Source of the DNA: Coriobacteriia bacterium
Lineage (GTDB): Bacteria; Actinomycetota; Coriobacteriia; WRKU01; WQUG01
Length of the DNA: 36,505 nt
Direction of reading: 5' to 3'
Assembly: GCA_009778715.1 (NCBI GenBank)
Contig: WRFR01000019.1
Location: 1-36,505, forward strand
Position 1 is the first letter of the stretch, and every line of letters starts with the position of its first letter. Under the pieces are notes generated by a model. That model ran no database searches. It saw only the letters and a program-made list of their open reading frames with translations, and was not told the DNA's origin. This document shows positions 1 through 36,505 of the stretch, in pieces. The position numbers and the translations under genes are program-made.

Positions 1-4
1 GCGC

Positions 5-445
5 ATGGAGTCTCGCGAAGAGGAAGAGGTATTGACCGAAGAGCTGCTTAACGAGCTGCTGTTCAGCTCGTCTGCGGGCCACTACATCGATACCCATCAG
101 ATGGTGGATTCCTCGCTTTCCAGCTACCTCAACGAACTTCTACGCGCGCACGACCTCAAGAAGAGCGAGGTCATCAAGGCGTCGCGGCTCAATGAGACGT
201 TTGCCTATCAGATCTTTTCTGGTGACCGCCAGGCCAGCCGCAACAAGGTGCTCCAGTTGGCTTTTGCGATGGAGCTTTCTCTGCGCGAGACGCAGCGGCT
301 CCTGAAACACGCTGGCGCCAACGAGCTCTACTGCAAGGATCGCCGTGATGCTATCATCATTTACTGTCTCTCCCGGAAGTGTTCTTTGATCAAAGTCGAT
401 CAGGAGCTGTACAAATTTAATGAAGATACGATAACAGAGGCGTAA
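5..445 (+). CDS. HTH (XRE-like) regulator paired with a Ser/Thr kinase
   Basis: A 146-residue protein. Residues about 38-100 read as a lambda-repressor-like helix-turn-helix: a short linker, then YLNELLRAHDLKKSEVIKAS, a recognition-type turn around the motif FAYQIFSGDRQASR, and a helix ending in LLKHAG. The N-terminal 35 residues are acidic. The reading frame ends 20 bases before the kinase at 466, so the two are probably co-transcribed. I infer that it is a DNA-binding partner or substrate of that kinase; nothing in the sequence proves it. The ATG lies only four bases inside the window, so a longer N-terminus or the ribosome binding site could be outside. Confidence 0.75.
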   Translation: MESREEEEVLTEELLNELLFSSSAGHYIDTHQMVDSSLSSYLNELLRAHDLKKSEVIKASRLNETFAYQIFSGDRQASRNKVLQLAFAMELSLRETQRLLKHAGANELYCKDRRDAIIIYCLSRKCSLIKVDQELYKFNEDTITEA

Positions 446-465
446 GGCGTAAAGGTTCGTGTTCC

Positions 466-1815
466 ATGCCCGATGACATTAGTCGGCGTTTGGCCGAAGA
501 GCTGCATGCTGTCAGCCTCGACAACCAGTACACGGTAGAGGAGACTCTGCGTGAGAGTGAAGCGGGCCGGACTGAGAAGGTCCGTTCTGCTGATGGGACC
601 ATTTTCATTCGTAAGTACCTCCGGCGCGGCTTCGTGCAGACAAACGAGTACGCGCTGCTGTTTGGACTGCAGGGCGCCGACGCGCCGTTTCCCCGGATCA
701 TCTCGCTCTATGAGTTGGCGGAGTTCCAGGTGGTCATTATGGAGTACCTGGACGGCCCTACACTGCAGGAATGCGTCGAACAGTACGGCTCCTACGAGCC
801 GCAGCAGGCGGCGCGCTGGGCGCTTGGCATGTGCGGGGCGCTCTGTTTCCTGCACACGTGCAGCGCCAGCCCCATCATCCATCGTGACATCAAGCCAGCC
901 CATGTTATTTTGCAGGACGGGCAGGTGAAGCTCATTGACTTTGGCATCGCGCGTACTTGGAAATCGGGAGAGAAGCACGATACCGAGTACCTGGGGACGC
1001 GAGGTTATGCGGCGCCCGAGCAGTTTGGCTACAGCCAGACCGACGTCCGTACCGACATCTATGCCTGTGGAGCCACGCTCTACTTCCTTTTGACGGGCGA
1101 GCAGTTCGACGCCCAGTGTCATGGGGCGTTGGAGAAAGTGGCGAGCGGCGCCACGGTTGAGAGCGGCTCCAGCAACGCGGGGACTAGCAGCGTAGCTGCT
1201 CTGATCGTGCCGCCCGACCTGGCGCGCATCATCTGCCGTTGCACTGAGTTCTCTCCCGATGCGCGCTACCAAAGCATAGCCGAGCTGATCGCTGCCCTGC
1301 AGGAAGCAATGCAGAGGATGCAACTCGTCCGACCTGTTCCGGCACCCGCTGTTTCTGCCGCACCTCAAGCTACCACGTACCAACCAGTGGCTGTTGCCAC
1401 GCCGGGGGATGGTGCTTCATCGAAAGAACCGCTCAAAAAGCACTGGGTAAAAGATATTCTTATTGCGATCATCTTTTGGCCGTTTTATCTATATTTGATG
1501 ATCTCAGCCTTTACTGATTTCTCTTGGATTTATCAGAAGTATGGTGCGTTTCAGTTTGCTGTAAATGTTCTGGAATATTGGGTGATCGGCCTGTTGTTTG
1601 TGCTGCCGTGCTACCTGTTGCTTACTAACCCTTTAAGGATCGTCGATCGGATCCGGTTCTTTACAAAGAAACGGATAAGGCGGATCGCTTTAACAGTTGG
1701 CGCTTTCTTTCTTCTTATGTGTCTCTGTCTTGGCATACTGACTCTTCTACAACCTTCGCAGGTACAAGCAGATATTAGCGCTCACACCTACAATCAAAGC
1801 ACACAAAATCACTAA
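466..1815 (+). CDS. Membrane Ser/Thr protein kinase (Hanks type)
   Basis: A 449-residue protein with a eukaryotic-type kinase domain at about 20-290. The catalytic loop HRD is at 139-141, DFG at 158-160 and the APE motif at 173-175; K50 is the likely ATP-anchoring lysine and E61 its helix-C partner. The glycine-rich loop is weak: the expected GxGxxG is replaced by a stretch around residues 30-40 with a single glycine. A Pro/Ala-rich linker (about 299-320) leads to three predicted membrane segments near 331-350, 370-387 and 407-428, leaving a short polar tail and no PASTA repeats. It probably phosphorylates Ser/Thr in cytosolic partners, the upstream HTH protein being the obvious candidate. 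Start is ATG with AAAGG about 11 bases upstream. Confidence 0.85.
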   Translation: MPDDISRRLAEELHAVSLDNQYTVEETLRESEAGRTEKVRSADGTIFIRKYLRRGFVQTNEYALLFGLQGADAPFPRIISLYELAEFQVVIMEYLDGPTLQECVEQYGSYEPQQAARWALGMCGALCFLHTCSASPIIHRDIKPAHVILQDGQVKLIDFGIARTWKSGEKHDTEYLGTRGYAAPEQFGYSQTDVRTDIYACGATLYFLLTGEQFDAQCHGALEKVASGATVESGSSNAGTSSVAALIVPPDLARIICRCTEFSPDARYQSIAELIAALQEAMQRMQLVRPVPAPAVSAAPQATTYQPVAVATPGDGASSKEPLKKHWVKDILIAIIFWPFYLYLMISAFTDFSWIYQKYGAFQFAVNVLEYWVIGLLFVLPCYLLLTNPLRIVDRIRFFTKKRIRRIALTVGAFFLLMCLCLGILTLLQPSQVQADISAHTYNQSTQNH

Positions 1816-1950
1816 CCAATAAAAATTTAGCTGCCAGCTAATGAATCTCCCTCTGAGTGTCAGTACAGTTTTGATGTAGTGCATATTGAGGACGGGAAAA
1901 ACTGACCACCCACAGTAAGTGCCTCATCAACAAAGTGATCGGAGCAGAAG

Positions 1951-2595
1951 ATGGCAGAAAAACTGAAAACCTGTAAATCATGCGGGAAAGAAGTTGCGAA
2001 GAGCGCAAAGAAGTGTCCTCACTGTGGGGCGCGTTTAGGAATGGCGACCTGGCTCAAGGTCATCATAGTTCTGATCGTGATTGGCGTGATTGGTGCTGTG
2101 GCAATGTATTCCTGTACAGCAGCGACAGTCAATACGGTAGATAAGGCGGTCAAGAGCGTAAGTAATGGAAGCGACATCAAAGGCCCGGACGGGAAAGTTC
2201 TGACAGGTGACGCGGCTAAGAAACCAACGTTTAACATCGGTGACACCATTACGGTAGACGATCTACAACTTACTGTTTCGGCGCCAGTAAATAAGGCGCC
2301 TGATGAGTATACGACGACAAAGAACAAGAATGTCGCAGTGTTTCATGTGAAAGCGACTAATAACGGGTCAAGCCAGGCGTATATCTCAAGTGGAGATTTC
2401 AATCTTTATGTTAATGGCACGAAGTGTGATCCAGTATACATGGATGGAGTTGATTTCAGCGCGGAGGACGTTAACAGCGGCAAAACTGTTGAGGGCGATA
2501 TGGGTTTTGATATTCCCAAAGGTTCAAGTTTTGAGCTAGTCTATTCACCGAATTTCCTGACGGATCAGGAGATCACGTTCAAGGGCACTAACTGA
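1951..2595 (+). CDS. Zinc-ribbon membrane protein with DUF4352-like domain
   Basis: A 214-residue protein. It opens with a zinc ribbon (C8, C11, C22, C25), followed by one membrane segment at about 34-52 that ends in a cysteine-containing stretch, a linker, and a beta-rich domain from about 80 to the end that resembles DUF4352 (immunoglobulin-like fold of secreted and lipoproteins: VDDLQLTV, then NVAVFHVKATNNGSSQAYI). Topology suggests an internal ribbon and an extracytoplasmic C-terminus. The ligand is unknown. The gene stands alone after a 135-base gap and ends at a strong terminator. Its base composition is AT-richer than the kinase upstream. A related DUF4352-like domain occurs in the gene at 14093-14635. 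Confidence 0.75.
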   Translation: MAEKLKTCKSCGKEVAKSAKKCPHCGARLGMATWLKVIIVLIVIGVIGAVAMYSCTAATVNTVDKAVKSVSNGSDIKGPDGKVLTGDAAKKPTFNIGDTITVDDLQLTVSAPVNKAPDEYTTTKNKNVAVFHVKATNNGSSQAYISSGDFNLYVNGTKCDPVYMDGVDFSAEDVNSGKTVEGDMGFDIPKGSSFELVYSPNFLTDQEITFKGTN

Positions 2596-2631
2596 TCTTC
2601 ATCAGTAACCCCTGCAAAAGCAAATAAACAC

Positions 2632-2662
2632 AAGAGGCCGTCCAGGTAAGACGGCCTCTTTT
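2632..2662 (+). terminator. Rho-independent terminator
   Basis: Perfect 11-bp stem (2632-2642 with 2650-2660; core GAGGCCGTC / GACGGCCTC), 7-nt loop, ending in TTTT at 2659-2662. It terminates the zinc-ribbon/DUF4352 gene. Confidence 0.9.
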
Positions 2663-2773
2663 GTATAGATATTTCTTGTTGCAAAGAAATAGTTCTGCAG
2701 GAGTTTTGGAATAAAACGCAGTAATATGCAATATAAAGAGAATATCTTTCAATTATTACTGATAAACGGTAGG

Positions 2774-2799
2774 GGTGAGTTTTTGTGCCAAAATTCACC
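2774..2799. repeat. Inverted repeat in intergenic region 2663-2867
   Basis: GGTGAGTTTT at 2774-2783 faces AAAATTCACC at 2790-2799 (9 of 10 positions pair, 6-nt loop). No T-run follows, so an operator or mRNA leader hairpin for the gene at 2868 is more likely than a terminator. The rest of 2663-2867 is AT-rich and shows no gene. Confidence 0.3.
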
Positions 2800-2867
2800 T
2801 TGCCAACTTGCTTTCCTTTGCCCTAAACTTTCCTCATGGCAGAAGATCAAGGAGCGGTGGCTGACGT

Positions 2868-3161
2868 ATGGATGATGAAAAACACTATAGCCAATCGTCG
2901 AACATCGTATTCGCCGCGATTCTTGACATGGCCGAACTGCAGAACGGCGAGCTGACGTTCTCTGACTCACCACATGGACGGGTGCACTTCCTGATAAGCA
3001 TGTATGGCTTACAGTGGGAACTCAAGTTCACGGTCACAGGGAACAGCGGCGGGTGCAGCGTTCGTCTTGAGGTTGGAGGGGAACAGGAGGATCGGGAGAG
3101 AACATCAGAACAGGAGTTCGCATTATTGGATTCGATGCTCCTGGAATCAAACGATCATTAG
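2868..3161 (+). CDS. Small hypothetical protein
   Basis: A 97-residue protein that I do not recognise. It is mostly beta-strand-like in the middle (HFLISMYGLQWELKFTV, then CSVRLEVGGE) and ends in an acidic helix; there is no membrane segment or signal peptide. The strand pattern suggests a small SRPBCC/START-like or alpha-beta fold, but this is only an impression. AAGGAG lies at 2849-2854, 13 bases before the ATG, which is long. It sits between two zinc-ribbon membrane protein genes and ends 82 bases before the next one. Confidence 0.55.
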   Translation: MDDEKHYSQSSNIVFAAILDMAELQNGELTFSDSPHGRVHFLISMYGLQWELKFTVTGNSGGCSVRLEVGGEQEDRERTSEQEFALLDSMLLESNDH

Positions 3162-3243
3162 CGCAAGGCGGGCCAGCAGAAACCGTATGCAGAGGTAAGG
3201 GAAACAGCAGAGGTAAGAGAAACAGAGAAGAAAGGACCAGATC

Positions 3244-3747
3244 ATGGCATTTTGTCAGAAATGTGGAGCACAGGTAGCAGATGGGACTCCAACGTGCCCG
3301 ACATGTGGAGCACCGATGGCTGGAGCTCCTGCTCCGAACTATGCTCCCCCGGCGCAAGCAGCTCCTCCCGCAAATGATGCAGAGGCTAACAAAGGGATGG
3401 CGGTGTTAGCCTACATCCTGTTCTTTGTGCCCTTGATCGCGGGCGCGCATAAGACTTCACCCTTCGTGAAGTTTCACACCAACCAGGGTACCGTGCTCTG
3501 GATTGCTTCGCTGATCTTTGGAGTGGTCTATGGCATCGTAACCGCGATACTTGGAGCGATTTTCATCTCGACGGCAACTACACTTTCAGGATTAGGGGCG
3601 GGGATCGGCATCTATGGTGTAATAACCACGATACTGAGCCTGTTGTGGATAGTTCCAGCTGTTCTTGCCATTATGGGCATCGTTAACGCGGTGACCGGTA
3701 AGACCAAGCCGCTCCCACTGATCGGTAAATTCACGATCATCAAATAA
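3244..3747 (+). CDS. Zinc-ribbon membrane protein (DUF4870-like)
   Basis: A 167-residue protein. An N-terminal zinc ribbon (C4, C7, C18, C21) is followed by a Pro/Ala linker and three hydrophobic segments at about 51-67, 82-108 and 122-150. The motif KFHTNQG between the first two segments and the overall layout match DUF4870/Tic20-like small membrane proteins, whose role is unknown. AAAGGA sits seven bases upstream of the ATG. It is likely a single-gene unit. Confidence 0.75.
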   Translation: MAFCQKCGAQVADGTPTCPTCGAPMAGAPAPNYAPPAQAAPPANDAEANKGMAVLAYILFFVPLIAGAHKTSPFVKFHTNQGTVLWIASLIFGVVYGIVTAILGAIFISTATTLSGLGAGIGIYGVITTILSLLWIVPAVLAIMGIVNAVTGKTKPLPLIGKFTIIK

Positions 3748-3758
3748 AGCGTGCTTAA

Positions 3759-3804
3759 CTCCTGCCTTGCGCCCGTGTCTCATCACAGGGTAGCAGGGCA
3801 GGAG
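3759..3804 (+). terminator. Possible terminator hairpin without a clear T-run
   Basis: CTCCTGCC at 3759-3766 pairs perfectly with GGCAGGAG at 3797-3804, with a second imperfect stem inside the 30-nt loop (CCC... / ...GGG). Only TCTTCC follows, so efficiency is doubtful. Confidence 0.35.
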
Positions 3805-3891
3805 ATCTTCCTGCAGATTACCCAACGTGCAGAGCATGATCGATCCGCTTACGTTGACTGGTGAATAGCAGCTCTTTGCCCCCACTCCCCG

Positions 3892-3904
3892 TATAATAGA
3901 ATCA
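3892..3904 (+). promoter_or_regulatory. tadA promoter, probably giving a leaderless mRNA
   Basis: A consensus -10 box TATAAT lies at 3892-3897 and the tadA ATG begins at 3904, exactly where transcription would be expected to start. No Shine-Dalgarno sequence fits between them. No good -35 box is visible at the normal spacing. Confidence 0.6.
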
Positions 3905-4422
3905 TGTGCGCCACTCACCTGACAGATGACGAGCGATTTATGCAGCGCGCGCTTGCCGAGGCCAGCGAGGCTGCTGCACGCGACGAAGTTCCTATCGGGG
4001 CGGTCGTCGTCTGTGATGATGAGATCGTCGCTGCAGCAAGCAACCGGCGTGAGACCGACCATGACCCTGCCGCGCATGCAGAGTTTTTGGCCATTGAAGC
4101 TGCTGCGCATACGCTCGGACGGTGGCGACTGTCAGACTGCACGGTCTATGTGACACTTGAACCGTGTGTGATGTGTGGCGGGCTGATGCAACAGGCTCGT
4201 ATCAAGCGTTGCGTCTATGGCGCAAACGATCCCAAGGCCGGCGCCCTGGGGACGCTCTACCAGCTTCATTGTGACCCGCGTCTGAACCACTGCTTCGCGG
4301 TGACCAGTGGAGTGCTTGCGGAGGAATCAGCCGCCTTGTTGCGGGAGTTCTTTCAGGCGCGCCGCGGGGATCATGACCAGGGCGTAATTGCGACCGGGCG
4401 ACCCGGAATAGAGAAGGAGTAA
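3904..4422 (+). CDS. tadA: tRNA-specific adenosine deaminase TadA
   Basis: A 172-residue protein of the cytidine deaminase fold. It converts adenosine-34 of tRNA-Arg(ACG) to inosine. The zinc and catalytic residues are present: H58-A-E60 and the PC(x2)C motif with C88 and C91 (TLEPCVMCGG). Conserved blocks VPIGAVVV and IKRCVYGANDPKAGA are also seen. Length is close to normal for the family, with about 15 extra C-terminal residues. The ATG follows the -10 box by six bases, suggesting a leaderless transcript. The next gene begins three bases after the stop. Confidence 0.93.
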   Translation: MCATHLTDDERFMQRALAEASEAAARDEVPIGAVVVCDDEIVAAASNRRETDHDPAAHAEFLAIEAAAHTLGRWRLSDCTVYVTLEPCVMCGGLMQQARIKRCVYGANDPKAGALGTLYQLHCDPRLNHCFAVTSGVLAEESAALLREFFQARRGDHDQGVIATGRPGIEKE

Positions 4423-4425
4423 GTT

Positions 4426-4614
4426 ATGGCGATGGAACGAAGGCTTCCGGCGCAGGAAAACAGCCTGGATGACCTTATCAACCAGATGCTGGCCAACCGC
4501 ACGTCTGAAATCAAGAAGCAAGAGGAAGAGACGGCGCGGGTCAGCGAGGAAGCCGGATTGGTCCCTGAGACCGACCCCGACCTCAAAGACGATCCTGAAA
4601 AGAGTGATCAATGA
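4426..4614 (+). CDS. Small acidic hypothetical protein
   Basis: A 62-residue, strongly charged protein with no hydrophobic segment and a probable coiled-coil helix around residues 14-45 (LDDLINQMLANRTSEIKKQE). AAGGAG overlaps the tadA stop region and is well placed for the ATG at 4426, so translation is coupled to tadA. Function unknown; I recognise no family. It lies in the same direction as, and directly between, tadA and the histidine kinase. Confidence 0.6.
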   Translation: MAMERRLPAQENSLDDLINQMLANRTSEIKKQEEETARVSEEAGLVPETDPDLKDDPEKSDQ

Positions 4615-4660
4615 AGGACCGGGTGAATAACCCCTTCTGCCGGAGTGCGGGAGAGGCGCC

Positions 4661-6022
4661 ATGGCGCGTGTAAAAGGTTCCCGGAGCTCTTTTGCCAGGC
4701 TGATGAACCGCCTTGGGTATCGAGAAGACCTTCGTGGAGTGTCCTATCAGGACATGCGGGACCTGCTGGGGGTGGGTGTTGCCGTGGTCTTGTCCGGTCT
4801 CCTGACTTTCGGCATCATCTCAAAATGGTCCCAGACGATCATTTTGATCAACCTGGCCTGCCTGTTTATTGTGGGAATGATCTTCGCGATCTTTCGTGTA
4901 CTTGCCCACCCGGATCGCGTACGTGCTGACGAGGCGACGCGCGTTCTGGGTATCGCGCGCGATACGCTGCCATTCTTGCGTTTGGGCCTGACTCACGAAA
5001 CGGCGGAAGCGGTCACGCGAATCATTTTAGATGGGCTGGAGAGAGTGATCGCTGTTGGGGTAACTGACACGACGAATGTCATCGGTTACGCAGGGCTGGG
5101 CGCTGACCATCATGGCGCGCCACGGGCTATCGTGACGCGCTCGACCAAGGAGGCTCTCAAAGAGGGGCGTATGTTGGTTTTGACGACACGCGATGAGGTG
5201 GGGTGCGACGACCCGAACTGCCCGCTGATGGCGGGCATCGTGGTGCCATTGGAGATCGGTGGAAAGATCGTTGGTACGCTCAAATATTACTATGCGCAGC
5301 CGATCTTTTTGACTGAAGCCGAGCTTGCGGCAGCCGATGGCCTGACCCGCCTGCTCTCGACCCAGCTGGAACTGCACCGGCTTGAGCAACAGGCCTCGCT
5401 CGCCACGAAGATGGAGCTCCAGGCACTCCAGGCACAGATCAATCCGCACTTTCTGTTCAACACGCTCAACACTATTGCTGCGCTGACGCGGACCGACCCG
5501 GAAAAAGCGCGTAACTTGCTGCGCCAATTCGCGGCGCTTTATCGCCACACGCTCGAGACAGCTGACGCGCCCATCACGCTCGGGCTTGAGCTCGAGTACC
5601 TTGAACAATATTTTGCCATCGAGCAGGCGCGCTTTGGCGATCGCGTTGAACTCATTACCGACGTCGATGAGCAGTCGCGCGAGATCCCCATGCCATCTTT
5701 CATGCTCCAACCGCTGTTGGAGAACTCCATCAGCCATGGCATGCGTGAGGACGGCAGCCGTTTGCAGGTCACAGTTACCGCGAAGTGCACCGAGCAGTTT
5801 TGCCGGGTGTGCGTGATCGACAACGGGCAAGGAATGAGTACTGCCCGCTTGGAGGAGATCGAGAGCCACCCGGCGACGGCTGAGGGTCTGGGCATTGCTC
5901 TGCAGAATGTGCGGAGCCGTACACGGGGTTTTTATGGCGAGGACGCTGCGTTTACGATCGAGAGCAAGCCAACTGTCGGGACGTCGATCTGCTTCCAGAT
6001 CCCGCTTGAGATCGAGCAGTAG
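4661..6022 (+). CDS. LytS/YehU-type sensor histidine kinase
   Basis: A 453-residue protein. Two membrane segments lie near 36-54 and 58-80, then a GAF-like sensor region at about 105-240 that contains GCDDPNCPL (C182, C187), a short coiled-coil, the His_kinase block with the phosphoacceptor H263 in QINPHFLFNTLN, and an HATPase_c domain (N-box LLENSISHG at 352-360, G1 box DNGQGM at 387-392, G2 GLGIALQN at 409-416). All catalytic motifs are intact. These kinases normally act with a LytTR response regulator, but none is next to it here. The stop is followed without gap by the first possible DUF2207 start. Confidence 0.9.
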   Translation: MARVKGSRSSFARLMNRLGYREDLRGVSYQDMRDLLGVGVAVVLSGLLTFGIISKWSQTIILINLACLFIVGMIFAIFRVLAHPDRVRADEATRVLGIARDTLPFLRLGLTHETAEAVTRIILDGLERVIAVGVTDTTNVIGYAGLGADHHGAPRAIVTRSTKEALKEGRMLVLTTRDEVGCDDPNCPLMAGIVVPLEIGGKIVGTLKYYYAQPIFLTEAELAAADGLTRLLSTQLELHRLEQQASLATKMELQALQAQINPHFLFNTLNTIAALTRTDPEKARNLLRQFAALYRHTLETADAPITLGLELEYLEQYFAIEQARFGDRVELITDVDEQSREIPMPSFMLQPLLENSISHGMREDGSRLQVTVTAKCTEQFCRVCVIDNGQGMSTARLEEIESHPATAEGLGIALQNVRSRTRGFYGEDAAFTIESKPTVGTSICFQIPLEIEQ

Positions 6023-6061
6023 ATGCAGGGTGAGCAGAGAGTGCACGAAAGGATGTATGAC

Positions 6062-8053
6062 GTGAGGAAGAACCGGCAAAAGCAGGTGGGTCGATTGAAG
6101 CATAGTGGCATAGTGCGTGCCCTGTTGGTACTGGCGATGGTGCTCGCGGCAGTGCTTATTGCGCCGCGCGTGGCAGTGGCCCGGGATTACTCGATGGCCG
6201 ACGTCGTTATCAATGCACAGTTAGCGAGCGATGGCTCGATGCAGGTGACCGAGGCGCGTACGTTCACGTTCACTGGCTCTTACAATGAGGTCTATTGGGA
6301 TCTTGACCATACGGGACATGACTTGCAGGTCGATGCGGTTGGCTTTGCGCCAGCGACAGTCGAGAACTCCCAGGAAGCGACCCAGACGGGCATGACGCCC
6401 GTTGTGCAGTCCAGCGCTGATATCGACGGGACGACGCACTACAATGTTACCGACAAAGACTCCCATACGATCGAACTCAGTATCTTTCGCCCGGTAACCG
6501 ATGAGTCGGTCAGATATACCATCACCTATACGGTCAGTAGTCTTATCGAGAGGCATTCGGATGCGGCGATGCTTTACTGGAGCTTTATCGCGGGTGGTTG
6601 GGAGAAGCCCATCACGGGAAAAGGCGTGCAGGCCACGATACTTCCGCCGGTAGGGTCGGGCATGACAAAAGATGACATTCGCACCTGGGCGCATGGCTCC
6701 TTATCGGGAGTGGTCACGCGTGAGGACAATGGCGCCGTTAAACTGATGATTGGCGAGGTACCCGCAAATACGGCGCTGTCAGTGCGTGTTCTGTATCCGC
6801 CGGCAGCCTTCCCGGGCGCTCAGATGCAAAGTGGTCTTATCAAGCCGACTGTTTTGCAGGAGGAGGCAAAGCTGGCTGATCAGGCCAACGCTGCGCGTCG
6901 CCGCGCGCAGATACAAGAAGCGATCTATAACTATGTTATTCCCGCGCTGGCGCTGCTGATCATTGCTGGTTTTGTCATTATCTGGTTTGTGTATGGGCGT
7001 GAGTATAAGGATCAAAAGCCCTTTGAGGGTAAGTATTGGCGCGAGGATCCAGAGCCCGACTTATCACCGGCGCTGGTTGGCGCGATCTGGCGCATGGGAA
7101 AGACCGAGTCGATCGATTTTTCGGCGACGATCCTGCAACTGGTTAACGATAAGGTCATCATCATGACGCAGGGCCAGGAGGCACAGTCGCGTTTCTTTGG
7201 CCTGAGCAATAAGACTGAGACGGTCTCCTACTTCCAGATCGATGCGAGCAAAACGGCAGGGCTTGGTCCTATCGAGCAGCAGACCGTTGAGTTGCTGAAT
7301 ATGGTTGCTGGGGCGTCTGGCGTCGCCGCGGACCAACCACAGGGAAGCTTTACCATTGATGACCTGAAGGCCTACGCGCAGGCTCACCAGTCAAGTTATC
7401 GTGGCGCCTATGATGGCTGGAATGATAAGGTAAAAACGATCTCGGAAAGTAAGTATATTGAGCACCGGAGCGTGGCAATATCAGGCGCTGTTCATGCGTT
7501 TCGCGTGGTCGCACTTGGCGTAATCGTCCTCATGTTCTTCCTGAACGCCGATGTGTTGGTCAGCCTGCTTACTCATATCCCCGCGGTACTGAGCGGGGTT
7601 GCGGTACTTATTGCTTCATTTATCTTTGGGCGCTTGATACTGCGTCGTTCGCATGAAGGCAACCGGCTATATCACTACTATCGCGGTCTGTATGAGTACC
7701 TGAAAGACTTTTCTCGCATGGAAGAAAAGCCGGTGGCTTCGGTCGTGCTGTGGAACCGCTATCTGGTGCTGGCGACCGTCTTTGGCATAGCCGATGAGGT
7801 GGCCGCAAACTTGAAGGTCGCATTGCCGGAGGTTGCTAACGATCCGGCGTTTCGGACCAGCTTTTTCTGGTTCTATGTGGCGGGCTTTGGCAATGTTGGC
7901 GGGCAGAACTTCAGCGGCGCATTTGCAAGCGCCCTGAGCAGCGCGCAGGTTGCGGCTACTCCGCGGTCATCCGGCGGCGGCTTTGGTGGCGGATTCTCTG
8001 GCGGCTTTGGAGGCGGCGGCTTTGGCGGCGGTGGCGGAGGCGGCGCCCGGTAG
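6062..8053 (+). CDS. DUF2207 membrane protein with Gly-rich tail
   Basis: A signal peptide or anchor (VRALLVLAMVLAAVLIAP) is followed by a large extracytoplasmic DUF2207 domain (about 240 residues), a membrane segment (YVIPALALLIIAGFVIIWFV), a cytosolic region beginning GKYWREDPEPDLSPALVGAI, two more membrane segments, and a tail of about 30 residues that is nearly all Gly/Phe/Ser. DUF2207 proteins have no established function. Start choice: GTG 6062 has GAAAGGA eight bases upstream; in-frame ATGs at 6023 and 6053 are alternatives with poorer sites, and 6023 abuts the histidine kinase stop. It probably belongs to the histidine kinase operon. Confidence 0.85.
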   Translation: MRKNRQKQVGRLKHSGIVRALLVLAMVLAAVLIAPRVAVARDYSMADVVINAQLASDGSMQVTEARTFTFTGSYNEVYWDLDHTGHDLQVDAVGFAPATVENSQEATQTGMTPVVQSSADIDGTTHYNVTDKDSHTIELSIFRPVTDESVRYTITYTVSSLIERHSDAAMLYWSFIAGGWEKPITGKGVQATILPPVGSGMTKDDIRTWAHGSLSGVVTREDNGAVKLMIGEVPANTALSVRVLYPPAAFPGAQMQSGLIKPTVLQEEAKLADQANAARRRAQIQEAIYNYVIPALALLIIAGFVIIWFVYGREYKDQKPFEGKYWREDPEPDLSPALVGAIWRMGKTESIDFSATILQLVNDKVIIMTQGQEAQSRFFGLSNKTETVSYFQIDASKTAGLGPIEQQTVELLNMVAGASGVAADQPQGSFTIDDLKAYAQAHQSSYRGAYDGWNDKVKTISESKYIEHRSVAISGAVHAFRVVALGVIVLMFFLNADVLVSLLTHIPAVLSGVAVLIASFIFGRLILRRSHEGNRLYHYYRGLYEYLKDFSRMEEKPVASVVLWNRYLVLATVFGIADEVAANLKVALPEVANDPAFRTSFFWFYVAGFGNVGGQNFSGAFASALSSAQVAATPRSSGGGFGGGFSGGFGGGGFGGGGGGGAR

Positions 8054-8059
8054 GGTTAC
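8012..8059 (+). repeat. 48-bp direct repeat, copy 1 (DUF2207 gene end)
   Basis: Identical to 9211-9258. It covers the last 13 Gly-rich codons plus stop of this gene and six bases beyond the stop (GGTTAC). Confidence 0.95.
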
Positions 8060-8061
8060 TG

Positions 8062-9252
8062 GTGGCAAAGATACCGCAGAGAGATAGATCTTTGACCATC
8101 AAGGTGGGCTCAGCCGCCTTGCTGGTGTTGCTTGCAATGGGTGTGGCTATTTTGGTCGGGCCCCATATTGTGGTGACTGATGGTCTCTTCAGGTATGGAT
8201 ATCCGCTAGGTGCTTTATTGATCATCGGTATCGTTCTTGTTCTCTGGCTTATCTTTATACATGAGCGCTTTGTTCCCGAACAATTCGAGGGTAAATACTG
8301 GCGCGAGGATCCCGAACCCGATCTGTCGCCCGCGTTGGTCGGCGCGATCTGGCGTGAGGGAGTTATTGAGCCAGAGGACTTTTCAGCTACGATCCTGCAG
8401 CTCATTGACAAGGATGTCATCCAGATAGTTCCTGGCGTAAAGCATCAAAAGAATTCTCTGGGCTTGAAGAAAAACTATTTCAGTGAAGTTGGGGTACCAG
8501 TCCTGCAGGTCGATCTGGCGCGTTGTACCGGGCTGGATCTTATCGACCAGCAGGCGATAGACCTGCTTGGTTCGCTTGCTGAGAAGTCCGATGCTTTTGA
8601 CTATGGGACTGTTGTCGGTGAGAGCGAAGATATACTCAAGAGCCATGGAGAAGAATATCCGGACCTTGCGCTTTCTACGTTTGATGTCTGGGTCGCATCG
8701 GTCAAAGCGATGGCCGAAGGTGTCTATTTGAAAAACCGTCCTGTTATTGTGACGATTGTTCTCTATGCGTTACGCGTGCTTATCTGTTTCGGGGTGCTTC
8801 TGCTCTTTGTTGCATCGAGCGCGGCGGACAAAATATTGAGTTGGCCTGCGCTTATCAGCGCTGGAGTCGCTCTCATTTTCACTGTTGTTTTTGATCAGCG
8901 AAAACCACGACGTACTTCTGAGGGCAGGAGGCTCTATCACTATTACCAGGGTATCTACGAATACCTCAAAGACTTCTCGCGCCTTCAGGATTATTCGGTG
9001 ACCTCAGTTGAGATTTGGAATCGTTATCTGGTTTTGGCGACTGTTTTTGGTATCGCTGATGAGGTTGCTTTTGAGTTTAACGCGACGCTCCCCAAACTTA
9101 CCCGGGATTTCGGTTTCCAGCCCGATCATCTCTGGTACTACTCAGGTGGCCACGGTGGCTCCCCACAGAGCTTCAACAGCGTGCTCATCTCTGCAGTCAG
9201 GCAAGTTGCTGGCGGCGGCTTTGGCGGCGGTGGCGGAGGCGGCGCCCGGTAG
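8062..9252 (+). CDS. DUF2207-family paralogue lacking the extracellular domain
   Basis: A 396-residue paralogue of the protein just upstream. Two N-terminal membrane segments (about 15-38 and 53-70) replace signal peptide plus DUF2207 domain; the rest aligns throughout, including GKYWREDPEPDLSPALVGAI (identical), the RLYHYYxGxYEYLKDFSR motif, VWNRYLVLATVFGIADEVA-type motif and the Gly-rich tail. It is thus the cytosolic and membrane half of the family. The GTG start at 8062 is eight bases after the previous stop and has only a weak ribosome binding site. It arose by tandem duplication; the last 48 bases remain identical to those of its neighbour although the bodies have diverged. Confidence 0.82.
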   Translation: MAKIPQRDRSLTIKVGSAALLVLLAMGVAILVGPHIVVTDGLFRYGYPLGALLIIGIVLVLWLIFIHERFVPEQFEGKYWREDPEPDLSPALVGAIWREGVIEPEDFSATILQLIDKDVIQIVPGVKHQKNSLGLKKNYFSEVGVPVLQVDLARCTGLDLIDQQAIDLLGSLAEKSDAFDYGTVVGESEDILKSHGEEYPDLALSTFDVWVASVKAMAEGVYLKNRPVIVTIVLYALRVLICFGVLLLFVASSAADKILSWPALISAGVALIFTVVFDQRKPRRTSEGRRLYHYYQGIYEYLKDFSRLQDYSVTSVEIWNRYLVLATVFGIADEVAFEFNATLPKLTRDFGFQPDHLWYYSGGHGGSPQSFNSVLISAVRQVAGGGFGGGGGGGAR

Positions 9253-9258
9253 GGTTAC
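9211..9258 (+). repeat. 48-bp direct repeat, copy 2 (paralogue gene end)
   Basis: Exact copy of 8012-8059. The six bases beyond the stop include TTA at 9255-9257, which is the stop codon of the convergent DUF2148 gene. Confidence 0.95.
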
Positions 9259-9797
9259 GCCTGAGCGCGGTCGAAGAACGGCGACTTGCCAGAAACCGAC
9301 AGCGGGATGCCCATGATGAGCTTGTACTCGCCGAGCAGTCCCAGCGAGGCGGCCGCCTTGCCGATCGTGAACATGATGCGGTTGTCGATGCGCTTGTCAG
9401 TTGCCAGGGCGACAGCAGAGCCCAGGGCGATACCTAAGTCCATCGAGGTGAATATACAGGTCGCGCCTGCATCCGCGCAAGCTTCGCAGTTTGCAAAACC
9501 GCAGAGCGTGCAGCGATCACCCAGTCCGCGCGTAAGGTACTTTGCTCCAACTAAGACCACCGCACCGGAGGCGTTCACGCAACCGGCGTCGCGGACAGTC
9601 ACGCTGCCGCTTGCGCCCTGGGCCTCACCCATCCGGCGCATCTCATCGGCCAGGCGCGTCTTGTCCTCGCCGGTCAGTATCATCGTATCCAGGTGGTCGA
9701 TGCCACAGGCCTTCGGCGCCGTGCGCGCTGCCGCGCACATCTCAGAGGCGGTATCCAGGACCGCTTGCTCTTCCGCTTTTTTCGAGTCGATCAACAT
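9255..9797 (-). CDS. DUF2148 ferredoxin-domain protein
   Basis: A 180-residue protein of the DUF2148 family, found mainly in anaerobes. The cysteine cluster CTLCGFANCEAC (about residues 95-106) with further cysteines at about 21, 31, 73 and 113 could bind iron-sulfur clusters; the hydrophobic C-terminus (IGKAAASLGLL, then IMGIPLSVSGKSPFFDR) is typical of the family. Its reaction is unknown. AGGAGG lies just upstream of the ATG. It is convergent with the DUF2207 paralogue, the two stops being two bases apart, and divergent from the DUF4914 gene. Confidence 0.88.
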   Translation of the reverse strand: MLIDSKKAEEQAVLDTASEMCAAARTAPKACGIDHLDTMILTGEDKTRLADEMRRMGEAQGASGSVTVRDAGCVNASGAVVLVGAKYLTRGLGDRCTLCGFANCEACADAGATCIFTSMDLGIALGSAVALATDKRIDNRIMFTIGKAAASLGLLGEYKLIMGIPLSVSGKSPFFDRAQA

Positions 9798-9829
9798 GAT
9801 GTTTCCTCCTAGCAGCTCATCTTGAGACT

Positions 9830-9835
9830 ATTGTA
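9830..9835 (-). promoter_or_regulatory. -10 box upstream of the DUF2148 gene
   Basis: TACAAT on the minus strand about 33 bases before the ATG, followed by AGGAGG. No clear -35 box. Confidence 0.45.
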
Positions 9836-9935
9836 GCTCTCTTAGAGGAAAATCACGTGGATTTCAGCAATGCAAGGAATGGGTTTCTGGTCACTTAATC
9901 CGAGATACAGGTGTACTATGAACAAGGGTGATCAC

Positions 9936-11807
9936 ATGACCAAATTGGACAAATTTGATTTTCCGACGGATCTCTCATACGTGCTTGATAACTGTCAGGA
10001 TGTCATAGTTCCTACCAGCAGGACTGAACTGCTGGCCATGGCGCTTGGCAACCCCGAGGCGACCAGCTTTGAGGTGAGCTATGAGGTTGATGGCAAGCCG
10101 ATCACGGAGGCAAACATTGTTCGCTGTAAAAATGGCGTGGTGGTCAATTTCCCCGAAGATTACATGCGAAGGCGGGATCCCGACTGCCTGGTCGTTGCCG
10201 ACGACGGCCCGACCGACAAGCCCCAGTATGAAGAGCTCTATGGAGAGAATTTCTCCTCTCTGCGCCAGGCCACGCTCGACTGGCTCACCAAACAAGAACT
10301 GATCGTTACCCCGTTCATGGCGGGTGGGCGCGCCCACGGCTATGAAGCCGTGCTGGTCGCTCCCCGCAACGCTGCGTTTTTCGCCTGTGGGCTTGCGGGC
10401 CTGCAGTACTTCATCGATATCGACGACTATGAGGGAAAATTCAGCCCCAAGGCCGTCATCTATTTGGCGCCGCCTTTTCGCCACACGCACTTTGCGGGCA
10501 AGCAGGTCGTGGTGCATAATCGCTTGCCGGAGATCTACGAGATATTTACCTATAATCTCTACCCGGGGCCTAGCGCGAAAAAGGGCGTCTACGGATTTTT
10601 ACTCAACGTTGGGGAGCGGGAAGGCTGGGTCACAGCTCATGCCTCTGCCGTGAATGTGATCACCCCTTACGAGAACGAGATCGTCATCATGCACGAGGGC
10701 GCCTCGGGCGGGGGCAAGAGCGAGATGGGCGAAAGTATCCACCGTGAACCTGACGGGAAGATTGTCATCGGACAGAATCTTGAAACGCGCGAGAAGTTCT
10801 ACCTTCAGATAGATGAACCCTGCGAGCTGCGCCCGATCGCAGATGACATGGCGCTGTGCCATCCCAAGATACAAAACGAGAGTAAGCGGCTGGTCATCAC
10901 CGATGCGGAAGACGGCTGGTTTCTCCGAGTCGATAACATCAGGCAATACGGAACTGAGCCCTTCCACGAGAAGATCTACACGCAACCTTCGGAGCCGCTT
11001 GTTTTTCTGAACATTCAGGGAGTGCCCGGCGCGACCTGCCTGGTATGGGAGCATACGCTTGACTCAAATGGAAAGCCCTGCCCAAACCCACGCGTGATCC
11101 TTCCGCGCGCAATGGTGCCCAACATTGTCAACGAGCCTGTTGAGGTTGACGTACGCAGCTTTGGCGTGCGCACGCCTCCTTGCACGGCGGACCGGCCCAG
11201 TTACGGCATCTTAGGGATGCTGCACTTCATACCTCCTGCGCTGGCCTGGCTGTGGCGACTGGTTGCTCCCCGGGGAGATCATAGCCCAAGCATTATTGAC
11301 ACCGAGGGTATGGTCAGCGAAGGCGTGGGTTCATACTGGCCGTTTGCGACCGGGAAACGAGTGACCCATGCAAACTTGCTGCTGGACCAGATCCTGAACT
11401 CACCAGCAACCCGCTATGCCCTGATACCCAACCAGCATATTGGCGCCTACAGCGTCGACTTCATGCCACAGTGGATCATGCGCGAATACCTGGCGCGACG
11501 CGGCAGCGCAAAGTTCAAGCCGGAACACCTGATTCCGGCGCGATCGCCCCTGCTGGGTTACTGCCTTGAGAGCCTGAAGATCGACGGGCAGTATGTTCGC
11601 AAGGCGTTCCTTCGTCCTGAGACTCAGGCGGAGGTAACTTTGGAGGGCTACGATAAAGGCGCGAAGATCCTGAGTGACTTTTTCAAGAAAGAGGTCGTAA
11701 AGTTCGATGTGCCCGAGCTGAATCCGCTTGGCAAAAAGATCATTGACTGCTGCCTGCAGGACGCAAGCCTGGAGGACTACATCGATCTGATCCCCATGAA
11801 GTACTAA
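9936..11807 (+). CDS. DUF4914 family protein with P-loop
   Basis: A 623-residue protein of the DUF4914 family. Around residue 255 it carries GASGGGKSEM, a P-loop of the type seen in phosphoenolpyruvate carboxykinase and HPr kinase (GxSGxGKS), preceded by a strand IVIMHE and followed by an aspartate-rich stretch (RPIADDMAL at about 300) that could bind metal. This points to an ATP- or GTP-dependent kinase-like or carboxykinase-like enzyme, but the substrate is unknown. ATG 9936 has AAGGGTG five bases upstream; longer in-frame starts at 9918 and 9870 are less well supported. It is monocistronic, with no membrane segment. Confidence 0.85.
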   Translation: MTKLDKFDFPTDLSYVLDNCQDVIVPTSRTELLAMALGNPEATSFEVSYEVDGKPITEANIVRCKNGVVVNFPEDYMRRRDPDCLVVADDGPTDKPQYEELYGENFSSLRQATLDWLTKQELIVTPFMAGGRAHGYEAVLVAPRNAAFFACGLAGLQYFIDIDDYEGKFSPKAVIYLAPPFRHTHFAGKQVVVHNRLPEIYEIFTYNLYPGPSAKKGVYGFLLNVGEREGWVTAHASAVNVITPYENEIVIMHEGASGGGKSEMGESIHREPDGKIVIGQNLETREKFYLQIDEPCELRPIADDMALCHPKIQNESKRLVITDAEDGWFLRVDNIRQYGTEPFHEKIYTQPSEPLVFLNIQGVPGATCLVWEHTLDSNGKPCPNPRVILPRAMVPNIVNEPVEVDVRSFGVRTPPCTADRPSYGILGMLHFIPPALAWLWRLVAPRGDHSPSIIDTEGMVSEGVGSYWPFATGKRVTHANLLLDQILNSPATRYALIPNQHIGAYSVDFMPQWIMREYLARRGSAKFKPEHLIPARSPLLGYCLESLKIDGQYVRKAFLRPETQAEVTLEGYDKGAKILSDFFKKEVVKFDVPELNPLGKKIIDCCLQDASLEDYIDLIPMKY

Positions 11808-11956
11808 GGGCAGGCCAGATTGAAATTTTACGAGCCTGCGAAGAGTCCGCGTGCGACGCGCTTGAAACGATCCACAAGCTTAACGATCTGCATAAGCGCA
11901 GTGTCGAATTGATCGACGGGCAGGCAGGCCCTTGCCTTAAGGGAGCACACAAGTGA
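11808..11956 (+). other. Coding-like remnant between genes
   Basis: One frame stays open to the TGA at 11954-11956 and reads as a plausible helix (ALETIHKLNDLHKRSVELID), but it has no ATG, GTG or TTG start within the gap. It may be the 3' end of a decayed gene. Otherwise the 163-base gap shows only GGGAG at 11958-11962, the ribosome binding site of the next gene. Confidence 0.25.
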
Positions 11957-11970
11957 CGGGAGCAAACGCC

Positions 11971-12477
11971 ATGGAAAACAAAGCTTTAGTGATAATCGAT
12001 ATCCAGAATGACATCACCAAGAATTACAAGGACATCATCGGCAACATAAACAAAGCAATAGAGTGGGCGGTCAGCAATAATATCTATGTCGTCTATATAA
12101 GGCATGAAAATCTGTCCGCTGGCACGAGAACTTTCAAACCTGATACGCGTGGATCTGAGTTGGCTCCAGACTTAACAATGGTGTCAACAAACATCTTTAC
12201 AAAATACAAAGGAAATGCGTTGACAAGCGAAGAATTTGCAGACTTTATCAAGAGAAATGGGATCTGCGAGTTCTATCTCACAGGAGCGGACGCTATTGCC
12301 TGCGTGAAGTCAACTTGTTACAACCTATGTAAAGCAGGTTATGGAGTCACCGTATTATCAGACTGCGTTACCAGCTATGATAAGCGGAAAATTGGCGAAA
12401 TGCTGCATTACTACGAGAGCAAAGGCAGCAAAGTACTCAGCTTAGATACTCTATTGAGTTCTGCGAAAAACGAATAA
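11971..12477 (+). CDS. Isochorismatase-family cysteine hydrolase
   Basis: A 168-residue protein of the isochorismatase/nicotinamidase fold. The catalytic triad is visible: D10 in ALVIIDIQND, a lysine at 78 or 80 in IFTKYKGNAL, and C111 in GADAIACVKST. Members hydrolyse amides such as nicotinamide, biuret or carbamoyl compounds, or isochorismate; the substrate cannot be chosen here. ATG 11971 has GGGAG eight bases upstream, better than GTG 11953. The gene is markedly AT-richer than its DUF4914 neighbour, which suggests acquisition by transfer. Confidence 0.85.
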   Translation: MENKALVIIDIQNDITKNYKDIIGNINKAIEWAVSNNIYVVYIRHENLSAGTRTFKPDTRGSELAPDLTMVSTNIFTKYKGNALTSEEFADFIKRNGICEFYLTGADAIACVKSTCYNLCKAGYGVTVLSDCVTSYDKRKIGEMLHYYESKGSKVLSLDTLLSSAKNE

Positions 12478-12594
12478 TCGAGCTTATGCGTTTCGGGACC
12501 AGACACCGGATAGCATTTCCAGGTGGCGGGGTGCACTTCAGGCTATAAGAACACCATCTACAGCTTTATCGGTGGCTTCGCTATTAAAGTCAGT

Positions 12595-13833
12595 TTACCA
12601 AAGAGGAGAGCCGGACGGTGATAGGAGCCAGTCCACAATGTTAAGATGCCGAATGCCTTCATACTCTTCGGCTCCCAAGTCCGTGGTGATGAGATACTTT
12701 GGGTAGGCGTCATGAATGGACTTCAGAGGGGCGAGCTCCCGGTCAAGTGTCTCGGTATCGGCGGCAGTATAAGCGACCTGATAGTAAGTTCGTTGACCGC
12801 TTTTTTGTTGCACCAGAAAGTCCACCTCCTTTTCTTTCTGTTTGCCGACCCAAACTTCTTCTCCACGCCTGAGTAATTCCAGATAGACGACATTTTCTAG
12901 TTTGCGCCCGCGATCCGTTCCAAGAGATTCTGAAAGCAAGATAGTGCGCATACCCAAGTCAACAACGTAGTATTTCTCTTGAGTTTGCAGCAAACGCTTA
13001 CCTCGAATATCATAACGTTGAGCTTTATAAAAAAGATATGCCCTTGTCAGGTATTCTACATACGAAATCACCGTGCTATGAGAAATACCCCCCAAGTTTT
13101 CTGCGATGTTGGTTGCAGAGATAGTACTTCCGATCGAACTGAGGAGAAACTGCATAGTGCGCTCAAGATTTGTCATACCGCGAATGTCATGACGTCGAGC
13201 AATATCCTTATAGAGCACCGTGTCGCAAACGTCTCGTAAGTAAGCGTTGACCATCTGCGGCGCCTGTTGAAACAAGGTCACTGCTTCGGGCAAAGAACTG
13301 TTATCCAGATACTGCGCAAAGAGGCGATCGGTGTTGTTATTGATGTTACCCGTACTACTTTGCTTGTCCGCTTCGTCAAAAGCAGCAACATACTCTTGAA
13401 ACGAAAATGGCTGCACATGGATAGAAATGTATCGACCGCTCAATAGCGTTGCCAATTCCCCGGAAAGCATAAACGCGTTTGAGCCAGTAAGATAGAGATC
13501 AACATTCTTTTTGACAAACAGGCTATCAACGGCCTTTTCAAAATCTTCCACATTTTGAACTTCGTCAAGAAAGACATAGTTCATAACTTTTGGTTGCATT
13601 TTTTTGCTGATGTGGGCATATAAGGCCTGGTAATCTGTTAGCGTTTGGGTTTCCAGCTCCTCGAAATTGAGAAAAATGATCTGGTTCTGCTCCACTCCTT
13701 CCGCCAGCAATTCATCCCGGAATTGTTCCAACAGAGTTGATTTTCCGCAACGGCGAATTCCTGTGACAACTTTTATGAGGTGTTGATCCTTAAGCTGCCG
13801 TAGCTGTGATAAGTATGTTTCACGCAAAACCAT
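12595..13833 (-). CDS. AAA ATPase of the DUF4143 family
   Basis: A 412-residue ATPase. Walker A is GIRRCGKS (25-32), Walker B YVFLDEVQ (86-93), and the sensor-like LTGSNAFML follows at about 135; the C-terminal half is the DUF4143 region with a winged-helix look and the motif KEKEVDFLV near 335, a nuclease-like (PD-D/ExK type) end. Such proteins are common, often transferred, and of uncertain role; toxin or defence functions have been suggested for some. It is AT-richer than the core genes around it. A good promoter places the transcription start at or next to the ATG, so the mRNA is probably leaderless. Confidence 0.85.
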   Translation of the reverse strand: MVLRETYLSQLRQLKDQHLIKVVTGIRRCGKSTLLEQFRDELLAEGVEQNQIIFLNFEELETQTLTDYQALYAHISKKMQPKVMNYVFLDEVQNVEDFEKAVDSLFVKKNVDLYLTGSNAFMLSGELATLLSGRYISIHVQPFSFQEYVAAFDEADKQSSTGNINNNTDRLFAQYLDNSSLPEAVTLFQQAPQMVNAYLRDVCDTVLYKDIARRHDIRGMTNLERTMQFLLSSIGSTISATNIAENLGGISHSTVISYVEYLTRAYLFYKAQRYDIRGKRLLQTQEKYYVVDLGMRTILLSESLGTDRGRKLENVVYLELLRRGEEVWVGKQKEKEVDFLVQQKSGQRTYYQVAYTAADTETLDRELAPLKSIHDAYPKYLITTDLGAEEYEGIRHLNIVDWLLSPSGSPLW

Positions 13834-13840
13834 AAGGATG

Positions 13841-13869
13841 AGTATAAGCGAAATCTATCGAAAGTGCAA
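13841..13869 (-). promoter_or_regulatory. Promoter of the DUF4143 ATPase, leaderless
   Basis: On the minus strand TTGCAC (13869-13864), a 17-base spacer, and TATACT (13846-13841), then seven bases to the ATG at 13833. The region 13859-13893 also holds inverted repeats (CGAAAGT/ACTTTCG and TTTCGCTT/AAGCGAAA) overlapping and upstream of the -35 box, which could be an operator or the tRNA 3' processing/termination hairpin. Confidence 0.7.
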
Positions 13870-13899
13870 ACTTTCGCTTGTATAGAAGCGAAACAGAAA

Positions 13900-13993
13900 T
13901 GGCGGAGGGTTAGGGATTCGAACCCTAGATACGGTTTCAGGCCGCATACACGATTTCCAGTCGTGCCCCTTCAGCCAACTCGGGCAACCCTCC
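13900..13993 (-). tRNA. tRNA-Ser (anticodon GGA)
   Basis: Read on the minus strand: a 7-bp acceptor stem (GGAGGGT with ACCCTCC), D arm, anticodon stem CACGA/TCGTG with loop CTGGAAA giving anticodon GGA, a long variable arm (TATGCGG / CCGTAT) typical of class II serine tRNA, T arm TAGGG-TTCGAAT-CCCTA, G discriminator, and an encoded CCA at 13902-13900. It reads UCC and UCU codons. Confidence 0.97.
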
Positions 13994-14009
13994 GCTTCGC
14001 GCATTGGTT

Positions 14010-14015
14010 AGTGTA
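14010..14015 (-). promoter_or_regulatory. -10 box of the tRNA-Ser gene
   Basis: TACACT on the minus strand, 16 bases before the first tRNA base. No convincing -35 box. Confidence 0.45.
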
Positions 14016-14092
14016 GCATAATCGAAAGTTGCAGCACGCTGTCTCAGCCACATCGGCGCCCAGTTTTAGCTGTATCGATAACAGGAGCGATT

Positions 14093-14635
14093 TTACTGAA
14101 TGTGCCAGGTCAACTGTGTTGCATCGGCGTCATCGGCAGAATAAACAACGCGGCCGAGGTCGCTGCTTTCGAAATAGAGTTGTCGCGTAATCGTTTGTTT
14201 AGGCGCTACTTGTTGCGCAGCAGTGAAGTCGCCCTTAAGGGCCTGGGGGACGTCACCCTCGCTGCGATCGATCGCGCTCCAGGATTGAGGGTCGATGGTC
14301 ACCTCAGTTGCTCCCTTGTTGGTGACCTGGAGGGTGACTACTGAGGGCAGGCCATTTTTGGCGATTTTGGTACCGGTGATGACCCTGGTGATAGTGATCT
14401 CCAGGTTTCCTACCTGTTGTGTTTGTCCGACTTTCGAGCCATACTCGCCCACCGTGTCGTGACCGTCGATCTTGCCGTCGACTACAGCGCTGCTGCTCTC
14501 TACGCTCCCTTCGGGGGAGGATGAGCGATCATTCAACCGGGCAAGGACGCTCGGCCTGATCGCGATGACTACGATCAGAACCGCAACTATAACAAGGGCA
14601 GCGACTGCAATTACGATGAACTTTTTCCTGCGCAC
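14093..14635 (-). CDS. Membrane-anchored DUF4352-like protein
   Basis: A 180-residue protein with an N-terminal positively charged stretch (MRRKKF) and one membrane segment at about 6-26, then a Ser-rich linker and an extracytoplasmic beta-sandwich from about 68 (VGNLEITITRV, SVVTLQVTNKGATEVTIDP) resembling DUF4352. It probably acts at the cell surface; the ligand is unknown. The start is GTG with GGAGG nine bases upstream. The gene is divergent from the Rrf2 regulator. Confidence 0.75.
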   Translation of the reverse strand: MRRKKFIVIAVAALVIVAVLIVVIAIRPSVLARLNDRSSSPEGSVESSSAVVDGKIDGHDTVGEYGSKVGQTQQVGNLEITITRVITGTKIAKNGLPSVVTLQVTNKGATEVTIDPQSWSAIDRSEGDVPQALKGDFTAAQQVAPKQTITRQLYFESSDLGRVVYSADDADATQLTWHIQ

Positions 14636-14784
14636 GAACGATCCTCCTTCAGGCTTCCTCTTTTCTATTATGCGCGATGAATTGAGCTATCAGTAGTATT
14701 CCGTATAAAAGACGGCACTCCGCTCATTTCTGAAAGATGACACTGTGGCATCTTCCATCTCCCTCGTGAAGAAATGTGCTAGAA

Positions 14785-14815
14785 TTGTGACTATTATTAA
14801 TATAAATAATATAAT
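14785..14815 (+). promoter_or_regulatory. Rrf2 gene promoter with overlapping palindromic operator
   Basis: TTGTGA at 14785-14790 and TATAAT at 14810-14815 (19-base spacer) flank an inverted repeat TATTATT (14792-14798) / AATAATA (14805-14811). A palindrome between -35 and -10 fits autorepression by the downstream Rrf2 protein. The remainder of 14636-14907 shows no gene. Confidence 0.55.
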
Positions 14816-14907
14816 GAATGGTGTCTATCGAGAAGAGGAAATTGGGGCCCACAATGCTGGGAGGGAATTATTAAGGCGCATAACAAAATGAACGGAGATA
14901 ACTGAGA

Positions 14908-15351
14908 ATGGAAATCAAACGACGTACTGACTATGCCATCCGAATGTTACTGACCATGGCCAAGCATGATAACCGGGAGCCGATCTCTATCAGTCAAGTC
15001 AGCAGAACCGACGAGGTTCCGTACCAATTCGCACGCAGCATCCAGCATGATCTCGCGCAGGCAGGGCTTCTGACCACAACACGGGGTGCTCATGGAGGGA
15101 GCAGGTTAGCCAAGCCAGCCTCCCAGATATCGCTCTTCGATATTGTTCGGGCTATGCAAGGACCGCTGGTGTTTTCGCCTTGTGAGGTCGATCCCACCTG
15201 GTGTGAACGCTTTGTGCGCTGCAGCGTGCATGATGTATGGAAACAGCTGGACGAGGAGATTCGCGGGCAACTGGAAGCGGTGACATTAGAAGAGCTGGTC
15301 AAGAGCCAGGCGAAGCTCACCAAGACTATCTTAAAAGACAAAGAAGTGTAA
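14908..15351 (+). CDS. Rrf2-family transcriptional regulator
   Basis: A 147-residue protein. The winged helix at 1-80 has the family signature (RTDYAIRMLLTMA, then ISISQVSR, then GLLTTTRGAHGGSRLAKP). A cysteine triad SPCEVDPTWCERFVRC near residue 92-107 (C-x6-C-x5-C) matches the place where IscR and NsrR hold an iron-sulfur cluster, with one extra residue in the first gap. It may sense iron-sulfur status, oxygen or nitric oxide. GGAG precedes the ATG by about 10 bases. No cysteine desulfurase or scaffold gene is adjacent, so its targets lie elsewhere or it acts on itself. Confidence 0.9.
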   Translation: MEIKRRTDYAIRMLLTMAKHDNREPISISQVSRTDEVPYQFARSIQHDLAQAGLLTTTRGAHGGSRLAKPASQISLFDIVRAMQGPLVFSPCEVDPTWCERFVRCSVHDVWKQLDEEIRGQLEAVTLEELVKSQAKLTKTILKDKEV

Positions 15352-15422
15352 AGCGCAAGAGCAAATGGGCGTGAACGGATCGGGATGAGCGAACAGGAGC
15401 AAGCGAGAGGACATGAGCGACT

Positions 15423-15833
15423 ATGCGTGAAGGCAAACGCCGGATTCTGACGTATGGTACATTTGACCTGCTTCATGTGGGTCACGTCCGCTTGCTGCAG
15501 CGCGCCGCCGCGCTTGGCGACGAGTTGATCGTGGGAGTCTCAACCGATGACTTCAACTCGATAAAAGGCAAGAGCGCCCAGTATCCCTATCAAGACCGAG
15601 CCGAGATCGTTGCGGCTCTGACCTGCGTTGATGAGGTCATCGCGGAGGAAAACTGGGAGCAGAAAGCCGATGATATTCGTCGTCTCGACATAGATGCTCT
15701 GGTGATGGGAAGCGACTGGGAGGACGATGAGCGCTTCGCTCACTTGTGTGACTTATGCGAGCTGGTCTTTTTGCCTCGAACAGAAGGCATATCGACGACG
15801 AGCATCAAAGACGACCTGAGTAAGGGCGCCTGA
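15423..15833 (+). CDS. Glycerol-3-phosphate cytidylyltransferase-like protein (TagD family)
   Basis: A 136-residue nucleotidyltransferase. The catalytic HxGH is at 18-21 in GTFDLLHVGHVRLLQRA, and the second signature, close to ISTTSIK, near the C-terminus. TagD makes CDP-glycerol from CTP and glycerol-3-phosphate for teichoic acid synthesis; the family also includes other alcohol-phosphate cytidylyltransferases, so the substrate is an inference. It overlaps the CapA-like gene by one base (TGATG), indicating translational coupling and a cell-envelope context. Confidence 0.85.
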   Translation: MREGKRRILTYGTFDLLHVGHVRLLQRAAALGDELIVGVSTDDFNSIKGKSAQYPYQDRAEIVAALTCVDEVIAEENWEQKADDIRRLDIDALVMGSDWEDDERFAHLCDLCELVFLPRTEGISTTSIKDDLSKGA

Positions 15834-17098
15834 TGGATCGTCGGCGCAGATCTTCACGAGTGCCGGCGGCCAGCCACCGGAATCTCTATGTACGCGCCGA
15901 TTTGCATCCTGTTTATGGCTCGAAGCGGCGACATTCAGTTCCGATCGTACCGATCCTTGTAATAGTCCTGGTGATGGCCATTGCCGGGGGTGGAGCCTAT
16001 GTTCTGTTCGGCCGGAGCGGCGGGGGAAAGTCACCGGTGACGAAGAACTCGACGGAGAGCAGCGCAACGGCAGCGCTTAAGGACTTGGCAGCGCCAGGTA
16101 CGCCGACTGCGGCTGCGAAAAAGCCTGCATCTCATCCCACTGCGCGACCTACGGTGAGTGTCGCTGCGGTAGGCGATATCTGTTTTATGGACAGCAATCA
16201 TAATTCATTAGGGAGCGCCGAGTCACTGCTGGCGTCGATGAAGACTCAGCTGAGCGCCGCAGATCTTACGGTCGGCAATCTTGAGGTCGCCCTGACCAAT
16301 GGCGGGTCCTCACAGGACAAGACCTATACGTTTCGCGCGCCGCTCTCCAATGCAGGCGGGATGGCTGCCGCTGGCATTGACGTGGTCTCGGTAGCGAATA
16401 ACCATGCCCTTGACTATGGCCGCTCACAGTTGCCTGCCGAGCTTGACGCGCTGCACCAGGCTGGCTTGACGGTAGCAGGTGGCGGGCTTAACAAGAAGCA
16501 GGCCTGGTCGCCGCAGACAGTAAATCGCAACGGTGCAAGGATCGGGGTCCTGGCGTTCTCTGAGATCACGCCGGCCGAGTTCGCGGCGACTGAAACACAG
16601 CCCGGTGTCGCTTACACGCAAGACAGTACGGCGATCACCGCTGCGGTGGCCGCAGCGAAAGCAAGCAAAAAGTACGACTACCTGATCGTGGTCATGCACT
16701 GGGGCGTTGAGGGAGACTATCAGGATAATAAGCGGCAGATCAATGAGGCCCATGCGCTGATCGACGCCGGGGCTGACGCGATCATCGGCAGCCATCCACA
16801 CCGCCTTCAGGGGGTCGAGTATTACAAGAACGGGCTGATTGCTTACTCGCTGGGCAATTTCGTCTTCGGGACCTCAGCGCTGGAAAGCCGCCAAACAATG
16901 CTTCTGAACTTCCAGCTGACCGATAAAGGCGTGCAGGCGGTGACCGCACTGCCGACCTATATCATGAAAAGTGGCAAACCAGTGCCTGCCGACGGCAGCG
17001 ATTGGGACAAGATCGCTGAGATCATCAAGAGTAGCTCGACCTATGCTGGCACTCAGGTGACGTTCAAGGACAACCTGGCTGTCTTTGAAAAGAAGTAG
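15833..17098 (+). CDS. CapA-family poly-gamma-glutamate synthesis-type protein
   Basis: A 421-residue protein with an N-terminal membrane anchor at about 37-57 after a basic stretch, a low-complexity Ala/Ser/Pro linker to about 105, then a PGA_cap metallophosphatase-like domain. Family motifs present are VGDICFMD, VGNLEVALT, VANNHALDYG, VVMHWGVEGDY, IIGSHPHRLQG and IAYSLGNFVF. CapA proteins act at the outer face of the membrane in capsule-like polymer or teichoic-type metabolism; the catalytic role is not settled. It is coupled to the TagD-like gene upstream. No capB or capC gene is seen. Confidence 0.88.
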   Translation: MDRRRRSSRVPAASHRNLYVRADLHPVYGSKRRHSVPIVPILVIVLVMAIAGGGAYVLFGRSGGGKSPVTKNSTESSATAALKDLAAPGTPTAAAKKPASHPTARPTVSVAAVGDICFMDSNHNSLGSAESLLASMKTQLSAADLTVGNLEVALTNGGSSQDKTYTFRAPLSNAGGMAAAGIDVVSVANNHALDYGRSQLPAELDALHQAGLTVAGGGLNKKQAWSPQTVNRNGARIGVLAFSEITPAEFAATETQPGVAYTQDSTAITAAVAAAKASKKYDYLIVVMHWGVEGDYQDNKRQINEAHALIDAGADAIIGSHPHRLQGVEYYKNGLIAYSLGNFVFGTSALESRQTMLLNFQLTDKGVQAVTALPTYIMKSGKPVPADGSDWDKIAEIIKSSSTYAGTQVTFKDNLAVFEKK

Positions 17099-17245
17099 CT
17101 TGGCGCGGGTGAGGTCCGAGGGCGGGACCAGGCGCTTTGCCGCAGCTTTACGCCCTGTTCACGAGAAATGCGCGGGTTTTGTGCTGAGTGCTACACTGGG
17201 TAGGCAAAATAATAGCCCATTTAAACGAGAGACCCAGATACCCTC

Positions 17246-19072
17246 ATGATCCAAAATCAACTCCGCAATATTGCGATCATCGCGCATGTCGATCATGGCA
17301 AGACCACACTGGTCGACCGTTTGCTGCAGACTACGGGCGTCTTTCGTGATAATCAGCAGGTGGCAGAGCGTGTGCTCGACAGCAATGACCAGGAGCGCGA
17401 GCGCGGCATCACTATCCTTGCCAAGAACTTCTCCATCCGCTATCACGACGTCAAGATCAACGTAATCGATACGCCGGGCCACGCTGACTTTGGCGGCGAG
17501 GTCGAGCGTGTGCTCAAAATGGCCGATGGTTGCCTGCTGCTGGTCGACGCCTTTGACGGGCCGATGCCACAGACGCGCTTCGTGCTGCAAAAGGCGCTGG
17601 AGAACCAGCTTGCTCCGATGGTTGTCATCAACAAGATCGACCGCCCGGGCGCTCGCCCGCACGAGGTGCTCGACGAGGTCTTCGAGCTCATGCTCGAGCT
17701 GGGCGCTAATGATGAACAGCTCGACTTTCCTGTTATTTACACGTCGGCCGTCGAAGGCTATGCGCGCCTTGAGCCGGATGACACCAATACCGACATGGCG
17801 CCGCTGCTTGACGCGATCCTTGACTACATCCCCGCGCCCGATGTCGACCCTGAAGGTCCCATCGCGCTGCAGGTCTGCCAGGTTGACTATTCAAACTATG
17901 TGGGGCGCATCGGCGTGGGTCGCGTATTCTCCGGCACGCTGCACGCAGGCGACCGTATTGAGGTCATTAAGAACGACGGGACGCGCTTTTCTGCGCAGAT
18001 CAAGCAGCTCTTCACCTTTGAGGCGCTTGGCCATGTCGAGGCAGCTGAGGCTGCGGCAGGGGATATCGCCGCGGTGGTCGGCGTCGATGACACCGACATC
18101 GGCGACATGTTCACGTCGGCGGAAAACCCAATTCGCTTGGAGCCGATCCATGTGGAGGAGCCGACCATGTCGGTCGTCTTCGAGGCTTCGACCAGCCCGC
18201 TGGTGGGCCAGGAGGGCACGATCGTCGGGGGCAGGCAGATCAAGGAGCGTCTGATGCGCGAGGCGGAGAGCAACATCAGCATGCGCATCGCCGAGACCGC
18301 AGACAAGCGCGGCACCGAAGTCGCGGGGCGCGGTGTCCTGCATCTATCCGTGCTTATGGAGACCATGCGCCGCGAAGGCTTCGAGTTTCAGGTGGGACGC
18401 CCACAGGTCATCCTGCATACTGACGAGCAAGGCGCCAAACTTGAACCGATCGAGCTGGCCACAGTCGATGTTCCCAGCGAGTATGCCGGCAAGGTCATCG
18501 AGATCTTTGGCACGGCCTCCGGCGAGATGAGCAACATGATCCAGCGTGACGACACGGTGCACCTGGAGTTCAGGATCCCGAGCCGCGGCACGATGGGCCT
18601 GCGTACGCGCCTCATGAACGCAACGCGGGGCGAGGCCATCCTCTACCATCACTTCAGCGAGTATGGGCCGTTTAAGGGTTCGCTCATCGGGCGCACCAAC
18701 GGCAACCTCATCGCGATGTCGACTGATCCCGCGGTGGCCTACGCGCTTGATACGCTCCAGCAGCGCGGCACGCTCTTTGTCGACCCCGGTACGCTCTGTT
18801 ACGAAGGCATGATCGTCGGCGAGAGCAGCCGTCCGGGCGACATCGTTGTCAACGTTGCCAAGGCAAAACAGTTGAGCAACATGCGCACGACTTCTTCTGA
18901 TAAGGCGATAATCCTGGCGCCACCGGTGACCTTTACCCTTGAGGAGGCCCTTGAGTACATCGAGGACGACGAGTTAGTCGAAGTCACGCCCAAGTCCATT
19001 CGCTTGCGCAAGCGCCTGCCCACCGAGAAGGAGCGCAAAAAAGTAAGGAATGCTGTCAGCACCGCTGTGTAA
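17246..19072 (+). CDS. typA: Translational GTPase TypA/BipA
   Basis: A 608-residue translational GTPase. G1 [10 protein letters not shown] (13-22), switch I with ERERGITI, G3 DTPGHADF, G4 NKID are intact, followed by EF-Tu-like domain 2, EF-G-like domains III and V and the BipA-specific C-terminal domain ([14 protein letters not shown] at the end). TypA associates with ribosomes and supports 50S assembly and stress or cold growth. Length is normal. A TACACT -10-like box at 17192-17197 gives a leader of about 40 bases; the 147-base gap upstream shows nothing else. Confidence 0.96.
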
Positions 19073-19079
19073 GGACTGT

Positions 19080-19093
19080 TACAATCGAAAGCA
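19080..19093 (+). promoter_or_regulatory. Promoter of the chorismate mutase gene, leaderless
   Basis: TACAAT at 19080-19085, seven bases before the ATG at 19093 and just downstream of the typA stop. No Shine-Dalgarno sequence is present and no clear -35 box. Confidence 0.5.
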
Positions 19094-19356
19094 TGGTTAT
19101 GGATACAAACGAGATACAACCCCTGAGAGATCAACTTGATGAGCTTGATGAGAAGCTGGTGGACCTGCTCAACCAGCGTGCCAATCTGTCGTTGACGATC
19201 AGCGTCTTGAAGCAGGATCAGGACCTGCCACGCTACGACGCAGCACGTGAAGAGAAGATCTTCGAGCACATCCAGGAGGTCAGCTCTGGTCCGCTTATCG
19301 GAGCGCCCCTGCGCGAGATCTACGAGACCATCCTGCGGGTCATGAAGGAGCTCTAA
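19093..19356 (+). CDS. Chorismate mutase (AroQ type, stand-alone)
   Basis: An 87-residue all-helical protein with the AroQ pattern: LRDQLDELDEKLVDLLNQRA, then the lysine in ISVLKQ, then the DAAREEKIFEH segment. It converts chorismate to prephenate for Phe/Tyr synthesis. Size fits a monofunctional AroQ. An alternative ATG lies two codons downstream. The end of the gene holds AAGGAG (19345-19350), which serves as the ribosome binding site of pcrA, so the two are translationally linked. Confidence 0.85.
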   Translation: MVMDTNEIQPLRDQLDELDEKLVDLLNQRANLSLTISVLKQDQDLPRYDAAREEKIFEHIQEVSSGPLIGAPLREIYETILRVMKEL

Positions 19357-19362
19357 GCTCTG
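19345..19362 (+). promoter_or_regulatory. Ribosome binding site and CTG start codon of pcrA
   Basis: AAGGAG at 19345-19350 is followed after nine bases by CTG at 19360-19362. In this frame the preceding stop is TAA 19354-19356 and there is no ATG, GTG or TTG before GTG 19402. Starting at GTG 19402 would remove the conserved Q-motif LNEAQREAV. Confidence 0.65.
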
Positions 19363-21744
19363 CTTGATTTTTCGACGCTGAACGAGGCGCAGCGCGAGGC
19401 GGTGCTCTGCACCGAGGGTCCGCTGCTGGTGCTCGCGGGAGCGGGCAGTGGCAAAACGCGTGTGCTAACGTATCGCATCGCGCACCTGGTTTCAGATTGC
19501 GGCGTCGATCCATCCCAGGTACTGGCCATCACGTTTACGAATAAAGCGGCTGGTGAGATGCGCAGCCGTCTGGCCGGGATGCTCGGAGAGTATGCCCGGG
19601 GCATGTGGGTGGCGACCTTTCATGCGGCCTGCGTGCGCATTCTGCGCGCCGAGGCTGAAGCGCTGGGCTATACCCGCAATTTCACGATCTATGACGAGGA
19701 TGACTCGCGACGCCTCATCAAGGAGATCATGACCGAGCTTGACCTGGATACGCAGGCCTTTGCTCCCAAGGCTGTTCGCGCGCGGATCTCGACTGCCAAG
19801 AACAAGCAACAGAAGCCCGAAGACCTGCGTGACTTTGGGTCGGCGCCGATTGATCGCATCGTCAAGCAGGTCTATGCGCGCTTGCAGGAGCGCCTGCTCG
19901 CCAACAACGCGATGGACTTTGACGACCTGCTCTGTAATGTGGCGCGGCTTTTCGACGAGCATCCCAAGGTCTTGCGCCGTTATCAGGACCGGTTCCGCTA
20001 CATCCATGTGGATGAGTATCAGGACACGAACCATGTGCAGTATCTCATCACGAGTGCGCTGGCGGCACGCTCGCACAACTTGATGGTGGTCGGTGACGAC
20101 GACCAGTCTATCTACTCCTGGCGCGGGGCCGACCTGAATAACATCCTTGAGTTCGAGCGTGACTACCCCAAGGCCACCGTCATCAAACTTGAGCAGAACT
20201 ATCGCTCGACGGGAAACATCCTTGAGGCCGCTAACGCGGTGGTCGCGCACAATACGGCGCGCAAGGCCAAGCGCCTGTTTACGGCGGCTGCGGCGGGGGA
20301 GAAGGTCTCGCTCTATCTGGCGGTCAACGAGCGCGATGAAGCGCGCTATGTCACCGGCGAGATCGAGCGGCTGGCGCGCGCTGACAAAACGGCGCCTGAC
20401 CCCCTTTTATCAGGTGAAGTGGGGCACTACGGCGATTTCGCGGTGTTTTATCGCACCAACGCCCAGAGCCGCGTGTTGGAGGATGCGCTGCTGCGAGCGG
20501 GCATCCCGTATCGCATCGTCGGGGGCACGCGCTTTTTCGATCGCGCGGAGATTCGCGACGTGATGAGTTATCTGAAAGTGGTGATCAATCCATCCGATGA
20601 GCTTTCCCTGCGTCGCGTCATCAATACGCCGCGCCGGGGTATCGGCGCCAAGACGATCGAGATGGTCGAGGCCGCCGCCCGCGCAGGTGGCGTGACTTTC
20701 GAGGCAGCCGCGCGCAAGCTGGCTGTTGATGACAGAATGGGGTCAGGCACCGTTTTGTCAGGTGTGGCTGACAAAACGGTGCCTGACCCCATTCTGTCAT
20801 CACTGAAACCTGCAGCGAAGGCCGCATTGGCAGACTTCCTCGCCGCGATCGACACCATGCGCTCCTGGGAGGGCGACCTGGTCAACGTGGTCGGTATGAT
20901 CATCGAGCGCAGTGGCCTGCTTGCCGCTCTCGGGGCCGATCGTAGTGACGAGGCTGCCTCGCGCGCGGAAAACATTCACGAGTTCCTCAATGTGGCGGCA
21001 GAGTTCGCCGAGACCCACGAAGACGACGATCACGACCTCTACGCCTTTGCCGAGTGGCTGGCGTTGCGCAGCGACGTTGACGCGCTTGCTGATGAGACCG
21101 ACACCGTCACGCTTATGACGGCACACACGGCCAAGGGCCTGGAATACCCGGTGGTGTTCATCACGGGGCTTGAGGAGGGACTCTTCCCGCACGCAAACTC
21201 GGTCTATGAGGAGGCAAGCGTCGAGGAGGAACGTCGCCTGGCCTATGTGGCGATCACGCGCGCGCGCCGCAAGCTCTACCTGACACGCACCGCCACGCGC
21301 ATGAACTTCGGCAACTTGCAGAGCAATCCGCCAAGCCGTTTCATTGGCGAGATCCCCGACGAGCTGCTCGAGATCGCTGGGATCGGCTCACGTGACTTCG
21401 GTGGCGTGGGTGGCTGGGAAAAACGCGGCGATCGCCACGCGGTTTCCGGTTACGGTGCTGAGTATGAAAGCGATCATGGCTACGGCCGCAGGCGCGATGA
21501 GGACGCCGGGCGGACGTTCGGATCCGGTGAGATCGGCGGATCTGTTGGGAGTCTTGAGGCACGTAGGAAGCGCACCAAGGCCGAGGCAGTTACCTTTGCC
21601 GCAGGCGACAAGGTCGATCACAAGACCTTCGGGCGCGGTACGGTCATCAAGACTGAAGGCGATGCGCTCTATATCCGCTTTGATGGCCCGGCGGGCGAAA
21701 AGAAACTCATGAAGGGTTTCGCCCCTCTTGTAAAAATCAGGTAG
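19360..21744 (+). CDS. pcrA: ATP-dependent DNA helicase PcrA/UvrD
   Basis: A 794-residue superfamily 1A helicase that unwinds DNA 3'-to-5' in repair and plasmid replication. Seen in order: Q-motif LNEAQREAV, Walker A AGAGSGKT (26-33), motif Ia ITFTNKAAGEM, motif II VDEYQDT (217-223), motif III VGDDDQSIYSWRGAD, motif IV QNYRST, FYRTNAQSRVLE, motif V LMTAHTAKGLEYPVVF, motif VI VAITRARRKLYL, and the PcrA C-terminal KOW-like domain (KVDHKTFGRGTVI). The start is inferred as CTG 19360. Two foreign peptides lie in surface loops: about 341-352 (DKTAPDPLLS) and about 457-482 (DDRMGSGTVLS ... DKTVPDPILS), encoded by palindromic repeats without breaking the frame. Confidence 0.93.
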   Translation: MLDFSTLNEAQREAVLCTEGPLLVLAGAGSGKTRVLTYRIAHLVSDCGVDPSQVLAITFTNKAAGEMRSRLAGMLGEYARGMWVATFHAACVRILRAEAEALGYTRNFTIYDEDDSRRLIKEIMTELDLDTQAFAPKAVRARISTAKNKQQKPEDLRDFGSAPIDRIVKQVYARLQERLLANNAMDFDDLLCNVARLFDEHPKVLRRYQDRFRYIHVDEYQDTNHVQYLITSALAARSHNLMVVGDDDQSIYSWRGADLNNILEFERDYPKATVIKLEQNYRSTGNILEAANAVVAHNTARKAKRLFTAAAAGEKVSLYLAVNERDEARYVTGEIERLARADKTAPDPLLSGEVGHYGDFAVFYRTNAQSRVLEDALLRAGIPYRIVGGTRFFDRAEIRDVMSYLKVVINPSDELSLRRVINTPRRGIGAKTIEMVEAAARAGGVTFEAAARKLAVDDRMGSGTVLSGVADKTVPDPILSSLKPAAKAALADFLAAIDTMRSWEGDLVNVVGMIIERSGLLAALGADRSDEAASRAENIHEFLNVAAEFAETHEDDDHDLYAFAEWLALRSDVDALADETDTVTLMTAHTAKGLEYPVVFITGLEEGLFPHANSVYEEASVEEERRLAYVAITRARRKLYLTRTATRMNFGNLQSNPPSRFIGEIPDELLEIAGIGSRDFGGVGGWEKRGDRHAVSGYGAEYESDHGYGRRRDEDAGRTFGSGEIGGSVGSLEARRKRTKAEAVTFAAGDKVDHKTFGRGTVIKTEGDALYIRFDGPAGEKKLMKGFAPLVKIR
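20382..20412 (+). repeat. Palindromic-element half copy inside pcrA
   Basis: 31 bases bounded by TGACA and its degenerate inverse ATCA. It matches the right arm of the element at 20769-20799 in 27 of 31 positions, in the same orientation and reading frame. Confidence 0.8.
20727..20802. repeat. Long perfect hairpin element inside pcrA
   Basis: Arms 20727-20761 and 20768-20802 are exact reverse complements over 35 bp with a 6-nt loop (GTGTGG). The unit contains GGGGTCAGGCACC and is translated in frame as part of PcrA. It resembles REP-type or Rickettsia-type palindromic elements that insert in coding sequence. Confidence 0.92.
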
Positions 21745-21775
21745 CATTTCCATAGGGTTGTCATCCCGGGTAAAG

Positions 21776-21800
21776 TGACAAAGGGTCAGGTACTTTGTCA
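21776..21800. repeat. Degenerate third copy of the palindromic element
   Basis: TGACAAAG (21776-21783) and CTTTGTCA (21793-21800) form a perfect 8-bp stem around GGTCAGGTA, which resembles the core GGTCAGGCA of the pcrA element. It lies 31 bases after the pcrA stop; the rest of 21745-21960 shows no gene. Confidence 0.6.
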
Positions 21801-21960
21801 TGCATTGCGCTGCTGTTCAGGGTTGCTACAGTTGCCGGTTAGTGACACCTTTATTACCTGTTATCCTTGTTGGCTTGCCGCTCAGCTTTCTCCCGTTGAT
21901 CAAATATCCATCGCTCCTATACTTGTCAATGTTGATTACTGGAGAGGAAGCGAGCGAAAC

Positions 21961-22785
21961 ATGGATGCGGCAATCGAGACGGTAGGGCTGAAGAAGACCT
22001 TCCCTGCAAAGGGCAAGGGCGGCGCGGTCGAGGCGGTGCGCGGAGTCGATCTGAGCATTCCCCACGGCGAGATCTTTGGGTTCCTGGGACCCAATGGCGC
22101 AGGTAAGACTACCTGCCAGCGCATGCTGACCACCTTGTTGCCGATCGGCGCGGGCCAGGCGCGCGTGGCGGGCTTTGACGTGGCGCGCGAGCCGAGCAAG
22201 GTGCGCTGTCACATCGGCGCCGTCGGGCAGCTGGGCGGCTCGGACGGTCCGGCGACGGGGCGTGAGAACCTCATGCTTTCAGGACGACTCTACGGGTTGA
22301 GCCGCCGCGATACGCTACGCAAGATCGATGAGGTCAGCGAGCTGCTCGACTTAGGCGAGCCGCTTGACCGTGTTGTCAACACCTGGTCGGGCGGGCAAAA
22401 GCGCCGCCTGGAGATCGCGCTCGGCATCATGCATGAGCCCGAAGTGCTGTTCATGGACGAGCCCTCCACGGGCCTTGACCCGCAGAATCGCGCGAACCTC
22501 TGGACGCACATCCTACGCCTCAAAGAGCGGGGGATGACGATCTTTTTGACTACGCACTACTTGGAGGAGGCCGATGCGTTGGCTGACCGCCTTGCGATCA
22601 TCGACCATGGCGAGATCGTTGCTGAGGGTACACCCGAAGAACTCAAGCGCCAAGTTTCACCTGAGGAAGTCGCCCAGCGCATTCAGCGCGAAGTGCCCTC
22701 GGGCGCCACGCTTGATGATGTGTTTTTCAAGATTTGCGGACGTCGTCTGCGCGACGCTGAGAGTGAAGAGGAGGAAGTGGCATGA
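21961..22785 (+). CDS. ABC transporter ATP-binding protein (DrrA-like)
   Basis: A 274-residue ATPase. Walker A GPNGAGKT is at 43-50, signature WSGGQKRRLEIALG, Walker B LFMDEPSTGLDP and the switch histidine in LTTHYLEEAD. The C-terminus resembles daunorubicin-resistance ATPases (DrrA family), which energise type 2 exporters. ATG 21961 is chosen because GGAGAGGAAG precedes it and the homologous region begins there; the upstream frame runs through the palindromic repeat and looks non-coding. It overlaps the permease gene by four bases (ATGA). The exported substrate is unknown. Confidence 0.93.
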   Translation: MDAAIETVGLKKTFPAKGKGGAVEAVRGVDLSIPHGEIFGFLGPNGAGKTTCQRMLTTLLPIGAGQARVAGFDVAREPSKVRCHIGAVGQLGGSDGPATGRENLMLSGRLYGLSRRDTLRKIDEVSELLDLGEPLDRVVNTWSGGQKRRLEIALGIMHEPEVLFMDEPSTGLDPQNRANLWTHILRLKERGMTIFLTTHYLEEADALADRLAIIDHGEIVAEGTPEELKRQVSPEEVAQRIQREVPSGATLDDVFFKICGRRLRDAESEEEEVA

Positions 22786-23543
22786 AGAAGCTATTCACCG
22801 AGATCGGGCTGTTCTTCCAACGTAAGATCCGCGAAAATGTGCGCCAGCCCGTCTGGATCATGTCGGGGCTGATGACGCCCCTGCTCTACATCCTGCTGTT
22901 CTCTCCGCTGTTGCGCAACCTGAGCCACCCGCCGCTGACGACCGCCCAGATCCTGAACAGCTTTGTGCCAGGGATCCTGACGCTCCTCGCGTTTTCGACC
23001 GGCATGGGCTCGGGCTGGACGATCATCCATGAGTTGGAGACCGGCGTGGTCGAGCGGATGCGCGTGACGCCAGCCTACCGCTTCTCGATGCTGGCTGGCA
23101 GCGTGCTGGCTGACATCGCGAGCTTCCTGGTGCCGGCAGTCCTTGTGATCGTGATCGCGGCGTTCTTCGGCTTTGAGGTCCATGTGGTTGGACTGTTGAT
23201 CCTGCTGGTGATGCTCTGCCTGCTGGTCGCGATCGTCTCTGCCTGGTCAACGGCGATCGGCCTGATCGTCAAGCAGATCGGAAGCCTGGCGGCCGTGGTC
23301 ACCACCTTGCAACTGCCGCTGACCCTGCTCTCCGGCATCCTGTTGCCGATCTCGCTCGGGCCGCTCTGGCTGCGTGTGGTCGCTCACATCGACCCGCTCT
23401 ACTACACAGTCGAGGCGTCGCGCGTTCTGGCCACCGGCAAACTCTGGGCTACCAGCATCGGCGTAGCATGGGCCGTGATCGTGCCCCTGACCGTGATCGT
23501 GATGGCTTGGGCTACAAGGGTCTACCGCAAGGCAGTCGCGTAA
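22782..23543 (+). CDS. ABC-2 type transporter permease (DrrB-like)
   Basis: A 253-residue integral membrane protein with about six hydrophobic segments and the ABC-2 family layout (FVPGILTLLAFSTGMGSGWTIIHELETG, with ERMRVTP after it). It pairs with the ATPase whose gene it overlaps. The last 49 bases are repeated in degenerate form at 26220-26268. A terminator follows at 23699. Confidence 0.92.
   Translation: MKKLFTEIGLFFQRKIRENVRQPVWIMSGLMTPLLYILLFSPLLRNLSHPPLTTAQILNSFVPGILTLLAFSTGMGSGWTIIHELETGVVERMRVTPAYRFSMLAGSVLADIASFLVPAVLVIVIAAFFGFEVHVVGLLILLVMLCLLVAIVSAWSTAIGLIVKQIGSLAAVVTTLQLPLTLLSGILLPISLGPLWLRVVAHIDPLYYTVEASRVLATGKLWATSIGVAWAVIVPLTVIVMAWATRVYRKAVA
23495..23527 (+). repeat. 33-bp direct repeat, copy 1 (permease 3' end)
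   Basis: Identical to 26220-26252; contains GATGGCTTGGGCTACAAGGG and codes for the C-terminal VMAWATRVYR of the permease. Confidence 0.95.
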
Positions 23544-23551
23544 GGGAGTCC

Positions 23552-23669
23552 GCGGAGAAAGTGGAGGGGGTGCGCCTGCTCAGGCAGTCCTCGACGCGGA
23601 TGCTCTTGCTGAATGGGGTTCTCTGCGCGTCTGCGGAACTCGCATTCGCACCCCCTCCACTTTCTCCGC
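23552..23669. repeat. Inverted repeat, 23-bp perfect arms
   Basis: Arms 23552-23574 and 23647-23669 (starting GCGGAGAAAGTGG) are exact reverse complements separated by 72 bases. Inside, GACGCG and CGCGTC form a smaller stem. It could be a MITE-like unit or a large transcript hairpin. No target-site duplication is obvious. Confidence 0.8.
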
Positions 23670-23698
23670 TCACTGCATACCCTTAATAAAAATCCACT

Positions 23699-23734
23699 GG
23701 GGCAAACTGGCATCGAGCCAGCTTGCCCCGTTTT
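23699..23734 (+). terminator. Rho-independent terminator of the ABC operon
   Basis: Stem 23699-23711 with 23717-23729 (GGGGCAA / TTGCCCC core, one A-C mismatch), 5-nt loop, then GTTTT. Confidence 0.88.
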
Positions 23735-23788
23735 CACACCAGGGTGTTTTATCTCTACTTAAACTTTACCCACATGGTAGAATCATAG

Positions 23789-23951
23789 GTGCAACAGAAC
23801 AACTGTCAGGCAGTTGACTGAAAATCAAATACTTATTTGCATTGGCAGAAGTTTGTCTGAATCGGTAATGAGGCGTCTAACCTCTTGACCGATTCAGATG
23901 CAGTCACTGTTATCCGAGTTGTTCTGTTGCAAAGGGGTTAGGCGCCTTTTT
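23789..23951 (+). ncRNA. Putative structured RNA or leader with loop-tail complementarity
   Basis: A -10-like TAGAAT at 23778-23783 would start transcription near 23790. The 5' end (23790-23804) pairs perfectly over 15 bp with 23917-23931. Inside, an 11-bp perfect hairpin joins 23856-23866 to 23888-23898. Its 21-base loop contains 23871-23884 (AGGCGTCTAACCTC), which can pair with 23934-23947 (14 pairs, two of them G-U), immediately before TTTTT ending at 23951. This could be a terminator/antiterminator switch, a pseudoknot, or a free-standing 6S-like RNA. The next gene starts 47 bases downstream. I recognise no known riboswitch core. Confidence 0.55.
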
Positions 23952-23997
23952 GCGTGTCTGATCTTCTTATTAACATTAAGCAAGCAAAAGGAGGACT

Positions 23998-25080
23998 ATG
24001 ACAAAGGTACATAAACCAGGCAATCAATCAGGTTACGATTCAAGTGTTGGTTTTGAAGCGTCGTGGCCTAAAATGGTAGCTAAATTCGGTCCTAGTTTTC
24101 TTATTTGCGTTTTGTTGTTTGCGGCCTTATCAGTAAGCGGTTGCATAAAACAAAATGGAGTTAATAGCAGTAAGAAATCTGCAGCAAGTCTTCCGGTAGA
24201 GTCAAGTGTGGTAGGCACATGGACAAGCAGCGGAACATTGAATGGCTATCTTATGACTGTGACATTTTATAACGATGGCACTGTTAGCTATTATCTTGGT
24301 AATGATGACACTGAAGTGGAGAACGCAGGCTATACATGGTCTTTTGGATCAAACGAAGATAAAAAAACCCTGCAGCTAACAAATGCAGGGCTCCAAGAAA
24401 CCCAAGTATATTACATCACGTTTGCTGACAACAATTTCTCTCTTGAACATCTCAGTAGTGATAGTGGAGAGGGTAGTAATATATTTTACTTTCTTCCTGA
24501 TGGGCAATACACAAAGCAAGGATCTCCTGAGGCGAACGATAACAGCTCCCAGAATAACTCTTCACTCCAAGGCCAAGGTGATAAGAGCTTGGCAGCTATA
24601 GTCAACGGAGCCAGGATTACGGAAACTCAACTTGACGCAGCAGTTTCCCGTATGAAAAAGCAGAATCCACAAGCATTTACTTCTGATAGCGGAGTTCCAA
24701 TGACACAAGTTCGGTCATCAATGCTTGATGAGCTGATTAATGAGCAGCTCATTGAGCAAGAAGCGAAAGCACACGGGGTAGCAATTACAGATGGACAAGT
24801 CAATCAGCAGCTCAATGAGATAAAAAAACAATATAGTTCTCAAGAGCTATTCAATATGCATTTACAGCAACAAGGTTATACACTCGATACACTTAAAAGT
24901 CAGCTTTACTATCAGCTAGCTCATCAAGCAATCGCGCAACTATTAGTGCCGGATGACTCATCCTCTTCAAAGATCACGATCAATGAGAAGCGCGATGAGG
25001 TCATGCAAACTCTGCTGACAAGTTTGCGAAAAAACGCAAAAATCACTATTTATGATAAGGATATCTCAAATGCGCGTTAA
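23998..25080 (+). CDS. Lipoprotein with SurA_N-like chaperone domain
   Basis: A 360-residue protein. A hydrophobic segment at about 31-48 ends in the lipobox LSVSGC (C49), preceded by an unusually long 30-residue N-terminal extension. Residues about 65-175 form a beta-rich domain (VGTWTSSGTLNGYLMTVTF, GTVSYYL) resembling lipocalin-like stress lipoproteins. After a Ser/Asn-rich linker, residues about 198-320 match a SurA N-terminal helical domain (VNGARITETQLDAAVSRMKK, MLDELINEQLIEQEAKAHGV). No prolyl isomerase domain follows. It probably binds unfolded exported proteins. AAAGGAGGACT gives a strong ribosome binding site. The gene is AT-richer than its surroundings. Confidence 0.82.
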   Translation: MTKVHKPGNQSGYDSSVGFEASWPKMVAKFGPSFLICVLLFAALSVSGCIKQNGVNSSKKSAASLPVESSVVGTWTSSGTLNGYLMTVTFYNDGTVSYYLGNDDTEVENAGYTWSFGSNEDKKTLQLTNAGLQETQVYYITFADNNFSLEHLSSDSGEGSNIFYFLPDGQYTKQGSPEANDNSSQNNSSLQGQGDKSLAAIVNGARITETQLDAAVSRMKKQNPQAFTSDSGVPMTQVRSSMLDELINEQLIEQEAKAHGVAITDGQVNQQLNEIKKQYSSQELFNMHLQQQGYTLDTLKSQLYYQLAHQAIAQLLVPDDSSSSKITINEKRDEVMQTLLTSLRKNAKITIYDKDISNAR

Positions 25081-25103
25081 ATGATTCGAAAAGAAGGAAG
25101 CAA

Positions 25104-26168
25104 ATGAGTAGGTTCAGAGAAGTTTATGACCAGATGCAACGAATACTACAGAATGAGTTGGTGCCACTTTTCCAAGAAGGTCTGACGAAAGAGGAACGGG
25201 TTAACCTTACGCCGAGATTCTTATACGACGTAGAGCAGGACATTGATGATCAGGAAGTGCAAATTGTTGCTACAAGCAAGTCGGTTGCAGAGAGTGTTGC
25301 GGCAATAAAAAGCAAAATCATGACTGATTGGATAGATCCAGGACCTGACATGCGACGCGCCAAGTTGATCCCGGATTCTGCTTATCAAAAAGCGCTTGAA
25401 TACTCAAACGAAATCTTTAAGAAGGCTACGGACCGCTTAGCACTCAATAAGCTGATTGCTCTGACTTCTGAGGAACTTGATCAAGCAAAACAATATTTTG
25501 CTGAATTGCAAAGTCAAGTGCAGCCATTTAACAAAAAGAATATTTTATGGCTTGAAAAGGAGTCTACCATCGAGCTCTTATACGCTAGTGGACAAAGCGA
25601 TGAGAAAAGTGTGCAGCTCCAAGCTTTTGAGCAGCGATCAGATCAACGTTTAGGATTGATCTATCATACTCAAAATGAAGGAGCGCTTACTAATATTAAA
25701 GTAATTACCAAAACTAAAAGTGTGGTGGTCGACATGCAGGTAGTTGTACCAGCGCCTCCAGATCAGGTTACCCGGGCATTTGAGAAAGACCTCGTCAATG
25801 TTCCTGAATGCGAGTTGATAAGTCATGATAATTTGAACGTATTGGTAAGAACGTATCGGCCCACGGAAGATATGGCTATAGTAATTTTTGCCATGGTTAT
25901 ATGGCTTGCCCTGATTGTATCAGTAGTAGTGACTGGGTTTACATCACTCTTTCATGGTATCGTACTCGGGATAATCATTTTTCCCCTTGCAATAGCAATG
26001 AGTCATGACTTCAGCACGGAGGAACGACTTGTGATCAAGAGTGTTTTTGAAATGGGCGGCAGAACAGAAATCCTTGCTGCTGGTACGACTTCAGCACTTG
26101 CTTGGAAGCGCATTCAATCAACGATTGATTGTCTTAAGGCATCGACTGTAGAAAAAAAGACTTGCTAA
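25104..26168 (+). CDS. Unknown membrane protein, partner of the lipoprotein
   Basis: A 354-residue protein that I do not recognise. The first 250 residues are soluble with helical stretches (FKKATDRLALNKLIAL, LDQAKQYFAELQSQVQ) and a beta-rich part at about 190-250. Two membrane segments lie near 257-278 and 282-299, followed by a cytosolic or exposed tail ending in KKTC. GAAGGAAG is positioned before the ATG at 25104, 23 bases after the lipoprotein stop, so they look like one operon. Base composition is as AT-rich as the lipoprotein gene. Confidence 0.65.
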   Translation: MSRFREVYDQMQRILQNELVPLFQEGLTKEERVNLTPRFLYDVEQDIDDQEVQIVATSKSVAESVAAIKSKIMTDWIDPGPDMRRAKLIPDSAYQKALEYSNEIFKKATDRLALNKLIALTSEELDQAKQYFAELQSQVQPFNKKNILWLEKESTIELLYASGQSDEKSVQLQAFEQRSDQRLGLIYHTQNEGALTNIKVITKTKSVVVDMQVVVPAPPDQVTRAFEKDLVNVPECELISHDNLNVLVRTYRPTEDMAIVIFAMVIWLALIVSVVVTGFTSLFHGIVLGIIIFPLAIAMSHDFSTEERLVIKSVFEMGGRTEILAAGTTSALAWKRIQSTIDCLKASTVEKKTC

Positions 26169-26219
26169 GTAAAACGGATTCATACTATCTTTTGCCTGTA
26201 AGTGTGATAGCAAGTTGTC

Positions 26220-26268
26220 GATCGTGATGGCTTGGGCTACAAGGGTCTACCGGAGAGCTGTCGCGTAG
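26220..26268 (+). pseudogene. Remnant of an ABC permease 3' end
   Basis: The segment translates to IVMAWATRVYRRAVA and stop, matching the C-terminus of the permease at 22782-23543. The first 33 bases are identical to 23495-23527; the rest has diverged but keeps the frame and the stop. Only this tail remains. The rest of 26169-26428 shows short inverted repeats (CTTGCTA/TAGCAAG at 26161 and 26208; AGCCCA/TGGGCT at 26316 and 26334) and no gene. Confidence 0.75.
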
Positions 26269-26428
26269 TTACCTATTGTCCGCCACGAGGAGCGACGCGA
26301 CGCGACAATCCAGAAAGCCCACAGGGAGTGAGCTGGGCTGTCGCCGGGCACGTCCTCGCCGCGCACTAACATGGTGCTCTCGCACAACTGAGACAGGGTG
26401 TCACACTAAACCTCTGGACTGGTTATAC

Positions 26429-26474
26429 AAAAAGAGGCCTGGCAGTTCGCGTAAAGCGTAGGTTGCCAGGCCTC
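26429..26474 (-). terminator. Terminator of the LPXTG protein gene
   Basis: GAGGCCTGGCA at 26434-26444 pairs exactly with 26464-26474 (11 bp). Read on the minus strand the stem is followed by TTTTT (26433-26429). Confidence 0.85.
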
Positions 26475-26497
26475 CTTCGGGTATTATTGCGTTTAGA

Positions 26498-27961
26498 TTA
26501 CTTTTTTAGAAAAAACGCCTGCCAGGAAAGCTTGCGTTTTCTGGTCAGCTCCAGAGACACTGCCAAAGCGCTGATTAGCAGCAAGTTACCAACTACCAGC
26601 ATATTGGTGCTCGCAGTATCTCCCGTTTCAGGCAGGTTCGAAAGAGAGCTTGAACCTGGACTTGATAAGGGCGGGACCTTGACCTTAGTTTGCGATGGTT
26701 GATCATTGCTAGTTGGCGCGCTCTGCGCAGGCTCGGTTACCACTCCGTAGAGACTGAATGATGAGGTGACGAAGACCACCGTATCACCGCCCACCTCGTT
26801 GGACAGGTACTCCAGGGAACCGTCCTCTTTCTGGTGCGCGACCTTGACGGTCGGCGTGCCCGTGAACGCGAAGCCGCTGATCGAGACAATGGCCACATCG
26901 CCTGCGGGCAGCTCATATTTCTGGCCGGTCTGAGTGTCCACTAGTTTGATGTCATAAAGCCCCAATATCTGCATGTTGCCGACCGCAACCTGGAACCCGT
27001 CATAACGCGGATCGGTCTCCTGCGTGAGAGGAGTCACCTCAAGCTTCACGGTGTCGGGCAGGACAGCGGAAACCGTGACATTGCCAACGGTCAGTTCCTC
27101 ATAGTGGCTGACCGGCCCGCCCCCGCTACCGCTACCGGGGTTGGTGACCGTTACCTGTACACCGATAGAGAGGTGGGCGCCACTGCTTAGTATCAGGGTG
27201 ACCGTCAACGTCGTAGAGCCGGCTTGCAGTCCGCTGACAGTTGCGATCCGCGTTGCTGGATCGATCGGGCCCATCGATATCACGGAGGGGTCGTATTGGA
27301 CGGAAGTATCCGCTATGGTCACCCCACCGGGGGCAGAGTAGGGTACCTGCACCTGGATGGAGCCGCCGACGTCCACTGAGAAGTTCCCGCTTACAAAAGT
27401 ACCGTCGCCGGCATCATGGTCAAGGCCGATAGACCCGACAGAGATAGGCGTAGGCGGCGTAGGCCGACTGGCTACATTCACGGTTATCGTATCGGTAGCC
27501 GTAGAATCATCGTCAAAGGTAACCGTTATAGTAAGTTCCGTTGTTCCTGCGGCAAGACCGGTAATCGAATAGAGAACACCGGCATATGGTGGTATGCGAC
27601 CAACAAATGTGACGGTACTAAAACTGATGACCGAACCATCAGTAATCCCTGATGGAAGAGCGCCATCGGTGCTCGACCAGGTCACACCTTTCACACCAGG
27701 CGCGGATCCGCCACCTGCCCAGTTCACACTGGAATAGGAAGTCTCGACCCCATCCGGGTTCACTACATCCCAACCCAGCTCGACCTTGTCTCCAGCAGTC
27801 ATACTGATATCGCCAGAGACCTCATTACCTGCGGTATCTTTATGCAGCGCTGTTACGGAACCTGCGCCAGCCGCCAACGCGGCCTGCGCTGGCAGTAAAC
27901 CTATCACCAATACTAGTGCGAACAATACCACCCGTATGCGATAAGTGATTGTATGTCCCAT
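26498..27961 (-). CDS. LPXTG cell-wall-anchored surface protein
   Basis: A 487-residue secreted protein. The signal peptide spans about 1-31 (VVLFALVLVIGLLPAQAALA), followed by immunoglobulin-like Big-type repeats (GLAAGTTELTITVTF, GLQAGSTTLTVTLIL at about 160 and 250), a third beta-rich region, a Ser/Pro linker, and the sorting signal LPETG at 443-447 with a hydrophobic span and RKRK. The tail continues ten residues beyond the basic cluster, which is longer than usual. A sortase would link it to peptidoglycan; none is encoded here. The ATG is preceded by GGGGAGGAG at 11 bases. Confidence 0.88.
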   Translation of the reverse strand: MGHTITYRIRVVLFALVLVIGLLPAQAALAAGAGSVTALHKDTAGNEVSGDISMTAGDKVELGWDVVNPDGVETSYSSVNWAGGGSAPGVKGVTWSSTDGALPSGITDGSVISFSTVTFVGRIPPYAGVLYSITGLAAGTTELTITVTFDDDSTATDTITVNVASRPTPPTPISVGSIGLDHDAGDGTFVSGNFSVDVGGSIQVQVPYSAPGGVTIADTSVQYDPSVISMGPIDPATRIATVSGLQAGSTTLTVTLILSSGAHLSIGVQVTVTNPGSGSGGGPVSHYEELTVGNVTVSAVLPDTVKLEVTPLTQETDPRYDGFQVAVGNMQILGLYDIKLVDTQTGQKYELPAGDVAIVSISGFAFTGTPTVKVAHQKEDGSLEYLSNEVGGDTVVFVTSSFSLYGVVTEPAQSAPTSNDQPSQTKVKVPPLSSPGSSSLSNLPETGDTASTNMLVVGNLLLISALAVSLELTRKRKLSWQAFFLKK

Positions 27962-27964
27962 AAG

Positions 27965-28128
27965 AAACCAGCTCCTCCCCGTTATCTTCCCTTGTGTGTA
28001 TTACTGCATGATCGACTTGCCCTGCTGCGAAGACCGTTATTGGTCCGCAAACCTCACTGCATAGAATCCCTCCTTATTGTCTTCTCTGCGTGGATCATGT
28101 CGATCACTATCATAGTATTGAAATTATA
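27965..28128 (-). promoter_or_regulatory. Leader and possible promoter of the LPXTG gene
   Basis: Minus-strand TATAAT at 28128-28123 (no clear -35) would give a leader of about 155 bases. It contains an imperfect stem (TGCGGACC with GGTCTTCGCA) and a two-codon reading frame ATG CAG TGA behind GGAGGGA. No known riboswitch is recognised. The rest of 27962-28246 holds no gene. Confidence 0.35.
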
Positions 28129-28246
28129 CTCTAAAATGCCGACCTTTTATACCACCTGTTTACCATGATCCTAAACAGATAAAAGGAGGGTACCCATATC
28201 GAAGAAAGCAATCAAAAGGTACCGTTGTTTGGCTCTCGATTATCGG

Positions 28247-28780
28247 CTATCTCAGTGCCGCGGCGACTTGCTGCCAGGCATGGTAGAACTCCGGCTTGGA
28301 CTGAGTGGCCCGATTGGCGGGGCTGGTCGAGGGCAGATAAATCGCTTGCATCCCGGCTTCTTTGGCTGCCAGCGTGTTGAAGAGCTGAGTCGCGGTCCTG
28401 CCGGTGGTAAAGATCGTGGCTATCTGCGTGTGCGCCAGCAGGGGAGCAAACTGGTTGGGTGCCGGGTTACGGATGCTGCTGTCGGCCGCGCCTTTGATCT
28501 CGCAGGAAGCGATCACATCCCAGAGGGCGATGTGGTGGCGCAGCACGAACGCGCGCCGCGTCGCTACCAGCTGGGTCGTCTCTGCGCAGGCGCCGGGAGC
28601 AATGGACGCGCTCTCTTGCTCGCTCGCTCCCAGTACTTCGGGCAGCAGGCGCCAGAAGAGGTTCTGCGGATGGCCGTAATAGAAGCCCTGCTCCCGTGAT
28701 TTCGGCGAGGGAAAGGTGCCGAGTATCAGCACGCGGGAGTCTGCATCATGCGTGGCGGGCCAGGGGTGGATAAGTCGCAC
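28247..28780 (-). CDS. DNA glycosylase of the inosine/uracil (family 6 UDG-like) type
   Basis: A 177-residue protein of the uracil-DNA glycosylase superfamily. Motif LILGTFPSPKSREQGFYYG with PQNLFW (about 18-45), the middle strand IATIFTTGRTATQLF, and LPSTSPANR near the C-terminus match the deoxyinosine (hypoxanthine) glycosylase group. It removes deaminated bases, most likely hypoxanthine, from DNA in base excision repair. The start is GTG with GGAGG six bases upstream. It is divergent from the small gene at 28914. Confidence 0.85.
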   Translation of the reverse strand: MRLIHPWPATHDADSRVLILGTFPSPKSREQGFYYGHPQNLFWRLLPEVLGASEQESASIAPGACAETTQLVATRRAFVLRHHIALWDVIASCEIKGAADSSIRNPAPNQFAPLLAHTQIATIFTTGRTATQLFNTLAAKEAGMQAIYLPSTSPANRATQSKPEFYHAWQQVAAALR

Positions 28781-28804
28781 GGCGCCTCCTCTCTGTGCTG
28801 TTCG

Positions 28805-28886
28805 TGGACAGGTCTGTGCACTGAGTATAATACTACGTAACAGGCGTGCCCTTGTGGTGACAAAGGAACCCCCAGGGGTTCTTTTG
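28805..28886 (+). promoter_or_regulatory. Promoter and terminator-like hairpin before the small gene
   Basis: TGGACA at 28805-28810 and TATAAT at 28826-28831 (15-base spacer) lie upstream of a hairpin at 28862-28885 (AAAGGAACCCC / GGGGTTCTTTT) that ends in a T-run before the ATG at 28914. This is the layout of an attenuated leader. Confidence 0.45.
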
Positions 28887-28913
28887 CCACCCAGGCAGGA
28901 AGAAGCAGGAACT

Positions 28914-29090
28914 ATGGCAAGCGAGATTCAGACCCAGGCTTTTGAGCCGATCACCAAAGAAGAGGCGCTCGCCTTCCTGGAGGCGTGGCGCCTGATGTTT
29001 AAAGGTAAAGTTGGCTACCGGCATCTAACAGAGGATCTCACACGAGTTATCGATTATGTTCAGAAATCTGAACCTTTACAGACGACCTGA
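28914..29090 (+). CDS. Small hypothetical protein
   Basis: A 58-residue soluble protein (MASEIQTQAF, then a helix KEEALAFLEAWRLMFKGK and RVIDYVQKSE at the end). No family recognised. AGGA lies three to four bases before ATG 28914. A palindrome GTTCAGA-AA-TCTGAAC (29058-29073) lies inside the last codons, close to the -10 box (TACAAT, 29091-29096) of the pyrophosphatase gene, so it may be an operator there. Confidence 0.6.
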   Translation: MASEIQTQAFEPITKEEALAFLEAWRLMFKGKVGYRHLTEDLTRVIDYVQKSEPLQTT

Positions 29091-29127
29091 TACAATCTAG
29101 TACAAGAAGCAAAGAGAGGATTTTCCC

Positions 29128-30066
29128 ATGAGCACGGTCTATGTATTTGGGCACAAACGCCCCGACAACGACAGCATCTGCGCGGCGGTCGCGGCGGCCT
29201 ACTATCTGAATATGACGGAGACGAGCGGCGACGAGTATGTCCCGGCGCGCCTGGGCCCGATCCCGCGTGAGACTGCCTGGGTGTTCGAGCGCTTTGACGC
29301 GAGCGAAGAGCTACCTGACGAACTTCCTGCATTCGATGATCCGAGCGAGCTCTCCTGCGTGCTGGTTGATCATAACGAGTCCGTCCAGTCCTACGACGGC
29401 ATTGCGCAGGCCGACATCCGTATGATCGTCGATCACCATCGTATCGGTGATATCCAAACAGTCGGCCCGATTACGTTCATCAACAAACCGCTCGGCTCGA
29501 CGGCGACCATCGCGGCGCTGAACTTCCAGCGCACCGACATTGAGATGCCTGACTGGCTGGCGGGCGTGCTGCTCTCTGCGGTGTTGACTGATACCGTCAT
29601 CCTCAAATCCCCGACGGCGACCGGGCAGGATCGCCACCTGGTGGCTGCTCTCGCCGAGCGCCTTGATCTCGATCCTGTTGAGTTCGGCATGGAGCTCTTC
29701 AACAAGCGTTTAGAAGGTGAGCCTTTCGAACCTGAGAAGATCCTGGCCAACGATCTCAAGGAATATGAAGCCGGAGGTATCAAGATCGGCATCGTGCAGT
29801 ATGAGAGTGTGAACCTCGAGGCCGTTGAGGAAAACCGCGCTCAGGTGCTGGCGACCATGGAGAAAATGGCCGCAGATAGTGGCTGGGGGCTGTTCCTGTT
29901 CATGGCGACCGATATCATTAAGGAGGGCACCGAGCTCTTCGCAACCGGCGACACGGCACTGGCCGCCAAGGCTTTCGATGCGGACTTCAGCACAGGTTCT
30001 GCTTGGCTGCCTGGCGTCTTGAGCCGCAAGAAGCAGGTCGCGTCTGCGATCATCGAAGCTGCTTAA
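29128..30066 (+). CDS. ppaC: Manganese-dependent inorganic pyrophosphatase (family II)
   Basis: A 312-residue DHH-superfamily enzyme that hydrolyses pyrophosphate to two phosphates in the cytosol. The metal-binding motifs are present: GHKRPDNDSICAA at about 7-19, LVDHNE at about 76, and the DHH motif IVDHHRIGD at about 97. The DHHA2 domain ends normally at about 300; there are no CBS domains. GAGAGGA precedes the ATG. The first motif has R where most members have K or P, a small change. It is convergent with thrC. Confidence 0.94.
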   Translation: MSTVYVFGHKRPDNDSICAAVAAAYYLNMTETSGDEYVPARLGPIPRETAWVFERFDASEELPDELPAFDDPSELSCVLVDHNESVQSYDGIAQADIRMIVDHHRIGDIQTVGPITFINKPLGSTATIAALNFQRTDIEMPDWLAGVLLSAVLTDTVILKSPTATGQDRHLVAALAERLDLDPVEFGMELFNKRLEGEPFEPEKILANDLKEYEAGGIKIGIVQYESVNLEAVEENRAQVLATMEKMAADSGWGLFLFMATDIIKEGTELFATGDTALAAKAFDADFSTGSAWLPGVLSRKKQVASAIIEAA

Positions 30067-30071
30067 GCTAC

Positions 30072-30187
30072 GGGTTCCTCTCGCTCCATCTGAGGGTGTT
30101 GAACTGCACTTGCTGTTTCGTTCACGGGCGCAAGCCCGCTCGCTCAAAGCTCGTTTGCTCGCCTACTCAGATGAAGTGAGAGAACCC
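30072..30187. repeat. Imperfect inverted repeat between convergent ppaC and thrC
   Basis: Arms 30072-30094 (GGGTTCCTCTCGCTCC...) and 30166-30187 pair with one bulge and two mismatches; inside lies a GC-rich hairpin CGGGC-GCAA-GCCCG. It may act as a bidirectional terminator or be a REP-like unit. Confidence 0.6.
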
Positions 30188-30220
30188 CTTTACCTATCCC
30201 AAATATATCGATTGTTGAAG

Positions 30221-31762
30221 TTATTGCTGGATGAAAGAGAGGACGGCGTCGCGGACGGCGTTGGCGCCAGCGGGTATCACGGCATTAAAACGCTCGGGTC
30301 TGTTCGCCAGATTTGCCAGATGCGTAGGGATGCGGCCAGAGCCTGGCGCCAGTTCCTGCACCTTATGCATGAGGTCGAACTCGCTGCAGGCAGCGTAGTC
30401 TGCTGGCAGCTCAGCGCCGTAAGCAGTTCCCGTTAAGGCGCGCGTTACGTCAGGCGCGAACTTTGCCCAGTGGGCCGTGGCAGCGACCAGAAGCGGGCGA
30501 TCGGCAGACCGCAGGCGCTGTCCCACCTCAACGGCGAGCGCGCTGTGTGGATCACAGAGATAGCGCTGCTCTTCATACAGGCGCCGGATCGCGGCAAGCG
30601 TCCCGTCGTTGCTGAGCCAGCCACCGACGAACTCGTTTTTGATGATTGCCAGCGTGGATGCGTCAACGGCGAAGCGCTTCTCATGGCGCAGCTCATCCAT
30701 CCAGGCAGCGCAGGCACCGTCTCCGGCCAGCTCATACAGCAGCCGTTCAAGATTGCTTGAGATGAGGATATCCATGCTTGGCGTCGGGGTTGTTGTGAAC
30801 AGGCGGTCACGGATGTCGTAGACGCCGCTCTCTAAGAAATCAGCAAGTACCTTGTTCTCATTACTTGCGCAGATGAGCTGTCCGATGGGCGCCCCCATGT
30901 GTTTGGCATACCAGGCGGCCAGGATGTTGCCGAAGTTGCCCGTCGGTACCGCGATGTCAAGCGGTCGCTCAGGCGTGATGGCGCCTGTGGCGCACAGCTC
31001 TGCGGTGGCGCTTAAGTAGTAGACGATCTGGGGCATGAGGCGCCCCCAGTTGATCGAGTTTGCGCTGGAGAACTGCAGGTTGGCTTCAGTCGTCAGGCGT
31101 TCGCACAGCTCCGCGTCGTTAAATGCGGCTTTTACGGCGTTCTGGCAGTCATCGAAGTTGCCCTCTACGCCGAAGACCGCAAGGTTGTTGCCGGCTTGCG
31201 AAGCCATCTGGCGGCGCTGGATCTCACTAACGCCGCCTGCTGGATAGAAAACAATGATGTTGGTGTGCGGGCGCTCGGCAAATCCACTCAGTGCGGCAGA
31301 GCCGGTATCGCCGCTGGTCGCGACCAGGATCAGCACGTCATGGTTCAGGCCACCTTCTGCCCGTTGCTTTTTGATCGCAGCACTGAAGGTGCGGGGCATA
31401 AGCTGGAGCGCCAGATCCTTGAAGGCTGAGGTCGGCCCGTGCCAGAGCTCCAGAACAGAAGTGCCGTTTGCAAGCGAGCGGATGGGAGCGATACGGGGGT
31501 CATCCCACTGCTCGCCATAGGCGTCCGCGCACAGCGACGCGAGCGCCTCGCTCTCCAGGTCGACGCCGAAGGCGCGATAAAGCCATTCGGCGCGCGCGTG
31601 ATAGGGTAAAACGCGCAGCTCAGAGAGCTCCTGGGCATCGAAATGGGGGAGTCTTGTGGGGACGAAGAGGCCTCCTCCCGGGGCAAGCCCCGCCAGGATC
31701 GCCTCGGTGAAAGAAACGGGTGCCTTGATGAGGCCGCGCGTGTCAGTGAATGCGATAGACAT
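30221..31762 (-). CDS. thrC: Threonine synthase
   Basis: A 513-residue PLP enzyme that converts O-phosphohomoserine to threonine. The PLP lysine is in GPTSAFKDLALQ, the glycine loop is VATSGDTGSAAL, and SSANSINWGRLMPQIVYY and VPTGNFGNILAAWYAKHMG are family blocks. The ATG at 31762 is chosen because it begins the conserved protein and lies seven bases after the -10 box; the longer frame to 31870 would read through that box. No other thr genes are adjacent. Its stop is convergent with ppaC. Confidence 0.93.
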   Translation of the reverse strand: MSIAFTDTRGLIKAPVSFTEAILAGLAPGGGLFVPTRLPHFDAQELSELRVLPYHARAEWLYRAFGVDLESEALASLCADAYGEQWDDPRIAPIRSLANGTSVLELWHGPTSAFKDLALQLMPRTFSAAIKKQRAEGGLNHDVLILVATSGDTGSAALSGFAERPHTNIIVFYPAGGVSEIQRRQMASQAGNNLAVFGVEGNFDDCQNAVKAAFNDAELCERLTTEANLQFSSANSINWGRLMPQIVYYLSATAELCATGAITPERPLDIAVPTGNFGNILAAWYAKHMGAPIGQLICASNENKVLADFLESGVYDIRDRLFTTTPTPSMDILISSNLERLLYELAGDGACAAWMDELRHEKRFAVDASTLAIIKNEFVGGWLSNDGTLAAIRRLYEEQRYLCDPHSALAVEVGQRLRSADRPLLVAATAHWAKFAPDVTRALTGTAYGAELPADYAACSEFDLMHKVQELAPGSGRIPTHLANLANRPERFNAVIPAGANAVRDAVLSFIQQ

Positions 31763-31775
31763 GGGTAACATTGTA
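31760..31775 (-). promoter_or_regulatory. thrC promoter, leaderless
   Basis: Minus-strand TACAAT (31775-31770), then seven bases to the ATG at 31762-31760. No Shine-Dalgarno sequence and no clear -35 box. The rest of 31776-31980 shows no gene. Confidence 0.55.
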
Positions 31776-31980
31776 GCATCGTTGGAGTGAGGACAGGCGA
31801 GTTGGCAGGGCAAGCGCTTTTTCAAAGTGGAGTGCACGTAGAAATCCCGATTTTGTGTTACGATAAGCATGAGTGCAACACCAAGGCCGGTTTTTGTAAA
31901 GTTTTACGAAAGTTAAGATGGCTGAAGGTTCTGTACCTGCAAGATCCGTGGGGCGAGCTTGACGAAAGGGTGCGATAGCC

Positions 31981-32787
31981 ATGACAACAGGTAGCAAGGG
32001 CTTGCTTTCGATACACGAGTTTTCCCAGCTAACGGGTATCAAGCAATCAACACTACGCTACTTCGACAAGCTGGGAATCTTCTCTCCTGCTTACCGAGGA
32101 GAGAATGGATATCGACGCTACCAACCGTTCCAGTTGATAGCGGTCAGCGTTATTGACTTGCTCCATGGGTTTGGGCTTAAGACCAGCGAAGTGAAAACGT
32201 TTATTGATCACCGCACGCCACAGCGTATGCAATCATTGTTCGTGGAGAAAAAAGAAGAGGTTGAAGCTGACCTGGAGCGGCTGTCCCGTAAGCGTGATGT
32301 GATCGAGACCTATTGTGACCTGATTTCTAAAGGGCTTTCGGCGGTACCGGATCAACTGGCGGTACGCTATCGTCCCGACCAGGCGATCACGATAGGGTTG
32401 GAAAATGATTTCTCGACCTCTCCTACGTTTGACCGGGCATTCAGCCATTTCTATCGCATGGCGGATCACTATGATATTGACCTGCGGTTCCCGGTAGGAG
32501 GGCTTTTCGACAGCATCGATACGTTTGTTGAGGAGCCAGGACGCCCGTCGCACTTCTTCAGTGTCGATCCTCAGGGTAAAGACAAGATACCGGGGGGCAA
32601 CTATCTTACTGGTTACTCGGTCGGCCCTTATGGGGAGACGCATGAGGTCGAGAAGAGGATGACTGAGTATCTCAAAAAGAATAACCTGAAGGCCGTGGGA
32701 CCCGTGTATAACATATTCTTACTTGATGAGATCAGCTTGACCAACGCGGGCGATTATCTTCTTGAAGCATTTGTGCGCGTAGGCTAA
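31981..32787 (+). CDS. MerR-family transcriptional regulator (BltR/BmrR-like layout)
   Basis: A 268-residue regulator. The N-terminal winged helix is clear (LSIHEFSQLTGIKQSTLRYF, then GIFSPAYRGENGYRRY at residues 9-45), followed by a helical dimerisation segment (about 70-115) and a C-terminal GyrI-like ligand-binding domain from about 120 to the end. Such regulators activate multidrug exporters in response to bulky ligands; no exporter gene adjoins it here. Confidence 0.88.
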   Translation: MTTGSKGLLSIHEFSQLTGIKQSTLRYFDKLGIFSPAYRGENGYRRYQPFQLIAVSVIDLLHGFGLKTSEVKTFIDHRTPQRMQSLFVEKKEEVEADLERLSRKRDVIETYCDLISKGLSAVPDQLAVRYRPDQAITIGLENDFSTSPTFDRAFSHFYRMADHYDIDLRFPVGGLFDSIDTFVEEPGRPSHFFSVDPQGKDKIPGGNYLTGYSVGPYGETHEVEKRMTEYLKKNNLKAVGPVYNIFLLDEISLTNAGDYLLEAFVRVG

Positions 32788-32813
32788 CCCGCGCTGGTAA
32801 GAGGCACGCCTCT

Positions 32814-32901
32814 TTGGGAGCGGGGATAATCCTGGAGCGCGCTGGTGATGTGCATGATTGGGAGCGGGGATAATCCTGTAGTGCGCTGATAACGTGCATG
32901 A
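32814..32901 (+). repeat. Two 44-bp tandem repeats upstream of guaA
   Basis: 32814-32857 and 32858-32901 agree at 39 of 44 positions; the first 21 bases (starting TTGGGAGCGGGGATAATCCT) are identical. Each unit contains GATAAT and ends GTGCATGA. Confidence 0.9.
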
Positions 32902-32961
32902 TTTTGCTCTTGGAAATACAGTAGAATTGTATTCAACTTCCCATCGTTGAAAAGGATTTCC

Positions 32962-34590
32962 GTGAGAGAAGATACTCAGAGCCGGTCACCTGTTCCTGAA
33001 ACGTGTGATCCCATTCAGCCAACCGTCCTTGTTCTTGACTTCGGCGCTCAGTATGCGCAACTCATCGCACGTCGTGTGCGTGAAGCGCGCGTGTACAGCG
33101 AGATCGTGCCTGCTACGATCAGCGCCGAGGAGTTGGCGGCGCGGTGTCCGGCAGCTTTGATCTTAAGCGGAGGCCCGGCGAGTGTCTATGCACCTGAGGC
33201 TCCCCACGCCGATCCGCGTATCTTCGAGCTGGGCATCCCGATCCTTGGTTTCTGTTATGGCATTCAAGAGATGGCGATCGCCCTGGGCGGCGAGGTGCCA
33301 CACACTGATCTAGGGGAGTATGGCTTTGCTGAGCTGACGCTGTTGGGAGCTGGCGAAAGCGAGGACGATAACGCGGTGCGTGTGGCATCCCTTCTTTTTG
33401 AGGGCGTCTCGCAGGGGTCTGCCTGCTGGATGTCGCATCGCGACAGCGTCGGTACGGTACCGCCGGGCTTTGTCGCGACTGCCCGCACGGGACAAACAGC
33501 GGTTGCTGCGATGGAAGATCCGGTGCGCCGCCTGTACGCGACGCAGTTTCATCCGGAGGTCGCGCATACTGAGTACGGCCAGCAGATCATCGAGAACTTC
33601 CTGTATAAGGTCGCTGGGCTGGAGCCATCTTGGACGATGGCAAGCATCATCGAGACGACGGTCGCAGACGTGCGCGCCCAGGTAGGCGACGCGCATGTCA
33701 TCTGTGCGCTGTCTGGTGGAGTCGACAGCTCGGTCGTCGCCGCGCTTCTGCATCGCGCGATCGGTGAGCAGCTGACCTGCGTGTTTGTTGATCACGGACT
33801 TTTGCGCAAGGATGAGCCTGCCAGTGTGGTGAAGGTGTTCCGCGACCAGTTTCAGGTTGACCTGCGCGCCCTGGATGTGCAGGACCGTTACCTGGCGCTT
33901 CTTGCTGGCGTGAGTGAGCCGGAGGAGAAGCGCCGCCTGATCGGCGAGGAGTTCTGGAAGATTTTCTTCGAGCAGGCCCAGGCTCTGGCCGAAGGTGGCA
34001 AGCCAGTACAGTTCCTCGCGCAGGGTACGCTCTATCCAGATCTGATCGAGTCGGGCAGCAAAACCGCCGCTAAAATCAAAAGTCATCACAACCTGATCCC
34101 GTTTCCACTGGGAGTACACTTCGAGCTTATCGAGCCGCTGAAGGCGCTCTTCAAAGATGAGGTGCGTCAGTTGGGTCTGGAGCTGGGATTGCCCGAACAC
34201 ATCGTGTGGCGCCAGCCCTTTCCGGGGCCCGGTCTGGCCGTGCGCATCATCGGAGACATCACGCAAGAGAAGCTTGACCTGCTGCGCGAAGCCGACGCCA
34301 TCGTACGCGAGGAGATCGACGCCTGGGACAGCGAGCGCTCCGTCTGGCAGTACTTTGCGGTGCTGCCGGATATCCGTAGCGTGGGCGTTATGGGCGATGA
34401 GCGTACTTATGGCCACCCCATCATCATCCGGGCAGTCTCAAGCGCCGACGCGATGACCGCCGACTGGGCGCGCCTGCCCGCCGAGCTGCTCGCAAAGATG
34501 AGCAACCGCATCATTAACGAAGTCGCTGGCATCAACCGGGTGGTCTACGATATCACGAGCAAACCCCCTGGCACGATCGAGTGGGAGTAG
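32962..34590 (+). CDS. guaA: GMP synthase (glutamine-hydrolysing)
   Basis: A 542-residue enzyme that aminates XMP to GMP with ATP and glutamine. The glutamine amidotransferase domain carries the catalytic cysteine in GFCYGIQEMA and the HPEVAHTEYG triad region; the PP-loop ATP pyrophosphatase domain has ALSGGVDSSVVAALL; the C-terminal dimerisation domain ends in VVYDITSKPPGTIEWE as usual. GTG 32962 follows AAGGA by five bases and is preferred over TTG 32947. A -10-like TAGAAT lies at 32922-32927. The 3' end of guaA is a known integration site for mobile islands, and one follows directly. Confidence 0.96.
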   Translation: MREDTQSRSPVPETCDPIQPTVLVLDFGAQYAQLIARRVREARVYSEIVPATISAEELAARCPAALILSGGPASVYAPEAPHADPRIFELGIPILGFCYGIQEMAIALGGEVPHTDLGEYGFAELTLLGAGESEDDNAVRVASLLFEGVSQGSACWMSHRDSVGTVPPGFVATARTGQTAVAAMEDPVRRLYATQFHPEVAHTEYGQQIIENFLYKVAGLEPSWTMASIIETTVADVRAQVGDAHVICALSGGVDSSVVAALLHRAIGEQLTCVFVDHGLLRKDEPASVVKVFRDQFQVDLRALDVQDRYLALLAGVSEPEEKRRLIGEEFWKIFFEQAQALAEGGKPVQFLAQGTLYPDLIESGSKTAAKIKSHHNLIPFPLGVHFELIEPLKALFKDEVRQLGLELGLPEHIVWRQPFPGPGLAVRIIGDITQEKLDLLREADAIVREEIDAWDSERSVWQYFAVLPDIRSVGVMGDERTYGHPIIIRAVSSADAMTADWARLPAELLAKMSNRIINEVAGINRVVYDITSKPPGTIEWE

Positions 34591-34638
34591 TGCAAAAAGG
34601 GGAGAAAGTGCTGGTCAGGCGGGGTGCTGGCGATTTGC

Positions 34639-34659
34639 TGATAGCAGATTGATAGCAGA
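34639..34659 (+). repeat. Paired TGATAGCAGA repeats
   Basis: TGATAGCAGA occurs at 34639-34648 and 34650-34659, 11 bases apart, between guaA and the repressor gene. Such pairs are typical of arm-type integrase sites, but this is inference. Confidence 0.45.
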
Positions 34660-34677
34660 AATTGTGAGCGGGCTGAT

Positions 34678-35166
34678 TTAGTCGGTCGTTTCTGGTGATT
34701 TGCGCCACTGCTTTTTCGGCTTATGTTTGCCGAAATCATCGGCAGTCTGCGGCCAGTTAAGTTTCCACTCCAGGTATTCGGCCTTGCTGATGCTCCCATC
34801 GGCAAGGTCTTTTTTTCGCGCCTGCCACTCGGTGAGAAAATCATCGAGTAGCTTACTGTTGAACGCGACGCACTTCTTTCCGTCAAAGTCATGTATGGAG
34901 AGCGGGTAATGCTCGTCAAGCTCGAATAAGGTGTACATCACGTCTTCTCCCGCATAGAGCGTCGGCTCGTAGAGCGAGCGATAGTTCACATCGAGGACCT
35001 CGGCGATCTTCCTCAACGCCTCTTCTTTTGGCGTGCGAGTGCCCGTCTCGTATTGAGCGATGCGCACGTCAGCCGTGTTCTCCTCAAAGCCCACGGCAAG
35101 GCCGAGTTCCTTCTGGGTGAGGTTCCTGAGAACGCGCACCCGTTTTATCCGATCACCAACCGCCAT
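34678..35166 (-). CDS. XRE-family repressor of the integrated element
   Basis: A 162-residue protein. The HTH is at about 5-60 (IKRVRVLRNLTQKELGLAVG, then IAQYETGTRTPKEEALRKIA). The C-terminal half contains LFELDEHYPLSIHDFDGK and a charged end (KPKKQWRKSPETTD). ATG 35166 is preferred to ATG 35181 because GGAGG lies eight bases ahead of it. It is divergent from the excisionase gene and probably controls both directions from the operators at 35193-35300. Confidence 0.87.
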   Translation of the reverse strand: MAVGDRIKRVRVLRNLTQKELGLAVGFEENTADVRIAQYETGTRTPKEEALRKIAEVLDVNYRSLYEPTLYAGEDVMYTLFELDEHYPLSIHDFDGKKCVAFNSKLLDDFLTEWQARKKDLADGSISKAEYLEWKLNWPQTADDFGKHKPKKQWRKSPETTD

Positions 35167-35192
35167 AGGATATACCTCCATACACTATGTAT

Positions 35193-35308
35193 AAACAAAT
35201 ATGTTTTAGTATCGCTGGAATAATTCCAGATGTCAAGAAAATATAAAACAAAATAGTTTAATAAATCTCTCACAAACCACTTGACAAAGCAAATATGTTT
35301 AGTAAACT
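35193..35308. promoter_or_regulatory. Divergent promoters with repeated operators
   Basis: Plus strand: TTGACA 35281-35286 and TAAACT 35303-35308 (16-base spacer). Minus strand: TTGACA 35236-35231 and GATACT 35213-35208 (17-base spacer). Three related 14-mers, AAACAAATATGTTT (35193-35206), AAACAAAATAGTTT (35246-35259) and AAGCAAATATGTTT (35287-35300), plus a perfect palindrome CTGGAAT-A-ATTCCAG (35215-35229), sit in or next to the spacers. This suits control by the adjacent repressor. Confidence 0.7.
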
Positions 35309-35351
35309 AGTAGAAGCTAAACAAAAAGGTTTAACTATCCGAAAGGGAAGA

Positions 35352-35495
35352 ATGGCAGCAAAAACATTTCTAAGAGCAAGCGATGTGGCGCAGGAGCTGG
35401 GCGTTTCACCAGCCTACGCCTACAAGCTGATCCGCAAGCTGAACGCCGAGCTTCAAGAGCGTGGCTTCATCACCATCAACGGGCGCATCAGCTAA
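35352..35495 (+). CDS. Excisionase-like HTH protein, interrupted by stop codon
   Basis: A 47-residue protein with an excisionase-type HTH (LRASDVAQELGVSPAYAYKL). GGGAAG precedes the ATG at 35352. The frame hits TAA at 35493-35495, yet the next codons continue the usual family ending (QYFLEKLYGKSAEARKG) to a second stop at 35565-35567. The gene is therefore probably a one-codon nonsense mutant of a protein of about 70 residues. The extended frame would overlap the integrase start by 14 bases, as in related xis-int pairs. Confidence 0.75.
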   Translation: MAAKTFLRASDVAQELGVSPAYAYKLIRKLNAELQERGFITINGRIS

Positions 35496-35553
35496 CAGTA
35501 CTTCTTAGAAAAGCTCTACGGCAAGAGCGCCGAGGCCAGGAAAGGGGCAGACA

Positions 35554-36423
35554 ATGGGCGCCTATAAGGATGAGAAGACAAACACCTGGCTTGCCTACTG
35601 TCGATACACCGACTGGACGGGCGAGCGCAAGCAGAAGATGAAGCGCGGCTTTCCCACCAAGAGAGAGGCGCTCGCATGGGAGCGATCTTTTCTTGAGCAG
35701 AAGACAGCAGACCTCTCGATGCTCTTCGAGGACTTCGTTGCAGTGTACGCCGACGACATGAGAAACCGCATCCGCGAGCACACCTGGATGACCAAGGAGA
35801 ACATCATCCGGACAAAGCTCCTGCCTTACTTTTGCAAGAAGAAGATGAGCGAGATTCAGACAAAGGACGTCATCGCTTGGCAAAACGAAATGCTCACAGC
35901 TGTTGGTGCAGGCGGCAAAGGGTATTCGCCCACATATCTGAAGACGCTCCATAATCAACTCTCGGCCATCCTCAATCACGCCGTCAGACACTACGAGCTA
36001 AAGGAGAACGTTGCTGCTAAAGTCGGGTCGATCGGGAAAAAGGAAGCGACGGAGATGCTCTTCTGGACAAAAGACGAATACTTCAAGTTCGCGAACGCGA
36101 TGATGGACAAGCCCGTTTCTTACTATGCCTTCGAGATCCTCTATTGGTGCGGCCTTAGGGTTGGAGAGCTGCTTGCGCTCACCTCGTCGGACTTCGACTT
36201 CACGAAAGAAACGATCTCGATCACGAAGTCATACCAGCGGCTGAAAGGCAAGGATGTCATCACAGCACCGAAGACGCCAAAGAGCATAAGGGTCATCCAG
36301 ATGCCCCGCATCCTCTCCGAGGAAATGCAGGAGTACCTCGGAATGCTCTACGGTATCCAGCCAAACGAGCGGATTTTCCAGATTGTATTTGTTAGTCTAA
36401 AATTCCCCAAAACAACGGAGTAG
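35554..36423 (+). CDS. Tyrosine integrase, 3'-truncated
   Basis: A 289-residue phage/ICE-type integrase. The N-terminal arm-binding region (about 1-50, GAYKDEKTNTWLAYCRYTDW), core-binding domain (about 55-155) and the start of the catalytic domain are present, with R202 in CGLRVGELLAL and a likely K240/K243. The HxxR, H/W and tyrosine motifs are missing. Homology ends at about residue 277 (NERIFQI); the last 12 residues come from the adjoining sequence at 36384 onward. The protein cannot be catalytically active. It drives away from guaA. Confidence 0.88.
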   Translation: MGAYKDEKTNTWLAYCRYTDWTGERKQKMKRGFPTKREALAWERSFLEQKTADLSMLFEDFVAVYADDMRNRIREHTWMTKENIIRTKLLPYFCKKKMSEIQTKDVIAWQNEMLTAVGAGGKGYSPTYLKTLHNQLSAILNHAVRHYELKENVAAKVGSIGKKEATEMLFWTKDEYFKFANAMMDKPVSYYAFEILYWCGLRVGELLALTSSDFDFTKETISITKSYQRLKGKDVITAPKTPKSIRVIQMPRILSEEMQEYLGMLYGIQPNERIFQIVFVSLKFPKTTE

Positions 36424-36505
36424 TTTTCCCCACTTCAACGGTGGGGAATTCCCCGAAAAAACGGGGATGGGGAATTCCTGAGTTTTGGAAGGACATGTCC
36501 ATAAC
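36384..36505. mobile_element. Probable end of an insertion sequence (IS21-like)
   Basis: From TGTATTTGTTAG at 36384 the sequence leaves the integrase frame and shows repeated AATTCCCC/GGGGAATT motifs (36401-36408, 36443-36454, 36469-36478) and TTTTCCCCAC (36424-36433). Terminal TG and several such repeats resemble IS21-family ends; no transposase is within the window, so this is inference. Confidence 0.5.

Follow-up and report, generated by a model that had tools for sequence, protein, structure and literature searches.

A REP-like inverted doublet translated within PcrA of a Coriobacteriia bacterium and its relation to a family of TGACA-ended hairpins

The REP, REPIN and BIME elements associated with RAYTs are palindromes of 20-40 bp that occur as singlets and as inverted doublets, are dispersed and are non-autonomous (PMC2817692, PMC3116915), properties that they share with the hairpins considered here. 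REPs located within genes are known for the GTAG and CGTC families; these are in frame, often doublets, add 20-30 amino acids and are frequent in DNA repair genes, including that of a UvrD/Rep helicase, and in two Xanthomonas species different REPs are present at about the same recB site (PMC3733652). Repeats of the form GGGG[AT][CG]A[CG] (GGGGWSAS) flank the transposase genes of the TIRYT type, i.e. TnpAREP subclass 2.1 (PMC3733652, PMC6006769).

In the 36,505-nt stretch of Coriobacteriia DNA that was analysed (the window), positions 20727-20802 form a perfect inverted repeat, with 35-nt arms (20727-20761 and 20768-20802) that are 100% complementary and separated by a 6-nt spacer. It outranks every other inverted repeat in the window by far, and its predicted single-stranded DNA fold has an energy of -43.9 kcal/mol (z -16 relative to shuffled sequence). 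The palindrome, a REPIN-like inverted doublet, consists of a 31-bp unit, TGACA...GGTGCCTGACCCC...TGTCA, itself an imperfect hairpin, that is present twice in opposite orientation, at 20730-20760 (minus strand; the plus strand reads D-R-M-G-S-G-T-V-L-S) and 20769-20799 (plus strand; D-K-T-V-P-D-P-I-L-S); these are the only occurrences of the half unit in the window, with a chance expectation of 0.00. The surrounding coding sequence (19402-21744, plus strand; 780 residues, stop codon at 21742-21744) specifies a UvrD/Rep-family helicase, which matches the Pfam profiles UvrD-helicase (309 bits) and UvrD_C (249 bits) and the NCBIfam pcrA model TIGR01073 (853 bits, spanning 14-724 of 725 profile positions); translation probably begins slightly before the GTG at 19402. 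The 780-residue frame reads straight through 20727-20802, confirming the original prediction both of a perfect 35-bp palindrome in the PcrA frame and of an insert that keeps this frame without a stop.

Alignment with PcrA from relatives, the check suggested for that prediction, bears out the status of the doublet as an insertion, in that its residues are missing from all 29 of the aligned PcrA/UvrD proteins (29 loci in related genomes). Its size, first put at about 26 extra residues, is slightly lower, at about 22-24 residues by alignment. Two further units had been overlooked. A single 31-bp unit, TGACAAAACGGCGCCTGACCCCCTTTTATCA (20382-20412, plus strand; D-K-T-A-P-D-P-L-L-S), is a second in-frame insertion in pcrA, adding 11 residues around DKTAPDPLLS that are likewise missing from the 29 aligned proteins. 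A 25-bp relative, which belongs to a sister family, TGACAAAGGGTCAGGTACTTTGTCA, lies in the gap after pcrA (21776-21800, minus strand), and the corresponding place in a sister genome of the same genus (G002) has no counterpart of it. In an alignment with the B. stearothermophilus PcrA structure (1pjr), the single unit is placed immediately ahead of the FAVFYRTNAQSR motif, before the 2A core motif, and the doublet lies in what we take to be domain 2B.

The source genome (G000; 1.73 Mb in 48 contigs, 94.7% complete) and that of G002 are both fragmentary metagenome assemblies and were sampled in stretches, covering about half of G000 and about 1.4 Mb of G002; a third genome, G003, is from the same family. 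The search for the half unit proposed in the original prediction revealed genome-wide repetition, with 40 exact matches to the 31-bp family core in G000 and 9 with one mismatch, many as inverted pairs. Hairpins of the pattern TGACARAN{6,22}TYTGTCA number 112 in G000, 84 in G002 and 16 in G003, compared with 0 to 4 in other genomes of the order and with none in any of the three for a reversed-pattern control. The unit consensus has ends GVTGACARA...TYTGTCABC and a core with GGGGTCAGG[CT]AC; T never precedes TGACA and A never follows TGTCA (72 clusters in G000, 61 in G002), and G and C dominate at positions -2/+2 outside these ends. The cores vary between families (GGTGCCTGACCCC, GTACCTGACCC, CACCCCAGGGGTG, TTACCCCTGGGGTAA and others), each being palindromic or nearly so; the GGGGTCAG motif is carried by the 31-bp family and, among the 25-bp units, by the TGACAAGGGGTCAGG variant, and is lacking in CACCCCAGGGGTG and TTACCCCTGGGGTAA. 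At 25-31 bp, dispersed and in high copy, the units fit the 20-40 bp imperfect palindromes by which REPs and REPINs are recognised. Searches of the literature with the core sequence gave no match, and plasmid and phage collections gave only partial, chance-like core matches; the Rfam matches on the hairpin, to microRNA families below threshold, were judged spurious and due to its perfect form.

The G000 sample contains 16 inverted doublets of identical units, with spacers of 5 or 8 nt and in one case 10 nt; three of the 25-bp doublets have the spacer TGCGCGCA in common. The palindromy of the flanks reaches further in doublets than in single units (mean 3.4 versus 1.1 nt, p 0.001), which suggests that some doublets arose by local inverted duplication, others having spread as doublets. 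Inverted repeats were also seen elsewhere, namely an intergenic one, AGTCCGCGGAGAAAGTGGAGGGGGTGCGCCTGC, at 23547-23674 of the window (33 nt, 88% complementary, arms 62 nt apart), and hairpins with a common GGAATTCCCC...GGGGAATTCC, close to contig ends, at window positions 36445-36478 and at L114:55-85.

In the sampled half of G000, about 15 of the 73 clusters are in frame within genes according to a simple codon model, on which some of the gene calls rest. The remainder are intergenic, at the edge of a gene or not assignable, the elements being, as is typical of REPs, mostly extragenic. Fourteen of the 15 intragenic clusters are in one common phase, and 14 of the 15 have a length of 1 mod 3. 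The genes with in-frame copies include carA, ispE, coaX, hemD, lpd, dinG (two sites) and those for NAD kinase, P-type ATPases and a PGI-like protein. Translation in the favoured phase yields DKxGSGTxLS or DKxxPDPxLS; of the other two phases, one is interrupted by TGA stops and one specifies a peptide containing Cys and Phe. Within genes, frame-keeping insertions alone would be expected to survive, and a unit in the favoured phase would form a hydrophilic linker of the DKxGSGTxLS or DKxxPDPxLS type that surface loops, such as those of PcrA, may tolerate; the inserted peptide is presumably neutral to the protein. A different repeat, GTCGTCGCGCCCTA (e.g. L102:8724-8908), has 86 copies in the G002 sample (about 1.4 Mb) and 4 in that of G000, at least one repeat being translated within IspE.

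The proposal that a RAYT-type transposase accompanies the repeats was not borne out for the source genome. In G000 (94.7% complete) no Y1 transposase was detected, either with Pfam PF01797 or with a RAYT profile of 14 sequences, the latter including the G002 protein itself, in which genome it scores 278 bits; none was found in G003 either. The sole RAYT-like gene of G002 is flanked by a different family, GGGGACGGTTC, and a link between it and the TGACA family was ruled out on account of these flanks. This gene (L100:4902-6420; NCBIfam REP_Tyr_transpos 77.3 bits, cut-off 80) has GAGACAGGGGGACGGTTCTTCTGTCTC-type repeats at its flanks, from a family whose core is matched 65 times in the sampled G002 sequence. 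Among 396 genomes of the phylum, GGGGTCAGGYAC is in high copy in only a few, i.e. G066, G067, G122 and G000, and Y1 transposases are present in the first three of these; in G067 a tandem array of 32-bp units with GGGGTCAGGT adjoins one (L227:2261-2413). In G091, G344 and G122 (L226, L230, L237, L238), Y1 transposase genes are bracketed by inverted GGGGTC motifs, those at L238 having the form TGACT...GGGGTCRGGC...[AG]GTCA. These bracketing repeats match the published GGGG[AT][CG]A[CG] repeats of TIRYT / TnpAREP subclass 2.1. The REP-like nature originally proposed is supported, in that the insert is repeated across the genome and its core is of the GGGGTCAG type, which flanks Y1/RAYT-like transposase genes elsewhere (PMC3733652, PMC6006769).

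Taken with the copy number, the conserved ends, the in-frame position and the absence from relatives, the core shared with these repeats makes it probable that the palindrome represents two inverted units of a short REP-like element, which is non-autonomous and was spread by a TIRYT-kind Y1/HUH transposase that has been lost or missed. New sites would receive copies of single units or of inverted doublets, usually with 5- or 8-nt spacers, the most plausible route being transfer of single-stranded hairpins by such an enzyme (TnpAREP subclass 2.1) acting in trans, the gene for which is either no longer present or not assembled. Counting against this proposal are the lack of a Y1 gene in G000 and G003, the position of the G002 RAYT beside GGGGACGGTTC repeats and the cores without GGGGTCAG. 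At orthologous junctions the insertion points sit in variable linkers, which prevented any clean empty site or target duplication from being recognised.

For 28 G000 clusters the flanks have orthologues in the sampled part of G002, and at 14 of these 28 sites a repeat is present there too, usually from another family, compared with 17 of 447 control sites (p 2e-11); in the reverse direction, from G002 to G000, the values are 10 of 25 and 5 of 299 (p 3e-9), the controls being sites at which the alignment also breaks, unmatched for linker tolerance or intergenic position. In dinG, for example, the same loop contains an in-frame doublet in each of the two genomes, that of G002 being from the GGGGACGGTTC family. 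A refinement compatible with the REP-like explanation, and one that we regard as a real possibility while stopping short of calling it probable, is that the elements at shared sites are ancestral and that their sequence has been replaced in place, such that the core turns over, either by conversion or by insertion into an existing hairpin. The excess of site sharing in both directions is consistent with this, as are L033:2273, where the left junction TTGTAG[GC]TGACAAAA is identical and the cores differ, and L126:10099 and L146:8469, where the difference is mainly a flipped centre. However, the shared sites may simply be permissive, and in G002 the sites in the P-type ATPase and lpd genes are taken up by an unrelated low-complexity linker, as fits independent filling of tolerant loops; the limits of the control also weigh against replacement. 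Thus two readings of the shared sites remain, i.e. inheritance with replaced cores and independent filling of tolerant sites. More tentatively, the hairpins, in and between genes, might hold their position across species as their sequence is swapped for that of the currently active family; were this so, the translated peptide in a given loop of a given essential protein would differ between related bacteria.

It is improbable, in our view, that the units are instead MITEs of a DDE transposon, with terminal inverted repeats starting TGACA that are moved by a cut-and-paste transposase. The strong terminal inverted repeats and the failure to detect a Y1 transposase in G000 are in accord with such an origin, but the 25-31 bp units are nearly all palindrome, without internal sequence, no target-site duplication is recognisable, and the 5- and 8-nt doublet spacers and GGGGTCAG cores are REP-like. 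Less credible still is selection in place of the palindromes as non-mobile regulatory or protein-binding sites; although most copies are intergenic or close to the end of a gene and the terminal motifs are conserved, the near-identical units fall into several families and the PcrA copies are missing from orthologous genes, and sites fixed in place were rejected on the basis of the in-frame copies in many unrelated housekeeping genes. An artefact of metagenome assembly, in which chimeric reads can yield perfect inverted repeats and which might be considered for a genome in 48 contigs, is scarcely to be entertained given the intact frames, the approximately 16 doublets with mostly different spacers and the presence of repeat doublets in the separately assembled G002.

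As with TIRYT / TnpAREP 2.1, there are a GGGGTCAG core, an inverted arrangement and, in other Actinomycetota, a flanked Y1 gene (PMC3733652, PMC6006769); by contrast, the TGACA-ended hairpins studied here are REP-like and exceed 100 copies in a genome that yielded no transposase gene, and some sister cores lack the GGGG[AT][CG]A[CG] motif. The hairpins differ from REP/REPIN/BIME systems with RAYTs in having no GTAG/GGAG guide (their flanks being GV and BC) and in that no RAYT was found in the genome. The resemblance to Rickettsia palindromic elements that was originally proposed holds as an analogy, both being palindromic repeats translated in frame within essential genes; the core differs (GGGGTCAG), and kinship is not claimed. 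In view of the published intragenic REPs in UvrD/Rep-type helicases and the recB site case, the phenomenon is already known in kind. The repeats here are of another class and in another phylum than the intragenic GTAG and CGTC REPs, one pcrA gene carries two separate insertions, and site sharing is seen at many loci. The newer part is that in G002, of the same genus, a repeat is also present at 14 of the 28 sites that could be compared, usually from a different family, against 17 of 447 in the control. A REP-like expansion that has reached high copy number and invaded genes, in a Coriobacteriia lineage of the gut, is tied by these findings to the GGGGTCAG (TIRYT) repeat class, and a comparison of two species with different families at the same sites makes both the turnover of REP-like elements and their tolerance by essential proteins directly testable.
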